Below, piece after piece: positions 1 to 64,000 of a stretch of DNA of 64,000 nt. The notes beneath the pieces are model-generated. The model was not told the origin of the DNA. It ran no database searches and saw nothing but the letters and a program-made list of their open reading frames with translations. The position numbers and the translations under genes are program-made. Position 1 is the stretch's first letter, and every line of letters starts with the position of its first letter. Source of the stretch: Gammaproteobacteria bacterium MOLA455 (lineage in GTDB: Bacteria > Pseudomonadota > Gammaproteobacteria > Pseudomonadales > Porticoccaceae); contig AZIN01000001.1 of NCBI GenBank assembly GCA_000511875.1, forward strand, positions 124,001 to 188,000, given 5' to 3'.

Positions 1-393
1 CTCTTTGCCTTTGCGGTTGTCGCCTTGGCCGATGTGGGTGGCTATGTGGCCGGCAATCTGTTCGGTAAACACAAATTGGCGCCGCTGGTCAGTCCAGGCA
101 AAACCTGGGAAGGCTTTTTTGGCGGCATTCTATTGCAGTGCATTTTGGTCGCCTCCATGGCCTCGTTTATGCCGGAAAAAATAACCACTGTTATGCTGCT
201 GGCGCTGATTATACCAGTGTCGCTCTATTCGGTTCTCGGGGATCTTTTTGAGAGCATGATCAAGCGTCACAATGGCGTTAAAGACAGTGGCAATATACTC
301 CCTGGACACGGCGGTGTGCTCGATCGAATTGACGGGCTGATTGCCGCGCTGCCATTGTTTATCCTGCTTTTTCTTCTGCTGAGCCCTTTTTAG
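1..393 (+). CDS. cdsA: Phosphatidate cytidylyltransferase, C-terminal part
   Basis: This is the 3' end of a gene that begins before the window; the frame is open from base 1. CdsA is an inner-membrane enzyme that makes CDP-diacylglycerol from phosphatidate and CTP, the branch point for phospholipids. The family signature is visible near the end: [14 protein letters not shown] followed by [14 protein letters not shown], which carries the Lys-Asp and Asp-Arg metal/substrate residues, then a last hydrophobic helix. About 130 of the usual 270-285 residues are present. It is followed 3 bp later by ispC, the usual Gammaproteobacteria order. The identity is firm; only the N-terminal half is unseen. 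Confidence 0.95.
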
Positions 394-396
394 ATT

Positions 397-1581
397 ATGC
401 AAATGATCACTGTCCTCGGGGCAACCGGGTCCATAGGTATTAGCACTCTCGATGTGATTGCTCGACACCCAGATAAATACGCTGTTTTTGCCCTTAGTGC
501 CCACACTCAAATTAATAAGCTGGCTGAGCAGTGTCAGCAGTTCAATCCCAAATTTGCCGTTGTAAGCGATGCTGTCCTGGCCGATCAGTTGCAAGCAAAG
601 CTGCGCGCCTGTGGTTGCGCCACAGAAGCTATTTACGGCGTAGATGCCCTCTGCCAGGTTTCCAGTGACGCGGCTGTAGATACGGTGATGGCAGCTATTG
701 TTGGTGCCGCTGGTTTAGTCCCGACTCTGGCTGCGGTGCACGCTGGAAAGAAAATATTACTCGCCAATAAAGAAGCGTTGGTGATGGCTGGCGGTTTGTT
801 TATGCAAGCTGTGGCTGACTCCGGCTCAATGCTATTGCCTATCGATAGCGAGCACAACGCAATATTCCAGTGTTTGCCAACAGATTATGGCACGTCGTCT
901 GGCGCTGATCGCGGGGTTGAGAAGTTATTGCTCTCGGCTTCCGGCGGTCCCTTCCGTGGCATGAGCTTGGAGCAGATGCACAGTGTCACTCCAGACCAGG
1001 CATGCGCTCACCCAAACTGGAGTATGGGGCGCAAGATTTCGGTCGATTCGGCATCCTTGATGAACAAGGGGTTAGAGCTGATCGAAGCCTGCTGGTTATT
1101 TGCAGTGCCCGAGCAGTCAATCGAAGTGGTGGTGCATCCGCAGAGTATTATCCACTCATTGGTGCAGTATGCTGACGGTTCAGTGCTGGCCCAGTTGGGT
1201 AACCCGGATATGCGCACGCCGATTGCTCACGCTTTGGCCTGGCCTCAACGCATAGAGTCCGGCGTGGCCCATCTAGACCTTTTTGAGATTGCTCGACTGG
1301 ACTTTGAAAAGCCTGATATGCGGGCGTTTCCCTGTTTAGCTATCGCCAGAGCTGCCGCTCAGGCAGGGGGCGATGCAGCGACTATACTCAATGCGGCGAA
1401 TGAAGTTGCGGTGCAGGCGTTTCTTGATCAGCGCATTGGCTTTACGCAAATTGCCGCTGTAGTGAAGGAGACGCTGAATAGACAGGCTGTCAGTGAACCA
1501 GAATCACTTGAGGCAGTCCAAGAGTCCGACAATCAGGCGCGCCTGTATAGTAGTGCCTACATTACAAGATTAGAGAAGTAA
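397..1581 (+). CDS. ispC: 1-deoxy-D-xylulose 5-phosphate reductoisomerase
   Basis: IspC (Dxr) converts DXP to 2-C-methyl-D-erythritol 4-phosphate with NADPH, the first committed step of the MEP isoprenoid pathway in the cytosol. The N-terminal NADPH loop [11 protein letters not shown] is at residues 6-16. The family motifs follow in order: [37 protein letters not shown] with the metal/substrate loop, and [13 protein letters not shown]. The length of 394 residues is normal. The ATG lies 3 bp after cdsA and 3 bp before rseP, so it is cotranscribed with both. A second ATG two codons in is an equally possible start. Undecaprenyl phosphate from this pathway feeds the envelope genes downstream. Confidence 0.97.
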
Positions 1582-1584
1582 TCT

Positions 1585-2943
1585 ATGGATCTTTTGCAAA
1601 CAATTTTTTTCACCTTGATTGCCCTAGGTGTTTTGGTCAGCTTTCATGAATTCGGCCACTTTTGGGTGGCGCGACGCTGCGGCGTCAAGGTGCAGCGCTT
1701 TTCGATTGGTTTTGGTACGCCGCTATTGCGCTGGCGCGACGCCCATGACACAGAATTTGTTATTGCCGCTCTGCCTTTGGGTGGCTATGTAAAGATGCTC
1801 GATGAGCGTGAAGGTGAAGTCGCCGCTGCAGATCTGCCCCATGCTTTCACGCAAAAAACAGTCTGGCAGCGCCTGGCAATTGTTGCCGCCGGCCCTGCGG
1901 CTAACTTCTTACTCGCCGTAGTTGCCTTCTGGATTGTGTTTCTCTCCGGCGAGCGCGGTATAGCCCCCGTAGCTGGTTCGGTGATTGGCGGTTCCCTGGC
2001 TGAGCAGTCGGGCTTTGAACCTGGTACTGAGATTGTTGCAGTCAACGGTCATCGGACTAGCACTTGGGCTGCGGTCTCTCGGCAGTTGTTTGGCTACATA
2101 GGAACCAGCGGTGATATCCCACTGACTGTCACCTACCCAAATTCGACGATCGAGTATGACCTGGCTGTGCCAGTCAACACGTGGTTACGTGAAGCAGAAG
2201 AGCCTTCACCGCTGCGCGAGCTCGGCATCACGCCACCCTTCGAGTTGGACTCCCTAAGTCTGGGCGCGGTTGCCGAAGATGGTGCCGGCTATGCGGCAGG
2301 GCTACGTGAAGGTGATCGACTGGTAGCAATCGATGGCGATGATATTCTTAGCGTTGAAGCCTTTATTGAACGGATTTCCGCTAGTGCCAATAAGGCAGTC
2401 GAGTTACTTGTAGAGCGTGAAGCAGGGCAGCTACTGATCAGCGTGACGCCGAAATTAGTTAACAGAGATGGCAAGCCGGTAGGTCAGTTGGGTGTTCAGC
2501 TGGCGTCGCTGGGAAGCTATCCCGAAGAATTGCTGCGCACGGTTGAATACGGTGTGTTCGGCGCTGTAGCACGTGCCGCTGAAGAGACTGCTGAGACCAG
2601 TCTATTTGTGCTCAAGTCCATCGGCAAGCTGGTGGTGGGCGATCTGTCGCCGAAAAATCTCAGTGGTCCAATCACCATTGCCAAGGTCGCTGGAGATTCT
2701 GCAAAATCTGGCTTTGACAATTTTATTCGCTTTATCGCCATTCTCAGTATAATGCTCGGCGTGATGAATCTTTTGCCAATTCCAGTTCTAGATGGCGGCC
2801 ATATTGTCTATTACCTGATTGAGATGATTAAGGGCTCACCAGTTTCGGATGCAGTCCAGATTGTTGGCTACAAAGTTGGTTTATTTCTGCTCATGGGTTT
2901 GATGGTGTTTGCTACCTATAACGACGTTATGCGGGCTTTTTAA
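1585..2943 (+). CDS. rseP: RIP zinc metalloprotease RseP
   Basis: RseP is an inner-membrane site-2 protease that cuts membrane-embedded anti-sigma factor RseA and remnant signal peptides, and so controls the sigma-E envelope stress response. The zinc motif HEFGH is at residues 21-25 in the first membrane helix, and the third ligand motif NLLPIPVLDGGH is near residue 400. Between them lie two PDZ-like segments with glycine-rich turns such as GYAAGLREGDRLVAIDG. At 452 residues it matches the family. It sits between ispC and bamA, as in E. coli and Pseudomonas, linking stress proteolysis with outer-membrane assembly. Confidence 0.97.
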   Translation: MDLLQTIFFTLIALGVLVSFHEFGHFWVARRCGVKVQRFSIGFGTPLLRWRDAHDTEFVIAALPLGGYVKMLDEREGEVAAADLPHAFTQKTVWQRLAIVAAGPAANFLLAVVAFWIVFLSGERGIAPVAGSVIGGSLAEQSGFEPGTEIVAVNGHRTSTWAAVSRQLFGYIGTSGDIPLTVTYPNSTIEYDLAVPVNTWLREAEEPSPLRELGITPPFELDSLSLGAVAEDGAGYAAGLREGDRLVAIDGDDILSVEAFIERISASANKAVELLVEREAGQLLISVTPKLVNRDGKPVGQLGVQLASLGSYPEELLRTVEYGVFGAVARAAEETAETSLFVLKSIGKLVVGDLSPKNLSGPITIAKVAGDSAKSGFDNFIRFIAILSIMLGVMNLLPIPVLDGGHIVYYLIEMIKGSPVSDAVQIVGYKVGLFLLMGLMVFATYNDVMRAF

Positions 2944-2986
2944 CGCCGTTTAAAGACAACTACAAAAATTGGATTTAAATAATTTC

Positions 2987-5338
2987 ATGAAGCAATTCTT
3001 TAACGTTCTACTGTTAAGCCTCTCTGTGTTCGCCAGCTCAGCCTATGCCGCAGTGTTTCAGGTTGATGATATTCGCATCGAAGGTTTACAGCGGGTCTCT
3101 GCAGGTACTGTCTTTGCCGCTCTGCCAATCAGTGTTGGCGATCTTGTGGATGAGCCGGCGATACGTTCGGCGACGCGCTCACTGTTTCGCACAGGCTACT
3201 TTTCCAACGTTATTATGGCGCGAGAAAATGGCGTGCTGGTGATTGGTCTGGTTGAGCGTCCAGCGGTCGCTGAGATAAATTTGGAAGGTAACAAAGCGAT
3301 CGAGACTGATCAGCTACTCGATGCGCTGCGTGACAATGGTTTAGCCGAAGGGCAGATTTTCCGTCAGGTGATTCTCGAGGGCATGACTCAAGAGCTGCAG
3401 CGTCAGTATGTTTCTCAGGGTCGCTATGGCGCCCTGGTTGAGACCGAGGTCAAACAGCTGCCGCGCAATCGTATTGCAGTTGATATCACCATCGATGAGG
3501 GTGATGTGGCCAAGATTCGCCATATCAATATAGTGGGTAATAGTGAATTTACCGAAGAAGAGCTGCTCGAGTCCTTTGAGCAGCAAACCACTGGTTGGTT
3601 ATCTTGGATTACAAGCGATGACAAATACGCCCGAGAGAAACTCAGTGGAGATATAGAGACTCTCGAATCCTGGTATTTGGATCGCGGTTATCTGCAGTTC
3701 AAAATTGATTCCACTCAGGTGTCTATTAGTCCCGAAAAAGAGTCTGTCTATATCACCATCAATATCGATGAAGGCGATGTCTACACAATCGACGAAGTTG
3801 AGCTTGCCGGCGAGCTAATGATCCCTGAATCGCAGATTCGGGCGATGATTATTCTCAAAGAGGGTATGACCTTCTCTCAGACTTTGATGACCACGTCCAG
3901 CGAGTATATTACTCGTCGTTTGGGCAACGAAGGCTATACATTTGCCGAGGTTGAGGGCTTTCCCGAGGTCAATGAAGACGATAAAACGGCCAAGGTAACC
4001 TATCTGGTAAAGCCCGGTATGCGAGCTTACGTAAGGCGTATTGAGTTCCGTGGCAATACCAAGTCTGCCGATCCAGTGCTGCGCCGTGAGATGCGTCAGA
4101 TGGAAGCGGGTTCAGCGAATAATGCCCTTATCGAAATGTCCAAAGTGCGGCTTGAACGCCTTGGCTTTTTTAAAGAAGTTAATGTAGAAAACGTTCCAGT
4201 CGCCGGCACCAACGACCAGATCGATGTGGTCTTCAGTGTTGAAGAGCAGCCTTCTGGCTCTATAGGTGCCAGTGTGGGTTACGCCCAAGGCACTGGACTG
4301 ATTCTCGGTGCCAATCTCAGTGAAAACAACTTTCTCGGTTCTGGTAAGCAGGTGGGTATTGGTTTAAATCGCAGTACCTACCAAACTTCGATTAACTTCA
4401 GTTATACCGAACCTTACTTTACCGTTGACGGCGTCAGTGCTGGTTATAGCCTATTTGCCCGAGAGACTGACTACGACGAGATTAATGTCGCCAGCTTCTC
4501 CACTAACACCTACGGGGCAGCAGTCAACTGGAGCTATCCGGTCACTGAAGTGCAGCGTATAGGCTTTGGTTTAGGCTATGAAAATCTGGACCTGAAAACC
4601 GGTATTTTTGCCTCTAAGGAAATTGCTGATTTTGTTCGCGATAACGGCTCAGAATTCGATATCATCAACGCCAATATCAACTGGGTTCAGTCGACACTCA
4701 ACCGTGGCGTGTTTGCTACCAGAGGTTCTCAACAGCGCTTTGGTTTTGATATAGCACTGCCTGGATCTGGTCTTGAGTACTACAAAATGACTTATTCGGC
4801 TCAGCATCTTCGCGGCCTGTTCCGTGGCTTGAGCCTTAAGCTTAGAGCTGATTTGGGTTATGGCGAATCCTATGGCGATACCACCCAGATGCCGTTCTTT
4901 AAGAATTTCTACGGTGGTGGTTTTGGCTCGGTTCGCGGATTTGAACGCAATACTCTCGGCCCTCAGGATACACCCTGTAATTTGAATACAGATAATCCGT
5001 GCACCACGGGCTTTGTCGATGATCCAGATCCCATTGGCGGCAATGTCCAAATTGAGCTGGGTGCAGAAATTATTTTCCCGCTGCCGTTTCTCAAAGACCA
5101 GCGCTCTGTGCAGGCTACATTGTTCTTCGATGCGGGTAATATCTTCAATACCAAATGTGGCGAGTTGCAGACTAACTGCTTCAAGCCAGATGTTGGAGAA
5201 CTGCGTTACTCTGTAGGTGTAGGAGCAACCTGGTTAAGTGGCTTTGGGCCGATAACCTTTAGTTTGGCTAAGCCGTTAAATTCAAATGAATTCGATGAGA
5301 CTGAAGTGTTTCAATTTTCATTGGGTAATCAATTTTAA
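2987..5338 (+). CDS. bamA: Outer membrane protein assembly factor BamA
   Basis: BamA is the core of the BAM complex that inserts beta-barrel proteins into the outer membrane. The ATG at 2987 is preferred to an upstream TTG at 2969 because it begins directly with a signal peptide, MKQFFNVLLLSLSVFASSAYA. Five POTRA domains fill roughly residues 20-420, and a 16-strand barrel follows. The conserved L6 loop motif VRGF occurs in GSVRGFERNTLGP. The protein ends in Phe (FQFSLGNQF), the usual C-terminal barrel signal. The 783-residue length is typical. A cysteine pair in the barrel region (PCNLNTDNPC) and another downstream may form loop disulfides. Confidence 0.97.
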   Translation: MKQFFNVLLLSLSVFASSAYAAVFQVDDIRIEGLQRVSAGTVFAALPISVGDLVDEPAIRSATRSLFRTGYFSNVIMARENGVLVIGLVERPAVAEINLEGNKAIETDQLLDALRDNGLAEGQIFRQVILEGMTQELQRQYVSQGRYGALVETEVKQLPRNRIAVDITIDEGDVAKIRHINIVGNSEFTEEELLESFEQQTTGWLSWITSDDKYAREKLSGDIETLESWYLDRGYLQFKIDSTQVSISPEKESVYITINIDEGDVYTIDEVELAGELMIPESQIRAMIILKEGMTFSQTLMTTSSEYITRRLGNEGYTFAEVEGFPEVNEDDKTAKVTYLVKPGMRAYVRRIEFRGNTKSADPVLRREMRQMEAGSANNALIEMSKVRLERLGFFKEVNVENVPVAGTNDQIDVVFSVEEQPSGSIGASVGYAQGTGLILGANLSENNFLGSGKQVGIGLNRSTYQTSINFSYTEPYFTVDGVSAGYSLFARETDYDEINVASFSTNTYGAAVNWSYPVTEVQRIGFGLGYENLDLKTGIFASKEIADFVRDNGSEFDIINANINWVQSTLNRGVFATRGSQQRFGFDIALPGSGLEYYKMTYSAQHLRGLFRGLSLKLRADLGYGESYGDTTQMPFFKNFYGGGFGSVRGFERNTLGPQDTPCNLNTDNPCTTGFVDDPDPIGGNVQIELGAEIIFPLPFLKDQRSVQATLFFDAGNIFNTKCGELQTNCFKPDVGELRYSVGVGATWLSGFGPITFSLAKPLNSNEFDETEVFQFSLGNQF

Positions 5339-5358
5339 TCATAGTAGGGAGAAGCGTT

Positions 5359-5883
5359 TTGTATAATTTGAAAGCAGTAGTAGTGGCATTGTTAGTGGTT
5401 TTTTCAGGTACAACTTCTATGGCAGCCGTGGCTGCAGAAAAGATTGCTGTGGTCGATATCGCCCGCGCGATTTTTAGCTCAGACGCCGCTCAGGCGCGCC
5501 TTAAAGAAGCTGAGACCGGCGCTGATTTTGTCGCCCTCAGAGCAAAGTACGAGAGCTCAACTGCTGATCTCCAAGCACTGGCTAAAGAAGCGGAAAGCAA
5601 GCGCATGACCTGGTCGCAAGAGCAGGCTCTCGGGCACCAAAAGAAAATGGAATACGCCAAAGCTGATGCTGAATTAGCCGGTCGCAAGATCCAGTCTGAA
5701 CAGCAGCAGTTACAGCAGCAGATCATGCAGGAAATCGGGCCTTTGGCTCAGCAAGCTCTGCAGGAAGTTGTTCAGGAAGAGGGTGTCACTATGCTGCTAA
5801 AAATTGATGCTGTACTCTTGGCAGGTCCTGAGAGCAACCTGACTGCTAAGGTTGCTGATCGTCTGAACAAAAAGTCGCAATAA
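5359..5883 (+). CDS. skp: Periplasmic chaperone Skp/OmpH
   Basis: Skp is a trimeric periplasmic chaperone that holds unfolded outer-membrane proteins for BamA. The protein has an N-terminal signal peptide ending near AAVAAEK and then a long, charged helical region rich in Glu, Lys and Gln, the tentacle arms, including a Gln run SEQQQLQQQIMQE. The 174-residue length fits the family. The start is a TTG preceded by GGGAGAAG at good spacing; a second TTG three codons on is possible. It lies 20 bp after bamA and 6 bp before lpxD, the standard order. Confidence 0.93.
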   Translation: MYNLKAVVVALLVVFSGTTSMAAVAAEKIAVVDIARAIFSSDAAQARLKEAETGADFVALRAKYESSTADLQALAKEAESKRMTWSQEQALGHQKKMEYAKADAELAGRKIQSEQQQLQQQIMQEIGPLAQQALQEVVQEEGVTMLLKIDAVLLAGPESNLTAKVADRLNKKSQ

Positions 5884-5889
5884 TTTTTA

Positions 5890-6942
5890 ATGCCTGAAGA
5901 TTATTCTGTCGCAGAAATCGCTGCGTTTCTCGGTGCCGAGTTACGTGGTGATGGTGCGTTGCGCATAAGCGGCTTGAATACTCTGAAAAATGCTGAGCCC
6001 GGAGAACTGGCGTTTCTTGCCAATGAGAAATACGCTAGTCAACTGGGTTCATGCAATGCAAGCGCGGTTATTCTTGCCCCTAAGCATAGCGCTACAGACA
6101 ACAGTGGTGACGAAGGCTCGAACGCGACGCAGTACAAAGGCACAGTATTGATTCTGGACAACCCCTATCTGGGTTATGCGCGGATCTCACAATGGTTTGA
6201 TCGCGCTCCCAAGGCCGTGGCCGGTATCCATCCCTCAGCGGTTATTGCCACTTCGGCTTCGATAGGTGCGTCTGTCACTATCGCCGCCAATGCGGTTGTT
6301 GAGGCAAACGCGGTGATTGGGGCTGGCAGCTATCTGGGTGCAGGTAGTTTTGTCGGCGCCCGCTCTGTGGTTGGGGCCAATGCCCGCATTTCGGCGAATG
6401 TAGCGATTTATCATGACGTTATTTTAGGCTCTGATGTGACTATTCACAGCGGTTCGGTGATTGGAGCTGATGGCTTTGGCTTTGCGCCAGATGGGGCCGG
6501 GCAATGGCAGAAGATCTATCAGATTGGCGGTGTCGAAATTGGTGATAATGTTGAAATTGGCGCCTGCAGCACAATTGATCGCGGCGCTCTTGGAAATACC
6601 TCTATCGGCAACGGTGTGATTATTGATAATCATGTGCAGATTGCTCACAACGCGGTGATTGGCAATAACTGTGCCCTAGCGGCTTATTCCGGTCTTGCGG
6701 GCAGTGCTACCTTGGGTAATAACGTTACTCTCGCTGGCGATGCCTGTGTGGTAGGCCATGTCACGGTCTGTGACAATGTTCAGGTAACGGCTCGCGGTCT
6801 GGTAACCAAGTCGATTACTGAGCCTGGGTCTTACTCGTCTGGTATGCCGTTGATGGAAACTCGAGAGTGGCGCAAAAATGCGGTGCGAGTGACCCAGCTG
6901 GACAGTATCGCGCGTCGTTTGAAAGAGTTAGAGAAAAATTAA
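5890..6942 (+). CDS. lpxD: UDP-3-O-(3-hydroxyacyl)glucosamine N-acyltransferase
   Basis: LpxD adds the second hydroxyacyl chain, from acyl-ACP, to UDP-3-O-acylglucosamine in lipid A synthesis. The N-terminal uridine-binding domain (EIAAFLGAELRGDG to about residue 100) precedes a left-handed beta helix of hexapeptide repeats, seen as many I/V-G-x-x-x-x turns. The catalytic histidine region HVQIAHNAVIGNNC is present near residue 250, followed by a C-terminal helix. At 350 residues it is of usual size. It starts 6 bp after skp. A 124-bp gap then separates it from fabZ, larger than other gaps in this operon. Confidence 0.97.
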   Translation: MPEDYSVAEIAAFLGAELRGDGALRISGLNTLKNAEPGELAFLANEKYASQLGSCNASAVILAPKHSATDNSGDEGSNATQYKGTVLILDNPYLGYARISQWFDRAPKAVAGIHPSAVIATSASIGASVTIAANAVVEANAVIGAGSYLGAGSFVGARSVVGANARISANVAIYHDVILGSDVTIHSGSVIGADGFGFAPDGAGQWQKIYQIGGVEIGDNVEIGACSTIDRGALGNTSIGNGVIIDNHVQIAHNAVIGNNCALAAYSGLAGSATLGNNVTLAGDACVVGHVTVCDNVQVTARGLVTKSITEPGSYSSGMPLMETREWRKNAVRVTQLDSIARRLKELEKN

Positions 6943-7066
6943 GATATTATTAGGCTCTTAAATTATTAAATCTGTAAACCGCTAGAGTGCTTTTCTAAGC
7001 GAATTACAAAGAGTCTGCGCATGGGTTTGAATGCGTTAGTTTGATAACAAGTCTCAACAAATTTTA

Positions 7067-7570
7067 ATGGATGGATTAATGACTGAAGGCACAACTACTC
7101 CCGACGCTGCTGTGGGCGGCGCCATGACTACTATTGAAATAATGAGCGTTTTGCCGCATCGCTATCCCTTTTTACTGGTTGACCGAGTGCTTGAGCTGGT
7201 CGAGGGCGAGCGCATACTTGCAATGAAAAACATCACCGGTAATGAAGATGTTTTCAATGGTCATTTCCCCGGCGCGCCTATTTTCCCGGGTGTCCTGATG
7301 ATTGAGGCCTTGGCTCAAGCCTCAGGCATTCTCGGTTTTAGAACAACTAACACCACTGCCGATGACGGTAAGCTCTACCTGTTTGCCGGTGTCGATAAGG
7401 CGCGCTTTAAAAGGCCAGTGACGCCCGGTGATCAGTTAATGCTGGAGTCCCGAGTGATTGCTGTAAAGCGCAATATCTGGCGCTTTCAAACCCGTGCCAC
7501 AGTCAATGATAAGCTTGTTTGCGAAGCCACTTTACTCTGTGCCTATCAGGATCGAGATAACGTTAAGTGA
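7067..7570 (+). CDS. fabZ: 3-hydroxyacyl-[ACP] dehydratase FabZ
   Basis: FabZ dehydrates 3-hydroxyacyl-ACP in fatty acid elongation and competes with LpxA for 3-hydroxyacyl-ACP, so it balances phospholipid against lipid A. The hot-dog fold active site is clear: the His motif [13 protein letters not shown] and the Glu motif [20 protein letters not shown]. The open frame gives 167 residues, somewhat longer than the usual 146-151. ATGs at 7079 and 7124 also occur; the one at 7124 ([13 protein letters not shown]) would give about 148 residues and match the family length best, but no start has a strong ribosome site. It overlaps lpxA by 4 bp. Confidence 0.95.
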
Positions 7571-8334
7571 TTCATCCTAGCGCCGTTATAGATCCCACTG
7601 CCAAAATAGCCGACCAGGTTACTATAGGCCCGTGGACCATGATCGGTGCAAATGTAGAGATTGGTGAAGGCTGTGATATCAGCTCCCATGTGGTCATCAA
7701 AGGACCGACTAAAATTGGCGCCGGCAACAGAATCTATCAGTTTTCCACTATTGGCGACGATACTCCTGATGTTAAGTACAAAGGCGAGCCCACTCGATTA
7801 ATCATTGGCGATAACAATGTGATTCGCGAAGGTGTCACCATTCACCGCGGCACAGTGCAGGATAATAGTGAAACTATTATCGGCAGTAATAACTTGCTTA
7901 TGGCCTATGCTCACGTGGGTCATGACTGCGTCATTGGCGATAACGTGATTATGGTCAATAACGCCAGCGTCTCAGGACATGTCTATGTTGGCGACTGGGC
8001 TATTCTCAGCGGTTATGCCCTGGTTCACCAGTATGTCCATATAGGGCCGCACTGCTTTATTGGTCCTGCGGCTTTTGTCTATCACGATGTACCAGCGTTT
8101 ATTACCGCCTTTGGCAGCCCCGCAGAACCGCGCACCATCAATCGTGAAGGTCTTAAGCGTCGCGGTTACAGTGCAGAGCAAATTTCTCTGGCCAATCAGG
8201 CTTACAAGTTACTCTATCGTCGCGGCTTGCAGCTGGACGAAGCGATTAAAGCGATTACCAAACTCGGTGATGACCCTGCGATCTTGCAGTTCCTAAACTC
8301 GATTGAGAAATCCACTCGCGGTATTATTCGCTAA
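7567..8334 (+). CDS. lpxA: UDP-N-acetylglucosamine acyltransferase
   Basis: LpxA catalyses the first step of lipid A synthesis, transfer of a 3-hydroxyacyl chain from ACP to UDP-GlcNAc. It is a trimeric left-handed beta helix, and hexapeptide turns run through residues 1-190, with the catalytic His in [14 protein letters not shown] and a C-terminal helical domain with GLKRRGYS. The 255-residue length is normal. The start is the GTG inside the fabZ stop (GTGA), so translation is probably coupled to fabZ. lpxB follows 3 bp after the stop. Confidence 0.97.
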
Positions 8335-8337
8335 GCC

Positions 8338-9507
8338 ATGACTGGCCGATCTGAAAATCTAAGTGCCCCAATGACTTCACCTACTTTTGCCATAGTCGCT
8401 GGAGAAGCTTCTGGCGATACCTTGGGTGCGGATTTAATTCGCGCGCTAAAACGTCTATTTCCAGATGCTCGCTTCGAGGGCATCGGCGGTCCAAAAATGA
8501 TTGCCGAGGGTTTCGTTTCGTTTCACCAGATGGATCGCTTATCGGTAATGGGATTCGTCGAGCCGTTGAAGCGCCTTCCGGAACTGCTGTCGATACGCAG
8601 AGATATTATTAATCGCTGCAAGCAGTCAAAACCGGCCGCTTTTATTGGCATTGATTCTCCCGACTTTAATCTGGGTATTGAAAAGGCGCTGCATAACAAC
8701 GGGATCAAAACAGTGCACTATGTCAGCCCCTCTGTGTGGGCATGGCGCCAGGGTCGTATTAAAGGCATCAAACGCTGCGTTGACTTAATGCTGACGCTGT
8801 TGCCCTTTGAAGAGGCCTTTTATCAACAGCACGCTGTACCAGTGGCCTTTGTCGGTCATCCGCTAGCCGGTCAGATCTCGCGGGATCCAAATAGTTCTGG
8901 TGCTCGCAAGCATTTGGGCTTGGATACGGATCGCCCGCTGCTGTGCATAATGCCCGGCAGCCGTGGTGGCGAAGTGGCTCTGATGGGCGAACTATTTCTG
9001 ATGGTGGCTCAGCGTCTACGTGAGTCCAAGCCACAGTTACAGTTTTTGATTCCAGCCGCCAACGCCGATCGCCACAGACAGTTGAGCGAGATTCTCGCTG
9101 AGCACCCGGACTTACCTGTCACGCTAATTGAACAGCAATCGCTACTGGCCATGGAGGCGGCTGATGCGGTGTTACTCGCCTCCGGCACTACTGCGCTGGA
9201 AGCCATGTTGTTGAAGAAGCCAATGGTGGTGAGCTATAAGCTCGGCAAGTGGACTTACAAGCTAGTGCGACCCTTTATCAAGACGCCTTTTGCCTCAATT
9301 CCCAATCTATTGGCCTCTGAGATGGTGGTGGCTGAACTGATTCAAGATGATGCCACGGTAGACAGTCTTAGCACGGCCGTGAGCAACGCCTTGGATGCGG
9401 ATGCGCGACATCTAGTGGAGCAGCGCTTCGAAGAGCTGTACGAGCAAATTAATCTGCCGTCCGGTGATACTGCCGCTGCTGCAATTAAAAAGCTGCTTTG
9501 CTCATGA
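8338..9507 (+). CDS. lpxB: Lipid-A-disaccharide synthase
   Basis: LpxB joins UDP-2,3-diacylglucosamine and lipid X to form the beta-1,6 disaccharide of lipid A, at the inner face of the cytoplasmic membrane. It is a GT19 glycosyltransferase: the N-terminal signature AGEASGDTLGADLI, the YVSPSVWAWRQGR segment and the C-terminal donor-site motif ASGTTALEAMLLKKPMVV are all visible. It has 389 residues. The ATG at 8338 follows lpxA by 3 bp; an in-frame ATG at 8371 (MTSPTFAIVAGE) is closer to the E. coli start and cannot be excluded. Confidence 0.97.
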   Translation: MTGRSENLSAPMTSPTFAIVAGEASGDTLGADLIRALKRLFPDARFEGIGGPKMIAEGFVSFHQMDRLSVMGFVEPLKRLPELLSIRRDIINRCKQSKPAAFIGIDSPDFNLGIEKALHNNGIKTVHYVSPSVWAWRQGRIKGIKRCVDLMLTLLPFEEAFYQQHAVPVAFVGHPLAGQISRDPNSSGARKHLGLDTDRPLLCIMPGSRGGEVALMGELFLMVAQRLRESKPQLQFLIPAANADRHRQLSEILAEHPDLPVTLIEQQSLLAMEAADAVLLASGTTALEAMLLKKPMVVSYKLGKWTYKLVRPFIKTPFASIPNLLASEMVVAELIQDDATVDSLSTAVSNALDADARHLVEQRFEELYEQINLPSGDTAAAAIKKLLCS

Positions 9508-9536
9508 AGCTGTTTACACTATGAAGCTCTTTAATT

Positions 9537-10166
9537 ATGACGCTCGCTAAACTCAAGCCTTGGAGCCCCCCAGGCAATATTAAATTCCTTGCAGGTGTCG
9601 ACGAAGTAGGGCGTGGCCCTCTGGCTGGTGATGTGGTCACAGCTGCAGTTATTCTCCCGACCAATCACGGAATTGAAGGGCTGGCCGATTCGAAAGCTCT
9701 ATCCAGTCGCCAGCGAGAAAATCTCTATGCCGATATTACCAGTCGTGCACTCTGCTGGTCTGTGGCGCGCTGTTCTGTGGCTGAAATTGATCGCTTCAAT
9801 ATTTTGCAGGCCACGTTGATGGCTATGCGTCGCGCGGTGATGGCGTTGAGCCAGCAGCCGGATTATGTGGCAGTGGACGGCAATCGCTTGCCTCAGTGGG
9901 AGTATCCTGGTGAAGCGGTGGTTAAGGGCGATGGCCGTGTGGAATGTATCAGTGCCGCCTCGATCATTGCCAAGGTAGTGCGGGACGCTGAAATGAAAGC
10001 CTTAGATGTCACCTATCCAGGGTATGGCTTTGCCGCCAATAAAGGCTATGGCACACCGCAGCATCTGGAGGCCCTAGCTCGCATCGGCGCAACCCCGATT
10101 CACCGCAGAACCTTTGCCCCAGTGCGAGAGCAATTAGAGCTGGTGCAAACAAGTCTTTTTGATTAG
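9537..10166 (+). CDS. rnhB: Ribonuclease HII
   Basis: RNase HII cuts RNA in RNA/DNA hybrids, including single ribonucleotides left in DNA. The type 2 signature [15 protein letters not shown] carries the DEDD-type catalytic Asp-Glu and the GRG ribonucleotide-sensing motif. Further acidic sites lie in YVAVDGN and the invariant [11 protein letters not shown], and the C-terminal [13 protein letters not shown] is typical. The 209-residue length fits. It follows lpxB after 29 bp, the usual Gammaproteobacteria order before dnaE, but here another gene separates it from dnaE. Confidence 0.96.
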
Positions 10167-10295
10167 GTAGCCTCGCGGTTAGTCGATATACTATTGGCCA
10201 TCAAAAGTGTGGTCAGTGCAATCAGTTCCTTAAGTTTATTGCCATTCTTCGCATTTGGATAAAAAATAATTAATCTAGGGTTTAAGGGGATTATC

Positions 10296-11396
10296 TTGAG
10301 ATATGCACAGATAACCGGTTGGGGAAAATATGCTCCACCACTGCTGATGACAAACGATGATATGGCCAAGATTGTAGACACCAGCGACGAGTGGATTTTT
10401 TCCCGTTCTGGTATCCGTCAACGTCACTACAGCCACGTCTCCACAGGTGAAATGGCCTGGCTCTCTGCAGAGCGGGCACTGGCCACTGCCGGTGTAGATG
10501 CAGATGACATAGACCTGATTATTCTCGGCTCCACCACCCCCGAAGAAATTTGTCCGAACACAGCCAGTTACATCAAAAATAAACTCGGGGCCAAGAATGC
10601 TGCAGCCTTTGATCTTAACTCCGCCTGTACCAGCTGGTTCTACGCGCTGAATACTGCGACGGATATGATTAAGGCTGGTTCAATCAACAGAGCCTTGGTG
10701 ATTGGCTCGGAGCGTATCTCTCTGGCAATGGATTGGCAAAAGCGCGAGTCCTGTTTTCTGTTTGGTGATGGTGCCGGTTCTGTGGTTATCGAGGCGAGCG
10801 AGGAAGAGAGCGGTTTATTAACCGCAAAAATGAGCTGTGTGCCCGATAGCCGCGAGTGCCTGCGACTGCCTACTTGGGGTATGTCTCCGGCGCATTTGAC
10901 TGGCGATATATATATTTCGCTGAACTTCGATGGCGCGGAAATTTTTAAGAGTGCAGTCAAAGGCATGTCTGACGCGATCAATGATGTCCTCGAGAAACAG
11001 GGTTTGACAGCAGCGGATATAGACCTGTTTGTTCCCCATCAGGCGAATATTCGAATTATTCAATCACTGGCCAAGCGCCTCGATTTCCCCATGGAAAAAG
11101 TGGTTGTGGCAATTGATGAGTATGCCAATACCTCTGCCGCGTCCATTCCCTTGGCGCTCTGCGATGCGCTGGAAGAGGGCCGGGTTAAGCCGGGCATGAC
11201 CATTCTCACTGCAACCTTTGGTGCTGGTCTGAGCTGTGGCGCAGGTATTATCAAATGGGGTGACCGAGTGGAACCTGTGGCAGTTTCGGATAAATCAATT
11301 CCTGAGTTTGAGGGCACTGTTTTTGATCTGATGAAAGATAGCTTCACCCATTACGGTGTTGATGCCAGCCATCTATTAACCAAAGGCAAAGGGTAA
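10296..11396 (+). CDS. Beta-ketoacyl-ACP synthase III family protein (FabH-like)
   Basis: This is a thiolase-fold condensing enzyme of the FabH group. The triad is intact: Cys in LNSACTSWFYAL, His in VPHQANIRII and Asn in EYANTSAASIP; the N-terminal TSDEWIFSRSGIRQRH is also typical. At 366 residues it is about 45 longer than E. coli FabH (317), mainly through a C-terminal tail after IIKWGD. It begins with TTG preceded by AAGGGGA. It lies between rnhB and dnaE, whereas the plsX-fabD cluster in this window has no fabH. It may be the main initiating synthase or a paralogue with a different acyl primer, as known for extra FabH-like proteins of Pseudomonas. The family is sure; the substrate is not. 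Confidence 0.88.
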   Translation: MRYAQITGWGKYAPPLLMTNDDMAKIVDTSDEWIFSRSGIRQRHYSHVSTGEMAWLSAERALATAGVDADDIDLIILGSTTPEEICPNTASYIKNKLGAKNAAAFDLNSACTSWFYALNTATDMIKAGSINRALVIGSERISLAMDWQKRESCFLFGDGAGSVVIEASEEESGLLTAKMSCVPDSRECLRLPTWGMSPAHLTGDIYISLNFDGAEIFKSAVKGMSDAINDVLEKQGLTAADIDLFVPHQANIRIIQSLAKRLDFPMEKVVVAIDEYANTSAASIPLALCDALEEGRVKPGMTILTATFGAGLSCGAGIIKWGDRVEPVAVSDKSIPEFEGTVFDLMKDSFTHYGVDASHLLTKGKG

Positions 11397-11401
11397 CTCT
11401 A

Positions 11402-14400
11402 ATAGCTACTGCATCATTTGTTCACCTGCGGCTGCACTCTGAATACTCATTAGTCGACGGGTTGGTCAGGATAAAGCCATTGGCCAAGGCCGTGACGGAG
11501 CTGGGCATGCCCGCTGTGGCGCTCACCGACTTCAATAATTTTTTTGCAGCGGTAAAGTTTTACAAGGCCACTCAGGGGTCCGGCGTCAAGCCGATTTTAG
11601 GCGCTGATCTGCTGGTACTCGACGAGAGTGGCGAAGGCAGTGCCACTCAGCTAGTACTGCTGGTTAAAGATCAGATCGGCTACGCCAACCTTACCAAATT
11701 AATCTCTAAGGCGTATCAAGAGGGCCAGCGCCAAGGCGTGCCCCATATTAAGAAATCCTGGTTGAGTGAATTCAGCGATGGGCTGATAGCTCTGTCCGGT
11801 GGTCGCAGTGGTGAGATTGGTGTGGCCCTGGTATCCAGCCGCGGCGATGATGCTGCCACTGCTCTCGAAGAGTTTATGGCGCTATTTGGCGATCGTTTCT
11901 ATCTTGAGTTACAACGCACTGGTCGTGCCGAAGAAGAGGATTATCTTCACGCCGCTGTAGAACTGGCGGCGCGCTACAACTGCCCTGTAGTGGCTACCAA
12001 CGATGTGCGCTTTATTGCTAAAGGCGAATTTGAAGCTCATGAAGCCCGGGTCTGTATTCATGAGGGCCGAGCTCTAGATGATCCGCGCCGTGAGCGACGC
12101 TTCTCAGAGCAGCAGTATCTGCGCAGTGCAGAGGAAATGGCTGAGCTCTTTTCCGATATCCCCGAAGCCCTGGAAAACAGCGTTGAGATTGCCAGGCGCT
12201 GTTCGATTGATCTGCGTTTAGGGGAGTATTTTCTGCCGGATTACCCGATTCCCGAGGGTATGACGCTGAATGAATTTTTTACTCTCGAATCTAAAAAGGG
12301 CCTGCGAGACCGACTCGAGGTACTCTACGATACCAGTGCCGCTGATTTTCCCGAGATCCAACAGCGCTATATGGAGCGTTTGGAATTCGAGTTAAAAATT
12401 ATTATCCAAATGGAATTTCCCGGCTACTTCCTGATTGTGATGGACTTTATTCGCTGGGCAAAAAACAATCTTATTCCTGTGGGTCCCGGACGCGGTTCTG
12501 GTGCCGGCTCTCTAGTAGCATATTCACTGCTGATTACCGATCTTGATCCGCTGGAGTACGATCTGCTCTTTGAGCGCTTCCTTAATCCAGAACGGGTCTC
12601 TATGCCGGATTTCGATATCGATTTCTGCATGGAAGGCCGCGACCGAGTTATTGCCTATGTGGCCGAGCAGTATGGCCGCGATGCGGTGTCACAAATTGTC
12701 ACCTTCGGTACTATGGCCGCCAAAGCAGTGGTCCGCGATGTGGCGCGAGTCCAGGGCAAGTCCTATGGTCTAGCGGATAAGCTGTCCAAGTTAATTCCCT
12801 TTGAAGTGGGCATGACGCTCGAGAAGGCGGTGGAGCAGGAAGAAACCCTTAAGCAGTTTTTGGATGACGACGATGAAGCCGCCGAGATCTGGAGCATGGC
12901 CGTGCAGCTGGAGGGCGTTGCTCGCAACTGTGGTAAGCACGCTGGTGGTGTAGTCATTGCACCAACTAAGATCACCGATTTCTCACCGATCTACTGTGAC
13001 GAAACAGGCGCCGGTGTAGTCACTCAGTTTGATAAAAATGATGTGGAAGATGCCGGCCTGGTTAAGTTCGATTTCTTGGGCCTGCGGACACTGACCATTA
13101 TTGACTGGGCGGTGCGCATGATTAATGCGGACCGCAGTCTTGCGGGAGAGGATCTCCTGGAGATCGATAAGATTCCCCTGGATGATCAGCCCACCTATGG
13201 TTTGATGCAGCGAGCGGAAACCACCGCGGTATTCCAGCTTGAGTCTCGGGGTATGAAAGAGTTGATTAAGAAGCTCGGCCCCGATCGCTTTGAAGATATT
13301 ATTGCACTGGTAGCCCTGTTCCGTCCGGGACCGCTGCAGTCAGGCATGGTCGACGACTTTATCAATCGCAAAAAAGGCCGTGCCGAGGTTAGCTACCCCC
13401 ATTCCCAGTATCAGCATGAGTGCCTAAAGCCCGCCCTGGAACCTACCTACGGCATTATTCTCTATCAGGAGCAGGTGATGCAGATCGCTCAGGAGATGGG
13501 CGGTTATACATTGGGTGGGGCTGATTTACTGCGTCGTGCCATGGGTAAAAAGAACGCTGATGAGATGGCCAAACAACGCATGTTGTTTATGGATGGCGCG
13601 GTTGATAAAGGTTTCACCAAAGAGCTGGCCTCGAATATTTTCGATCTAATGGAGAAGTTTGCCGGCTACGGCTTTAACAAGTCTCACTCCGCTGCCTATG
13701 CATTGGTGGCCTATCAGACAGCTTGGTTAAAACAGCATTACCCAGCTCAGTTTATGGCCGCGACGATTTCTTCGGATATGGATAAGACCGATAAGGTTGT
13801 AACCTTTATCGATGAATGTCGAGCGATGAAGCTCGAGCTATTGCCGCCAGATGTCAATGGGGGTCAGTTCCACTTTAGTGTCGACAAGCAAAACAGTGTG
13901 ATCTACGGCTTGGGTGCCATTAAGGGTCTGGGTGAAGGTCCGGTGAGCAACATTCTTGCTGCCCGCAACGAGGGCGGTCCGTTTAAGGATATCTTTGATT
14001 TCTGCGCTCGGGTCGATGGCCGCAAGGTCAATAAACGCGCCATTGAAGCGCTGATTCGCAGCGGTGCCTTTGATCAAATTGGCCCCGATGGCGAGATAGG
14101 TTATCGTCGTGCAGTGATGCTGGCGGCCATGGATCAAGCGGCCAAGCTCGCCGAGCAGCATGCACGTAACACTAGCAGCGGTATGGGCGATCTATTTGGC
14201 GATTCCATTGTTGAGAGCGCCTCAGATATCAATTACACCAGCTATGGTGCTGCGCGCAGCCTTACTGGTAGGGAGCGGCTAAACGGTGAGCGCGATACCC
14301 TTGGCCTCTATCTCACTGGACATCCCATCGATGAGTACGAGGACGAGCTGCAGATGATGCACCCCAATCGTATCTCCAAATTGCGCCCGGCCAAGTCCCT

Positions 14401-14905
14401 TACCACGGTCTCCGGAATGATCATCGCGATGCGAGTCATGAAGAATAAGCGCGGCGAGAACTTTGCCTTTATTACTCTGGATGATAAGAGTGGTCGTCTA
14501 GAACTGTCGATATTTGCTGAAAAATACAATGTCTATCGAGAGGTCCTGGTTAAGGACGCTCTGCTTGTAGTGCAGGGTGTAGTCTCTGAGGACAGTTTTA
14601 CTGGCGGCCTTAAAATGCTCGCCGAGTCGATCCAGTCGATTTATGAGGCGCGCTGCAGCAAAGTGAAGCGTCTGTCATTGACTGTTGATAGTCATTCAAA
14701 CGATGGAAAGTGGGTCGAAAGCCTGCAGAGCTCGGTGAATATCTACAAAGACGGCAACTGTCCATTGGACGTCGAGTACATTGGCGCCAACGCCAGTGGT
14801 CGCCTAAAACTTGGCAGTCAGTGGCGAGTGCAACCGCGGGATGAGTTGATCGCCCAGCTGCGGGAAAAGTTTGGCAAAAACAATGTCACTTTGCACTATG
14901 ATTAG
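11402..14905 (+). CDS. dnaE: DNA polymerase III alpha subunit
   Basis: DnaE is the replicative polymerase subunit. The reading frame is open through the full N-terminal PHP motif FVHLRLHSEYSLVDG, so the gene begins upstream of the first conventional in-frame start (TTG at 11462), which would delete that motif. The best start is an ATA codon at 11402, 8 nt after a good ribosome site AAAGGG at the end of the preceding gene; it gives 1167 residues, close to E. coli (1160). Catalytic aspartates lie in PDFDIDF (near 400) and KFDFLGLR (near 553). The likely beta-clamp motif MGDLFG is near 927, followed by an OB fold. The start codon is the only doubtful point. Confidence 0.95.
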   Translation: MATASFVHLRLHSEYSLVDGLVRIKPLAKAVTELGMPAVALTDFNNFFAAVKFYKATQGSGVKPILGADLLVLDESGEGSATQLVLLVKDQIGYANLTKLISKAYQEGQRQGVPHIKKSWLSEFSDGLIALSGGRSGEIGVALVSSRGDDAATALEEFMALFGDRFYLELQRTGRAEEEDYLHAAVELAARYNCPVVATNDVRFIAKGEFEAHEARVCIHEGRALDDPRRERRFSEQQYLRSAEEMAELFSDIPEALENSVEIARRCSIDLRLGEYFLPDYPIPEGMTLNEFFTLESKKGLRDRLEVLYDTSAADFPEIQQRYMERLEFELKIIIQMEFPGYFLIVMDFIRWAKNNLIPVGPGRGSGAGSLVAYSLLITDLDPLEYDLLFERFLNPERVSMPDFDIDFCMEGRDRVIAYVAEQYGRDAVSQIVTFGTMAAKAVVRDVARVQGKSYGLADKLSKLIPFEVGMTLEKAVEQEETLKQFLDDDDEAAEIWSMAVQLEGVARNCGKHAGGVVIAPTKITDFSPIYCDETGAGVVTQFDKNDVEDAGLVKFDFLGLRTLTIIDWAVRMINADRSLAGEDLLEIDKIPLDDQPTYGLMQRAETTAVFQLESRGMKELIKKLGPDRFEDIIALVALFRPGPLQSGMVDDFINRKKGRAEVSYPHSQYQHECLKPALEPTYGIILYQEQVMQIAQEMGGYTLGGADLLRRAMGKKNADEMAKQRMLFMDGAVDKGFTKELASNIFDLMEKFAGYGFNKSHSAAYALVAYQTAWLKQHYPAQFMAATISSDMDKTDKVVTFIDECRAMKLELLPPDVNGGQFHFSVDKQNSVIYGLGAIKGLGEGPVSNILAARNEGGPFKDIFDFCARVDGRKVNKRAIEALIRSGAFDQIGPDGEIGYRRAVMLAAMDQAAKLAEQHARNTSSGMGDLFGDSIVESASDINYTSYGAARSLTGRERLNGERDTLGLYLTGHPIDEYEDELQMMHPNRISKLRPAKSLTTVSGMIIAMRVMKNKRGENFAFITLDDKSGRLELSIFAEKYNVYREVLVKDALLVVQGVVSEDSFTGGLKMLAESIQSIYEARCSKVKRLSLTVDSHSNDGKWVESLQSSVNIYKDGNCPLDVEYIGANASGRLKLGSQWRVQPRDELIAQLREKFGKNNVTLHYD

Positions 14906-14987
14906 AAGATTAGGCTTGAGTGCTAGGTATTTTAACTCCCTGCGCCCCATCAGCTTAATCGGCTCTAGCGTAGATTTTTATTAGTGT

Positions 14988-14993
14988 TAGAAT
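14988..14993 (+). promoter_or_regulatory. Candidate -10 element upstream of accA
   Basis: A TAGAAT hexamer is followed by the C/G-rich run GCCTCCC in the 133-bp gap between dnaE and accA. No good -35 is visible at 16-18 bp. Transcription from here would begin near 15,000, ahead of both possible accA starts. The call is tentative. Confidence 0.35.
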
Positions 14994-15038
14994 GCCTCCC
15001 AATCCGGTTTTATGCCAAAACACGAGACTTCTCTACCC

Positions 15039-15992
15039 ATGAATTTAAACTATCTCTCTTTCGAACAGCCTATAGCCGAACTCGAAGCAAAGATCGAAGA
15101 ACTACAGCTTGTTGGCAATGATAATGATCTAAATATTGCTGACGAAGTGACCAAGCTGCGCGATAAATCCCGCAAGCTCACCGAAAGTATCTACACCAAG
15201 TTAACTCCCTGGCAAGTCGTGCAAGTGGCTCGTCACCCCCATCGCCCCTATGCTCTCGACTACATCAAGCGAATTTTTACTGACTTTGAAGAGATGCATG
15301 GCGATCGTCACTTTGGCGACGACAATGCCATTGTTGGTGGCGTTGCCCGTTTAAACGGTGTCCCAGTGATGGTTATCGGCGAAGAGAAGGGCCGCGGCGT
15401 CAACGAAAAGGTCATGCGCAATTTTGGCATGCCGAAACCCGAAGGCTACCGCAAAGCGCTGCGCCTAATGGAGACCGCTGAGCGTTTTAAAATGCCGGTG
15501 CTGACTCTCATTGACACGCCAGGAGCCTATCCAGGTATCGATTCTGAAGAGCGTAATATTTCTGAAGCGATTGCCCGGAATCTGGCCACTATGTCACGGC
15601 TGAAAACGCCAATTATCTGTACCGTTATAGGTGAGGGCAGCTCTGGTGGCGCACTGGCAATAGGCGTCGGCGACAAGATTAATATGCTGCAGTACAGCAC
15701 CTACTTTGTGATCTCCCCTGAGGGCTGTGCCAACATTATTTGGAAAACCAGCGAGAAGGCATCGCTTGCCGCTGAAGCCATGGGCGTGACCTCAGACAAC
15801 CTGGAAAAGCTCGGTATAGTTGACGAAACCATTCCTGAGCCAATGGGTGGAGCTCATCGCGATATAGATACTATGTGCGAGACTCTAAGACAGAGCCTTA
15901 GCCGTCAGCTCGAAGAGCTCTCGGCAGTGCCTATAGACGAGTTGTTGGAAACCCGTTTTGAGCGACTGATGTCTTATGGGAGCCCTGAATAG
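15039..15992 (+). CDS. accA: Acetyl-CoA carboxylase carboxyltransferase subunit alpha
   Basis: AccA with AccD transfers carboxyl from carboxybiotin to acetyl-CoA, giving malonyl-CoA for fatty acid synthesis. The start at 15039 ([20 protein letters not shown]) matches the family N-terminus; an ATG at 15012 adds nine residues with no counterpart in E. coli. Conserved segments include [54 protein letters not shown] with the oxyanion glycines, and [15 protein letters not shown]. It has 317 residues. It follows dnaE, as in many Gammaproteobacteria; tilS, which often comes next, is absent. Confidence 0.96.
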
Positions 15993-16035
15993 GCAACCCC
16001 TTGATCCTTGTCGGTTGATAAAAAGTCAGTTGATA

Positions 16036-16071
16036 AAAAGCCGCCGTCTCTATGAGAACGGCGGTTTTTTT
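16036..16071. terminator. Bidirectional rho-independent terminator after accA
   Basis: The stem CCGCCGT/ACGGCGG (16041-16047 with 16058-16064) is extended by CTC/GAG around a short loop. It is followed by seven T on the + strand and preceded by five A, which give a T-tract on the minus strand. It lies between the convergent accA and the minus-strand gene at 16112. Confidence 0.9.
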
Positions 16072-16111
16072 AGTTGTGGACAGGCGGTTTTAGTGTTTTG
16101 CCTTTAAGCGT

Positions 16112-16882
16112 CTAATTCTCCGAGAGCATAGCAATAGCCGCCAGGGCATCAGGGTCCTGTGCCTTAATTTTATTGGCTATATGGTGCTGAAAAAAATAGT
16201 GAAAATCGTCACAGTCTTCAGACGCAAAGAGGCAGTCATCACCTGGCAGGACCGGCGTGCTGATCATCTTATTTTCATCGATTAACATGGCGCTGACGCT
16301 GCCATCCTGGCGCAGTCTCCAGCTCACCACTTCTTTTAGAGTGAGGGTTTTGAATTTATCGGCCGACAAAACCGCGTGGGTGCCAATGGTGTCAGGGATT
16401 TCCTGAATGATCTCGCGATCGGATTCGCATTGATATTCATAGTAGTCAGCTGCCGTCTCCAGCTCGACAATCTTGTGCAGCGGGGCAGTGTAAAAAATCT
16501 CGTCGACGCCGGCATCATAATAGCCTTGCCACTGGCCACTTAAGACATCATTGATTTCGTCGCAGGGTATTAATTCATGCAACCAGGGTACTAAGCCAAT
16601 AACTTCACCGCTGCTGCGCAGCCCCCAGGCAAGCACTTTAACTGAGAACAGCTTGTCCTGATTCTCTGAGTTGGAGTAGAGCATTTCCAGTCCGTCGAGT
16701 TCTGGCGTGATGCGGATAAGCTTGTTTTCGAGGTGATCTGAGAGCGGTTTGCGAGTAAAAAAATCTATAACATTGTCGGGCTGGGCTTTTGGCCGAGATT
16801 TCTTTTCAGATCCTGTTTTACTCTTTGAGCCAGATTTAGCAATGGTTCTAGACGCAGATTTGAAATCAATGATTTTGCTCAT
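16112..16882 (-). CDS. Protein of unknown function
   Basis: I do not recognise this gene. The start at 16882 (MSKIIDFKSASRT) has a strong ribosome site AAGGAG 8 nt upstream and is preferred to an upstream extension reaching 16951. It gives 256 residues. The first 55 are basic, Ser/Lys-rich and probably disordered (SGSKSKTGSEKKSRPK), and contain two similar short patches, IIDFKSA and VIDFFTRKP. The rest is an acidic, globular-looking domain with Trp and Tyr-rich segments (WQGYYDAGVDEIFYTAP) and no signal peptide or membrane helix. It is alone on the minus strand, between the accA terminator and the divergent epmC. Confidence 0.75.
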   Translation of the reverse strand: MSKIIDFKSASRTIAKSGSKSKTGSEKKSRPKAQPDNVIDFFTRKPLSDHLENKLIRITPELDGLEMLYSNSENQDKLFSVKVLAWGLRSSGEVIGLVPWLHELIPCDEINDVLSGQWQGYYDAGVDEIFYTAPLHKIVELETAADYYEYQCESDREIIQEIPDTIGTHAVLSADKFKTLTLKEVVSWRLRQDGSVSAMLIDENKMISTPVLPGDDCLFASEDCDDFHYFFQHHIANKIKAQDPDALAAIAMLSEN

Positions 16883-17046
16883 CTTTCCATCTCCTTGTTC
16901 GGTTGGCAGGAAACGCTTGTTGCCCTTTAACGGTAATTCAGAACTCTGCAAAGTACAATAAATTGCGTTGCTAATAGCCGGTGCTGCAAATTCGAAATAA
17001 CACTATAATTCAGTCTGGCACAGTATTTAAAGCTTGGGGGGATTAA

Positions 17047-17625
17047 TTGTTAACGGAGAGTCGGCGCGTGGCATTAATTATAGGTCTATTTGATCAGTTG
17101 TTTCGCGAGCGATTGAATACACGCTTGCTGGGCGGTGCCGAAGAACCGATTTATATTCCTGCTGGGTTGACCACAGCGGGGGCTGGACTAAGCTCTGTGG
17201 AGCCCTATCACCGGCTCTATTTTCGTCATGACTACCTGTCCAGTGCGCTGCATGAATCAGCCCATTGGTGTATTGCCGGGGCCCAGCGCAGAGCGCAGCT
17301 AGACTTCGGCTACTGGTACAGTCCCGATGGTCGCTCGACTGAGCAACAGCAGTTATTCGAGCAGGCAGAGATTAGGCCCCAGGCGTTGGAGTGGATGTTC
17401 TCAGTGGCCTGTGGCCAGCGCTTTCGAGTTAGTGCCGACAACCTGGATTCAGGTCAGGGGGCTAGCCGCGACTTTGTTCAGGCTATTGTTGGACAGGCAC
17501 AGAGCTGGTGCACTGGCGATAGCTTACCCCCACGAGGGCGATTGTTTATTGAAGCTCTGGGCAATCAATTTGACTGTCCCGAGCCACTGTCGCAGGATCA
17601 TTATCAGTTAGAGGCTGTTGCTTAA
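17047..17625 (+). CDS. epmC: Elongation factor P hydroxylase EpmC
   Basis: EpmC hydroxylates the beta-lysyl-lysine residue of elongation factor P, the last step of the modification that helps ribosomes through polyproline stretches. The sequence follows E. coli YfcM closely: NTRLLGGAEEPIYIPA, then ALHESAHWCIAGAQRR with an HExxH-like metal site, DFGYWYSPDGR, RPQALEWMF and a closing LSQDHYQLEAVA. It has 192 residues. The TTG start at 17047 follows a run of G and gives the family length; a GTG at 17068 with GGAGAG 7 nt upstream is an alternative. epmA, epmB and efp are not in this window. Confidence 0.88.
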   Translation: MLTESRRVALIIGLFDQLFRERLNTRLLGGAEEPIYIPAGLTTAGAGLSSVEPYHRLYFRHDYLSSALHESAHWCIAGAQRRAQLDFGYWYSPDGRSTEQQQLFEQAEIRPQALEWMFSVACGQRFRVSADNLDSGQGASRDFVQAIVGQAQSWCTGDSLPPRGRLFIEALGNQFDCPEPLSQDHYQLEAVA

Positions 17626-17721
17626 TAGCGGCCAACAACAGCAGGTTAACTAACGCACTTTAATAAAAGAAAACTACGTGGCCAGTTTTTTACACTTACG
17701 CAGGAGCGCACAGAGTCTATT

Positions 17722-18636
17722 ATGCAAGCTTATCTTATCGATTCATCGATCTATATTTTCCGTAGCTATTTTACTCTTCCAGAAAACTGGCAGGCCCTAG
17801 ACTCTGGATATTCGACTCATGCAGTCTATGGCTTCACAGCATTTCTTTTGGATATGTTGCGCAATAAAAATCCGCAGCATCTATTCTGCGCCTTCGATGA
17901 GAGCTTGCGCAGCGGTTTTCGCCACCAGCTGTGTCCGGACTATAAAGCCAACCGTGAGCTTCCGGATGATGCCCTGGCCTTTCAGCTAAATGCCTGTCGT
18001 CAGCTCTGTCGTGTCTTGGGGGTTGCTGAGATGGCATCGGAAACCTATGAAGCGGATGATCTGATTGGTGCGGTGGCCAAAAACACCAGGTTAGCTAATG
18101 CACAGCCTGTGGTAGTGACCAGAGACAAAGATTTGCTGCAGCTAATCGAAGCCGAGGATCTGTTTTGGGACTTCGGCAAGGCAGCGCCGAAAACTCAGCG
18201 CCAGGTTGAAAGAGACCTTGAGATTGGCTGTCAGCAAATGGCGGACTTTTTAGCCTTGACCGGTGACAGCAGTGATAATATAGCAGGGGTGCCGGGAGTA
18301 GGTGCCAAGACTGCCAAGCAGTTGTTGCTGCATTTTCCCGATATAGACGCCATTTTGGATCATCTAGATCAGTTGCAAGACTTACCCATTAGAGGCGCAA
18401 CCAAGCTTGCGGACAAGATTGATAACCATCGCGAGCAGTTATTGTTGGCGCGACAGCTGACTACTATTTACACCGATATCAACGACGCACCCAGCCTTGA
18501 GCAGATCGCCTGGCAGGGAATTAATCTTGACGCCTTCGACCTGTTCTGTGAGGAGATGGGCTTTGCCGACAAGTTCCATGACCGCGCTAAGCAGTTGCGC
18601 AGGCGACAGCTTGCACCTAGTTGGTTGAGTCACTAA
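17722..18636 (+). CDS. 5'-3' exonuclease / flap endonuclease, Xni or Pol I N-terminal type
   Basis: This free-standing nuclease has the PIN-like fold of the DNA polymerase I 5' nuclease domain. The acidic metal-binding motifs are present: AYLIDSSIYIFRSYF at the start, FCAFDESLRSGFRH, YEADDLIGA near residue 110, TRDKDLLQL and TGDSSDNIAGVPGVGAKTA, which also forms the helix-hairpin-helix that holds DNA. It has 304 residues, larger than E. coli Xni (about 250). It likely removes RNA primers or flaps. It starts 96 bp after epmC and ends 32 bp before pdxB. Confidence 0.85.
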   Translation: MQAYLIDSSIYIFRSYFTLPENWQALDSGYSTHAVYGFTAFLLDMLRNKNPQHLFCAFDESLRSGFRHQLCPDYKANRELPDDALAFQLNACRQLCRVLGVAEMASETYEADDLIGAVAKNTRLANAQPVVVTRDKDLLQLIEAEDLFWDFGKAAPKTQRQVERDLEIGCQQMADFLALTGDSSDNIAGVPGVGAKTAKQLLLHFPDIDAILDHLDQLQDLPIRGATKLADKIDNHREQLLLARQLTTIYTDINDAPSLEQIAWQGINLDAFDLFCEEMGFADKFHDRAKQLRRRQLAPSWLSH

Positions 18637-18668
18637 ATACTGGGTTTAAGTAACCCACAGGAGCCCGA

Positions 18669-19763
18669 TTGAAAATAGTAGCGGATCAAAATATGTTGAT
18701 GGTGGACCAGTTCTTTGGAGAGTTTGGCACCATCAGCTATGTCCCTGGCCGCTCACTCTGTGCGGCGGATATTGCGGATGCCGATATTCTCCTGGTGCGC
18801 TCGGTGACTCAGGTTAACAAAGCCTTGCTAGCAGGCTCATCGGTCTCCTTTGTTGGCTCTGCAACCATAGGTACGGACCATATAGATCAGGATTACTTAG
18901 CGCAGAACGGTATAGCATTTGCCTATGCGCCGGGCTGCAACGCCGATGCCGTGGTGCAATATGATTTGTCTGTGCTCAGCCGCCTGCAAGCCAATTGGTT
19001 GCGCAGTACTGTCGGCATAGTGGGTTGCGGCAATGTCGGCGGGCGGCTCTATAGAGCGCTGACAAATTTGGGTGTTCGTTGCACTGTTTACGATCCATTC
19101 TTAAGTGCTGATTCAGGGTTCAATTTAGCAGATTTCAATACTGTGCTGGGTAGCGATGTTATCTGTGTACATACTCCTTTAACCACCATCGGGCCTCATC
19201 CCACCGAGCATTTATTTAATGCGGAGGTGCTGGCCCGTATAGATTCAGGTAGCTTGTTGATCAATGCTGGCCGCGGAGCGGTAATCGACAATGCTGCGCT
19301 GTTGCAATTACTCGAGAGCGGGTCGCCCTTGAGAGTGGCACTGGATGTGTGGGAGGAAGAGCCTAGTATTAGCCTGCCGTTAATGGACAGAGTGGCCCTG
19401 GCTACGCCGCATATTGCCGGTTATAGCGTTGAAGGCAAGGCCAGAGGCACAGAGATGCTGGCTGAGGCGTTTAAGCGCTTAAACCATGGCGCTGTTAATA
19501 CTACTGCAGAGCTGCCTAAATCAGTTTCTAGGCTAGCCGCAGAGACGCTTAGCGAACTGTTATTGGCCAGCTATGATGTGGCTGCTGACGATCTGAGAAT
19601 GCGTGAGGCGTTGAATAACAGTTCTGACGTGGCCCTAACCTTTGATCTATTGCGCAAGCAGTATCCCGAGCGCCATGAGTTCAGCTGTTATGCGTTTAGC
19701 GGCAATGCTGAAGAGGGCCAGCCTGAGCTAAAAGCTCAGGCACTTAAGCTTGGATTTCGTTAG
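18669..19763 (+). CDS. pdxB: Erythronate-4-phosphate dehydrogenase
   Basis: PdxB oxidises 4-phosphoerythronate with NAD in the DXP-dependent route to pyridoxal phosphate. It is a D-2-hydroxyacid dehydrogenase: VPGRSLCAADIADADILLVRSVT at the N-terminus contains the family Arg, the NAD loop is GIVGCGNVGGRLYRAL, and the catalytic His is in ATPHIAGYSVEGKARGT. The C-terminal PdxB dimerisation domain is present. It has 364 residues. The TTG start (the same MKI opening as E. coli) has CAGGAG just upstream. Its last 20 bp overlap the 3' end of alaA on the other strand. PLP made by this pathway is the cofactor of alaA, avtA and pabC here. Confidence 0.95.
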   Translation: MKIVADQNMLMVDQFFGEFGTISYVPGRSLCAADIADADILLVRSVTQVNKALLAGSSVSFVGSATIGTDHIDQDYLAQNGIAFAYAPGCNADAVVQYDLSVLSRLQANWLRSTVGIVGCGNVGGRLYRALTNLGVRCTVYDPFLSADSGFNLADFNTVLGSDVICVHTPLTTIGPHPTEHLFNAEVLARIDSGSLLINAGRGAVIDNAALLQLLESGSPLRVALDVWEEEPSISLPLMDRVALATPHIAGYSVEGKARGTEMLAEAFKRLNHGAVNTTAELPKSVSRLAAETLSELLLASYDVAADDLRMREALNNSSDVALTFDLLRKQYPERHEFSCYAFSGNAEEGQPELKAQALKLGFR

Positions 19764-21006
19764 CAGAGTTCTCTAGTTGCGGCGCAGAAGTTGTGGCACG
19801 AACTCTCTCAAGAAATGTTGCCAGACGTCCAATCGCTTCAATCAACTGATCTTTGTCAGGCAAAAAGACAATGCGGAAGTGCTGAGTGCCAATCATGTTA
19901 AAAGCACTGCCCTGAACCAGAAGCACGCGCTCCTGTTTAAGCAGCTCGAGCACAAGATTTTCATCGTCAGCAATCGGGTACATATCCGGGTCCAACTTGG
20001 GGAACAGGTACATAGCTGATTTGGGTTTAACGCAGCTCACCCCGGGAATCTGGGTGATCAAATTGTAGGCTAGGTCGCGCTGCTCCAGCAGCCTGCCGTT
20101 AGGCAGTATCAGATCGTTGATACTCTGATAGCCACCCAGAGCAGTCTGGACTGCAAGCATCGCCGGTACATTGGCACAGAGGCGCATAGAGGCGAGCATT
20201 TCCAGCCCCTCGATATAGCTGCGGGCATTTTGTTTGGCACCTGAGGTAATCACCCAGCCTGAGCGAAATCCTGCCAGTCGATAGGTTTTGGATAGGCCAT
20301 TAAATGTCAGGCAGAGTACGTCTGTAACCAGAGTCGCCAGCGGGATATGCACCGCATCATCATAGATGATTCGGTCGTATATCTCATCGGCAAACACCAC
20401 CAGGTTGTATTTCTCGGCTAGGGCGACTATTTGGGTGAGGTTGTCCGCGCTGTAGACTGCGCCAGTTGGATTGTTTGGATTTATTACAACGATTCCACGG
20501 GTGTTGGCGGTTATCTTGCTCTCGATATCGGCAACATTGGGCTGCCAGTTGTCATCTTCATTGCACTGATAATGCACCGGTGTGCCGCCAGCCATGGACA
20601 CAGCCGCAGTCCAAAGAGGGTAGTCGGGGGAGGGTATCAACACCTCATCGCCATTATTCAACAGCGCCTGCATCGACATGACAATCAACTCACTCACGCC
20701 ATTGCCCATAATAACGTCATCTACAACCACGTTTTTAATGCCCTGAGTTTGAGCTCGTTGCATCACCGCTTTGCGCGCAGAGAAAAGGCCTTTTGAATGG
20801 CAGTAGCCCTGAGCTTCACGAAGATTGTGTATAACGTCATGCATAATTTCATCTGGTGCATCAAAGCCAAAGGCGCCTGGGTTGCCAATGTTTAGCTTAA
20901 TTATGCGTTGGCCTTCGTCTTCAAGCAGGTTAGCATGATCGAGAACGGGTCCGCGAATGTCGTAGCAGACATTAGCCAGCTTGAGAGATTTTTTTAATTC
21001 GGGCAT
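19744..21006 (-). CDS. alaA: Alanine-synthesising aminotransferase AlaA
   Basis: AlaA (YfbQ) is a fold type I PLP aminotransferase that makes alanine from pyruvate and glutamate. The N-terminus KLANVCYDIRGPVLDHA and the segment RIIKLNIGNPGAFGFDAPDE are characteristic of this group. The substrate/PLP motifs NPNNPTGAVYS, FADEIYDRIIYDD and the Schiff-base lysine in TFNGLSKTYRLAGFRSGW are present. It has 420 residues; the C-terminal 15 (TTSAPQLENSANEIQA region) are a tail extending into pdxB on the other strand. The neighbour beyond its start is transcribed divergently. Confidence 0.93.
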   Translation of the reverse strand: MPELKKSLKLANVCYDIRGPVLDHANLLEDEGQRIIKLNIGNPGAFGFDAPDEIMHDVIHNLREAQGYCHSKGLFSARKAVMQRAQTQGIKNVVVDDVIMGNGVSELIVMSMQALLNNGDEVLIPSPDYPLWTAAVSMAGGTPVHYQCNEDDNWQPNVADIESKITANTRGIVVINPNNPTGAVYSADNLTQIVALAEKYNLVVFADEIYDRIIYDDAVHIPLATLVTDVLCLTFNGLSKTYRLAGFRSGWVITSGAKQNARSYIEGLEMLASMRLCANVPAMLAVQTALGGYQSINDLILPNGRLLEQRDLAYNLITQIPGVSCVKPKSAMYLFPKLDPDMYPIADDENLVLELLKQERVLLVQGSAFNMIGTQHFRIVFLPDKDQLIEAIGRLATFLERVRATTSAPQLENSANEIQA

Positions 21007-21117
21007 GGGGCGCTTCAGTTAATAGTCAGTCGGTGGTAAAAAATTTTCAGCGCGACAACTAGATCGCGCCGCTGCGAAACATTGTAGCTAAATAATATCC
21101 TTGTGGGGGAGGCTTTA

Positions 21118-21858
21118 ATGAAAATAATCAGTTGGTCAGGGCAGGGCGCCTGTGTCAGTTTAGTGCTGGCCGTGCTCGGTTATCGCGCCGACCTATTGCC
21201 ATTTAGATTGGCTTTTGCGCTGTTTCTTTTAGCCCTGCTACTCTGCGTGGTCGTGGTTTTCCTGGGGCTCTGTAGTCTAATCATCGACCTAGTTAACAAA
21301 AGACCGTTGGCGATGGACTATTTGCTGCTGGTCGTACTCTGCTCCATAGGGCCAGGGATGGCACTGTTTAGTGTTGGTCTCGATGCCACCAAGGCGCCGA
21401 TGATTCACGATATAACCAGTGACACCTTGAACCCGCCGGTTTTCATATTTACTCAAGAGGAACAGGGTTTCCGGGAGAACTCTCTGGTCTACGGGGCCGA
21501 TGAGCTCAGTGCCGAGCAATTAAGTGGCTTGCAGCTAAGTAGCTATCCAGATATTCGCACCATGACGGTAGAACTGCCGGCGCGCACTGTGTACCAAAAG
21601 GCACTGTTTGTTGCGAGTTTTCTTGGATGGGAGATCTCAGCTCAGGATGTTCTTAGTTTTCATTTTGAGGCTCAGGCTACCACTGCCATATTTGGGTTCG
21701 TCGACGATATAGTCGTGCGTATTACGCCTTTAGACGAAGATTCAACAGCAGTTGATATACGCTCTGTCTCACGATTGGGAACCTCTGACTTAGGTGCCAA
21801 TGCAAATCGTATACAGCTTTTTTTCGACAAGTTAGGAGAAGAATTAATTATTCGTTAA
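21118..21858 (+). CDS. DUF1499 domain membrane protein
   Basis: The first 90 residues hold three hydrophobic helices, suggesting inner-membrane insertion. Residues from about 130 to the end form a DUF1499 domain: a YPDIRTM opening, FLGWEIS, then IFGFVDDIVVRITP, VDIRSVSRLGTSDLGANANRI and FFDKL. The molecular function of DUF1499 proteins is not established. The ATG at 21118 follows a strong GGGGGAGG ribosome site, so the upstream GTG at 21103 is not preferred; the product is 246 residues. The end is followed by an AAGGAGG-like sequence and the tRNA promoter. Confidence 0.85.
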   Translation: MKIISWSGQGACVSLVLAVLGYRADLLPFRLAFALFLLALLLCVVVVFLGLCSLIIDLVNKRPLAMDYLLLVVLCSIGPGMALFSVGLDATKAPMIHDITSDTLNPPVFIFTQEEQGFRENSLVYGADELSAEQLSGLQLSSYPDIRTMTVELPARTVYQKALFVASFLGWEISAQDVLSFHFEAQATTAIFGFVDDIVVRITPLDEDSTAVDIRSVSRLGTSDLGANANRIQLFFDKLGEELIIR

Positions 21859-21885
21859 AGGAGGTAAAAATAAGCGCCAATAGGG

Positions 21886-21914
21886 TTGACAGTTTATCTG
21901 TAGCTCAATAGAAT
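21886..21914 (+). promoter_or_regulatory. Sigma-70 promoter of the tRNA-Glu/tRNA-Gly operon
   Basis: TTGACA (21886-21891), a 17-bp spacer and TAGAAT (21909-21914) form a near-consensus promoter. It is followed by a GC-rich discriminator GCGCGCC, typical of stringently controlled stable-RNA promoters. The tRNA-Glu 5' end is 22 bp after the -10. Confidence 0.92.
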
Positions 21915-21935
21915 GCGCGCCTCCTAGCCAGTACC

Positions 21936-22011
21936 GTCCCGTTCGTCTAGAGGCCTAGGACACCGCCCTTTCACGGCGGTAACAGGGGTTCGACTCCCCT
22001 ACGGGACGCCA
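21936..22011 (+). tRNA. tRNA-Glu (anticodon TTC)
   Basis: A full cloverleaf of 76 nt: acceptor GTCCCGT pairs with ACGGGAC, the anticodon stem CCGCC/GGCGG encloses CTTTCAC with TTC, the T arm is GGGGTTCGACTCCCC, and GCCA is encoded at the 3' end. It is the first gene of a two-tRNA operon. Confidence 0.98.
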
Positions 22012-22041
22012 TTTTTATACAGCACTTATGGACAAGTGTTT

Positions 22042-22116
22042 GCGGGAATAGCTCAGTGGTAGAGCACAACCTTGCCAAGGTTGGGGTCGCGAGTTCGAAC
22101 CTCGTTTCCCGCTCCA
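22042..22116 (+). tRNA. tRNA-Gly (anticodon GCC)
   Basis: A full cloverleaf of 75 nt: acceptor GCGGGAA pairs with TTCCCGC, the anticodon loop reads TTGCCAA with GCC, the T-loop is TTCGAAC, and TCCA ends the gene with CCA encoded. It lies 30 bp after tRNA-Glu in the same operon. Confidence 0.98.
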
Positions 22117-22121
22117 ATACT

Positions 22122-22151
22122 AAACGCAAAACTTAGGTTTTGCGTTTTTTT
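22122..22151 (+). terminator. Rho-independent terminator of the tRNA operon
   Basis: AAACGCAAAAC pairs with GTTTTGCGTTT around a short TTAG loop and runs into a T-tract, 6 bp after the tRNA-Gly CCA end. Confidence 0.92.
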
Positions 22152-22249
22152 ATGTCTGGGATTTAGTCAGTAGCTGGGGTGTGGATCTGGTTCTCGCGAC
22201 TTCAGTCCGATCTCTGGTACCGCGTCAGTCCAGAGCTCCCTTAGGTTGT

Positions 22250-23386
22250 TCAACAGAGATCAAAGAACTGCTTAATCTGATCTTCTTTGGCCACAGCGTC
22301 ACGCATACCCATAGCGATCAATTGACGGCAAAAACCGGGTTCAAACAGCAGATAACTGGCTGCACTGGAACCGCCGCCCTGAGCCGTAGCGCCCGTCAGG
22401 CTCAAAAATATGCGCAGAGATCTGGGTAGATGATGTAAGTGTTCCTCGGCGATACTGTCGATGGATTCGGTGGGAGAAATAGACAGTACTTCAATCGGAT
22501 TTAAATCGGTGATATTGTTTTTCTCGCGCAGGGATTGCGGTAATGCACTGGCCAGACGATTGATATTGCTCAGGGTTTCCAGATCGCTCTCCACTGCATC
22601 TATAAAGGCGCTGTTAAACATATGCCCGACAATCTGTGCAGTTGAAGGGGAGTGCTTGAGTCCCGCTGGCACCTTGCTTGGGGTTGCATTATCACTGACA
22701 CCTATAATTAATAGCTTGGTAGCACCCATATGCAGCGCTGGACTTATGGGTTTGAGTTGGCGCACAGCGCCGTCGCCAAAGTAGTCGCTGTCTATCTTGA
22801 CTGCGGGAAATATTCCAGGAATGGCAGTTGAGGCCATTAGGTGATCGATGCTTAGAGGGATATGTTCACCCCGGCGACGAGAGCGATTCCAGGCGGCTAT
22901 GCGTTCCAGCCCCTGATAAAAGGTCACCGACTGACCGTTGGCATAGCTCATAGCGGTGATCGCTATGGCCTCTAGTTCACCGTTGTTAATTGCTGTATCC
23001 AGATAGTCAAATTTGACGTAGCTCTCCATCATTTTTCGCAATGGGCTGTTATCTAAGAGAGAGATCGGTTTCCCTATGCCATAACCGCGGTGTACAAATG
23101 ACGCCATTATATGAAAGGTATTTTTTAATACCCCTAGGGCATCGGTGCGGTAGACATCTGCCGGTGTCAGCTCATTCCAGATGCGTTCCAATTTACTGGT
23201 GCGCAGACGGAAGGGGCCAGCTCGTCCAGCAATCGACAGGGCGTTGATCGCACCGGCAGAGGTGCCGCAGATAATCGGAAATGGGTTGTACACTGATCGC
23301 GGCAATATACTGGCAATACCTTTTAGCGCACCTACTTGATAGGCGGCCCTGGCGCCGCCCCCGGTTAAAACTAAGCCTTTGCTCAT
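22250..23386 (-). CDS. Patatin-like phospholipase
   Basis: This is a Ser-Asp dyad lipid acyl hydrolase of the patatin family. The start at 23386 (MSKGLVLTGGGARAAYQVG) puts the oxyanion-hole motif at the N-terminus. The nucleophile elbow GTSAG is near residue 42 and the catalytic Asp is in DYFGDGAVRQ. It has 378 residues and no signal peptide or membrane helix, so it is probably cytosolic or membrane-associated. An upstream extension to 23443 would overlap the preceding flavodoxin gene and lacks a ribosome site. It is the second gene of a minus-strand pair, 2 bp after the flavodoxin-like gene. Substrate unknown. Confidence 0.9.
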   Translation of the reverse strand: MSKGLVLTGGGARAAYQVGALKGIASILPRSVYNPFPIICGTSAGAINALSIAGRAGPFRLRTSKLERIWNELTPADVYRTDALGVLKNTFHIMASFVHRGYGIGKPISLLDNSPLRKMMESYVKFDYLDTAINNGELEAIAITAMSYANGQSVTFYQGLERIAAWNRSRRRGEHIPLSIDHLMASTAIPGIFPAVKIDSDYFGDGAVRQLKPISPALHMGATKLLIIGVSDNATPSKVPAGLKHSPSTAQIVGHMFNSAFIDAVESDLETLSNINRLASALPQSLREKNNITDLNPIEVLSISPTESIDSIAEEHLHHLPRSLRIFLSLTGATAQGGGSSAASYLLFEPGFCRQLIAMGMRDAVAKEDQIKQFFDLC

Positions 23387-23388
23387 GG

Positions 23389-23847
23389 TTAAAATATTCC
23401 TATGGACAGACCTGCGGCCATGGCTAGACCGAACTCTTCGCACTGTTCTAAATGCTGTTGCTTAATGTCGCCCTTGGCGATTAGTGGCTCGCTGATTTTG
23501 CGCAGCGGGTAACCTTTGACAATACGATCTATGTCGCGCACTGCGCCGCTACCGTCATTGCCGGCGCTAATAAAGAGCGCATAGGGTAAATTCAGTTGGT
23601 AGGGCTCTGCCGGGTAGTAGGTTCGATCAAAGAAGTCCTTTAGCGCACCACTCATGCTGCCAAAGTTCTCCGGCGTTCCAAAGAGTAAACCATCAGCCCA
23701 GCGCAAATCATCAAGGCCTGCATCAAAAGCACGCAGCAGGCGAGTTTCCACAGTCTCTTCTCCCTGTGATCCGCGATTAACGGCTTTTGCCATCTGGCCA
23801 GTATTGCCGGATTGGCTGTGATAAATAATCAGTAGATGTTTCTTCAT
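23389..23847 (-). CDS. Flavodoxin-like protein
   Basis: A single-domain flavodoxin-fold protein of 152 residues. The FMN phosphate loop is YHSQSGNTGQMAKAV near the N-terminus, followed by DGLLFGTPENFGSMSGALKDFFDRTYY, which resembles the NAD(P)H:quinone reductase and WrbA-like groups rather than the acidic electron-carrier flavodoxins. It is the promoter-proximal gene of the pair with the patatin-like gene. A redox role with FMN is inferred; its partner is not known. Confidence 0.85.
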   Translation of the reverse strand: MKKHLLIIYHSQSGNTGQMAKAVNRGSQGEETVETRLLRAFDAGLDDLRWADGLLFGTPENFGSMSGALKDFFDRTYYPAEPYQLNLPYALFISAGNDGSGAVRDIDRIVKGYPLRKISEPLIAKGDIKQQHLEQCEEFGLAMAAGLSIGIF

Positions 23848-24003
23848 CGGTTAATACCATTATTCGACAAGAGTGCGGCGGAGTTACAGTCTTTTAGCGC
23901 CGCAGAAGACTACAGTGCCTACTAGTTATTGCTCTTATCTGTCCGCTTTAAAGCGGTTGCGAGCGCTGTAAGTGTAACGGATATCGCTATAGAAGGATCT
24001 ATT

Positions 24004-26433
24004 TTGACCTATTTGATTATGCTCTCATTAGGTGTTTTTTCCGTCGCTTGGTGGGCCTGGTTACCTGGCTTTGGAATCAGCTCCGGCCTATTTATTCTGC
24101 TGTTGACAGTCTCGGTCTATTTTCGTCTAAAGGGATTGATATGGCTTGTCTCGCTCAGTGCGGGAATGCTCTGGGGGATATTCTCCGGTCATCAACTATT
24201 GAGCAAAAGTTTGCCTGACAAATACAGCGGTGAAGAATTTTTAATCTCAGGTCATATTGTCAGTCTGGTGGATAGCAACTCTGTACGCAGTCGTTTTAGC
24301 TTTGCCCCCGAGTCGATTCAAGCCTTGAGTGATCCTGATCAGCAGCCTATTCCAGGCAAGCTTTTACTCAGTTGGTACGCTGCCGAGGCATTGCATCCCG
24401 GGCAGCGCTGGACGCTGGTGGTGCGCCTACGGCGGCCGCGGGGCTTTGTGAACCCCGGTACCTTTGATTATCAAAGCTGGCTGTTGCAGCAGGGCTATAT
24501 GGCCACCGGCTATGTGCGTTCGTCAGAGCCTGTCAGGCAGTTGCCAAACTCTAGGTTTTTAACTGCTGGCAATATCGCCTCACTGCCGGCGCAGCTTCGA
24601 GCGAGGATTCAGCAATCGATAGAGCAGTCAGAATTGTCGCCACGGGGACGCGCTGTGCTGTTGGCTCTGAGTATTGGTGATAAGCGTCAGCTCGCCAATT
24701 GGTGGCAGGACCTGGCGCGTCTGGGCATAGTTCACCTGCTGGTTATCTCGGGACTGCATATAGGCCTTGTGGCGCTGTTTGGGGCCGCCTTTGGTAAAGG
24801 GCTGGCGCGTCTGGTGATTCTGATCAGATCGGCTTGTAATGCTCTCGGATTTAGATCTCCCAGCCTTGAATTACACTGGTTGGCGCCGGTCTGCGGGGTG
24901 CTTGCTGCAGCCGCATACAGCCTTTTGGCGGGCTTTTCGCTGCCCACTCAGCGAGCACTAATTGCAGTAGCAGTAGTGGTGACAGCCAAACTTTGCTTTC
25001 GTCGCATTCAACCCTTTGTCTGTTTGGTATGGGCGTTAGCTCTGATTGCGTTATTGCAGCCTTTGGCTGCATTGAGTGCTGGCTTTTGGCTCTCATTTAC
25101 TGCGGTGGCGGTCTTGATTACTTGGTTTTCTCCCTGGCAGTCGTCGGATAGCTGGTGGCCAAAAAAGCGCACAGTCAGCGCCCAGTTGGCACTGCTGGTG
25201 ATTATGTCGGTGCCGCTAGTGTTATTTATGGGGCGACTTTCTTGGTTGGCGCCGTTGGTAAATCTGATTGCAGTGCCCTGGGTGTCGCTGGTGACTGTGC
25301 CCAGTGTTCTGCTCGGCTGTCTAGTGCTGCCAGTCTCAAACAAACTAGCTGAAGCGATTTGGACGCTTTCTGATTGGTCTGTGGAACTGCTGTGGACATT
25401 TTTGCATCTACTACCATCGGATCAGGGTTTTCTGGTCTCTCCAGTGGGCGCGTCAAGTTTGGTGCTACTGGCTGCATTGCTGGCGGGCCTGTGTTTGATG
25501 CTGCCGCGGCAGTTCAGTGAGCGATGGCTCGGGGTGCTGCCCTTGGCGCTATTGCTTGTGTTTAATGCTAGGCCCAAGGTTGGCTTGCGAGTAACGGTTT
25601 TAGATGTGGGCCAGGGGCTTGCGGTGGTGGTTGAAACTGACCAGCAGAGCCTGCTCTATGATAGTGGCGCGCAATTTAGCCCGGCCTTTAGTGTCGGCAG
25701 TGGCATTGTTGCTCCCTTTTTATGGCAGCGGGGCTGGAGTGCTATTAATACCACGGTTATCAGCCATGAGGACGGCGATCACAGTGGCGGCTTTGCCTCC
25801 CTGCAGCAAGTGCTGCCCAGTGTTCGGCTCATAACTGGACCTGGAGTTGATTATCCTGAGGCTCTGCTCCAAGGACAAAATGTGGAGATTTGCCGCGCTG
25901 GGATTCAATGGCGCTGGGGTGAGGTGTTGTTCGAGATATTGTCACCCGCTGTTGCAGCGGATTCGCTGGAGAGTGGCCCTAACATAGGTAGCGCTTATCT
26001 GAGGGGTAATAATAGTTCCTGTGTTCTGCGCATCCGCTGGCGGGATATTCAGGTGCTATTGCCTGGAGACATCGAGAGTGGCGCTGAAAATGAGTTGCTC
26101 GACTCAGGTTGGCTGGATAGTGCTCAAGTGGACTTGTTGATCGCGCCACATCACGGCAGCAAGACGTCCTCCACTGCAAGGTTTGTTCAGCAGCTGCGAC
26201 CAAAACATGTGATTTTTTCTGCGGGATACCAGCACCAGTTCGGCCATCCTCACCCATCTGTTGTTAAACGATACAACGCCGTAGACAGTCGAATTTGGAA
26301 TACTGCGGAGCAGGGTGCTATAACCTTTGAGTGGTTGTCGACTCGAGAGCTTTTTAACGAGGCTTCTAAAGAGTTAGATAAAGAACCCAGCATCACCACT
26401 GCCCGCGGCCAAGAGCAGCGCTGGTGGCGCTAA
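24004..26433 (+). CDS. comEC: DNA internalization-related competence protein ComEC/Rec2
   Basis: ComEC forms the inner-membrane channel that takes up single-stranded DNA in natural transformation. It has N-terminal hydrophobic helices and an OB-like DUF4131 region, then the competence domain (GLHIGLVALFG, LAGFSLPTQRALI) with many membrane helices. A C-terminal metallo-beta-lactamase domain starts near residue 535 with LDVGQGLAVVVE, SHEDGDHSGGF, APHHGSKTSS and YQHQFGHPHP, so its metal site looks complete. The TTG at 24004 with AAGGA 6 nt upstream gives 809 residues and is preferred over a TTG at 23929. It heads the comEC-exbB-exbD order known in Pseudomonas. Confidence 0.93.
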   Translation: MTYLIMLSLGVFSVAWWAWLPGFGISSGLFILLLTVSVYFRLKGLIWLVSLSAGMLWGIFSGHQLLSKSLPDKYSGEEFLISGHIVSLVDSNSVRSRFSFAPESIQALSDPDQQPIPGKLLLSWYAAEALHPGQRWTLVVRLRRPRGFVNPGTFDYQSWLLQQGYMATGYVRSSEPVRQLPNSRFLTAGNIASLPAQLRARIQQSIEQSELSPRGRAVLLALSIGDKRQLANWWQDLARLGIVHLLVISGLHIGLVALFGAAFGKGLARLVILIRSACNALGFRSPSLELHWLAPVCGVLAAAAYSLLAGFSLPTQRALIAVAVVVTAKLCFRRIQPFVCLVWALALIALLQPLAALSAGFWLSFTAVAVLITWFSPWQSSDSWWPKKRTVSAQLALLVIMSVPLVLFMGRLSWLAPLVNLIAVPWVSLVTVPSVLLGCLVLPVSNKLAEAIWTLSDWSVELLWTFLHLLPSDQGFLVSPVGASSLVLLAALLAGLCLMLPRQFSERWLGVLPLALLLVFNARPKVGLRVTVLDVGQGLAVVVETDQQSLLYDSGAQFSPAFSVGSGIVAPFLWQRGWSAINTTVISHEDGDHSGGFASLQQVLPSVRLITGPGVDYPEALLQGQNVEICRAGIQWRWGEVLFEILSPAVAADSLESGPNIGSAYLRGNNSSCVLRIRWRDIQVLLPGDIESGAENELLDSGWLDSAQVDLLIAPHHGSKTSSTARFVQQLRPKHVIFSAGYQHQFGHPHPSVVKRYNAVDSRIWNTAEQGAITFEWLSTRELFNEASKELDKEPSITTARGQEQRWWR

Positions 26434-26500
26434 ACATGGATTGCGGATTTTGCCTGAAGCCCTTTTATGGTAAGGTCGCGGATCAAATTTAATCGACTCA

Positions 26501-27130
26501 ATGGCAGACACTGTGTATCAAATTTTCCTCACTGGCGGTTGGCTGATGTGGCCACTCCTTATTTGTTCGATTATTGTCGTCGCAATTTCCATTGAGCGCT
26601 TTATTACCCTGAAAGCTGATCGTATTATTCCCAGCGGGTTACTGACCCGCGTTTGGCAACAACTGCGGGATCGCGAATTAGCTGGCGAGAGCCTTCGCGA
26701 TCTGCGCGACACTTCACCACTGGGCTATATTCTCGCCGCCGGCATCAGTAACTCTGGTCACGGCCGCGAAATAATGAAAGACAGTATCGAAGAAGCCGCG
26801 GCTCAGGTCGTTCACGAACTCGAGCGCTTTCTGTCACTGCTAAGCACGATTGCCAACATGGCACCCTTGATCGGTTTGCTCGGCACTGTATTGGGTATGA
26901 TCCAGGTGTTTGCGGATATTATGCTGTTCGGTACAGGCAATGCCGCTGATCTTGCCGGCGGTATTTCTCAGGCACTAATTACAACTGCCGCTGGCCTCAC
27001 CATTGCCATTCCAGCGATGATCTCTCACCGTTATTTTGAGCGCCATGTGGAGTCTCTGGTGGTGCAGCTGGAAGGGCAAGCCACCAAGCTTGTGGATGCT
27101 ATGCACAGCGATCAGTTTCGGCAGCCCTAG
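26501..27130 (+). CDS. exbB: ExbB/TolQ-type proton channel protein
   Basis: A MotA/TolQ/ExbB family protein of 209 residues with three membrane helices: residues 10-35, then MAPLIGLLGTVLGMIQVF and ISQALITTAAGLTIAIPAMI. These form the proton-channel pore with ExbD. A cytoplasmic segment lies between helices one and two. exbD follows 9 bp later. No tonB is adjacent, so the energised partner is not defined by context; in Pseudomonas a similar pair sits at the same place. Confidence 0.9.
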   Translation: MADTVYQIFLTGGWLMWPLLICSIIVVAISIERFITLKADRIIPSGLLTRVWQQLRDRELAGESLRDLRDTSPLGYILAAGISNSGHGREIMKDSIEEAAAQVVHELERFLSLLSTIANMAPLIGLLGTVLGMIQVFADIMLFGTGNAADLAGGISQALITTAAGLTIAIPAMISHRYFERHVESLVVQLEGQATKLVDAMHSDQFRQP

Positions 27131-27139
27131 GTAGGCGAT

Positions 27140-27559
27140 GTGAAATTTCCCCGCCGGACTCGGCGCGACAACAGTATCAATCTGACACCACTGATCGACG
27201 TGGTGTTTTTGTTGCTGATTTTCTTTATGGTGACCACCACCTTTACCCGCGAGACGCGTATGCTGATCAGCCTACCTGAGGCCGAGGCCAAGGCGGTGGC
27301 GCATGAGCAAGCAACTGTGGAATTGACTATCTCTAAAGACGGTAGTTATGCAGTTGACGGACAAAGTTTGATAAATCGCGATATCAAGACCATTATGGCT
27401 GCCTTGAAGGATGCTTCGGCTGGTGATAGTCAGATACCATTGGTGATTACTGCCGATGCACTTGCTACACACCAAGCCGTCATTACCGCCATGGATGCTG
27501 CGGGCAGGCTAGGATTTGAAACACTAAATATTGCAACGCAACAGCCACAAGAGCCATAA
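27140..27559 (+). CDS. exbD: ExbD/TolR family protein
   Basis: A 139-residue protein with a short basic cytoplasmic start (KFPRRTRRDNSINLTPLIDV), one membrane helix with the pore aspartate in LIDVVFLLLIFFMV, and a periplasmic domain. This is the ExbD partner of the preceding ExbB. The start is a GTG 9 bp after exbB. It ends 4 bp before msbA. Confidence 0.92.
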   Translation: MKFPRRTRRDNSINLTPLIDVVFLLLIFFMVTTTFTRETRMLISLPEAEAKAVAHEQATVELTISKDGSYAVDGQSLINRDIKTIMAALKDASAGDSQIPLVITADALATHQAVITAMDAAGRLGFETLNIATQQPQEP

Positions 27560-27563
27560 CAAT

Positions 27564-29414
27564 ATGAGCGACAAAATTGTCCCGACCGGTGCCTCCACTT
27601 ATTTGCGCCTGTTAAAGTATGTTCGCCGTTACTGGCTGGCCTTTGTCGTCAGTATATTTGGCTTGATGCTTCACTCCTTTGCCGAGGTGGCCTTTGTCGA
27701 TCTGCTCGGTTATATCACCGATACGGTTGGTGCTTTGACCAGTACCGGTGCTGCCGAAGCCCAAGTTGTGGCTATGCCCCAGACCGGTATGACGGCGATA
27801 CTTGCCGAGGCGCTGATGGGCGACCTTCTGCTTGAGAAGCCCTGGCTGGTGATCCCGATTTTTCTGGTGATTATCAGTGTGCTGCGGGGCATAGGTTATC
27901 TGATCGGCAGTTACGGTCTGGCCTATGTGTCTAATTATCTAGTTCATGCACTGCGCGTCGATATCTTTGAAAAATATCTGCAACTGCCCTTTGAGTTTTT
28001 TGACCGCTCTATGTCCGGGCATCTGGTTTCAGTGGTCACATTCAATGTTCAGCAGGTAACTCAGGCCAGCACCAAAGCACTTAAAACACTGCTCCAGCAG
28101 GGTAGTTTGGTCTTGGGTCTAATGACTTATCTATTCTATGTAAACTGGAAGCTGACACTGTTTTTTCTCGCGGTGATGCCTTTTGTGGCACTGGTCGTGG
28201 CCGTTGTGAGCAAGCGCTTTAGAAAGATCAGTGCCAGTATTCAGGGGGCCATGGGGGATGTTACCCATGTCACTCAAGAGGTTGTCAATGGCTACCAGGA
28301 AGTACGACTGTTTGGCGCTATGGAAATTGAGCGAACGCGTATTCAGTTGGCTAGTCAGAGAAATCGTCGGCAAAATATGAAGATGGCCCTGACTGAGGGT
28401 ATTAGCAATCCACTGGTTATGCTGTTGGTGTCTTTGGCTTTTGCTGGTATCACCAGTTTTATGCTTAGTCCGGCCATTCTGGAGACTATGAGCACCGGCA
28501 GTTTCATCACCTTTTTAGTGGCGTCAGGTATGTTGATCAAGCCAATCCGTCAGATCACTGAAGTCAACAGTGACATCCAAAAGGGTATAGCCGCCGCAGA
28601 ATCGATTTTCGACATTCTCGATGCCACGCCAGAGCGCGATGGCGGTACCGTCGAGCTTGAGTCGGTAATTGGTCGAGTTGAATTTAAGGCGATCAACTTT
28701 CGCTACAACGACGATGGACCATGGATACTGAAAGACATCAATTTCAGCGTAAAGCCAGGTGAAACCGTCGCGCTGGTCGGTTCTTCAGGAAGTGGCAAGA
28801 CTACTCTGGCGAGCTTGATTACACGATTTTACAATCACGGTGAGGGGCAAATTCTCCTCGACAGCGTCGATGTCAATGACGTTAAACTGCCTAATTTGCG
28901 CAAGCATATTGCCCAGGTCAGTCAGAACGTAACGCTTTTTAATGACACGGTGCGCAACAATATCGCCTACGGCGAGCTGGCTAACTGCTCATTGGAGAGG
29001 GTTAAGGCGGCTGCCAAAATAGCCTATGCAGACGAGTTTATTGAGCAGATGGCGGATGGCTACGACACTATGATCGGTGATGATGGCGTAATGCTTTCAG
29101 GCGGTCAGCGCCAGCGTCTGGCGATCGCGCGGGCGCTGTTAAAGGATGCTCCAGTGCTGATCCTTGACGAGGCCACCTCGGCATTGGATACAGATTCCGA
29201 GCGCTATATTCAGGCTGCTCTTGAAGAGTTAATGAAATCTCGCACCACTTTTGTGATTGCTCACCGCCTCAGCACTATTGAAAAAGCCGATCATATCCTA
29301 GTGATGGAGGGCGGGAGTATTATTGAGCAGGGCAGCCATGGAGAGCTGCTGGCTTTAGAGGGACGCTATTCGCAGCTCTACAGACAACAGTTCAATGAGT
29401 CTGAGGCAGTCTAG
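27564..29414 (+). CDS. msbA: Lipid A export ATP-binding/permease protein MsbA
   Basis: MsbA flips lipid A-core across the inner membrane. It is a half ABC transporter with six N-terminal helices (to about residue 335) and a nucleotide-binding domain: Walker A GSSGSGKTTL, signature LSGGQRQRLAIARALL, Walker B VLILDEATSALD and H-loop VIAHRLSTI. With the ATG at 27564 it has 616 residues, slightly more than E. coli (582), partly through a segment near residues 55-75 (TSTGAAEAQVVAMPQTG). lpxK follows 2 bp later, as in E. coli, while the exbBD genes upstream follow the Pseudomonas order. Confidence 0.95.
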   Translation: MSDKIVPTGASTYLRLLKYVRRYWLAFVVSIFGLMLHSFAEVAFVDLLGYITDTVGALTSTGAAEAQVVAMPQTGMTAILAEALMGDLLLEKPWLVIPIFLVIISVLRGIGYLIGSYGLAYVSNYLVHALRVDIFEKYLQLPFEFFDRSMSGHLVSVVTFNVQQVTQASTKALKTLLQQGSLVLGLMTYLFYVNWKLTLFFLAVMPFVALVVAVVSKRFRKISASIQGAMGDVTHVTQEVVNGYQEVRLFGAMEIERTRIQLASQRNRRQNMKMALTEGISNPLVMLLVSLAFAGITSFMLSPAILETMSTGSFITFLVASGMLIKPIRQITEVNSDIQKGIAAAESIFDILDATPERDGGTVELESVIGRVEFKAINFRYNDDGPWILKDINFSVKPGETVALVGSSGSGKTTLASLITRFYNHGEGQILLDSVDVNDVKLPNLRKHIAQVSQNVTLFNDTVRNNIAYGELANCSLERVKAAAKIAYADEFIEQMADGYDTMIGDDGVMLSGGQRQRLAIARALLKDAPVLILDEATSALDTDSERYIQAALEELMKSRTTFVIAHRLSTIEKADHILVMEGGSIIEQGSHGELLALEGRYSQLYRQQFNESEAV

Positions 29415-29416
29415 GC

Positions 29417-30472
29417 TTGTCTCTCGAGCAGCGCATCACTAGAGCCTGGCAACAGGACCGCCACTGGCTAAAATTGCTGTTGCCACTGTCCTGGTTATTT
29501 AGGGCCATCTCAAGTTGGCGTCGTCGCTATCTTCAGTTTCGCTATCAAGGCCAATGCTTCGATGCGCCTGTCGTGATTGTGGGCAATATTTCAGTGGGTG
29601 GCAGTGGTAAGACACCTTTGATTCTGGCTTTGATATCGGCCTGTAAACAGCGCGGCTTTAAGCCCGGGGTGGTCAGCCGAGGTTATGGTGGCAAGGCCCC
29701 GAGCTATCCTCTGGCAGTTACTGCAGAGACCTCTGTGGCGGAGAGCGGCGATGAACCCTTACTCATTGCCAGACTGGCCCAGTGCCCGGTGGTGGTGGAT
29801 GCTGATCGCAATGCCGCGGTTTCTCATCTGCTCAGTCACAATGACTGCGATCTAGTGTTTAGCGATGATGGTTTACAGCACTACAGATTGCATCGCGATA
29901 TAGAAATAGTAGTAGTGGATGGTCAGCGTGGTTTTGGCAATGGTCGCTGTCTCCCTGCAGGTCCGCTCCGAGAGAGCCCAAGGCGATTGCAGCAGGCGGA
30001 TTTTATTGTGGTAAATGGCGACACAGACGCTGCTCTTGTCAGTGGTAATATTGCCACTGCGCAGATGCAAATAGCACCGCGGAGGATGACTCAGCTCAAC
30101 TCTGGAATCAGTCAGTCAATCGGCCAGTGGCTCACAGAGTACCGGGTAAAGACTGTCCATGCAGTGGCGGCTATAGGCAATCCTCAGCGCTTTGCCGATA
30201 CATTGGTATCACTGGGGCTTGAGGTCGAGCTTCACAGCCACGATGACCATAAGGCTCTGGTAGCCGGAGATCTCAGCTTCGGCGATGATTTGGCGGTAAT
30301 TGTTACCGCGAAAGATGCGGTTAAACTGCGTGGCTCGGACCTCAACCAGTGCTACGGCAATGATTCCATTGCTAACAATATCTGGGTGCTTGAGATCGAG
30401 GCGCAGATTGAAAGCGATTTTATCGATAGGCTGGTCGGTCAACTGCAGAGCCTAAAGACAGCGGACTTGTAA
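29417..30472 (+). CDS. lpxK: Tetraacyldisaccharide 4'-kinase
   Basis: LpxK phosphorylates the 4' position of the lipid A disaccharide at the inner face of the cytoplasmic membrane. An N-terminal hydrophobic helix (LKLLLPLSWLFRAISSW) precedes the Walker A loop VGNISVGGSGKTPLI, and SDDGLQHYRLHRDIEIVVVDG and GNGRCLPAGPLRE are family motifs. It has 351 residues. The TTG start comes 2 bp after msbA. The Trm112-like ycaR gene that commonly lies between lpxK and kdsB is absent: the gap is only 30 bp. Confidence 0.95.
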   Translation: MSLEQRITRAWQQDRHWLKLLLPLSWLFRAISSWRRRYLQFRYQGQCFDAPVVIVGNISVGGSGKTPLILALISACKQRGFKPGVVSRGYGGKAPSYPLAVTAETSVAESGDEPLLIARLAQCPVVVDADRNAAVSHLLSHNDCDLVFSDDGLQHYRLHRDIEIVVVDGQRGFGNGRCLPAGPLRESPRRLQQADFIVVNGDTDAALVSGNIATAQMQIAPRRMTQLNSGISQSIGQWLTEYRVKTVHAVAAIGNPQRFADTLVSLGLEVELHSHDDHKALVAGDLSFGDDLAVIVTAKDAVKLRGSDLNQCYGNDSIANNIWVLEIEAQIESDFIDRLVGQLQSLKTADL

Positions 30473-30502
30473 GAACAGCATGAAATGGGAAATAGAGGTT
30501 AT

Positions 30503-31270
30503 ATGCAATTTACAGTGATTATTCCGGCCCGTTTCGGTTCCATGCGCCTGCCGGGCAAGCCCCTGCGGGATATTGCCGGCAAGCCAATGATTCAGCGGGT
30601 CTGGGAGCAAGCCGGTAAAAGTGCTGCTCAGCGAGTGGTTATCGCCACCGACGATCCGCGCATTGAAGCCGCAGCACTAGAGTTTGGCGCCGAAGTCTGT
30701 ATGACCAGCGCGGATCATCCCTCCGGTACCGATCGACTGCAAGAGGTCGCGGCGCTGTTGGGTTTGGCCGACGATGCCATTGTGGTCAATGTGCAGGGAG
30801 ATGAGCCATTGATTCCGCCGGCAGTGATCGATCAGGTCGCCAGTAATCTTGCGGCCAACCCTCAGGCTGGGGTCGCGACATTGTCTGAACCTATCGAGTC
30901 CTATGCTGATCTGCGCAATCCTAATGTGGTTAAGCTTGTGACTAATCAGCAATCCATAGCCCTGTATTTTAGCCGCGCGCCGATTCCCTGGCCGCGAGAT
31001 TTAATGGGCTCTGCCAGCGTCGATGCGGCCTTACCCGAGGGCCATGATTTCAGTCGCCATATAGGCATTTATGCCTATAGAGTGAGAGAGTTAAATGACT
31101 TCGTCACTTGGCCGGTGGCACCGATTGAAGCCACTGAAAAGCTCGAGCAGCTGCGTTTTATGTGGCATGGGGTGGCTATTCATGCGTCACCGGCGCTGCA
31201 GTCAGTGCCCGGCGGTATAGATACCGAAGACGATTTGCAGCTCGTGGTAGAGTTGCTGAAAAATATCTAA
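30503..31270 (+). CDS. kdsB: 3-deoxy-manno-octulosonate cytidylyltransferase
   Basis: KdsB activates Kdo with CTP to CMP-Kdo for the inner core of lipopolysaccharide. The N-terminal nucleotide motif [16 protein letters not shown] and the internal [25 protein letters not shown] and HIGIYAYR are clear. The ATG at 30503 ([11 protein letters not shown]) matches E. coli and has TAGAGG just upstream; an ATG at 30485 adds six residues. It has 255 residues. It closes the msbA-lpxK-kdsB lipid A/Kdo group. An AT-rich 90-bp gap follows before the phosphatase gene. Confidence 0.96.
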
Positions 31271-31360
31271 AATCATTTATTTACAATAGGTTGCAATATA
31301 AACCTAAATAATAAATTAGCTTTTTATTAAGCTTAACCTGTAGAAAATAGTGAGTCTAAA

Positions 31361-31867
31361 ATGGCGACTACAGCAGCTAAACTATCAGTCCTCTTTGTCT
31401 GTCTGGGAAATATCTGTCGTTCACCTACAGCTCATGGCGTATTTGCCAAGCTGGTAGAGCAGGCGGGGCACAGCGACCTTATTCAGGTGGACTCTGCAGG
31501 CACCGGAGACTGGCATCTGAACCATGCCCCAGATCGGCGCACTGCCCAGGTCGCGGCCTCCAAAGGTTATGACCTCAGTGAATTGCGAGCTCGATTGGTG
31601 ACCAGCGCCGATTTCAATCATTTTGATTACATAATTGCTATGGATAATGCCAACTTGAAAGATCTCCGTGCTATGCAGCCACAGGGATATCGGGGTTATC
31701 TGGGCTTGTTCCTGGATTTCTCCGAGCAGTCTGCAGTGCAGGAAGTTCCCGATCCCTACTACGGTGGTGAGGATGGCTTTGAGCTGGTCTTTGGTCTAGT
31801 TGAGGATGCCGCTAAGGGCTTACTGCGACATATGCAATCCAGTCATCTCCAAGTTCTTGGCTCTTAA
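31361..31867 (+). CDS. Low-molecular-weight protein tyrosine phosphatase
   Basis: The P-loop CLGNICRSP (CX5R with following Ser-Pro) is at residues 14-22, and the general-acid aspartate is in VPDPYYGG near residue 128, with the DPYY tyrosines typical of this family. It has 168 residues and is cytosolic. The gene order kdsB-ptp-murB is conserved in Pseudomonas, so a link with envelope synthesis is suggested, but the substrate is unknown. No tyrosine kinase gene is nearby. Its stop overlaps the murB start by one base (TAATG). Confidence 0.94.
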   Translation: MATTAAKLSVLFVCLGNICRSPTAHGVFAKLVEQAGHSDLIQVDSAGTGDWHLNHAPDRRTAQVAASKGYDLSELRARLVTSADFNHFDYIIAMDNANLKDLRAMQPQGYRGYLGLFLDFSEQSAVQEVPDPYYGGEDGFELVFGLVEDAAKGLLRHMQSSHLQVLGS

Positions 31868-32886
31868 TGCCGACTATTCTCGAAAAGGTTTCACTACAGC
31901 CCTATAACAGCTTGGCACTGCCGGCTGTGGCTGAGTATTTCTGTGCCGTTCAGAATGTGGCTGAGCTATTAGCAGCATTAGAATTCGCTCGCTCCAAAGA
32001 TCTTGCTGTGACCCCACTTGGCGGTGGCAGCAACATAGTTCTGGCGGGGGATGTCGCCGGCTTGGTGCTCAGGGTTGAGCTTAAGATGCTAAGCCACCGA
32101 CGCTTAGGCAAGCTTGTTGAGGTCACCTTTGCGGCCGGTGAAAACTGGCATGATCAAGTGCTGCATTGCCTGCAACAGGGCTGGTATGGCCTGGAGAACC
32201 TATCTCTGATACCGGGTAATATGGGTGCCGCCGCGATTCAAAATATTGGTGCTTATGGAGTTGAACTCGCGGACCTGTTTGTCTCTCTAAGGGCCATCGA
32301 CAAACAGTCCGGAGAAACTATTACTTTCGATAAAGCCGCCTGTGAATTTGGCTATCGTGACAGTCTGTTTAAGCATGCTGGTCGCGATCGCTATATTATT
32401 ATCGATATCACATTGGCCCTGAGTACAGAGCCTAAGATCAATGTTCAGTACCCAGCTCTAAAGGCCGCTATCGATGAGCAGACTGGAGAAATTACCCCAC
32501 AGCTGGTCAGTGCAATGGTCTGTCAGATTCGTTCTTCGAAACTGCCTGACGCTAAAATTATTCCCAATGCTGGCAGCTTTTTCAAGAATCCAATTATCCC
32601 TCAGACGCAGGCCGCGGCGCTGTTCCAGCAGTATCCCAATATGCCCAGCTATGTCCAGATCAATGGCGATATCAAGTTGCCCGCCGGCTGGTTGATCGAG
32701 CAGTGTGGTCTCAAAGGCGCAGTGCGCGGCCCAGTAGGGGTGCATGACCAGCAGGCGCTGGTGCTGGTCAACTCTGGTGGTGGCAGTGGTGCTCAGCTCT
32801 TAGCTCTGGCGGAGGAAGTGCGGGGCGCAGTGCTGGAGCGTTTCGCGGTTTTGTTAGAGATTGAACCACGAGTCTATGGAGACTGA
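31867..32886 (+). CDS. murB: UDP-N-acetylenolpyruvoylglucosamine reductase
   Basis: MurB reduces UDP-GlcNAc-enolpyruvate to UDP-MurNAc with NADPH and FAD in peptidoglycan synthesis. FAD-binding segments LGGGSNIVL and IPGNMGAAAIQNIGAYGVEL are present, with the proton-donor Ser in IPNAGSFFKNP and the closing Glu in LEIEPRVYG. It is a type I MurB like E. coli (339 residues, with a Tyr loop). It is coupled to the phosphatase gene and followed 3 bp later by an AlkB-type gene. In Pseudomonas rne follows murB; here it is about 11 kb away. Confidence 0.96.
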   Translation: MPTILEKVSLQPYNSLALPAVAEYFCAVQNVAELLAALEFARSKDLAVTPLGGGSNIVLAGDVAGLVLRVELKMLSHRRLGKLVEVTFAAGENWHDQVLHCLQQGWYGLENLSLIPGNMGAAAIQNIGAYGVELADLFVSLRAIDKQSGETITFDKAACEFGYRDSLFKHAGRDRYIIIDITLALSTEPKINVQYPALKAAIDEQTGEITPQLVSAMVCQIRSSKLPDAKIIPNAGSFFKNPIIPQTQAAALFQQYPNMPSYVQINGDIKLPAGWLIEQCGLKGAVRGPVGVHDQQALVLVNSGGGSGAQLLALAEEVRGAVLERFAVLLEIEPRVYGD

Positions 32887-32889
32887 CCT

Positions 32890-33498
32890 ATGGAGTTATT
32901 CGATCATCAGATAATCCCGGTTGGTTTGACCGCCGAGCGCCAAGGTCAGATTGTCTTCTGGCCCAATTGGCTCGATAGCGAAGGCGCAGATAGCCTTCTC
33001 AGTCAAGCTATAAATCATATCGACTGGCGCAGTGATGTGATTAGAATCGCCGGCAAGACCATTCCTATTCCGCGGCTACAGCAGTGGTTTGGCACGCCCG
33101 AAACCAGTTACACCTACTCTAATATTCGACTGCAAGCTGTGGCTTTTCCAGGGTGGATTGACCAGCTGCGCGAGCAGGTGGAAGGTCAGTCGGGCGAGCG
33201 CTTTAATCGCGCTCTTGTGAACTATTACCGCGATGGCTCAGACAGTGTCGACTGGCATGCGGATGACGAGGCAGAGCTAGGTTTTGAACCTTTGGTGGCA
33301 TCTCTGAGCTTGGGTGCTGAGCGAGTCTTCCAACTGCGCCATAACCTTACAAAAGAGCGCCTAGACATTTCTCTACCCCATGGTTCACTGTTGCTGATGG
33401 GGCCGGGAATTCAGACATACTGGCAGCACCGAGTAGCTAAAACAAAAAAAGTCGATCAACCCCGGGTCAATTTTACCTTTCGCTACATGGCTGAGTAG
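32890..33498 (+). CDS. AlkB-type alpha-ketoglutarate-dependent dioxygenase
   Basis: A 2-oxoglutarate/Fe(II) dioxygenase of 202 residues. Iron ligands are visible as HADDE (His-x-Asp) near residue 118 and the later His in YWQHRVAK, with the 2-oxoglutarate arginine in RVNFTFR. The NYYRDGSDSVDWHADDE and YTYSNIRLQ segments match the ALKBH2/3-like bacterial group, which repairs alkylated bases by direct oxidation. Its spacing suggests cotranscription with murB. The family is sure; the exact nucleic-acid substrate is inferred. Confidence 0.9.
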   Translation: MELFDHQIIPVGLTAERQGQIVFWPNWLDSEGADSLLSQAINHIDWRSDVIRIAGKTIPIPRLQQWFGTPETSYTYSNIRLQAVAFPGWIDQLREQVEGQSGERFNRALVNYYRDGSDSVDWHADDEAELGFEPLVASLSLGAERVFQLRHNLTKERLDISLPHGSLLLMGPGIQTYWQHRVAKTKKVDQPRVNFTFRYMAE

Positions 33499-33614
33499 GC
33501 TACAAAAAAGGGCTGTGCATAGAGGCGCGAGATAAAGGCTGGAATAAACATGCCAGCTCAGCCGGAGCTGCTGGTAAAAACGGTCAGTCAACAAATCCCA
33601 AGGAGAAGTACTCG

Positions 33615-34871
33615 GTGAAATTATCAAAATTTGGTGAAAAGTTTTCAGGTCAGTCGGGCATAGTCGAGCTGATGGATGACCTGGGCACAGCACTAAATGA
33701 AAATCCACAGATGATCTTTATGGGTGGCGGCAATCCCGGTCGTATCCCGGAGGTGGAGCAGATATTTAAGGCGCGCCTGGAAGCCGTACTAGCTGATCCG
33801 GCACAGCTGCATAGTCTACTGGGTGTCTATCAGTCACCCCAGGGGGATAAAGATTTTCGCGAGCAGATTGCGAGTCTGCTCAAGCAACAGTTTGGCTGGG
33901 ATCTCTCAGAGCGCAATATAGCTGTATCCAACGGCAGTCAATCGGCGTTCTTTGTGCTCTACAATATGTTCGCCGGGGAGATGCCCGACGGCAGTCAGCG
34001 CTCAATTCACCTGCCTTTGGCGCCGGAATATATAGGTTACCGAGATATAGGTCTGACTGACAATCTGTTTACCGCCACTCGTCCAGAAATCGAACTCCTG
34101 GACAATAACCTGTTTAAATATCATGTCGATTTTTCGCGGCTGAATATCGACCAACAGAGTGCCGCGCTCTGTGTGTCACGGCCGACCAATCCCACCGGCA
34201 ATGTGCTCACCGATAACGAAATCGAGCAGTTGGATGCCATTGCCAAAGAGCAGGGTATTCCCTTTATTCTCGATGGTGCCTACGGTTTACCGTTTCCGGG
34301 AATTATTTTTAATCAGGCTAAAGCGCACTGGAATAGCAATACCATTCTTGTTTTGAGCCTCTCCAAGCTGGGTCTTCCCGGGGTTCGCACTGGTATTATT
34401 GTTGCCAGTGAAGAAATTATTCAAGCCTATACTCGAGCCAATACTATCGTTAGCTTGGCCTGTGGCAATCTCGGTCCAGCAGTGGCCAGAGAGTTGGTCA
34501 GCAGTGGCGAGATTATGACCTTGAGCGAGCAGCGCATAGCGCCGTTTTATCGCCAGCGCGCTCATCAGACAGTGCAGTGGTTTCGAGAATCTCTGGGTGA
34601 TCTGCCATATCGTATTCACCGGCCAGAAGGGGCGATTTTCTTGTGGCTGTGGTTTAAGGATTTGCCGATTACCAGTAAAGCGCTCTATCAACGGCTCAAA
34701 GCTCGAGGGGTTTTAGTGGTGCCCGGGCACGATTTTTTTCCGGGAATTACCGACGACTGGCGCCATCAACAGGAGTGCATTCGCGTCTCCTACGCTCAGG
34801 ATGACGCAGTGGTAAAAGCCGGTGTTGAGATTATTGCGCAAGAGGTGGCTCGGGCTTACTCGAGCAGCTAG
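33615..34871 (+). CDS. avtA: Valine--pyruvate aminotransferase
   Basis: AvtA is a fold type I PLP enzyme that exchanges amino groups between valine and pyruvate/alanine. The opening SKFGEKFSGQSGIVELMDDLG and MIFMGGGNPGRIPEVE are characteristic of AvtA rather than other aminotransferases. CVSRPTNPTGNVLTD and the PLP lysine in LSLSKLGLPGVRTGI follow. It has 418 residues. The start is a GTG with AAGGAG 9 nt upstream. It converges on pabB with a 24-bp gap, in which I see no strong terminator. Confidence 0.93.
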   Translation: MKLSKFGEKFSGQSGIVELMDDLGTALNENPQMIFMGGGNPGRIPEVEQIFKARLEAVLADPAQLHSLLGVYQSPQGDKDFREQIASLLKQQFGWDLSERNIAVSNGSQSAFFVLYNMFAGEMPDGSQRSIHLPLAPEYIGYRDIGLTDNLFTATRPEIELLDNNLFKYHVDFSRLNIDQQSAALCVSRPTNPTGNVLTDNEIEQLDAIAKEQGIPFILDGAYGLPFPGIIFNQAKAHWNSNTILVLSLSKLGLPGVRTGIIVASEEIIQAYTRANTIVSLACGNLGPAVARELVSSGEIMTLSEQRIAPFYRQRAHQTVQWFRESLGDLPYRIHRPEGAIFLWLWFKDLPITSKALYQRLKARGVLVVPGHDFFPGITDDWRHQQECIRVSYAQDDAVVKAGVEIIAQEVARAYSSS

Positions 34872-34895
34872 GCGAGAAAAACTCAGGCAGGGCAG

Positions 34896-36269
34896 CTAGA
34901 TAAAGCGTTCAAGTGCTTCGAGCAAGGCTTTGATCTTATCGATGGATTCTTGGTATTCCTGAGACTCCTCAGAGTCGGCTACTATGCCACCACCGCCCCA
35001 GCAGTGCAGAGTGTCGCCATCGGCTATTATTGTGCGAATGGCAATGTTACTGTCCATATTCTGATTGGCACTGATATAGCCAATACTGCCGCAATAAACT
35101 GAACGCCGCACGGGTTCCAACTGCTCAATAATTTCCATGGCCCGCTTTTTCGGCGCTCCGGTAATGGAACCTCCGGGAAAGCTGTCGCGAAGCATAGCCA
35201 GTGGCGTTGAATCCTCAGCGAGTAACCCTGTGACCGTGCTCACTAGGTGGTGCACATTGGCAAAGCTCTCCAATTCAAATAGCTTGGGCACCCGAACACT
35301 GCCGGGCTCAGAATTTCGGCTTAAGTCGTTGCGCAATAGATCCACAATCATCAAGTTTTCCGCGCGATCTTTGGCACTTGCAATCAGTTGCTCGGCGCGC
35401 TGCTGATCCTGCTCGGGATCGCCGCCACGCTTAATCGTACCCTTGATCGGCTTGGTCTCTGCCTGCCTGTCCACGATGCTAATAAAGCGTTCAGGTGAAA
35501 CACAGAGCAGTCCCTGGTCGCGCCATTGCCAAAAGGCCGAGTAAGGTGATCCCACCGCCTCACGCAGAGCGAGATAGGCGGGCCAGAGATCCCCCGAGAA
35601 AGGGGCTGAATAGTGCTGGGTAAAGTTAGTCTGGTAGCAGTCTCCAGACTCTATGTAGCGTTTAACGGCACGAATAGCCTCTTTGTAGTCAGGCTCTGAG
35701 AGAGTAGCGGCAAATCTCTGTTTAAGACTGAATTTATCGTTACTTTCTGTAGCTTTTAAGCCGCTGAGCCGAGAGCTGATAAGTTGCCGCAATTCGTCCG
35801 TGCACTGAGGGTGAAAAACCAGTTCGCTGCGCTGTTCTTGATGATCCACCACCAGGGCCCAGAGAAAACGGCAGATGCGCATATCCGGCAGCTGGGTGAT
35901 TTGCTTTGCAGTGCTGGGGATATGGATTAAGCGGCGCCCGAGATCGTAGCCAAAGTAGCCGATCAGGCCGCCGACAAAGGGGTAGTCAGTGCTTAGGGTT
36001 TTGTCTGTCAGAGGCTCGAGAAGCTGCTCTGCAAGGACAAATGGATCTGCTTCACTACTGCGACTGCCATGCTGGTCGACAATGGTGGATATTGTCCCAT
36101 GAGTCTCAATAATTCCGTCAGGGCAGGCGGAAATAATATCATAGCGCCCTTGAATTGAATGAGGTGAACCACTGTCTAGCCAAACCGCATCCGGCAGATC
36201 GCGAATAGTAGCAAAGAGGCTTTCGCTACTAGATCTATAGGGTACTTCTTGGATATTTAGGCTTGGCAT
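34896..36269 (-). CDS. pabB: Aminodeoxychorismate synthase component I
   Basis: PabB converts chorismate and ammonia to 4-amino-4-deoxychorismate for folate. The chorismate-binding domain holds the PabB signature PIKGT, whose lysine distinguishes it from anthranilate synthase (A in that place). Also visible are AENLMIVDLLRNDLSR, DSFPGGSITGAPKKRAMEII and the final GGGIVADSEE. It has 457 residues from the ATG at 36269, or 461 from a GTG at 36281. The glutaminase PabA is not in this window; pabC, the next step, is at 54350. Confidence 0.93.
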   Translation of the reverse strand: MPSLNIQEVPYRSSSESLFATIRDLPDAVWLDSGSPHSIQGRYDIISACPDGIIETHGTISTIVDQHGSRSSEADPFVLAEQLLEPLTDKTLSTDYPFVGGLIGYFGYDLGRRLIHIPSTAKQITQLPDMRICRFLWALVVDHQEQRSELVFHPQCTDELRQLISSRLSGLKATESNDKFSLKQRFAATLSEPDYKEAIRAVKRYIESGDCYQTNFTQHYSAPFSGDLWPAYLALREAVGSPYSAFWQWRDQGLLCVSPERFISIVDRQAETKPIKGTIKRGGDPEQDQQRAEQLIASAKDRAENLMIVDLLRNDLSRNSEPGSVRVPKLFELESFANVHHLVSTVTGLLAEDSTPLAMLRDSFPGGSITGAPKKRAMEIIEQLEPVRRSVYCGSIGYISANQNMDSNIAIRTIIADGDTLHCWGGGGIVADSEESQEYQESIDKIKALLEALERFI

Positions 36270-36323
36270 TGTGGGCCACACTTTAGGCGCTTTGATACGC
36301 CCTGTCGAGGGAACTCAGCAGTG

Positions 36324-38189
36324 CTAGCCGGCGATACTTTGAACTGTGACAAAGGTTAGCCAGGCAGCGCCGTAGGCAAAGATGCTATAGCTGACAAACA
36401 GCTGTGTTGGCAGCCTCCAGGAACCGGTCTCACGGCGCAATACAGCCAGTGTCGAAACACATTGTAGAGCGATAGAGAAGAACACCAGCAGAGCAAAACC
36501 GGCACCGATTGGCAGACCGCTATTTTGGATATGCTCCACCAGTGAGATGATGTTTTCTTCACCGCCTTCAATACCAAACAATGTTCCGAGAGTACCGACA
36601 AAGACTTCACGGGCTAAAAAGGATGTGAGTATGGCGACGCCATATTTCCAATCGAGACCAAAGGGGGCAAAGGCAGGTTCAATAATCTTGCCCATATGAC
36701 CGAGCCAGGACTGTCCTAGATCGGCACCCTGATTAGGGAAATAACCCAGTACCCAGATCACTACCGTGACCATAAAGATCACCTTACCGGCCTTGGTTAC
36801 AAAGTGTTTGCTGCGATCCCAGGCATTGCGCAACAAAGGCTTCCAGGAGGGCAGTCTGTAGGGCGGCATCTCCAGCACAAAAGGCAGGTCAGTTTGCAGT
36901 GCCGCGCTGGTGCGGGACACTAGAGCGGTGACCAAGAGGCCGCAGAGGATGCCAAACAGATAAATACTGACCATCGCGAACCCCTGCCAGCCAACCACAC
37001 CGCCAAAGGCGCCAGTGGCAGGAATAAACGCCGCAATCAGCAAGCTGTATACCGGCAGTCGAGCAGAGCAGGGCATTAAGGGGATAGCCAGGTAGGTGAG
37101 CCAGCGCTTGCGCGGTGAATCCACAGTGCGGGCGGCATAGATACCGGGTATGGCACAGGCAACACTGGATAGCATTGGGATAAAACTCTTCCCGGTAAGG
37201 CCAAAGATACGCAGGGGCTTGTGGCAAATGACTGCAGCCCGAGCCAAGTAGCCACTGTCTTCGAGCATGCCCACGACCAATGTGAGGATAAATATCTGCG
37301 GTACAAATACCAGAAAGGCGCCGATGCCGCCAAACAGAGCGTCGGAGACAAAGTCGCTGATAGCACCGGCGGGCAACAGCGGCAGAACCGCAACGGCAGC
37401 GAACTGCAAGATGGATTCGACGCCATCCATAAGCGGCGCCGCCCAGGTGAAGATACTTTGGAAGAGTAAAAACATAATCAGGATAAAACTAATGCCGCCA
37501 AACCAGGAGTGGAGAAAAAACTGATCGAGGCGAGTTTGGGAGTTGATTAGTATGTCGCCTTTGGGACCAAAGCTGGCTGCTAACTGCTGGGCCTGACGAT
37601 GAACAATTGAATCGTCACTGGCAATAATATTATTGCCTTTAGAGTCTATGTCACTGGGGTAGGGGCTAGGGCTATCCCGATGACTGGTTATCAGCTCTTG
37701 CAGATGATCCAGGCCCAGACCTGATTTAGCCGAGATGGCGGCCACTGGAACCTTTAGCGCCGCGGCCAGTCCCTCTAAATCCATGGTCATGCCGTGGCTA
37801 TTGAGCACGTCGATCATATTGGCGGCGATCATCACGGGCTTGTTATGTTTAGCACAGGCATTAATTACCTGCAGAGCAAAAATCAGTCCCTTTTCAAGCC
37901 TTGTGGTGTCCACTACGCAGACAACTGAGCTGACCTCTGGATCTTTAAGGCCAGCGTAAAAGGCGTCTACTGAAATTTTCTCTTCACCGGAAATCGCATG
38001 CAGGGAATAGACGCCGGGAAAATCCATCAATACCAGTTCTGGGGCGACGGTACTTTTTCCGGACTTAATGTTTACGGTGATCCCAGGAAAATTGGCGACT
38101 TTTTGATTGAGACCGGTAAGCTGATTGAATAGCAGGCTTTTACCCGAGTTCGGGCTACCGATAAGAATAGTTTTAGAAATCAATGGCAA
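36324..38189 (-). CDS. feoB: Ferrous iron transport protein B
   Basis: FeoB imports Fe(II) through the inner membrane. The cytosolic G domain has G1 GSPNSGKSLLFN, a switch region ANFPGITVN, G3 DFPGVYSLH and G4 NMID, followed by a helical dissociation inhibitor domain to about residue 220. The membrane domain has the gate motifs SVACAIPGIYAAR and MPCSARLPVY. At 621 residues it is a short FeoB (E. coli 773). It follows feoA by 9 bp. No feoC is present. A Fur site upstream of feoA suggests iron repression. Confidence 0.95.
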   Translation of the reverse strand: MPLISKTILIGSPNSGKSLLFNQLTGLNQKVANFPGITVNIKSGKSTVAPELVLMDFPGVYSLHAISGEEKISVDAFYAGLKDPEVSSVVCVVDTTRLEKGLIFALQVINACAKHNKPVMIAANMIDVLNSHGMTMDLEGLAAALKVPVAAISAKSGLGLDHLQELITSHRDSPSPYPSDIDSKGNNIIASDDSIVHRQAQQLAASFGPKGDILINSQTRLDQFFLHSWFGGISFILIMFLLFQSIFTWAAPLMDGVESILQFAAVAVLPLLPAGAISDFVSDALFGGIGAFLVFVPQIFILTLVVGMLEDSGYLARAAVICHKPLRIFGLTGKSFIPMLSSVACAIPGIYAARTVDSPRKRWLTYLAIPLMPCSARLPVYSLLIAAFIPATGAFGGVVGWQGFAMVSIYLFGILCGLLVTALVSRTSAALQTDLPFVLEMPPYRLPSWKPLLRNAWDRSKHFVTKAGKVIFMVTVVIWVLGYFPNQGADLGQSWLGHMGKIIEPAFAPFGLDWKYGVAILTSFLAREVFVGTLGTLFGIEGGEENIISLVEHIQNSGLPIGAGFALLVFFSIALQCVSTLAVLRRETGSWRLPTQLFVSYSIFAYGAAWLTFVTVQSIAG

Positions 38190-38198
38190 GCGGCCCTT

Positions 38199-38423
38199 CT
38201 AGGCAATGGTAATCAGCAAGGCGACGCTGTCATCTAAAGAGTAGACCGTATTGTTGACACGGTAGAGTTTTGGCGCTCCGAGACTCGGGCTGAGGACACA
38301 GGCAATATGCTCACCGGGGTGAAAACCCAGTTCACTAAGACGGGTGCGATACTCGCTCTGCAGTGCGGTGCAAAAGCTTTCAACGGTGGCCGATGTGCCT
38401 TGTTTCAAATCCCAGAGTGTCAT
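38199..38423 (-). CDS. feoA: Ferrous iron transport protein A
   Basis: FeoA is a small SH3-like cytosolic protein needed for FeoB activity. The 74-residue sequence has the family pattern RLSELGFHPGEHIACVLSPSLGAPKLYRVNNTVYSLDDSVA. It is the first gene of a two-gene feoAB operon on the minus strand, divergent from the YgiQ-type gene. Confidence 0.92.
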   Translation of the reverse strand: MTLWDLKQGTSATVESFCTALQSEYRTRLSELGFHPGEHIACVLSPSLGAPKLYRVNNTVYSLDDSVALLITIA

Positions 38424-38506
38424 TGCTTCTCGTTCCCATGGCGTTGCTTGATTTACTTGCTTAACTGCAAGGACGTAAGTGTACGCCGATTCTGGCTAAA
38501 TGTTAA

Positions 38507-38521
38507 TAAGAATCGTTATCA
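38507..38521 (-). promoter_or_regulatory. Probable Fur box upstream of feoAB
   Basis: On the minus strand this reads TGATAACGATTCTTA, 12 of 15 bases equal to the 7-1-7 Fur consensus TGATAATGATTATCA; flanking A/T extends the match. It lies 84 bp before the feoA start, in the divergent gap with the YgiQ-type gene. Iron-responsive repression is inferred from the match and the target. Confidence 0.75.
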
Positions 38522-38633
38522 TTTACACCTAGGGTAATCCGTTTCACAGAGTAATCAAATTGATCCGCAGGGCTAACCTAGACTGAGTTTAACGCTGTTT
38601 CAAATCATTGGTTCTTGCAACTGCAAATTCCGG

Positions 38634-38639
38634 TACAAT
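38634..38639 (+). promoter_or_regulatory. Candidate -10 element of the YgiQ-type gene
   Basis: TACAAT is followed by the G/C-rich GGCGGC, as at other promoters in this window. The -35 is weak (TTCTTG with a 16-bp spacer). The inferred start would be about 34 bp before the ATG at 38680. Confidence 0.5.
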
Positions 38640-38679
38640 GGCGGCTTTTAAAACCCTCACATAGAAGCATATATACGCC

Positions 38680-40875
38680 ATGGCAGCAGCTCCCAGACCA
38701 CCGACAGCACTTTATGACTACCCAAAATACTGGGCCGAATGTTTGCTGCCAACGCCTTTTCTGCCCATGTCCCGACAAGAGATGGATCAACTGGGCTGGG
38801 ATAGCTGCGATGTAATCCTAGTTACAGGGGACGCCTACGTCGATCACCCGAGCTTTGGTATGGCTGTGATCGGCCGTGTGCTCGAGGCTCAGGGTTTTCG
38901 GGTAGGCATTATTTCGCAGCCGGACTGGCGCGATGCCGAGAGCTTTAGAGCATTGGGTAAGCCTAATCTATATTTCGGTGTTACCGCCGGCAATATGGAT
39001 TCGATGATCAATCGCTACACCGCCGATCGACGTCTGCGTCACGATGATGCCTATACTGCTGGCGATCTAGGTGGCAAGCGTCCGGATCGCGCCGTGACGG
39101 TTTACACGCAAAAGTGCCGCGAAGCCTTTGCTGATGTGCCAGTAGTGGCCGGTGGCATAGAGGCCAGTCTGCGCCGTCTGGCCCATTATGATTACTGGTC
39201 CGAATCGGTTAAGCGTTCAGTGCTAATTGATTCCACCGCGGATATTCTGCTCTACGGTAACGCAGAGCGGGCCATGGTCGAACTGACTCACAGGATGGCC
39301 AAGGGCGAGAATATTCGCGATATCACCGACCTTCGTGGTACCGCCTTTTTATGCCGCACCATTCCCGAGGGTTGGAGAGAGATCGATTCCACTTCAGTGG
39401 ATCAGCCCGGTCGACTTAAAAAGCAAAAAAATCCCTATGAGATGTCGAAGCCCTCGGACAATGCCGACGCCAAAGAGATTCGCATGCAGGCCCTGAAAGC
39501 TGATACCTGTGCCAGCGCGGAATCTGCTAGCGCTGACAGCGAACCACAGGTGCTGTCGATTATTCCCGACACCCAAGCGATTAAAACCGATCCCAGTTCA
39601 ACCTATATCCGCATGCCATCCTTTGACGAAGTGACTGCAGACCCGGTGCTCTATGCACACGCCGACCGTATTTTTCATCGTGAAACCAATCCCGGCAATG
39701 CTCGGCCATTGGTTCAGCGCCAGGGTCGCAACGATATTTGGGTCAATCCGCCACCGATTCCATTGGAAACCGAAGAGCTGGATTGGGTGTTTGATCAGCC
39801 TTATAAGCGCGTTCCACATCCGACCTATGGCGATGCCAAGATTCCCGCCTATGACATGATCCGCTTCTCAGTGAATATTATGCGCGGCTGTTTCGGTGGC
39901 TGTACATTTTGTTCCATCACTGAACACGAAGGGCGCATTATCCAGAGTCGTTCGGAAGAGTCGATTTTGAACGAGGTTGAAAAGATCCGTGATTTGACTC
40001 CGGGCTTTACCGGTGTGATCTCCGATCTCGGTGGTCCCACGGCGAATATGTATCGCCTCAACTGTAAAGATAAAAAGATTGAGGCCACCTGCAGACGCCC
40101 GTCCTGTGTTTACCCGTCGATCTGTGTCAATTTGGAAACCGACCACAAGCACACCACTCAGCTGTATCGTAAAACCCGTGCGCTAGAGGGCGTGAAGAAA
40201 GTGGTTGTGGCTTCCGGTCTGCGCTACGATCTGGCTGTTTTGGATCCAGAGTATGTAAAAGAGCTGGTCACCCATCATGTCGGCGGCTACTTGAAGATTG
40301 CTCCAGAGCACTCTGAAGATGGACCGCTATCGAAGATGATGAAGCCGGGCATGGGTAGCTATTACGAATTCAAAGAAATGTTTGAGCGCTTCTCTAAAGA
40401 GGCGGGTAAAAAACAGTATTTAATTCCCTACTTTATTTCCGCTCATCCGGGATCCACCAATGAAGATATGATGGCGCTGGGTCTGTGGTTAAAGTCAAAT
40501 GGCTTCCGTGTCGATCAGGTGCAGAGTTTTTACCCCTCGCCCATGGCGTCGGCGACGACCATGTATTACACCGAGAAAAATCCACTTAAGCCATTAGGCA
40601 AGAATAACACTGAGCAGATTTTCACTGCCAAAACCCAAGAGCAGCGCACCCTGCACAAAGCGTTTTTGCGTTACCACGACGCAGAGAACTGGCCAATGTT
40701 GCGCAAAGCACTGCGCCGTATGGGGCGCTCTGATTTGATTGGCAGTGGTGATGGCTTCTTAGTACCTGGGGAGTCTCGTCGCGAGAAAGAAGTGATTCGT
40801 CGGCAGAGTACTAAAGCGCGACCTAATCTGAAAGCTCAGCCACGTTCATCGCGCACCAAACCCCGTCGTCGCTAG
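38680..40875 (+). CDS. YgiQ family radical SAM protein
   Basis: A large UPF0313-type radical SAM protein of 731 residues. The N-terminal half opens with [20 protein letters not shown] and a B12-binding-like fold segment ([17 protein letters not shown]). The SAM cluster cysteines are in [18 protein letters not shown] near residue 403. The conserved [20 protein letters not shown] and a basic, disordered tail (SRTKPRRR) follow. A low-complexity insertion lies near residues 260-300. The reaction catalysed by YgiQ proteins is not established. It overlaps the 3' end of rsmE by 4 bp, tail to tail. Confidence 0.93.
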
Positions 40876-41582
40876 GCGGGGAATAGCCTGGATATCAGTG
40901 CCGGAACCGCGACCTCAACTCTGAGGATCCGCGGACCCAAGTGCACCGCTTCAAAACCCACGGAGCTCAATAGTTCAACTTCGTAGGGGATAAAACCACC
41001 CTCCGGGCCAATGGCTAAGGTCACTGTCGACTCGCAGCTGATCGGGCAGGGCACCTCGGTTACCGGGTGGGCAACCAATGCGCGGCTGCCTTGAATAATT
41101 TCCCCCAGTTCATCTTCAACAAAGGGTTTAAAGCGCTTGCGCATATAAAGCTTCGGCATCAGCGTGTCCTGTGCCTGTTCCAATCCTAGGATCATCTGCT
41201 CTTCAAGGGCTTCAGGTTGCAGAAATGGCGACTGCCAAAAACTTTTCTCTACACGACTGGAATTCACCAGATAGATTTCTTTGACCCCCATAGCGGCGAC
41301 GCTCTGTAAGGTCCTGCGCAGCATCTTTGGTCGCGGCAGTGCCAAAATCAAGCGCACTGGTGTGGCTGATGGTGGCGGGGTGTCTAAGCTGATCTCAAGG
41401 GTCGCCTGTTCGGCGCTGAGAGTTTTGATAATACCCTGGCCCATAAGACCGTCTATTACGCCAACCCGAACTGAATCGCCGACTGCGACGCGCTGAACGC
41501 CGAGTAGATGCTCAAGCTGACGACCGTCTACAGCAGCGACTTGCTGAGTGATTTGGTCCGGTTTGAGCAGCAAAAGATTCAT
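40872..41582 (-). CDS. rsmE: 16S rRNA (uracil1498-N3)-methyltransferase
   Basis: RsmE methylates U1498 in 16S rRNA near the decoding centre. It is a SPOUT enzyme with an N-terminal PUA-like domain ([21 protein letters not shown]) and the SAM-binding knot [17 protein letters not shown] and [15 protein letters not shown] at the C-terminus. The ATG at 41582 gives 236 residues, the family length; a TTG at 41618 is open but lacks a well-spaced ribosome site. Confidence 0.93.
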
Positions 41583-41898
41583 GGCGGGGATTGTAATGGT
41601 CGCCCCCTCAGGATTCAACGTTAGCCGATCCTATGCCTTAAAGCCATTGCTCATAGGCACTCCAGAGCTAGTTGCTGGACACATTTGCGGACCTCCTGGA
41701 ACCTTAATGAGGGAGGTTTTCTGGCGCGACTCGAATCTCGTGTGCCCTTTTACCTGTGCACTGCAGTCCTTTTATACAAAATACGATAGTACTTAAGGGT
41801 CCCAAAAAACATCATCATCATTCCCCTTTTCTGGTAGCCTCGGACAATAGTAAAAGTCAAAAATTGATGAAAAATATAATATAGGGAGTGAGATAAAA
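41583..41898. other. Intergenic region between rsmE and the DUF1254 gene
   Basis: About 315 bases without a recognisable gene, between genes transcribed away from each other. A hairpin ACCTCC (41691-41696) with GGAGGT (41712-41717) runs into four T and could be a weak + strand terminator. The last 60 bases are AT-rich and should contain the start signals of the following gene, whose ribosome site GGGAG is at 41884-41888. No convincing promoter pair was seen. Confidence 0.5.
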
Positions 41899-43398
41899 AT
41901 GACTAAAAATGAGTGGCATCAGGGGCAGGGGATCAGCCTTAGAGGCAGTATCAAGGGACTATTAAAAAGTCTATTCGTGCTGAGTCTTTTTCTTTGCACA
42001 ACTGTGGGCACGTCAAGCGAGACGGCATTGCCAGGAAAAATATCTGCAGGACTAACGGCCGCTACCGATTGGCGCGAAGATCAGGCCTATTTTTTAGGGA
42101 TGCAGGCTTATATTTATGGTTATCCTGCGTTGCGCTACACCCGTGATCGATACCGTATGGTCGAAAATGCAACTGGCATTATTCAGATTCGGGTGAACGA
42201 TTTTTTCCACGTAACTCGATTAGCCAACTCGAGCGACAAGTACAGTGCCTCTGCCAATCATGACACCATATATTCGCTATCGTGGATCGATTTGAACGAA
42301 GAGCCTATGGTGATCCATGCACCGCAAGGCGATGGGCGCTACATCGATATTGAATTAGCTGAATTCTACTCTGATGTGTTTGGTTATGTCAGTCCACATC
42401 TACACGATGGCAAGGCTATCACCTACCTTTTGCTGGGGCCGAAGTGGGATGGAGCAATTCCAGAGGGCCAGTTTGATGGCGTGCTTCGCTCGCCAACTCC
42501 CTGGGTCTGGGCGGTTGCGCGTGTCTACTCTTCTGGCGATGACGACGATTTAGTGATCGCCAAAAAAATTCAATCAGAATTTGCCCTGGCACCTCTGTCA
42601 CAGTGGCAGTCAGGTAATATCGTTCCCAGTACAAGGCGCGATGTTCGAGATCCGTTCTCTGATGCCAATGATCCCCTAGCGGATTTTCGCACCATGAATG
42701 CGGCCATGAACGAGAATCCGCCGCCGCCGCGGGATGCTGCATTGATGCGCGAATTTGGGCGAGTAGGCCTTGGCCCTCTGGCCACCGTAGCTCTTGATGA
42801 TCTCAATGAGAATACCCGTAGGGGGCTCCAAAGAGCTCTGTTGGACGGGAATATTTTATTGCAAAAACTGGCAGAGGCCGGCGGTGATACCAAGGTGGTC
42901 AACAATTGGTTCTTTGGTGACAAAAACTGGGGCAGAATGGCCGAAAGCGGTGACTTTTTAGGCCGCGCATCGCCTCAGTCCTATGCCGGTGGAATTGAAC
43001 ACTGGGTTGAGATGGCCGCGAAGTTGCGCAGTTTTGCCGATGCGGACGGAGAGATTTTAAATGGTAAAAATAATTATAGAATCAGATTTGAAAAGGACCA
43101 GATTCCGACGGCAAGGGCATTTTGGTCGATCAGTGTGTACGATGATAAATTCAATCTCGCTGAGACTGATTGGGACAAATACCTGGTAAGCGACGCGACA
43201 GAGAATCTGGTTTATGGGCAAGACGGTTCACTGGAAATTTATTTGCAGCAGGATCAGCCAGAACAGGCATATCGAGCCAATTGGATTCCTTTACCCAAAG
43301 GTGATTTTAATTTATTTTTTAGATTTTACCTGCCGAACCAGTCAATGATAGATCAGACCTATGTGCCGCCGCCGGTTCGTAAAACAGCGGCGAATTAG
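41899..43398 (+). CDS. DUF1254/DUF1214 domain protein, exported
   Basis: The N-terminus has a basic stretch and a hydrophobic core (LLKSLFVLSLFLCTTVGTSS), a probable Sec signal. Residues from about 65 to 200 match DUF1254 (QAYIYGYPALRY, NDFFHVTRLANSSDK, ANHDTIYSLSWIDL) and the C-terminal 110 match DUF1214 (ARAFWSISVYDDKFNLAETD, then LPKGDFNLFFRFYLP). These domains commonly occur together in periplasmic or surface proteins of unknown function. It has 499 residues. It stands alone between rsmE and a tRNA gene with no operon partner. Confidence 0.88.
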   Translation: MTKNEWHQGQGISLRGSIKGLLKSLFVLSLFLCTTVGTSSETALPGKISAGLTAATDWREDQAYFLGMQAYIYGYPALRYTRDRYRMVENATGIIQIRVNDFFHVTRLANSSDKYSASANHDTIYSLSWIDLNEEPMVIHAPQGDGRYIDIELAEFYSDVFGYVSPHLHDGKAITYLLLGPKWDGAIPEGQFDGVLRSPTPWVWAVARVYSSGDDDDLVIAKKIQSEFALAPLSQWQSGNIVPSTRRDVRDPFSDANDPLADFRTMNAAMNENPPPPRDAALMREFGRVGLGPLATVALDDLNENTRRGLQRALLDGNILLQKLAEAGGDTKVVNNWFFGDKNWGRMAESGDFLGRASPQSYAGGIEHWVEMAAKLRSFADADGEILNGKNNYRIRFEKDQIPTARAFWSISVYDDKFNLAETDWDKYLVSDATENLVYGQDGSLEIYLQQDQPEQAYRANWIPLPKGDFNLFFRFYLPNQSMIDQTYVPPPVRKTAAN

Positions 43399-43430
43399 CC
43401 TCTTTTTTACTGGTTTATAGGCTTATGCTG

Positions 43431-43506
43431 TGGTCTCCCCTTCAGGAGTCGAACCTGAAATTCAAGCTTAGGAGGCTAGCGTGATATCCAATTTCACCAA
43501 GGGGAG
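43431..43506 (-). tRNA. tRNA-Arg (anticodon CCT)
   Basis: On the minus strand a 76-nt cloverleaf: acceptor CTCCCCT with AGGGGAG, anticodon loop CTCCTAA with CCT, T-loop TTCGACT, and ACCA encoded at the end. It resembles E. coli argW throughout. The anticodon stem CTAGC/GCTTG has one T-T mismatch, which is unusual. This tRNA decodes AGG. Confidence 0.93.
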
Positions 43507-43514
43507 GCGCGGGC

Positions 43515-43520
43515 ATTATA
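43515..43520 (-). promoter_or_regulatory. Candidate -10 element of tRNA-Arg
   Basis: On the minus strand TATAAT is followed by the GC-rich GCCCGCG, 8 bp before the tRNA 5' end. The -35 is poor (TATTGA with a 17-bp spacer). The short distance means transcription would start almost at the mature end. Confidence 0.55.
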
Positions 43521-43729
43521 GCGAAAAGATCGTTGATTCAATACTAGAAGAGCCCCGAAACAATGCCTGTTGAAAAAATCATAGATGACTTGTTTTGATA
43601 ACGGCGGCTTAAATCTCGATAACTGATTAGATTCTATTCATGTACAAATAGATAGAGATGTTTAATATAAAAATAATACTCGAATTAGCAGTATCAGCGG
43701 CGGAGATGGTAATGGCTGCTACTGAAATC

Positions 43730-43796
43730 GCTAGGGGTCTCACTCTATCTGGCCGCATACAAAAGCCGCATACAAAAAAGGCCCCTTAAAAAGGGG
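43730..43796. repeat. Direct repeat copy B with a broken terminator hairpin
   Basis: It begins with the same 35 bases as copy A at 44069 (GCTAGGGGTCTCACTCTATC, GGCCGCATACAAAA) and ends in GGCCCCTTAAAAAGGGG. Relative to copy A it carries an extra 13-bp tandem duplication GCCGCATACAAAA and lacks the closing CCTTTTTT arm of the terminator. It marks the left boundary of the 75-bp repeat array. Confidence 0.9.
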
Positions 43797-43844
43797 TAGT
43801 TTCGGTTATAGGGTTTGAGTTCTGGGGGAAGGGATTGATTGTTG

Positions 43845-43862
43845 GCAGCCTTAGGGCTGCCA
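43845..43862. repeat. Inverted repeat at the edge of the 75-bp array
   Basis: TTGGCAGCC-TTA-GGGCTGCCA forms a hairpin with a perfect 7-bp core GGCAGCC/GGCTGCC. It adjoins the first copy of the 75-bp repeat and resembles the third hairpin of that repeat (CAGCC-TATG-GGCTG) in its core, so it may be a diverged part of a further unit. Confidence 0.7.
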
Positions 43863-43865
43863 GCA

Positions 43866-44057
43866 AGTCCTGCGGACCGCCGGTGGCGTCCAAAATGCCT
43901 TCGCATTTAGTGATAGATTTCAGCCTATGGGCTGAGATCTAGTCCTGAGGACCGCCGGTGGCGTCCAAAATGCCTTCGCATTTAGTGATAGATTTCAGCC
44001 TATGGGCTGAGATCTAGTCCTGCGGACCGCCGGTGGCGTCCAAAATGCCTTCGCATT
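43866..44057. repeat. 75-bp tandem repeat array with three hairpins per unit
   Basis: Two full units (43866-43940, 43941-44015) and a 42-bp partial third (44016-44057) follow head to tail with period 75 bp. They are identical except for one base (TGCGG in units 1 and 3, TGAGG in unit 2). Each full unit holds three inverted repeats in order: GGAC(C)GCC-GGT-GGCGTCC, AAATGC-CTTC-GCATTT and GATTTCAGCC-TATG-GGCTGAGATC (10-bp stem, one G-T pair). No reading frame covers it. It is between tRNA-Ser and tRNA-Arg, both read from the minus strand. Its function is unknown; it is not a CRISPR since there are no spacers. Confidence 0.92.
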
Positions 44058-44068
44058 TTGTCGAACCT

Positions 44069-44122
44069 GCTAGGGGTCTCACTCTATCTGGCCGCATACA
44101 AAAAAGGCCCCTTAAAAAGGGG
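44069..44122. repeat. Direct repeat copy A including the tRNA-Ser terminator arm
   Basis: It shares 35 exact bases with copy B (43730) and continues into the intact terminator stem next to tRNA-Ser. The two copies flank the 75-bp array in the same orientation, so the array plus one copy looks like the product of a segment duplication. Confidence 0.9.
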
Positions 44123-44131
44123 CCTTTTTTG
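44100..44131. terminator. Terminator of tRNA-Ser, symmetric
   Basis: AAAAAAGGCCCCTT pairs with AAGGGGCCTTTTTT around AAA. The stem is long and the flanking A and T tracts make it work in either direction. It begins 3 bp after the CCA end of tRNA-Ser as read on the minus strand. Confidence 0.92.
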
Positions 44132-44133
44132 TA

Positions 44134-44224
44134 TGGCGGTGGGATAGGGATTCGAACCCTAGTTAGGCTATTAACCTAAGCCAGTTTTCAAGACTGGTGC
44201 ATTCAACCGCTCTGCCATCCCACC
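44134..44224 (-). tRNA. tRNA-Ser (anticodon TGA)
   Basis: A 91-nt class II tRNA on the minus strand: acceptor GGTGGGAT region pairs with ATCCCACC, the anticodon loop reads CTTGAAA with TGA, a long variable arm (TAGGTTAATAGCCTA) follows, the T-loop is TTCGAAT, and GCCA is encoded. It lies 48 bp after the rne stop. Confidence 0.97.
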
Positions 44225-44229
44225 TAATG

Positions 44230-44265
44230 AAGGCGCGATTATACAGCGCCTTTTTGCTAGGACAA
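44230..44265. promoter_or_regulatory. tRNA-Ser promoter with the -10 in a hairpin loop
   Basis: On the minus strand, TTGTCC (44265-44260), a 16-bp spacer and TATAAT (44243-44238) form a plausible sigma-70 promoter, followed by CGCGCC. The -10 lies in the 9-base loop of a perfect 7-bp inverted repeat, AAGGCGC (44230-44236) with GCGCCTT (44246-44252). Read on the + strand the same hairpin ends in a run of five T and looks like an intrinsic terminator facing rne. Promoter and terminator roles are both inferred. Confidence 0.65.
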
Positions 44266-44272
44266 GTACCAA

Positions 44273-47200
44273 TTACTCTTGTGGACCTTTTTCGTCAGAT
44301 TCTTTTGCTGCACCTGTGTCTAAAGAGGCGCTATCAGCCTTGTTGGTCTGACTAGCTCGTTTTTTACGAGGGTCATTAGATGCTCTGGCTGCAGGTGCTT
44401 TTGGCACTGCAGTCAGTACTGGCTTGCTAGTGTCTATTGCAACTGCTGCAGGTTTCTCAACTCGTGCGGTGCTGACTTTAACGTCGCTTACTGGTTTTGG
44501 CTTGAAGCGTGGATCATTGCTCGCTCTGGCGCTTCCAGATTTAGCGGACTTAGCGACTGTTTTTGCTTCAGCTTTTGGCGCATCTTTTGCTGCAATTTCG
44601 GCGGGAGCCTTTTCAGTGGCTTTAGCCTTTGCAACTGGTGCAGTAGCTTCTGCAGGTGCAGGTGCTTGAGTCGCAATTGGAGCCTCGGCCATGATAGGAG
44701 CCTCGGCCTTGATAGGCGCTTCTGCCTGTACTGGTGCGGCTGTTGCTTCGCCAGCTGCCTCAGAGGGTGCGGAATCAGCTTCAACTTTCTTTGGTTTAGC
44801 CGGTGCTTTTCTACGCGCTCTTGGCTTAGGTGCAGGTTTCTCTTCAGAGGCCGCAGCTGGGTCCTGAGTTTCAGTAACTGCTGGAGCCGCTTCAGTCGGC
44901 ACTGTCTCAGCACCATCTAAAGTCTCAGCTTTTGGCTTGCGACGGCGAGCAGGGCGCTTGCGTGCTGGCTTAGTCTCTGTAGCGTCGACTGCTGCATCAG
45001 TTGTGTCTGATGCTACGTTTGTTACTGGAGCTTCAGTGGCTACTGCTGGAGTCTCCTCTGCTACTACAGCTGCTGTTGCAACTGCTGGTGTTTCAATTGC
45101 GATGTCTGCAGATACCTGCTCTACAACATTGGCTGGAACATCCTGACGCTGGCGACGACGACGTGGTCCACGACGCTTGTCATTTGGACGCTTCTTAAGC
45201 TCTCCACCTTCACCGGCTTCAGGGCTCTTGTCGGCTGTCTGAGGCGCAGTGCTTGCCGCATCGACTTTTTGCTCGCGAGCTTCTGACTTGGCTGCAGGAC
45301 GAGACTGTCCGTTGCGGCCTCTGCCTTGGGCTGGCTTGTCTGATGAACGCTCTGATGACTTGTCGGCTGACTTTGCTTGCGTCTCTGTGCGGTCGCCATC
45401 GCGGGGATTTTCGTTGCGGTTGCGGTTGCGATTGCGATTGTTTGGTCGGCGGTTGCCCTGACGATTGCGACTGTCTTGACTCTGACCGCCACGACGGTTG
45501 GATCCGCTTGGACGCGCTTTCTTTTCTTCTTCAGCCTTCTTTTCTTCGGCGCTAGTGTCTGTGCCAAAAATGCTTCCCCAGATGCGCTTGAGAAGGCCAG
45601 GCTTTGTAGTCTTGGTAGCTACCGCAGCAGCTGGCGCGGCTTTCTCTGGCATGGTTGGAGCTGGAGTGCTTGGAGCCAATGTTTTTACTGCTGGCTCTGA
45701 GATCGGCAGTGGTGCACTGCTGCGCTCTAGATCCTGCTCTGGTTCTTTGCTGCTTAGCTCATGGGCTAGCTTGTAGCTGAACTCACCGTCGCTTTCATCG
45801 TCGTCCTGGGCACGAATGCGCACGACTTCGAAATGTGGGGTTTCCATCTGCGTATTGGGCAGCACGACAATGTTGATTTTGTTGCGGCTTTCAATGTCGG
45901 CAATTTCGCTGCGCTTTTCGTTGAGCAAGAAGGTGGCAACAGAGACCGGCACTATGGCGCGAATCTCTTTGCTGAATTCTTTCTGTGCTTCTTCTTCAAT
46001 AAGACGAAGAATAGATAGCGCCAGTGACCGTGTGCCGCGGATAGTGCCCTGACCTTTACAGCGCGGGCAGATCTTCGACATGGTCTCTTCCAGAGAAGGG
46101 CGTAGTCGCTGACGTGACATTTCCAATAGGCCAAAGCGTGAGATGCGGCCGACCTGAACGCGAGCGCGATCAATTTTCAGCGCATCACGAATCGTGTTTT
46201 CCACTTCTTTCTGGTGACGTGCGTTGAGCATGTCAATAAAGTCGATCACGATCAGGCCGCCAACATCGCGCAGACGCAGTTGACGGGCAACTTCTTCAGC
46301 CGCTTCTTTGTTGGTGTTAAAGGCTGTCTCTTCAATATCACCGCCCCTGGTGGCGCGGGCCGAGTTAATGTCGATAGAGACCATGGCTTCAGTAATATCG
46401 ATTACGATTGAACCGCCAGAGGGAAGACTGACTTCGCGTCGAAACGCAGTCTCGATCTGGTTTTCTATTTGGTAGCGATTAAACAGCGGAATCTGTTCTT
46501 GGTAGAATTTCACTTTGTTGGTGAAGTCTGGCATGACTGTGCCAATAAAGGCGGCGGCAAGGTTGTATGCATCTTGGCTATCGACAATGACTTCGCCGAC
46601 GTCTTGGCGCAGGTAGTCGCGGATGGCACGAACAATAACGTTGCTTTCCTGGAACAAGAAGTGCGGAGCTTTGGCACCCTCAGCTTCGGCTTCAATGGTG
46701 TTCCAAAGCTGCAGTAAGTAATCCAGATCCCACTGCAGTTCTTCAGTGGCTCGGCCTATGCCGGCGGTACGGACTATGGCGCCCATGCCCTCAGGAATAT
46801 TTAAACCGCGCATGGCTTCGCGTAGATCAGCGCGCTCTTCACCTTCGATGCGACGGGAGATACCGCCGGCACGAGGGTTGTTTGGCATCAGTACTAGGTA
46901 GCGACCAGCGAGACTGATAAAGGTAGTTAGTGCAGCGCCTTTGGAGCCGCGCTCTTCTTTCTCTACCTGGACAAATATTTCCTGACCTTCACGAATCGCA
47001 TCTTTAATATTGACGCGGCCGCCGTCGGAGGATTTGCCTTTGAAGTATTCGCGAGAGATTTCTTTTAACGGGAGGAAGCCGTGACGGTCAGCACCGTAAT
47101 CGACAAATGCTGCTTCGAGGCTAGGCTCAACTCTGGTAATCTTACCTTTATAAATGTTGGCTTTCTTTTGTTCTCTTGTGCGGTTTTCGATATCCAGGTC

Positions 47201-47275
47201 ATAGAGCTTCTGGCCATCAACCATAGCGACGCGCACTTCTTCAGTGTGCGAAGCATTTATTAACATACGTTTCAT
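44273..47275 (-). CDS. rne: Ribonuclease E
   Basis: RNase E is the main mRNA-decay and rRNA/tRNA-processing endonuclease. The N-terminus [21 protein letters not shown] and the S1 domain (residues about 35-125) are followed by the catalytic Asp motifs [13 protein letters not shown] (near 300) and [12 protein letters not shown] (near 345) and the zinc-link CPRCKGQG (near 405). From about residue 520 the protein is disordered: an Arg/Asn-rich RNA-binding stretch ([20 protein letters not shown]) and a long Ala/Pro/Lys/Glu-rich tail, the usual degradosome scaffold region. It has 1000 residues. The start has AAAGGTG upstream. tRNA-Ser follows downstream. Confidence 0.96.
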
Positions 47276-47830
47276 AATTCACCTTTGCTTGTTGTGTCGA
47301 GCAGCAGTAGTGAAAAGAGGTAAGAAGAGGTGTGATCAAGCAAGTAACTAGCTTATAGATGAAGTGTCAAACAGCGGCAGTAGGCGATTGATGCGCACTG
47401 CCAAATACTCCTTTCCCCCATTTTACTGGCTTTGAGCGCAGTTATGGGGATGCTATCCATTATTTAGTATCTTGTTCTCAGTTAACCGAACAGCGTTTTT
47501 GTCTCTACACAAGCCCTACGAAAACGCCAGGCTTTAGGTGATTCAAACGTGTCTTACTTTAAGAAAGATAGGCCTCTAAGGGTAGGTCTTTCTCAATTGC
47601 GGTTAACTTCTGTAACCAAAATTATCTTGTCTTTTCTCTGCAGCCTACTCAGCTGTCATGGAGTGTCGGCCCCAACGGCCAGACTCTCATGTATTCTTTT
47701 TCGCTTAGCCCTCTGGCATTTGGCGATCTGTTCAACCTCTGGGGCAGTACTATATTGCACTGGGCAGCAGGGAACTTGGCGGCAATGTAACAACAAAGCC
47801 TGTGAGTTTCAATCTAAACAGATAATTTAG
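47276..47830. other. Divergent region between rne and rluC
   Basis: About 550 bases with no gene I can support; a 93-codon open frame at 47549-47830 lacks a ribosome site and looks like chance. The rne ribosome site AAAGGTG lies next to its ATG. The rne side is long enough for an extended leader such as the one through which E. coli RNase E controls its own mRNA, but I could not identify the conserved hairpins. The rluC promoter begins at 47831. Confidence 0.6.
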
Positions 47831-47859
47831 TTGGGAACGGCGGGGCTGCTAGGTACAAT
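47831..47859 (+). promoter_or_regulatory. Sigma-70 promoter of rluC
   Basis: TTGGGA (47831-47836), a 17-bp spacer and TACAAT (47854-47859) are followed by the discriminator GCGCGCC. The expected start near 47866 is 22 bp before the ATG at 47888 and excludes an upstream TTG at 47831 as the rluC start codon. Confidence 0.8.
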
Positions 47860-47887
47860 GCGCGCCAAATCATTACAAGCAGTGCCC

Positions 47888-48832
47888 ATGACTACCGAAT
47901 CCCCATTCAGCCAAGTCTCTTACGTCGATATAGGCGCAGAACACGCAGGTCAGCGCCTGGATAATTTTCTTATTAAAACCTTAAAAGGTGTGCCCAAGTC
48001 ACGAATTTATAGGCTGTTGCGCAAAGGTGAGGTGCGAGTTAACAAAGGTCGCGTCAAAGCGATTACCCGTCTTAAAGAGGGCGATATTGTCCGTTTGCCG
48101 CCAATCAGAGTGGCCGAGCGCGGCGAGATGCCAGCAGTGGGTCGTCCCCTTAGTCAGTACCTTGCCGACAACGTCTTGTTTGAGGATGAGGGTCTGCTGA
48201 TAATTAATAAGCCTAGCGGGCTGGCAGTGCATGGTGGCAGTGGTGTGTCACTTGGCGTTATTGAAGCGCTGCGTGCGGAACATCCGCAACTGCGGTTCTT
48301 GGAGCTGGTGCATCGTTTAGATCGCGATACCTCAGGCTGTCTAATGCTTGCCAAGAAGCGTTCAGTGTTATTGGCGCTGCAGCAGGACTTGCAAAATAAT
48401 CATATTGAAAAGCGCTACACTGCCTTATCAAAGGGTCGTTGGCCCAAGGGTAAGAACACCATTAATGCACCGCTGCGCAAGAATACGCTGCTCTCTAGTG
48501 AGCGTATGGTGCGTGTGGATGCTACAGGTAAAGCCTCGGTGACGCATTTTAAAATTTTTAAGCAGTATGCGTCCGCGACACTTTTGGATATCAAGCTCGA
48601 GACCGGTAGAACTCATCAGATTCGCGTCCACTGCGAGTTTGCTGGGCAGCCCATTGCTGGCGATCCCAAGTATGGTGATGAAGAGTTCAACGAAAGCCTG
48701 AAGTCTTTGGGCCTTAAACGCCTGTTTTTACATGCTCGCTACCTGCGCTTTAGGCATCCTCTTTCCGACGACTGGGTCGAAGTGGAAGCCCCTTTACCCG
48801 CCGACTTAGATAAGCTGTTGGCCAAACTATGA
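47888..48832 (+). CDS. rluC: 23S rRNA pseudouridine(955/2504/2580) synthase
   Basis: RluC makes three pseudouridines in 23S rRNA. An N-terminal S4 domain (AGQRLDNFLIKTLKGVPKSR, RKGEVRVNKGRVK) precedes the RluA-family catalytic domain with the active Asp in HRLDRDTSGCLMLAKK, then TGRTHQIRVH and GDPKYGDEEFN. It has 314 residues from the ATG at 47888, which agrees with E. coli and with the promoter. It is divergent from rne, as in E. coli and Pseudomonas, and overlaps the next gene by 4 bp. Confidence 0.95.
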   Translation: MTTESPFSQVSYVDIGAEHAGQRLDNFLIKTLKGVPKSRIYRLLRKGEVRVNKGRVKAITRLKEGDIVRLPPIRVAERGEMPAVGRPLSQYLADNVLFEDEGLLIINKPSGLAVHGGSGVSLGVIEALRAEHPQLRFLELVHRLDRDTSGCLMLAKKRSVLLALQQDLQNNHIEKRYTALSKGRWPKGKNTINAPLRKNTLLSSERMVRVDATGKASVTHFKIFKQYASATLLDIKLETGRTHQIRVHCEFAGQPIAGDPKYGDEEFNESLKSLGLKRLFLHARYLRFRHPLSDDWVEVEAPLPADLDKLLAKL

Positions 48833-49491
48833 GTAATCCTAATTCGAAAACGATAAAGCTGGTCATATTCGACTGGGATGGCACCATTTCTGATTCTGTT
48901 GCGCGAATTGTCAGCTCTATGCAAAGTGCGGCAACGGAATTGGATATGGCCGTGCCGACTTATCTTGAAGTCAAAGAAATTATTGGTCTCGGTCTTACTG
49001 AAGCGGCATTTCGATTATTCCCTAAGGCAACTCGGGAGCAGGTATTCCAACTCCAGACTAGCTATTCGCGATATTACCGTGCTGAAGATAGCGTACCCTG
49101 TCCATTTTTTCCCGGTGTTACAGAGACATTGCATCAGTTAAAGGCCGAGGGTTACCAGTTAGCTGTTGCCACTGGAAAGAGCAGGGCGGGACTGGATCGC
49201 GTGCTGTTGAGTTTGGGTATGGAAAATTTCTTCCATAATAGCCGCTGTGCCGATGAAACTCGTTCTAAACCTCACCCGCTGATGCTTGAAGAGCTGTTGG
49301 CTGAGTTTGATCTACCGGCAGAGGCCGCGGTGATGATAGGTGACACAGAGTTTGATATGGAGATGGCAGTCAATGCCGGCATGCCAAGAATTGCTGTGAG
49401 CTACGGGGCGCATCATGCCGATCGCTTGCATGCCTTCGAACCTCTGGCTTGCGTAGACCTGTTCAGCGAGATTAAATCTTCCCTCTATTAA
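48829..49491 (+). CDS. HAD-superfamily hydrolase, phosphoglycolate phosphatase-like
   Basis: A 220-residue HAD phosphatase. Motif I is FDWDGTISDS (nucleophile Asp and acid Asp), motif II is AVATGKSRAG, motif III is the Lys in SKPHPLMLEELL, and motif IV is GDTEFDMEMA. The helical cap places it with the Gph-like subfamily. It is coupled to rluC by a 4-bp overlap, a pairing also found in Pseudomonas. The substrate is not known. The sppA gene that follows in Pseudomonas is missing here. Confidence 0.9.
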   Translation: MSNPNSKTIKLVIFDWDGTISDSVARIVSSMQSAATELDMAVPTYLEVKEIIGLGLTEAAFRLFPKATREQVFQLQTSYSRYYRAEDSVPCPFFPGVTETLHQLKAEGYQLAVATGKSRAGLDRVLLSLGMENFFHNSRCADETRSKPHPLMLEELLAEFDLPAEAAVMIGDTEFDMEMAVNAGMPRIAVSYGAHHADRLHAFEPLACVDLFSEIKSSLY

Positions 49492-49529
49492 TCGGTTTAT
49501 TATCACCCTGCTTTTTATATCGCTGCGGC

Positions 49530-50147
49530 TTAATGGCCAGCGGTGATGCCAAGATCTCGCAGCAGCTGAGACAGCTTAATGAGTGGTAGGCCGATAAGCG
49601 CTGACGGGTCAACGCTAGTTACCGACTCGAACAGGCTGACACCCAGAGACTCAGCTTTAAAACTGCCAGCGCAGTCATAGGGAGTATCTGCTATTAAGTA
49701 GGCTTCAATCTCTGTGCTGCTGAGATCGCGAAACCTAACTTCGGTTATATCCAGTGCGCTGCTGGTCAGGCCCTGATTAAGCACCGTGACTGCAGTATAA
49801 AATTTAACCAGATGACCGGACTGTGCGCTAAGCTGCTCAATAGCTTGCTGATGATTGCCGGGCTTGCCCAACAGTCTCGAGATTTTGGTTTGGTTTGGGT
49901 TTTGGCTATTTGGCTCGCCAGTGCACAGCTCGGCCACCTGATCAGCTCCAATTACCGTTGCCTGCGGAAATTCCGCTGCCACGGCCTGAGCTTTTTCGCT
50001 GGCCAAGCGAACAGCTTGGTCCTGTGGTGACTCATTGGCATGGGCACGCTCATCGATATCCGGAGAGGCGCAGGTGAAGCTGATTTGCAGACGCTCCAGC
50101 AGTGATTTCTTATAGGCAGAGGAGGAGGCTAAAATAAGGTTGTGCAT
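49530..50147 (-). CDS. Maf-like nucleotide pyrophosphatase (YceF type)
   Basis: A 205-residue Maf protein: LASSSAYKKSLLERL opens the substrate site, VIGADQVAEL holds the catalytic Asp, and CAGSFKAESLGVSLFE and ALIGLPLIKL are typical of the YceF branch, known to cut modified nucleotides such as 7-methyl-GTP. Compared with E. coli there is an insertion of about 15 polar residues (CTGEPNSQNPNQTKISR) just after the catalytic motif. It is divergent from yceD, matching the yceF-yceD-rpmF order. Confidence 0.9.
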   Translation of the reverse strand: MHNLILASSSAYKKSLLERLQISFTCASPDIDERAHANESPQDQAVRLASEKAQAVAAEFPQATVIGADQVAELCTGEPNSQNPNQTKISRLLGKPGNHQQAIEQLSAQSGHLVKFYTAVTVLNQGLTSSALDITEVRFRDLSSTEIEAYLIADTPYDCAGSFKAESLGVSLFESVTSVDPSALIGLPLIKLSQLLRDLGITAGH

Positions 50148-50226
50148 AAAAAGCGTCTGGTTTGTTTGAGTCGTGAACCGAAGATCAATTATACATAGCG
50201 AATCAGAGCTATTTGGTCAATTTTCT

Positions 50227-50255
50227 TTGACAGAGTTAAATCTTGACCCTATCAT
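50227..50255 (+). promoter_or_regulatory. Sigma-70 promoter of yceD-rpmF-plsX-fabD
   Basis: TTGACA (50227-50232), a 17-bp spacer and TATCAT (50250-50255) are followed by the discriminator GCGCGCC. The inferred start is near 50262, 22 bp before the yceD ATG. Confidence 0.88.
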
Positions 50256-50283
50256 GCGCGCCTAACTGAGTACCACCTTATTT

Positions 50284-50802
50284 ATGGCACTGCCAACACT
50301 AGTCGATCCGCGTAAACTTGCGAACCAAGGAATTGTCCTCGAAGGACATTTTGAGGCGAAGCATCTTCCGCGTTTAGCGCTCGCAGTAGAGAGCATTGAG
50401 TCACCTTTAGCGACTTTAATTAAGTTTGAAGTAGATGAGGTCGGGGCGAAAGTGGTCAATGGTTCGTTCGAGATAGCAGTCTTGGCGATATGTCAGCGCT
50501 GTCTGGAACCGGTGAGAGTTGAATTGGTTGCTGATATAGCGGCACAGATAATTTGGTCGGAAGATCAGATTGGCAAAGTGTCTGGTGATCGAGAGCCTTG
50601 GATCGTCGGTGATAAAATGGTCGACCTAAGTTCAATGCTCGAAGATGAAGTTTTATTGGCTCTGCCTTTAGTCAACTACCATGAACAGGGTAGCTGTACT
50701 GGAGACACCTTTCTCTCTCAGGATGAGCCCGGTAGTGAAGAGAGAGACGATGAGGTTGTCGCTGACAATCCCTTTAATATTTTAGCGCAGCTGAAGAAGT
50801 AA
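50284..50802 (+). CDS. yceD: YceD family (DUF177) protein
   Basis: YceD/DUF177 proteins are small, widespread partners of rpmF; plant and bacterial members have been tied to 23S rRNA or ribosome large-subunit maturation, but the exact action here is inferred. The conserved core LAICQRCLEPVRVELVADI, with its CxxC, and a later LEDEVLLALPLVNYHEQGSC are visible. It has 172 residues. It is the first gene of the operon and ends 36 bp before rpmF. Confidence 0.9.
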   Translation: MALPTLVDPRKLANQGIVLEGHFEAKHLPRLALAVESIESPLATLIKFEVDEVGAKVVNGSFEIAVLAICQRCLEPVRVELVADIAAQIIWSEDQIGKVSGDREPWIVGDKMVDLSSMLEDEVLLALPLVNYHEQGSCTGDTFLSQDEPGSEERDDEVVADNPFNILAQLKK

Positions 50803-50838
50803 CTTCGGCTGCATCAGATTATTGCTTAGGAGTAATCT

Positions 50839-51018
50839 ATGGCTGTTCAGAAAAGTCGCAAGACTCGTTCAAAGCGCGGTATGCGTCGTTCACATGATGC
50901 ACTTACTGCTGCAACTATTTCCGTTGATCCGGTGAGCGGCGAGAAGCACCTGCGTCACCAAGTGTCCGCTGATGGTTTCTACCGCGGTCGCAAAGTTGTC
51001 GAGACTGACTCCGAATAA
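50839..51018 (+). CDS. rpmF: 50S ribosomal protein L32
   Basis: A 59-residue basic protein starting [20 protein letters not shown], the L32 signature, with [23 protein letters not shown] following. It is preceded by a clear ribosome site TTAGGAG. It lacks the C-terminal zinc-type cysteines, so it is the zinc-free form as in E. coli. It lies between yceD and plsX, in the standard order linking translation with lipid synthesis. Confidence 0.97.
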
Positions 51019-51034
51019 CTGAATAAATTATTCT

Positions 51035-52069
51035 TTGGCAAATTCACTGCGAATTGCCGTTGATGCAATGGGCGGGGACCTTGGTCCTCGCGTCACTGTG
51101 TCTGCGCTACTTGAATTCCTCAATAGCCATCGCCAAGTTAGTGCATTGGTATTTGGTGACCGGTCTCAGGTGGGCGAGCAGTTATCTCTCTCTCCCTTAA
51201 ATGATCCGACCCTTCTTGAGCGTATCGAAGTACGTCATAGCGACTCTCAAGTCGTCGATTCCGATAAACCCTCATCTGTTATTCGTCACAAGCGTGATTC
51301 CTCCATGGGTCTGGCGCTGCAGGCGCTCGCTGCAGGTGAAGCTCAGGCTTTTATCAGTGCTGGTAACACCGGAGCGATCATGGCTTTGGGGCTCTATTTT
51401 GTTAAAACACTCCCTGGCATCTCTAGACCAGCCATCTGCACAACGGTGCCAACCATATCTGGCCACAGCTACGTGCTCGATCTAGGCGCCAATCCGGTTT
51501 GCTCAGCCGCTCAGCTCTATGAGTTTGCGCTACTCGGCGCCTTAACCGCCAAAGAGTTGGAGTCGATAGAGTTCCCCAGTGTTCGATTGCTCAATGTTGG
51601 CGAAGAATCGAATAAAGGTCGCGAAGATATTCAACAGGCCGCGGTGCTTCTCGACGCTGATCCAGAGATCAATTACTGCGGTTACATCGAGGGCAATGGT
51701 ATTTTTCAGGGTGGCACGGATGTGATTGTCTGTGATGGCTTTGCCGGCAATGTTGCACTCAAGGCTAGCGAGGGCTTGGCCACCATGGTACGCGCTCGAT
51801 TCCGAGAGGCTGTGGGTCGCGGCTGGTTAGCGCGTCTGGCATTGCGCATTTTGCGCGGGCCGCTATTGAAACTTAAAGCACAGTTCGATCCGGCGCTCTA
51901 TAACGGTGCTTATTTTCTCGGCTTAAAAGGTGTTGTGGTGAAAAGTCACGGCAGCGCGTCGCAACCTGCCTTTGTGCGAGCACTGGAAGTTGCCACCGAA
52001 GCAGCAGAACATAATTTACCCGAGGTTTTGTCGCCTATACTTAAGCACAAACTGAACCAACCTGGATAA
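51035..52069 (+). CDS. plsX: Phosphate acyltransferase PlsX
   Basis: PlsX makes acyl-phosphate from acyl-ACP for phosphatidic acid synthesis. The opening RIAVDAMGGDLGP is diagnostic, followed by ISAGNTGAIMALG, LDLGANPVCS, GEESNKGRE and VCDGFAGNVALKASEG. It has 344 residues. The start appears to be a TTG 16 bp after rpmF, without a strong ribosome site, so translation may be coupled to rpmF. The gene is followed by fabD without the usual fabH between. Confidence 0.95.
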   Translation: MANSLRIAVDAMGGDLGPRVTVSALLEFLNSHRQVSALVFGDRSQVGEQLSLSPLNDPTLLERIEVRHSDSQVVDSDKPSSVIRHKRDSSMGLALQALAAGEAQAFISAGNTGAIMALGLYFVKTLPGISRPAICTTVPTISGHSYVLDLGANPVCSAAQLYEFALLGALTAKELESIEFPSVRLLNVGEESNKGREDIQQAAVLLDADPEINYCGYIEGNGIFQGGTDVIVCDGFAGNVALKASEGLATMVRARFREAVGRGWLARLALRILRGPLLKLKAQFDPALYNGAYFLGLKGVVVKSHGSASQPAFVRALEVATEAAEHNLPEVLSPILKHKLNQPG

Positions 52070-52082
52070 AAGAAGACAGTCT

Positions 52083-53018
52083 ATGAACAATAATTTGGCA
52101 TTTGTGTTTCCCGGACAGGGATCTCAGAAAATTGGAATGCTGGCTGATTTGGCCTCAGCAAATACTTTGGTAGAGCAGACTTTTGGCCAAGCCTCCGAGG
52201 TTCTGGGTTACGATTGCTGGGACCTAGTGCAGAACGGCGAAGAGGACGCGATCAACCTTACTGAGCGGACACAGCCTATCCTTCTTGCAGCCAGTGTTGC
52301 CATATGGCGTCTCTGGCAGGAGCAGGGCGGCCCCAATCCAGCTGCTATGGCCGGCCATAGTCTCGGCGAGTGGTCTGCGCTAGTCTGTGCTGGTGCGGTG
52401 GATTTTGGCGATGCGATCAAGATTGTTCGCGCCCGCGGTGCCTTTATGCAAAAAGCTGTGCCTGTGGGGATTGGCGCTATGGCAGCGATTATGGGAATAG
52501 ATGATCAGATAGTCATAGACGCCTGTGCCGAAGCCGCAGAGGGCCAGGTGGTTTCTGCAGTGAACTTTAATGCGCCCGGTCAGGTAGTGATTGCCGGCGA
52601 TGCTGACGCAGTGGCGCGGGCCACAGGGATCTGCAAGAAAGGCGGCGCCAAGCGTGCGGTTGAATTGCCGGTTAGCGCACCTTTCCATACTTCTCTGATG
52701 CGTCCAGCTGCAGACAATCTTGCCGAGCTGGTTGAGGCAACCAGGTTTAGTGTTCCGCAGATCAAAGTTATTCACAATGTAAATGCCCAGGCTGAAACTA
52801 ATCCTCAGGCTATCAAGAGCTTGATGCTTGAGCAAATTTACAAGCCTGTACTCTGGGTGGACTGTGTTAATGCACTGGCTGCTGGCGGTGCCGAAATGCT
52901 GATCGAATGTGGTCCGGGTCGTGTACTCAATGGCCTTTCTAAGCGCATAGATCGCAACCTCAAGTCGCTTTCCACTGATGATGTAGACAGTCTAGAAAAC
53001 GCGTTAACATCGGTGTAG
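52083..53018 (+). CDS. fabD: Malonyl-CoA-ACP transacylase
   Basis: FabD moves malonyl from CoA to ACP. The motif FPGQGSQKIGMLAD opens the protein, the nucleophile Ser is in GHSLGEWSALV near residue 93, and the active His is in SAPFHTSLM. It ends with the typical IECGPGRVLNGL. It has 311 residues. It starts 13 bp after plsX; a 77-bp gap then separates it from fabG. Confidence 0.96.
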   Translation: MNNNLAFVFPGQGSQKIGMLADLASANTLVEQTFGQASEVLGYDCWDLVQNGEEDAINLTERTQPILLAASVAIWRLWQEQGGPNPAAMAGHSLGEWSALVCAGAVDFGDAIKIVRARGAFMQKAVPVGIGAMAAIMGIDDQIVIDACAEAAEGQVVSAVNFNAPGQVVIAGDADAVARATGICKKGGAKRAVELPVSAPFHTSLMRPAADNLAELVEATRFSVPQIKVIHNVNAQAETNPQAIKSLMLEQIYKPVLWVDCVNALAAGGAEMLIECGPGRVLNGLSKRIDRNLKSLSTDDVDSLENALTSV

Positions 53019-53095
53019 CGCTGCCTTTGGCAATAGAACAACACAAGCTATCCAATAAAACATGTCTTTATTTTTTTTATAAATAGGAATAATCA

Positions 53096-53839
53096 ATGAA
53101 TCTTAATGAGAAAGTAGCACTGGTCACTGGCGCCACTCGCGGCATTGGCGCTGCTATAGCAGAAGCATTAGCTAAAGCAGGAGCCACAGTCGTTGGCACA
53201 GCTACATCTGAAGCCGGAGCTGCAACGATTAGCCAGCGTTTTGCTGAACAGGGTGTAAATGGCACTGGCATGGTGCTGAATGTTACTGATACTGAATCTG
53301 TCGCCAGCGTCATCAAGGCCATTACCGAGCAGTTTGCTGCGCCGACTATACTGGTCAATAACGCCGGTATCACTAAAGATAATATTCTTATGCGCATGAA
53401 AGATGATGAGTGGATGGATGTGCTGGATACTAATCTAACCTCTGTATTCCGTTTGGCTAAGGGCTGTGTTCGTCCTATGACCAAGGCGCGTTGGGGTCGC
53501 ATTATTAATATTAGTTCGGTTGTTGGCGCAATGGGTAATGCAGGTCAGAGTAACTACTCTGCATCGAAGGCCGGCGTCGGCGGTTTTACTCGTGCGTTGG
53601 CCAAAGAGCTGGGTTCACGAAACATTACCGTCAATACAGTAGCGCCGGGTTTTATCGATACTGATATGACTAAAGATCTGCCGGAAGCGAGCAAAGAGGC
53701 GATGCTGACACAGATCCCGCTGGCCCGTCTGGGAGCTCCTGAGGAGATCGCCGCAGTGGTCTGTTTTCTCGCTGGAGAGGCTGCGGGATACATTACTGGT
53801 GAAACAATCCATGTCAATGGCGGCATGTATATGTCCTAA
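53096..53839 (+). CDS. fabG: 3-oxoacyl-[ACP] reductase
   Basis: FabG reduces 3-ketoacyl-ACP with NADPH. It is a short-chain dehydrogenase with the cofactor loop TGATRGIGAAIAEALAKAG, the NNAGIT motif, the catalytic Ser and YxxxK (NYSASKAG), and the closing ITGETIHVNGGMYMS. It has 247 residues. The ribosome site is AGGAAT. A 163-bp gap with its own candidate promoter separates it from acpP. Confidence 0.97.
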   Translation: MNLNEKVALVTGATRGIGAAIAEALAKAGATVVGTATSEAGAATISQRFAEQGVNGTGMVLNVTDTESVASVIKAITEQFAAPTILVNNAGITKDNILMRMKDDEWMDVLDTNLTSVFRLAKGCVRPMTKARWGRIINISSVVGAMGNAGQSNYSASKAGVGGFTRALAKELGSRNITVNTVAPGFIDTDMTKDLPEASKEAMLTQIPLARLGAPEEIAAVVCFLAGEAAGYITGETIHVNGGMYMS

Positions 53840-53904
53840 CCCATTGATATAAATAAGGATTATTGGTTTTGAAAATAGGGTTTAGTATTTTCTTGTTTGT
53901 AGGT

Positions 53905-53910
53905 TAAAAT
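53905..53910 (+). promoter_or_regulatory. Candidate -10 element of acpP
   Basis: TAAAAT is followed by a GC-rich discriminator GCCGCCCC in the fabG-acpP gap, as at the other promoters here. The -35 is weak (TTAGTA, 17-bp spacer). A separate strong promoter would agree with the high level of ACP in cells. Confidence 0.45.
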
Positions 53911-54002
53911 GCCGCCCCGAAAACACAGATTACCGCTGTTAGAGCTCTGTCTGCTCGGTAGCACAACTATTATGCATTTCAGTTAACAGGAGTAGATATA
54001 CG

Positions 54003-54236
54003 ATGAGTAACATCGAAGAACGCGTCATCAAAATGGTTGCAGAGCAACTTGGTGTAAAGGAAGAAGATGTTAAAAGCACTTCATCTTTCGTTGAAGATCT
54101 GGGTGCCGATTCCCTGGATACAGTAGAGTTGATAATGGCTCTGGAAGAGGAATTCGATGCTGAGATTCCTGATGAAGAAGCAGAGAAAATTGCTACTGTT
54201 CAAGATGCGGTCACGTATATCACAGCTCACGGCTGA
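54003..54236 (+). CDS. acpP: Acyl carrier protein
   Basis: AcpP carries acyl chains on a phosphopantetheine arm through fatty acid, lipid A and phospholipid synthesis. The attachment Ser is in [18 protein letters not shown]; the small acidic protein has 77 residues with the usual [16 protein letters not shown] opening helices. The ribosome site is AGGAG. It is followed directly by a terminator, so it ends the fab transcription unit. Confidence 0.98.
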
Positions 54237-54251
54237 TATTTGAACGTATTT

Positions 54252-54283
54252 AAAAAGACCGCTCCATTGGGGCGGTTTTTTTA
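54252..54283 (+). terminator. Rho-independent terminator after acpP
   Basis: ACCGCTCC pairs with GGGGCGGT (one T-G pair) around ATT, followed by seven T. It lies 15 bp after the acpP stop. In E. coli fabF would come next; here pabC does. Confidence 0.9.
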
Positions 54284-54349
54284 TGCGCGAAATTTAGGTT
54301 TAATGGTAGCTCTAACACTCACTTTTACCTCAATCAAAAGGGCACCGCT

Positions 54350-55237
54350 ATGACTCATTCTGTCGTTGATGGCATCGCGCTGGATAGTCTGCCGCTGACA
54401 GACCGCGGTGGTGCCTATGGTCACGGGCTGTTTGAAACTATGCTGCTGCACCATGGTGCCTTGCCACTGCGACAGCAGCACTCTGAGCGCTTGCTTAGAG
54501 ACGCTCCGATTCTCGGTATCGCTATTGCGCGGCAACAGTTACAGGGCAGTGCAGCGAACACATTAGAGAGCAACCTAGACAACAATATCAACAGTCTGAT
54601 TCAGAGTCTGAGTAGAGCACAGCGCGAGTCTGGCATTGTAAAGACTATAGTGACTGCAGGCAGTGGCGGTCGTGGTTATGCGCCGCCAGCAGAGGCTGAA
54701 GCTGTTCCCCGGGTTATAGCCCAGTATTTTCCCTTGCCAAGTAGCATTCAAATCCAGCGACAGCGCGGTATAAGCCTCACTGAATGTGCTTACCGCTTGC
54801 CGCTGCATCCCATTCTTGCGGGGATCAAACATTTAAATCGCCTCGATCAGGTGATGGCTCGATCGGAATGGATTGATGAATATGACGACGGCATTATGTT
54901 TTCTGCCGACGATAGCGTCATTGAAACCACGAGGGCCAACCTATTTATTAAAGTTAGCAGTGGCTGGGTAACTCCTTGCCTTGACCAAGCTGGCGTCCGG
55001 GGAGTGATGCGCGAATTATTGATTGACAGGCTATTCGCCAGCGTTGGCTTAGAAGTGCAGCAAACCACCATTGGTCGCGAGCAGTTACTTGACGCAAGTG
55101 AGATGTTCACCTGTAGTTCAGTGCGGGGAATAGTGCCGGTGACCTCAATAAAGACTGCTGTTACCCTCGCCATAGGCAATGACACCAGGCGACTTCAGGG
55201 CGCACTGGAAAACAACTATCAGGGCTTCCCATGTTAA
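54350..55237 (+). CDS. pabC: Aminodeoxychorismate lyase
   Basis: PabC cleaves aminodeoxychorismate to 4-aminobenzoate and pyruvate for folate, a PLP fold type IV enzyme. The N-terminus has LTDRGGAYGHGLFETM, the PLP Lys lies in GIKHLNRLDQVMARSEW, and ETTRANLFIK and FTCSSVRGIVPV follow. It has 295 residues. It completes the route begun by pabB at 34896. Its last 7 bases overlap the mltG start. Confidence 0.93.
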   Translation: MTHSVVDGIALDSLPLTDRGGAYGHGLFETMLLHHGALPLRQQHSERLLRDAPILGIAIARQQLQGSAANTLESNLDNNINSLIQSLSRAQRESGIVKTIVTAGSGGRGYAPPAEAEAVPRVIAQYFPLPSSIQIQRQRGISLTECAYRLPLHPILAGIKHLNRLDQVMARSEWIDEYDDGIMFSADDSVIETTRANLFIKVSSGWVTPCLDQAGVRGVMRELLIDRLFASVGLEVQQTTIGREQLLDASEMFTCSSVRGIVPVTSIKTAVTLAIGNDTRRLQGALENNYQGFPC

Positions 55238-56274
55238 GGCGACTGTTACGCAGTTTAGCGCTGCTCACGGCTTTTCTGGCCTGCGCTTTCGGGTTTGTGC
55301 TAATCGGCTATTACGAGCTCCAAGAGCCGATTAAACTACCCCAAGGACAGAGCGCGTTGGTTTGGCCGGTAAATAAAGGCAGCAGTCTGACGCAGGTGAA
55401 TCGTCAGCTGCATAAACGCGAGGTTCTGTCTCATCCAAAACTGCTCAGCCTCTATGCACGGGTCTCTGGGCGCAGCGCAATACAGGCTGGCCACTATCAG
55501 ATTGAACAGGGTGAAACGGCACTGCAGCTGTTGGAAAAATTTAACCGTGGCGCTGTTATCAGCTATCAGATTACATTCCCTGAGGGTTGGAATTTTCAGC
55601 AGTGGGTCGCACAGTTGGCCGCTATTGAGCAATTCGCCAAGATTAGCGAATTCAGTCAAGAACAGCTAATGGCTGCAGCAAGTATAGACAAGGCCCATCC
55701 TGAGGGCTGGTTATTTCCCGACACCTACAGCTATACCCACGATGATAGAGCCGCGGATATACTTGCCAGAGCGCATCGCAAAATGCTCCAGGTGCTCGAC
55801 CAGGCCTGGCAGGGAAGGGCGCAGGGCTTACCTTACAGCAGCGCCTATGAAGCACTGATCATGGCCTCCATAGTGGAAAAAGAGACCGGGCAGGTTGCAG
55901 AGAGAACCGCTATAGCCGGTGTGTTTGTTCGTCGTCTCGACAAGGGCATGCGCCTGCAGACCGATCCAACAGTGATATACGGTCTGGGCAGTGCTTATAA
56001 GGGCAACATTACGCGCCAACATCTCAAGATGCTGACGCCTTACAACACCTATCGTATAAATGGCTTACCGCCGACACCCATCGCCATGCCCAGTGCTGCT
56101 GCAATCGAGGCGGCACTGCATCCTGAGGCCGGCACCAGTCTCTACTTTGTGGCCCGGGGTGACGGTGGACACCATTTCTCTGATAGTCTTGAAGAACACC
56201 AAAAGGCAGTGCGGCAATACCAAATAAACCAGCGCGCAGTGGATTATCAGTCGGCGCCAAAGGCTAAAAACTAA
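55231..56274 (+). CDS. mltG: Endolytic transglycosylase MltG
   Basis: MltG cuts nascent glycan strands and is thought to end peptidoglycan polymerisation. One N-terminal membrane helix (LALLTAFLACAFGFVLIGYY) precedes a periplasmic YceG domain with a LysM-like part, VYPEGWNFQQW-type segment (FPEGWNFQQWV), HPEGWLFPDTYSY, the catalytic Glu in SIVEKETGQ, and RLQTDPTVIYGLG. It has 347 residues. It overlaps pabC by 7 bp, the common pabC-mltG-tmk-holB order. Confidence 0.95.
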   Translation: MLRRLLRSLALLTAFLACAFGFVLIGYYELQEPIKLPQGQSALVWPVNKGSSLTQVNRQLHKREVLSHPKLLSLYARVSGRSAIQAGHYQIEQGETALQLLEKFNRGAVISYQITFPEGWNFQQWVAQLAAIEQFAKISEFSQEQLMAAASIDKAHPEGWLFPDTYSYTHDDRAADILARAHRKMLQVLDQAWQGRAQGLPYSSAYEALIMASIVEKETGQVAERTAIAGVFVRRLDKGMRLQTDPTVIYGLGSAYKGNITRQHLKMLTPYNTYRINGLPPTPIAMPSAAAIEAALHPEAGTSLYFVARGDGGHHFSDSLEEHQKAVRQYQINQRAVDYQSAPKAKN

Positions 56275-56347
56275 ACCAGGGCAGACAGTAGGCTCTCAAC
56301 TCGTCACAATAGGGCGATCAAAAACTAGGTGCAGGGTCGGAAATCAG

Positions 56348-56974
56348 ATGCGTGGAAAATTTATTACCATTGAAGGCACCGAAGGCGTCGGCAAGACCAC
56401 CAATATCAAATTTATTCAGGATTGGATGAACGATAAAAAGCTCAGCTATGGTTGCACCAGAGAGCCTGGCGGCACACCTCTGGCGGAGCAGATCCGCGAG
56501 TTGCTACTGGCGCCGAGAGAGGAGTCTGTATCCAGTACCGCAGAACTGCTACTGATGTTTGCCGCCCGAGCGCAACATCTCAACCAAGTGATCGAGCCGA
56601 TGCTCAGTGAGGGCGCCTGGGTGCTCTGTGACCGTTTTACCGATGCCACTTACGCCTATCAGGGCGCTGGCCGTCATATGCGCCAAGACCTCATCAGAGA
56701 GCTCGAGTTGATAGTGCAGGGCAGCCTGCAGCCAGACCTAACCCTTATTCTCGATATCCCGGTGCAGATCGGCCTATTCCGTGCCAGCGAGCGCAGTACT
56801 CCGGACCGCTTTGAACAGGAGCAGGTGGAATTTTTTGAGCGCGTACGCAATCGCTACCTGCAGATTGCCCAGGACAACCCACAACGCTGTGTGGTAATCG
56901 ATGCATCCCTCTCACTCGAAGGCGTTCAGGCCCAGATCACCCAGACCCTCGAAACTTTTTGGGGGCGCGTTTAG
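56348..56974 (+). CDS. tmk: Thymidylate kinase
   Basis: Tmk phosphorylates dTMP to dTDP. The P-loop IEGTEGVGKTTN is at residues 7-18, the DR motif is in CDRFTDATYAYQGAGR, and the LID region follows (RASERSTPDRFEQEQ). It has 208 residues. It starts 73 bp after mltG and overlaps holB by one base. Confidence 0.96.
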   Translation: MRGKFITIEGTEGVGKTTNIKFIQDWMNDKKLSYGCTREPGGTPLAEQIRELLLAPREESVSSTAELLLMFAARAQHLNQVIEPMLSEGAWVLCDRFTDATYAYQGAGRHMRQDLIRELELIVQGSLQPDLTLILDIPVQIGLFRASERSTPDRFEQEQVEFFERVRNRYLQIAQDNPQRCVVIDASLSLEGVQAQITQTLETFWGRV

Positions 56975-57909
56975 TGTCAGCTCTGCCACTGCCCTGGCAT
57001 GAAGATGTATGGGCTTCCCTGAATAGCAGTATCGATAGTGGTCGTTTGCCCCACGCGCTATTGATCAGCGGCGATCAGGGTATAGGCAAGTTGCGACTGG
57101 CAACGGCCCTGGCCCAGCGCCTGATGTGTTCCGCAGAAATGGTCAAGTACGCCTGCGGTGCCTGCAAGACCTGCAATCTCTTCACTGCAGGCAGTCATCC
57201 AGATATGCGCTATCTAGAACCCGAAGAGAAGGGCAAGGCAATCAAGATTGATCCGGTGCGTAAGCTCTGTGAATCCCTCAGCAAAACTGCACAACAGGGT
57301 GGTTGGAAGGTAGCGATTATTGCGCCGGCTGAAGTGATGAACGTCAATGCGGCCAACGCGCTGCTAAAAAATCTTGAGGAGCCTCAGAGTAAAACCTTAT
57401 TGATATTGGTATCTCATAGACCCAGCAGACTGTCCGCGACCATTCGCAGTCGCTGTCAAAAGCTCAGTATGCCAACCCCGGGAACTGATATTGCCCTGCA
57501 GTGGCTAACTGGTGTGACTAATGACCGCAGTGCCGCAGAGCAGGTTCTGCCTCTTGCAGGTGGTCGACCACTGCTGGCGCTGGACTATCTGCAAAGTGAT
57601 AACTTGGAACAGCGACAGGAGTTTGAAAAGCTCGTAGCCGCGGTTGCCGATGGCTCTGTGTCACCTCTGGCAGCGGCACAGCATTGTCAAAAGCTTGATG
57701 GTGAACTGTCGATAGATTGGTTTAGTCGATATATTCATCGCTTGGCTACAACCGAACTAGCGAACAAGCCTAATACTGCAATATTTGGTTTTTCCGATAA
57801 GTTACTGCTGGCACGGAATTGGATAGTCAGCGGCAATAATCCTAACCTGCAATTGTTGTGGGAAGAGCTATTTATGGATTGGGTGTTGGTGTTTAAGACA
57901 CGCAAGTAG
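56974..57909 (+). CDS. holB: DNA polymerase III delta prime subunit
   Basis: HolB is a non-motor part of the clamp loader. The N-terminus HEDVWASLNSSI, a Walker-like LISGDQGIGKLRLATALAQ, four cysteines of a zinc module in KYACGACKTCNLF, and the SRC-like motif IRSRCQKL with NALLKNLEEPQ are present. The GTG at 56974, inside the tmk stop (TAGTG), gives 311 residues; an upstream in-frame TTG is less likely. The pilZ and tatD genes that follow holB in Pseudomonas are missing. Confidence 0.93.
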   Translation: MSALPLPWHEDVWASLNSSIDSGRLPHALLISGDQGIGKLRLATALAQRLMCSAEMVKYACGACKTCNLFTAGSHPDMRYLEPEEKGKAIKIDPVRKLCESLSKTAQQGGWKVAIIAPAEVMNVNAANALLKNLEEPQSKTLLILVSHRPSRLSATIRSRCQKLSMPTPGTDIALQWLTGVTNDRSAAEQVLPLAGGRPLLALDYLQSDNLEQRQEFEKLVAAVADGSVSPLAAAQHCQKLDGELSIDWFSRYIHRLATTELANKPNTAIFGFSDKLLLARNWIVSGNNPNLQLLWEELFMDWVLVFKTRK

Positions 57910-58114
57910 GTCGTGGACTTACTGCTGCTTGGCACTCGACCCTATCATCCAGAGAAAAATCGAAGGATTTCAAGAACATCAAGCCGGTTGTCAGAACCTC
58001 CGCCTGCCTCATGAGATCCCTGTACTGCGGTCGGGATGGCAGCGTTGCAGCGCAACAGGGTAGAGTGAGGACCCTTAATATGGCTTAAAAAGAGTGAATT
58101 ACCCCTCTACTCTG

Positions 58115-58120
58115 TATAAT
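58115..58120 (+). promoter_or_regulatory. Candidate -10 element of nadK
   Basis: A perfect TATAAT with the C-rich CCCCG after it; no good -35. Transcription from about 58127 would precede the nadK ATG at 58151 and rule out an open-frame start at 58094. Confidence 0.55.
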
Positions 58121-58150
58121 CCCCGAACCGGATTTTGGATACCCAGCAAT

Positions 58151-59059
58151 ATGGCACATTTTCAACGCATAGGCTTGCTCGCAAGTCTCGACGTACCTGA
58201 GGTGCGTGACTCTCTAAACAAACTCGAAGCCTTCTTGCTGAGTCAGGGGCGCGAGGTGGTCTACGAAGAGCGCGCAGGCCAATTAATCGACTGGCCCGTG
58301 GATAAAATCCTACCTTTAGATCAATTTCCCGGTGCTGTTGACCTGGGCATTGTGGTCGGTGGCGACGGCAGTATGCTCAGCGCCAGTCGCAGTATGGCGG
58401 CGAGCAAAATTCCATTATTGGGCATCAATCGCGGTCGCTTGGGTTTCCTAACCGATATCTCTCCAGATGAAATCGCCGAGCGAGTGCTGCCGGTGCTCTC
58501 CGGAGAGTACAAGCAAACCAATCGCTTTCTCCTCGAAACCACGATTACTCGCCATGGCAGGTTAATCGCTGAGGGGCTCGCGGTAAACGATATAGTCTTA
58601 CACCCGGGCCAGTCGGTTCGGATGATGGCCTTTGAACTCTATGTGGATGGCGAGTTTGTCTACAGCCAGCGCTCCGACGGTCTGATTGTCGCCACGCCCA
58701 CAGGCTCAACTGCTTATGCACTGTCTGCCGGTGGTCCGCTGCTCTGCCCAGAGTTGGATGCCATGGTGGTCGTGCCGCTCAATCCCCACACGTTGAATAG
58801 TCGGCCCATTGCACTACACGGCAATGCGCAGATTGAAATCCGCGTCAGTTCGCGTAATGAACTGCACCCATTGATTACCTGCGATGGTCACAATGACTAT
58901 CTCAGCGAGCCGGGCGATATTATTACCATCCGCAAGCACCGCGATGGGGTGATGTTGATTCACCCAAAAGATCACAATTTCTACAGCATCTGTCGCTCAA
59001 AGCTCGGTTGGGGCAGTCGCCTGGATAGAGCCAAAACCAAAGCTAACAATGACAGCTGA
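58151..59059 (+). CDS. nadK: NAD kinase
   Basis: NadK phosphorylates NAD to NADP. The diagnostic GGDGSML is near residue 68 and LNGINRGRLGFL-type sequence (LGINRGRLGFLTDI), AVNDIVLHPG and TPTGSTAYALSAGGP follow. It has 302 residues from the ATG at 58151, matching the family; the 19 codons upstream are open but precede the likely promoter. It overlaps the rhomboid gene by 11 bp. Confidence 0.95.
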   Translation: MAHFQRIGLLASLDVPEVRDSLNKLEAFLLSQGREVVYEERAGQLIDWPVDKILPLDQFPGAVDLGIVVGGDGSMLSASRSMAASKIPLLGINRGRLGFLTDISPDEIAERVLPVLSGEYKQTNRFLLETTITRHGRLIAEGLAVNDIVLHPGQSVRMMAFELYVDGEFVYSQRSDGLIVATPTGSTAYALSAGGPLLCPELDAMVVVPLNPHTLNSRPIALHGNAQIEIRVSSRNELHPLITCDGHNDYLSEPGDIITIRKHRDGVMLIHPKDHNFYSICRSKLGWGSRLDRAKTKANNDS

Positions 59060-59663
59060 GTCACCTGAGCCATCTCGCTGGCGAACCGCAGCAAAACAGC
59101 ATCCAGTAACGGCACTGCTGTTTTTTGCTAGCCTCTGCGGATGGCTTGTAGGCAGCGTCTTCTATCCTATACCCCGAATGTTTGTCTTCGGCGGTATTGC
59201 GGAAGGCGAACTCTGGCGTTTGATTAGCCCAATCTTTGTTCACTTTGGTCTGATGCACTTCGTTTTCAATGGTCTATGGTTATCACTGCTAGGCGGACGT
59301 ATCGAAACGCTTCTGGGCCCGATGCATCTGCTTCTCTTAGTCTTGGTTAGCGCAGTCATCTCTAATATGGGGCAGTTTGTCTGGACTGGCTCGGTAGCAT
59401 TTGGCGGCATGTCCGGAGTGATCTATGCCTTGCTCGGCTATATCTGGATCCGCAATCTGCTGGCACCCCATCCCATATTGGCTCTTCCTAAAGAGCTAAT
59501 CGGCTTTATGCTGTTTTGGCTGCTGTTCTGTATGACCGGCGTGTTAGATTTTTTATTGGGTGTTGGCATTGCCAATGCAGCCCATTTCAGCGGTTTACTC
59601 GTAGGTATGCTGTTGGGTTTGATTTTTGGTTTGGTTGGCACTGTAAGAGCGAGGTTTAAATAG
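59049..59663 (+). CDS. Rhomboid family intramembrane serine protease
   Basis: A 204-residue membrane protein with six predicted helices. The rhomboid features are in order: the WR motif in GELWRLISPIFVHFGLMHFVFN (loop 1 and HxxxN), the catalytic Ser in GGMSGVIYALLGYIW and the catalytic His in ANAAHFSGLLVGM. The catalytic dyad therefore looks intact. Like E. coli GlpG it lacks clear extra domains. Its substrate is unknown. It overlaps nadK by 11 bp and starts an apparent run of four coordinated genes. Confidence 0.92.
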   Translation: MTAESPEPSRWRTAAKQHPVTALLFFASLCGWLVGSVFYPIPRMFVFGGIAEGELWRLISPIFVHFGLMHFVFNGLWLSLLGGRIETLLGPMHLLLLVLVSAVISNMGQFVWTGSVAFGGMSGVIYALLGYIWIRNLLAPHPILALPKELIGFMLFWLLFCMTGVLDFLLGVGIANAAHFSGLLVGMLLGLIFGLVGTVRARFK

Positions 59664-59666
59664 ACA

Positions 59667-59912
59667 ATGGACTTACCCCAGTTACTGGAAAGCATCACAC
59701 CGCAGATTTGTGAGAGCCTTAAGCGGGCAGTGGAATTGGGCAAGTGGCCCGATGGTCGGGCCTTAACGGATGAGCAAAAGGCGCTCTGTATGCAGGCTAT
59801 CATCGCCTATGACCAGCGCAAGCCCATTGAGCAGCGTACTGGTTACGTGCCACCTAAAACGACCGCCTGCTCGCCGCCGCCAGACGAACAACCCTTGAAA
59901 TGGAAAAACTAA
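59667..59912 (+). CDS. YeaC-like protein (DUF1315)
   Basis: A small 81-residue soluble protein resembling E. coli YeaC: LLESITPQICESLKRAVELGKWPDGRALTDEQKALCMQAII, then a Pro-rich tail. The function is not known. It is 3 bp after the rhomboid gene and 13 bp before the DUF2797 gene, so it is in one transcription unit with them. Confidence 0.85.
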   Translation: MDLPQLLESITPQICESLKRAVELGKWPDGRALTDEQKALCMQAIIAYDQRKPIEQRTGYVPPKTTACSPPPDEQPLKWKN

Positions 59913-59925
59913 TTAAGGCTCCAAT

Positions 59926-60765
59926 ATGTCGATAAAAGTTTCCGGGCATCTCGAAAAGATGCGCACTTCTCTGGACGAAAATGGCCAGGTGGATTATCAG
60001 CTGCCCTTGGATGATCAGTATATTGGTATGAACGGGTTAATCGGCAGCGCGGTGTCGATTGAGCACCTCGGTGATATTCACTGCATTCACTGCGGGCGAC
60101 GTTCCAAGAAAAGCTTTAGCCAAGGTTACTGTTATCCTTGTTTCACCAAATTGCCGCAGTGCGATACCTGCATTATGAGTCCGGAAAAATGTCACTTTCA
60201 CCACGGCACCTGCCGCGATCCGGAGTGGGGTGAAAATTTTTGCTTCACCGATCACTTTGTCTATCTGGCGAATTCTTCAGGGGTAAAGGTGGGTATTACC
60301 CGTGGAACTCAGCTGCCAACCCGCTGGATTGATCAGGGCGCGACTCAGGGGCTGCCCATATTCCGTGTTCAGACACGCTATCAGGCAGGCTTAATTGAAG
60401 ACTGTCTGCGTGAGCACGTCGGCGATAAAACCCACTGGCAGAAAATGCTCAAGGGCAATGCAGAAGATTTGGACTTAGCCGCGATCAGAGATGACTTGAT
60501 GGCCAAGTCGGAAGAGGGCCTCGAAATGCTCGAACAAGAGCACGGCTTGCAGGCGCTGCAGCGACTATACAGTGAGAGCATCACAACTATTAGTTTCCCC
60601 GTGAGCCAATGGCCGGAAAAAGTGAAAAGCTTTAACCTCGATAAACAGCCTCTGGTGGAAGGGGTGCTGTTGGGTATCAAAGGTCAGTATCTGATTCTTG
60701 ATACCGGAGTGATTAATATGCGCAAATTTACAGCCTACAACATTCAGTTTTCTGCTGCTGCCTAA
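59926..60765 (+). CDS. DUF2797 protein with a cysteine-rich module
   Basis: A 279-residue soluble protein. Residues about 50-110 hold many Cys and His (CIHCGRRSKKSFSQGYCYPCF, CDTCIMSPEKCHFHHGTC), a likely zinc or metal cluster. The next segment HFVYLANSSGVKVGITRGTQLPTRWIDQG has the shape of a GIY-YIG-like core with a conserved Arg. This combination is the DUF2797 family; its activity is not established, though a nucleic-acid role is plausible from the fold. It follows the YeaC-like gene by 13 bp. Confidence 0.85.
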   Translation: MSIKVSGHLEKMRTSLDENGQVDYQLPLDDQYIGMNGLIGSAVSIEHLGDIHCIHCGRRSKKSFSQGYCYPCFTKLPQCDTCIMSPEKCHFHHGTCRDPEWGENFCFTDHFVYLANSSGVKVGITRGTQLPTRWIDQGATQGLPIFRVQTRYQAGLIEDCLREHVGDKTHWQKMLKGNAEDLDLAAIRDDLMAKSEEGLEMLEQEHGLQALQRLYSESITTISFPVSQWPEKVKSFNLDKQPLVEGVLLGIKGQYLILDTGVINMRKFTAYNIQFSAAA

Positions 60766-60814
60766 GGGCCCAGTAAAAAAGTAATAAGAGAGCAACACTA
60801 CAAGGACCGTCACT

Positions 60815-63448
60815 ATGAAAGATGCACTGCCACAGACTATTTATCTCAAAGACTATAAAGTCTCGCCCTTTGAAATTGAGAAAACCGAACTGGTTTTTGA
60901 TCTTGACGAGCACCACAGCAGAGTTACCACAACATTATTCCTACTGCGAAACTCGCTATCCGATGAGTTGGGTGCGGATTTAGTTTTACATGGCAGTGAA
61001 GGGCTGGATCTCCAGTCTGTGTCGGTGAATGGTCTGACGCTAGAAGAGGACGCCTACAGTTTTGATAGCGAGTCTTTAACCATTCCTGGTCTGGCTGAGC
61101 GTGCAGTGGTTACCACCGAAGTGCTGATCAAGCCTCAAGACAATAGCACCATGATGGGCCTCTACCGCTCGCGCAACATGTATTGCACCCAGTGTGAAGC
61201 CGAAGGCTTTCGCGATATTACCTACTATTTAGATCGTCCGGATGTAATGTCTGAATTCATTACCAAGGTGATTGCCGACAAAGCCCAGTACCCGGTGTTG
61301 CTCTCGAATGGTAACGCCATTGAGCGTGGTCAACTGGATGGCGGCCGTCACTTTGTCACCTGGCACGACCCGTTTAAAAAGCCCGCTTACCTGTTTGCCC
61401 TAGTGGCCGGCACTCTAAGCTGTGTTGAAGACAGCTTTACCACTATGTCTGGTCGCCAGGTAGCACTGCAGATATTTGTCGAAGAAAAAGATCTGGATAA
61501 ATGTGATCACGCTATGCGCTCCCTAAAGCATTCAATGCGGTGGGATGAGGAAGTCTATGGCCGGGAATACGATCTGGATATTTTTATGATTGTCGCCGTG
61601 GATGACTTCAATATGGGTGCCATGGAGAACAAAGGTTTAAATATATTCAACACCTCTGCCGTATTGGCCAATCCCAAGACCACCACCGACGCATCCTTTC
61701 AGCGCGTCGAAGCCATTGTTGCCCATGAGTACTTCCATAACTGGTCTGGCAATCGCGTGACCTGCCGCGACTGGTTTCAGTTGAGTCTTAAAGAAGGCTT
61801 TACCGTCTATCGCGATTCACAGTTTTCCGCGGATATGAACTCGGCAACGGTTAAGCGTATAGAAGATGTCAGCTATCTGCGCACCCACCAGTTTGCCGAA
61901 GATGGCGGTCCCATGTCCCATCCGGTGCAGCCAGATGCCTATATGGAGATTAATAATTTTTACACCCTGACCATCTATGAGAAGGGCGCTGAAATTGTCG
62001 GCATGATTCGCACTCTTTTGGGGCCCGAGACTTTTCGCAAAGGCAGTGATCTCTATTTCGATCGTCACGATGGTCAAGCAGTGACTATCGAGGAATTTGT
62101 TAAAGCCATGGAAGACATCAGTGGTCGCGACTTAACGCAATTCCGTCGCTGGTACAAGCAGTCTGGTACCCCTCTGTTAGCAGTTAGTTCCAGATATGAT
62201 GCCGCCGATCGCACAGTGACACTGGAGTTTGCCCAAAGCTGCCCAGCAACCCCGGGACAGCCTCAGAAACAGCCCTTTGTGATACCGGTAAAACTTGGCT
62301 TGGTTGGCGCATCTGGTGATCTAATACTCAACAGTGATGGCGACACCGAAATCGTTTACGAAGTCAGTCAAACCCAGCAGCAGCTGGTCATCGAGAATAT
62401 TGACGAAGCCCCAGTACTCTCGTTATTGCGTGAATTCTCCGCCCCAGTAAAACTTGATTACGCCTACAGCAAAGACCAGTTGATCCACTTGATGGCTAAC
62501 GACAGCGACGGCTTCAACCGCTGGGATGCAGGGCAAAAGCTTGGCTTTGAATTGTTGGAAAAGCTCACTGCCGACAGCCATCAGCAGCGCCCACTGCAAA
62601 TGGACAGTCAGCTGATTGAGGCCTATAAGTCGCTGTTAACCGATGCCAGCTTAGATCCCGCCATGGTTGCGCTAATGTTGCAGCTTCCCAGCGAAGCCCA
62701 GCTGCATGAGGAGGCAACACTGATCCATGCCGAGGCAATCCACAGCGCCCGACTATTTGTTCGCCAAGCCTTAGCCGACGCTCTCAGGGAACAGTTTCTC
62801 GCCGTCTATCAGCGCCACAACATTGAGCAAGATTATGTGCCGGATGCATCTCAGATCGGCCGCCGCTCTCTGAAAAATACTGCTCTGAGTTACCTAATGT
62901 TGGTTGATCAGATGGGCGTTGAGTTAGCCTCGAAGCAGTTTGCCAGTGCCGACAATATGACTGACAAAGCCGCCGCACTCTCTTGCCTAGTCAACTGCCC
63001 AGCCGCAGCGCAACAGGCTAAGACGGCACTGCAGCAGTTTGAGCAGCAGTATCGTGACGAAGCGCTAGTAATGAACCTATGGCTGCAAATACAGGCCAGC
63101 AATAGCCAGTCTGGTGGTCTGGAGCGGGTCGAGGCACTGGAGAATCATCCCGCCTTTTCCCTGAGCAACCCGAATAAAATTCGCAGCCTTATCGGCGGCT
63201 TTTGCAATGGCAATCTGGTGAACTTCCATAATCCTGATGGTTCTGGCTATGAATTCCTCAAACAGCGCATTCTGACACTCCACAGCCGCAACCCTCAGGT
63301 GGCCGCACGTCTAATGACACCGCTGACAGGCTGGAAGAAATTCCCCGAGCCCAATAGCTCACATATGCGCCAAGCGCTGCAAGCAATTGCCGATGAGCAG
63401 GGATTGGTCAAGGATATCTACGAAATAGCCATTAAATCACTGCAGTAA
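60815..63448 (+). CDS. pepN: Aminopeptidase N
   Basis: PepN is a cytosolic M1 zinc metallopeptidase that removes N-terminal residues from peptides. The exopeptidase motif GAMEN is near residue 268 and the zinc site HEYFHNWSGNRVTCRDWFQLS near 305 with Glu ligand in LKEGFTVYRD. The C-terminal ERAP-like helical domain completes a length of 877 residues, the E. coli size. The ATG has AAGGA upstream. It is 49 bp after the DUF2797 gene. Confidence 0.97.
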   Translation: MKDALPQTIYLKDYKVSPFEIEKTELVFDLDEHHSRVTTTLFLLRNSLSDELGADLVLHGSEGLDLQSVSVNGLTLEEDAYSFDSESLTIPGLAERAVVTTEVLIKPQDNSTMMGLYRSRNMYCTQCEAEGFRDITYYLDRPDVMSEFITKVIADKAQYPVLLSNGNAIERGQLDGGRHFVTWHDPFKKPAYLFALVAGTLSCVEDSFTTMSGRQVALQIFVEEKDLDKCDHAMRSLKHSMRWDEEVYGREYDLDIFMIVAVDDFNMGAMENKGLNIFNTSAVLANPKTTTDASFQRVEAIVAHEYFHNWSGNRVTCRDWFQLSLKEGFTVYRDSQFSADMNSATVKRIEDVSYLRTHQFAEDGGPMSHPVQPDAYMEINNFYTLTIYEKGAEIVGMIRTLLGPETFRKGSDLYFDRHDGQAVTIEEFVKAMEDISGRDLTQFRRWYKQSGTPLLAVSSRYDAADRTVTLEFAQSCPATPGQPQKQPFVIPVKLGLVGASGDLILNSDGDTEIVYEVSQTQQQLVIENIDEAPVLSLLREFSAPVKLDYAYSKDQLIHLMANDSDGFNRWDAGQKLGFELLEKLTADSHQQRPLQMDSQLIEAYKSLLTDASLDPAMVALMLQLPSEAQLHEEATLIHAEAIHSARLFVRQALADALREQFLAVYQRHNIEQDYVPDASQIGRRSLKNTALSYLMLVDQMGVELASKQFASADNMTDKAAALSCLVNCPAAAQQAKTALQQFEQQYRDEALVMNLWLQIQASNSQSGGLERVEALENHPAFSLSNPNKIRSLIGGFCNGNLVNFHNPDGSGYEFLKQRILTLHSRNPQVAARLMTPLTGWKKFPEPNSSHMRQALQAIADEQGLVKDIYEIAIKSLQ

Positions 63449-63866
63449 TTGTCGTGGCTGGACAAGCCGAAATTGTTGGCTATGCTTTAGATGTCGAGTT
63501 TGTTTTGTCCTTTTTACGGGCTCGGCATTCACGACCACAGCTAGCGTTTTAGCTTGGTTATAACCGACTAAGTTGGTCTGGTTAGCAGAGAATGCCTAAT
63601 CCTCATTCTAGGTCGCTGAAGACAGATGTAACTCCATTTAAGAGGGCCGCTATGGCCCTCTTTTTTTCCTCTTTTTTGCCCAGTTTCTTTTGCCACACAG
63701 CTGAACCGTTGACCCGGCAGAGCAGCGCGATGAGGAATCTACTCGCCGAATCGCAGTACCTACAACCAACAAGCCCGTTCTATAACGCTAACCACAATGG
63801 CCAGATCGTCCGAAGAAAAGGTGTTTTAAGGCTGTTAAATTTGCCGTTTTGCGCAGCGCGGACATT
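63449..63866. other. Intergenic region between pepN and the LysR-type gene
   Basis: About 418 bases without a supported gene. It holds the terminator at 63641-63667. The open frame at 63592-63879 crosses that hairpin, has no ribosome site and looks like chance. Otherwise I see nothing in it. Confidence 0.6.
63641..63667 (+). terminator. Rho-independent terminator downstream of pepN
   Basis: AGAGGGCC pairs with GGCCCTCT around a five-base loop and is followed by a run of seven T. It is 190 bp after the pepN stop and faces the convergent gene. Confidence 0.88.
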
Positions 63867-64000
63867 TCATTGTAGTTGATCCATTAACCCCAAAAACGCC
63901 ACCGCCGCATTGCATAGACTGCGTTTTGTATGATGTATATACCCCAATTCCCGCTCAATCTTAATACTCTCAAATGGCATCACATGTAAGTCTCTAACCA
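63867..64000 (-). CDS. LysR-type transcriptional regulator, C-terminal end
   Basis: A minus-strand frame is open from the window edge to a TGA at 63867 and encodes about 44 residues. They read LHVMPFESIKIERELGYIHH and then KRSLCNAAVAFLGLMDQL, which resembles the last strands and helix of LysR-family effector-binding domains. The rest of the gene lies beyond the window, so the regulated pathway cannot be told. Confidence 0.6.
   Translation of the reverse strand, partial: VRDLHVMPFESIKIERELGYIHHTKRSLCNAAVAFLGLMDQLQ

Follow-up and report, generated by a model that had tools for sequence, protein, structure and literature searches.

A tandem array behind a tRNA-Ser gene of a gammaproteobacterium: a probable divergent, tripled element of the RtT type

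The tandem array that lies between two tRNA genes of Gammaproteobacteria bacterium MOLA455 is quite probably a tRNA-linked, structured RNA element of the RtT type, in a divergent form. It was analysed within a stretch of 64,000 nucleotides, referred to here as the window. Judged by its layout, the array is a divergent, tripled RtT-type element of tRNA-Ser, which is not recognised by Rfam here. It most likely corresponds to a predicted structured RNA, produced by read-through from the tRNA gene; the array that carries it would be prone to recombination and would spread from one tRNA gene to another. A preliminary description had noted a 75-bp tandem array between two tRNA genes, with units differing by one base, and both points were confirmed by repeat searches and tRNA prediction. 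In TRF, the array spans 43866-44058, with a period of 75, 2.6 copies, 98% matches and a score of 379, and ARAGORN places tRNA-Ser(UGA) at 44134-44224 and tRNA-Arg(CCU) at 43431-43506 on its two sides, both on the minus strand. In the register first used, the first two units share 99% identity, with a single change in 75 bases (TGCGG/TGAGG). The better register consists of three head-to-tail copies, of about 75 bp each, of an element termed here E, on the minus strand at 43836-44060.

Read along the minus strand, the order is tRNA-Ser(UGA), terminator, inverted tRNA 3' half, GGTTCGA, E-E-E and a decayed tRNA tail, with a decayed second terminator and a second inverted tRNA copy further 3'. The tRNA-Ser gene, the host of E, is also found by RF00005 (59.6 bits), and directly 3' of it comes an intrinsic terminator-like hairpin (44095-44135) made of a 19-bp perfect inverted repeat, a 3-nt loop and a T-run. 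The feature extends past the array as first described, to a 26-nt segment at 44070-44095 that repeats the tRNA-Ser 3' half as its reverse complement and forms the 5' strand of P1 and P2. This copy is diverged, and it is cleaner at the corresponding locus of the relative G001 than in the window. The GGTTCGA stub at 44061-44067 is, in sequence, the 5' side of a tRNA T-arm with its loop.

The three E copies, as well as their relatives, were scored with two covariance models, R1 built from the own-genome copies and R2 from 112 matches in pattern loci of named genomes; the structure of R2 leans to R1, because its alignment was fitted to R1, which includes the window copies. Copy 1 (43986-44060), with four hairpins termed P3 to P6, was found by repeat search and reaches 94.8 bits with R1 and 65.9 bits with R2 (E=3e-14). 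Copy 2 (43911-43985), also found by repeat search and joined head-to-tail at ATC|ACTAAATGC, scores 79.6 bits with R1 and is not among the two R2 matches of the window. Copy 3 (43836-43910) has a different P6 hairpin with its pairing kept (R1 85.9 bits, R2 52.0 bits). After this last E comes AATCCCTTCCCCCA (43823-43836), a decayed copy of the tRNA 3' tail, identified by comparison with the intact tails of relatives. The decayed second terminator copy (43769-43796) retains, over a 28-nt arm, 89% complementarity to the arm of the intact terminator. The 44070-44095 inverted copy is then repeated letter for letter at 43731-43756, where no E stands behind it (exact 26-nt repeat; 58-nt direct repeat).

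The same anatomy was found in relatives behind several tRNA isotypes, in many gammaproteobacteria and in the E. coli rttR. Their standard order is tRNA, terminator, inverted tRNA 3' half, GGTTCGA, E, and AATCC with the rest of the host tRNA 3' end, a further terminator often coming after the unit. A module between GGTTCGA and a tRNA 3' end, behind a same-strand tRNA, is present in the window, where the tail is decayed, and intact in relatives. The inverted spacer was compared with tRNAs at 61 loci, restricted to matches with a tRNA 30-110 nt upstream. Its mean score is 24.8 against the reverse complement of its own tRNA, versus 15.0 for tRNAs of other amino acids, 13.2 for shuffled sequences and 15.1 in direct orientation, and the own tRNA ranks above every other-amino-acid tRNA in 32 of the 61. 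A TGAGAA linker occurs in 18/66 spacers, versus 0.6 expected from shuffles. On the other side of E, all 17 nt of the own tRNA tail are present in 29/58 cases, versus 0/2322 cross-comparisons. When E is removed in silico, the own T-loop is exactly restored in 28 of the 38 cases where 12 nt or more of the own tail follow (a count unfiltered for paired stem) and not exactly restored at the other 10 junctions. Since its deletion restores the T-loop of the host, E can be located at the T-loop cut point GGTTCG^AATCC. The length of E is 67-108 nt in 38 measured cases. Window-like E-E joints, TCACTAAATGC, are also present in three other genomes (G017, G018 and G023); the junction search also matched the viral loci L350, L352, L353 and L355, none of which is E. 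The inverted tRNA copy and the T-loop cut point had been overlooked in the preliminary description, as had the fourth hairpin.

That description had counted three hairpins per unit, where the fold of aligned copies gives four for one minus-strand unit. The predicted fold of the G001 unit is the closed multi-hairpin form, and in the MFE fold of the entire array of the window not all hairpins stay separate. Once aligned, the nine copies of the own genome display the four hairpins, and some of the pairs are altered at both positions. In these nine copies, 96.3% of the cells of the named structure are paired, while structures slid along the alignment pair 28 to 45%. The 22 doubly changed cells were reached by 0/500 shuffles and the 9 pairs changed on both sides by 2/500; the observed number of further pair types was reached by 33/500. 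The sequence of P6 differs among the nine copies and its pairing is kept. A strand signal was also obtained from stem mismatches flanked by Watson-Crick pairs, with 81 G.T versus 42 A.C on the tRNA strand, against about 40 and 51 in shuffles. This count started from 211 E sequences, of which 201 are at least 60 nt long and 141 non-redundant; its p-value of 0.0006 is optimistic, because the E sequences are mutually related. The G.T excess speaks for constraint on the tRNA strand, either as RNA or as single-stranded DNA. A simple low-complexity repeat, which the first reading had already set aside, is excluded by the fold, the covariation and the recurrence of the unit beside tRNAs. The proposal of a small structured RNA is upheld in part, namely by the compensatory changes and the strand-specific G.T excess.

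No named family had been recognised at the outset; the nearest one is Rfam RtT (RF00391), known as RttR in the E. coli tyrT-tyrV region. The two share a tRNA, a GAACC..GGTTCGA hairpin, a hairpin module with CCCGAAGGG, and AATCC followed by the tRNA 3' end, as well as tandem units on the same strand as the tRNA. In contrast with RtT, the window has a tRNA-Ser host, an intrinsic terminator before the element, E tripled at 75 bp, a first E helix made of CAAAATGC/GCATTTTG and a decayed tail, and it scores under the Rfam cut-off. The RF00391 model indeed does not reach its gathering score of 45 bits in the window, gives nothing at E<=10 in 43400-44260, and yields no own-genome match at E<=0.001; at gathering cut-offs, Rfam finds nothing besides tRNA in the whole window. 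In E. coli K-12, RttR is annotated at L097 1267-1437 and ends at a tRNA-like CCACCA, as does the Rfam match. The Rfam model scores 133 to 138 bits at K-12 rttR and, at two loci with relatives of the window element, 36.9 (L099) and 40.2 (L111). The four K-12 rttR copies are matched in register by R2, weakly (16.4 to 21.2 bits, E 0.005 to 0.08). R2 also matches every one of the ten loci called by RF00391 (L244-L253), with E 0.019 for the poorest of them. R1 reaches loci called as RtT (26.5 bits at L246 and 24.8 bits at L249, for example) but not E. coli, and its matches overlap those of RF00391 in three genomes (G178, G098 and G187). The predicted kinship with RtT is thus well supported by layout and weakly by sequence score.

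A second family, AaHKsRNA22 (RF02902, an Aggregatibacter sRNA), has whole-length matches on the tRNA strand in the own genome; they fall on five copies at four loci, and the hairpin order agrees wherever an alignment was examined. Its cut-off of 39.8 bits is reached neither in the window (21.3 bits) nor at the best own-genome match (28.5 bits), and none of 143 class genomes, the own one counted, exceeds it (best 38.6 bits).

The linkage to tRNA genes was assessed on several sets of loci. In 40 loci from relatives and the own genome, ARAGORN called a tRNA in 32, each on the strand of the best match. A DNA pattern run over named genomes retrieved at least 118 stretches (one follow-on analysis took 98 of 118, that is 99 with a paired stem, minus L229). 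Among the 115 paired-stem matches listed, 86 have a same-strand tRNA within 600 nt, 75 upstream and 14 downstream with 3 counted in both, and none has an opposite-strand tRNA; no tRNA is called within 600 nt of the other 29, 9 of which lie at most 250 nt from the upstream end of their stretch. The 20 listed matches without a paired stem, counted apart, have an upstream tRNA in 7 cases. In a second set (58 loci taken, 57 with a match, 3 of the 58 overlapping earlier loci), a same-strand upstream tRNA is found in 49/57, at a median distance of 74 nt, and is a serine tRNA in 30. Of its 8 loci without a called tRNA, L110, L304 and L310 show by eye a cut-off or uncalled tRNA 3' end. E-like copies away from any called tRNA include L117, L306 and L308. 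The earlier idea of a tRNA-operon spacer element therefore survives in part, since most examined relatives adjoin a same-strand tRNA gene.

The unit, for which a search in own and related genomes had been proposed, was indeed found elsewhere. BLAST with one copy identified six places of the own genome outside the window, in four loci, each with a same-strand tRNA gene or, in one case, just a tRNA 3' tail; R1 gives 16 own-genome matches at E<=0.1, one of them a lone hairpin on the opposite strand. In the own-genome locus L009, the tRNA-Ser at 1427-1515 contains ten N; it is missed by ARAGORN and found by the Rfam tRNA model. R1 matches were obtained in 24/56 genomes, the own one counted, with 17-22 each in G017, G018, G019 and G023 and 9 in G011; the genus member G026, a contiguous assembly of 10 contigs, is without any R1 match. 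At the level of the class, R1 matches 22/274 genomes and R2 88/274 (own genome counted in both), versus 26/143 for Rfam RtT at E<=0.001, 7 of them over the cut-off and the own genome counted, the sample sizes being different. In the phylum sample, R2 matches 52/299 genomes including the own one, many of them from one family outside the class. This family, f210, has many E matches (loci L308, L311-L317, L319 and L321-L324), and an upstream same-strand tRNA (Ser, Gln or Asp) was found in 12 of its 13 loci. The DNA pattern retrieved 11 stretches of viral contigs, of which L348 has a full stem and L349 is clearly E by eye; no tRNA is called near L348 or L349. Following tRNA genes in many gammaproteobacteria and sharing the layout of the E. 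coli RtT RNA, the relatives suggest that this RNA is one member of a large family, tied to tRNAs and probably mobile.

Within the genus, the site behind tRNA-Ser(UGA) is either occupied or empty. E is present there in G000, G001, G011, G017, G018 and G021 (two loci in the latter) and absent, with more than 800 nt visible, in G004, G008, G014, G016, G019 and G020. A homologue of RNase E adjoins the tRNA in 7/7 occupied and 5/6 empty loci (not in G019), so that most occupied and empty sites are the same locus. In G014 and G008, where E is absent, traces of the inverted copy seem to remain. In G002, G007, G010, G012, G013 and G015, the contig stops within tRNA-Ser(UGA), at its end or shortly behind it; in G003, G005, G006, G009 and G022, this tRNA was not found at E<=1e-15, which is uninformative on occupancy. 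E is dispensable, as it is missing behind the same tRNA in six genus members and as G026 has no R1 match. In G021, both tRNA-Ser(UGA) loci (L263 and L286) carry E and the RNase E homologue, perhaps through a mixed assembly. Contigs of fragmented assemblies also end at or inside tRNA-Ser in L262, L273, L281 and L283, probably because repeats break short-read assemblies. As short-read contigs end at such tRNAs, arrays are probably undercounted, and the counts there are lower bounds. Relatives differ in the number of copies, and so do strains of E. coli, where the RtT unit is closely matched in 4655/5426 genomes, at 1-9 places each (median 2); to this extent, the proposal of a recombination-prone repeat holds.

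These features can be combined into a tentative scheme, in which transcription of tRNA-Ser would read through the array and yield an RNA with the inverted copy paired to the tail (helix P1). Such a paired RNA would mimic an acceptor/T-arm, with E where the T-loop would be. It could then be excised by tRNA-processing enzymes, and the E. coli RttR annotation ends exactly at the tRNA-like CCA. Tandem copies would expand or contract by recombination between repeated tRNA tails or E units, and E may get to other tRNA genes via the universal T-arm sequence. Between tRNA-Ser and E, however, stands a strong intrinsic terminator, so that E may rarely be transcribed; P1 and the tRNA tail are decayed in the window, so that its copy may be a relic.

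The best surviving alternative, to which an appreciable probability is given although clearly short of even, is that E is selfish mobile DNA of MITE-like type, which an enzyme acting in trans would place into T-loops in the form of a folded single strand, any RNA being incidental. The occupied and empty tRNA-Ser(UGA) sites, six genomes of each kind in one genus, would fit such mobility, as would the high copy number in G017, G018, G019 and G023, the precise T-loop position and the identical E-E junction in four genomes. However, no shared helper was found. The Y1 transposase occurs in 2/9 E-positive versus 3/9 E-negative genus genomes and reverse transcriptase in 1/9 versus 0/9, which gives no association for either, and neither was found in the own genome. 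At E<=1e-5, G000 (97.8% complete) has no match to PF01797 (Y1) or PF00078 (RVT_1), and of the 8 further E-positive members of the genus searched, 6 are without PF01797 and 7 without PF00078; the nine E-negative genomes were picked by absent R1 matches, and fragmented assemblies can hide arrays. One locus, L306 (1461-2551, G117), does hold a tyrosine recombinase gene (PF00589) between two inverted E-like copies, but tblastn with this recombinase at E<=1e-5 over loci L057-L344 returned only L336, which is the same stretch. Moreover, a simple insertion does not account for flanks that are made of the host's own tRNA sequence. The one-strand G.T excess also argues against this alternative, although single-stranded DNA of that strand would yield it as well.

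Further reaching, and doubtful at present, is the idea that RtT-type elements are an unrecognised class of mobile structured RNA that targets the T-loops of tRNA genes. On arrival, the element would copy the 3' half of the host tRNA in both orientations; its RNA would thereby always close on the host's own acceptor/T-arm, be cut at the tRNA-like CCA, and reach a further tRNA by way of the universal GGTTCGAATCC. If true, these elements would be bacterial counterparts of tRNA-borne retroelements, present in about one third of the sampled genomes of the class.

It is unlikely that E is a 3' external spacer with a local role, either as an attenuator, as a terminator back-up or as an sRNA sponge cut from pre-tRNA-Ser. 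Position and strand would suit such a role, and the accessible text of PMC2965389 mentions rtT-like sequences among BIMEs and describes an rtT-like cluster as the largest enterobacterial attenuator cluster in the study. Yet an intrinsic terminator precedes E, and E follows different tRNAs; a fixed sponge seed in P6 fits poorly, because the P6 sequence varies while its pairing is kept. Ordinary tandem duplication by slippage or recombination, neither functional nor mobile, is very unlikely as a complete explanation, since the exact periods, near-identical units, decayed distal copies and strain-variable copy number (in E. coli as above, and in Salmonella, where a table in the accessible part of PMC2658671 gives a 175-bp rtT VNTR) make it a fair account of how the three copies of the window multiplied, but the covariation, the strand bias and the dispersed relatives with E behind unrelated tRNAs throughout the class largely refute it.

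Two better known kinds of elements resemble E in part. Like REP/BIME sequences associated with Y1 (RAYT) transposases, E is short, palindromic, dispersed and intergenic; unlike them, it is tied to tRNA genes and T-loops, and the own genome is without a Y1 match. The att sites of tyrosine integrases use the tRNA T-loop, and E shares with tRNA-integrating elements a T-loop junction that leaves a complete tRNA 3' end. In contrast to these, it is about 75 nt long and geneless, has an inverted tRNA copy and forms tandem E-E joints.

RtT RNA was reportedly first described in 1991, and little later work on it was found in the accessible literature. In the part of PMC4986893 that is accessible, two RtT RNAs beside tRNA genes of A. 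pleuropneumoniae have Northern signals. As far as their accessible text goes, PMC12306157 lists rttR among sRNAs with REPs, and tRNA-related clusters were removed in PMC2267715. Neither a T-loop insertion nor an inverted tRNA copy is described in the titles and abstract openings searched, which mostly exclude subscription papers, so novelty is unproven. The layout, with E at the T-loop cut point, an inverted tRNA 3' half and a tail of the own tRNA, provides a definition that spans many tRNA isotypes and predicts an RNA processing site. It also raises the question of how a 75-nt module enters the same spot of many tRNA genes, dressed in the sequence of each host.

Some observations were made in passing around the array itself. 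BLAST with 43820-44100 against plasmids gave no match at E<=1e-5. A phage origin was considered and rejected: a distant BLAST of 43700-44230 matched 29 phage records, and all 20 listed cover query positions 7-133, that is the tRNA and terminator, without E. The Synechococcus phages OM868080.1 and PP438427.1 match part of tRNA-Ser and the terminator at 80%, perhaps an integration site. An Rfam sX4 match below cut-off (31.2 bits) covers tRNA-Ser and the terminator at 44077-44228, as also observed in L099 and L111; sX4 may contain a tRNA-Ser transcript.

Unusual settings of E were observed elsewhere. L081 1753-2354 (G019) contains four tandem 175-bp units, each comprising most of a tRNA-Val(GAC); E interrupts the T-loop in three of the four, and ARAGORN calls a tRNA in all four. 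In L085 and L073 (G011 and G018), E lies in the D-loop of 5' copies of tRNA-Ser(GGA) upstream of the intact gene and is followed by a short foldback; E is also upstream of tRNA-Ser in L077 and L086. An 11-bp direct repeat, CCCTCGAGCGG, is found near both ends of the L306 recombinase gene, at a locus without a called tRNA. L117 1501-2535 (G228), again without a called tRNA, has two inverted E-like copies beside matches to group II intron domains D1-D4; as helpers, both this intron and the L306 recombinase were rejected, being single cases only. In L308 1501-1768 (G341), where no tRNA is called nearby, a bacterial small SRP RNA gene begins 86 nt after a copy of E and shares its strand.
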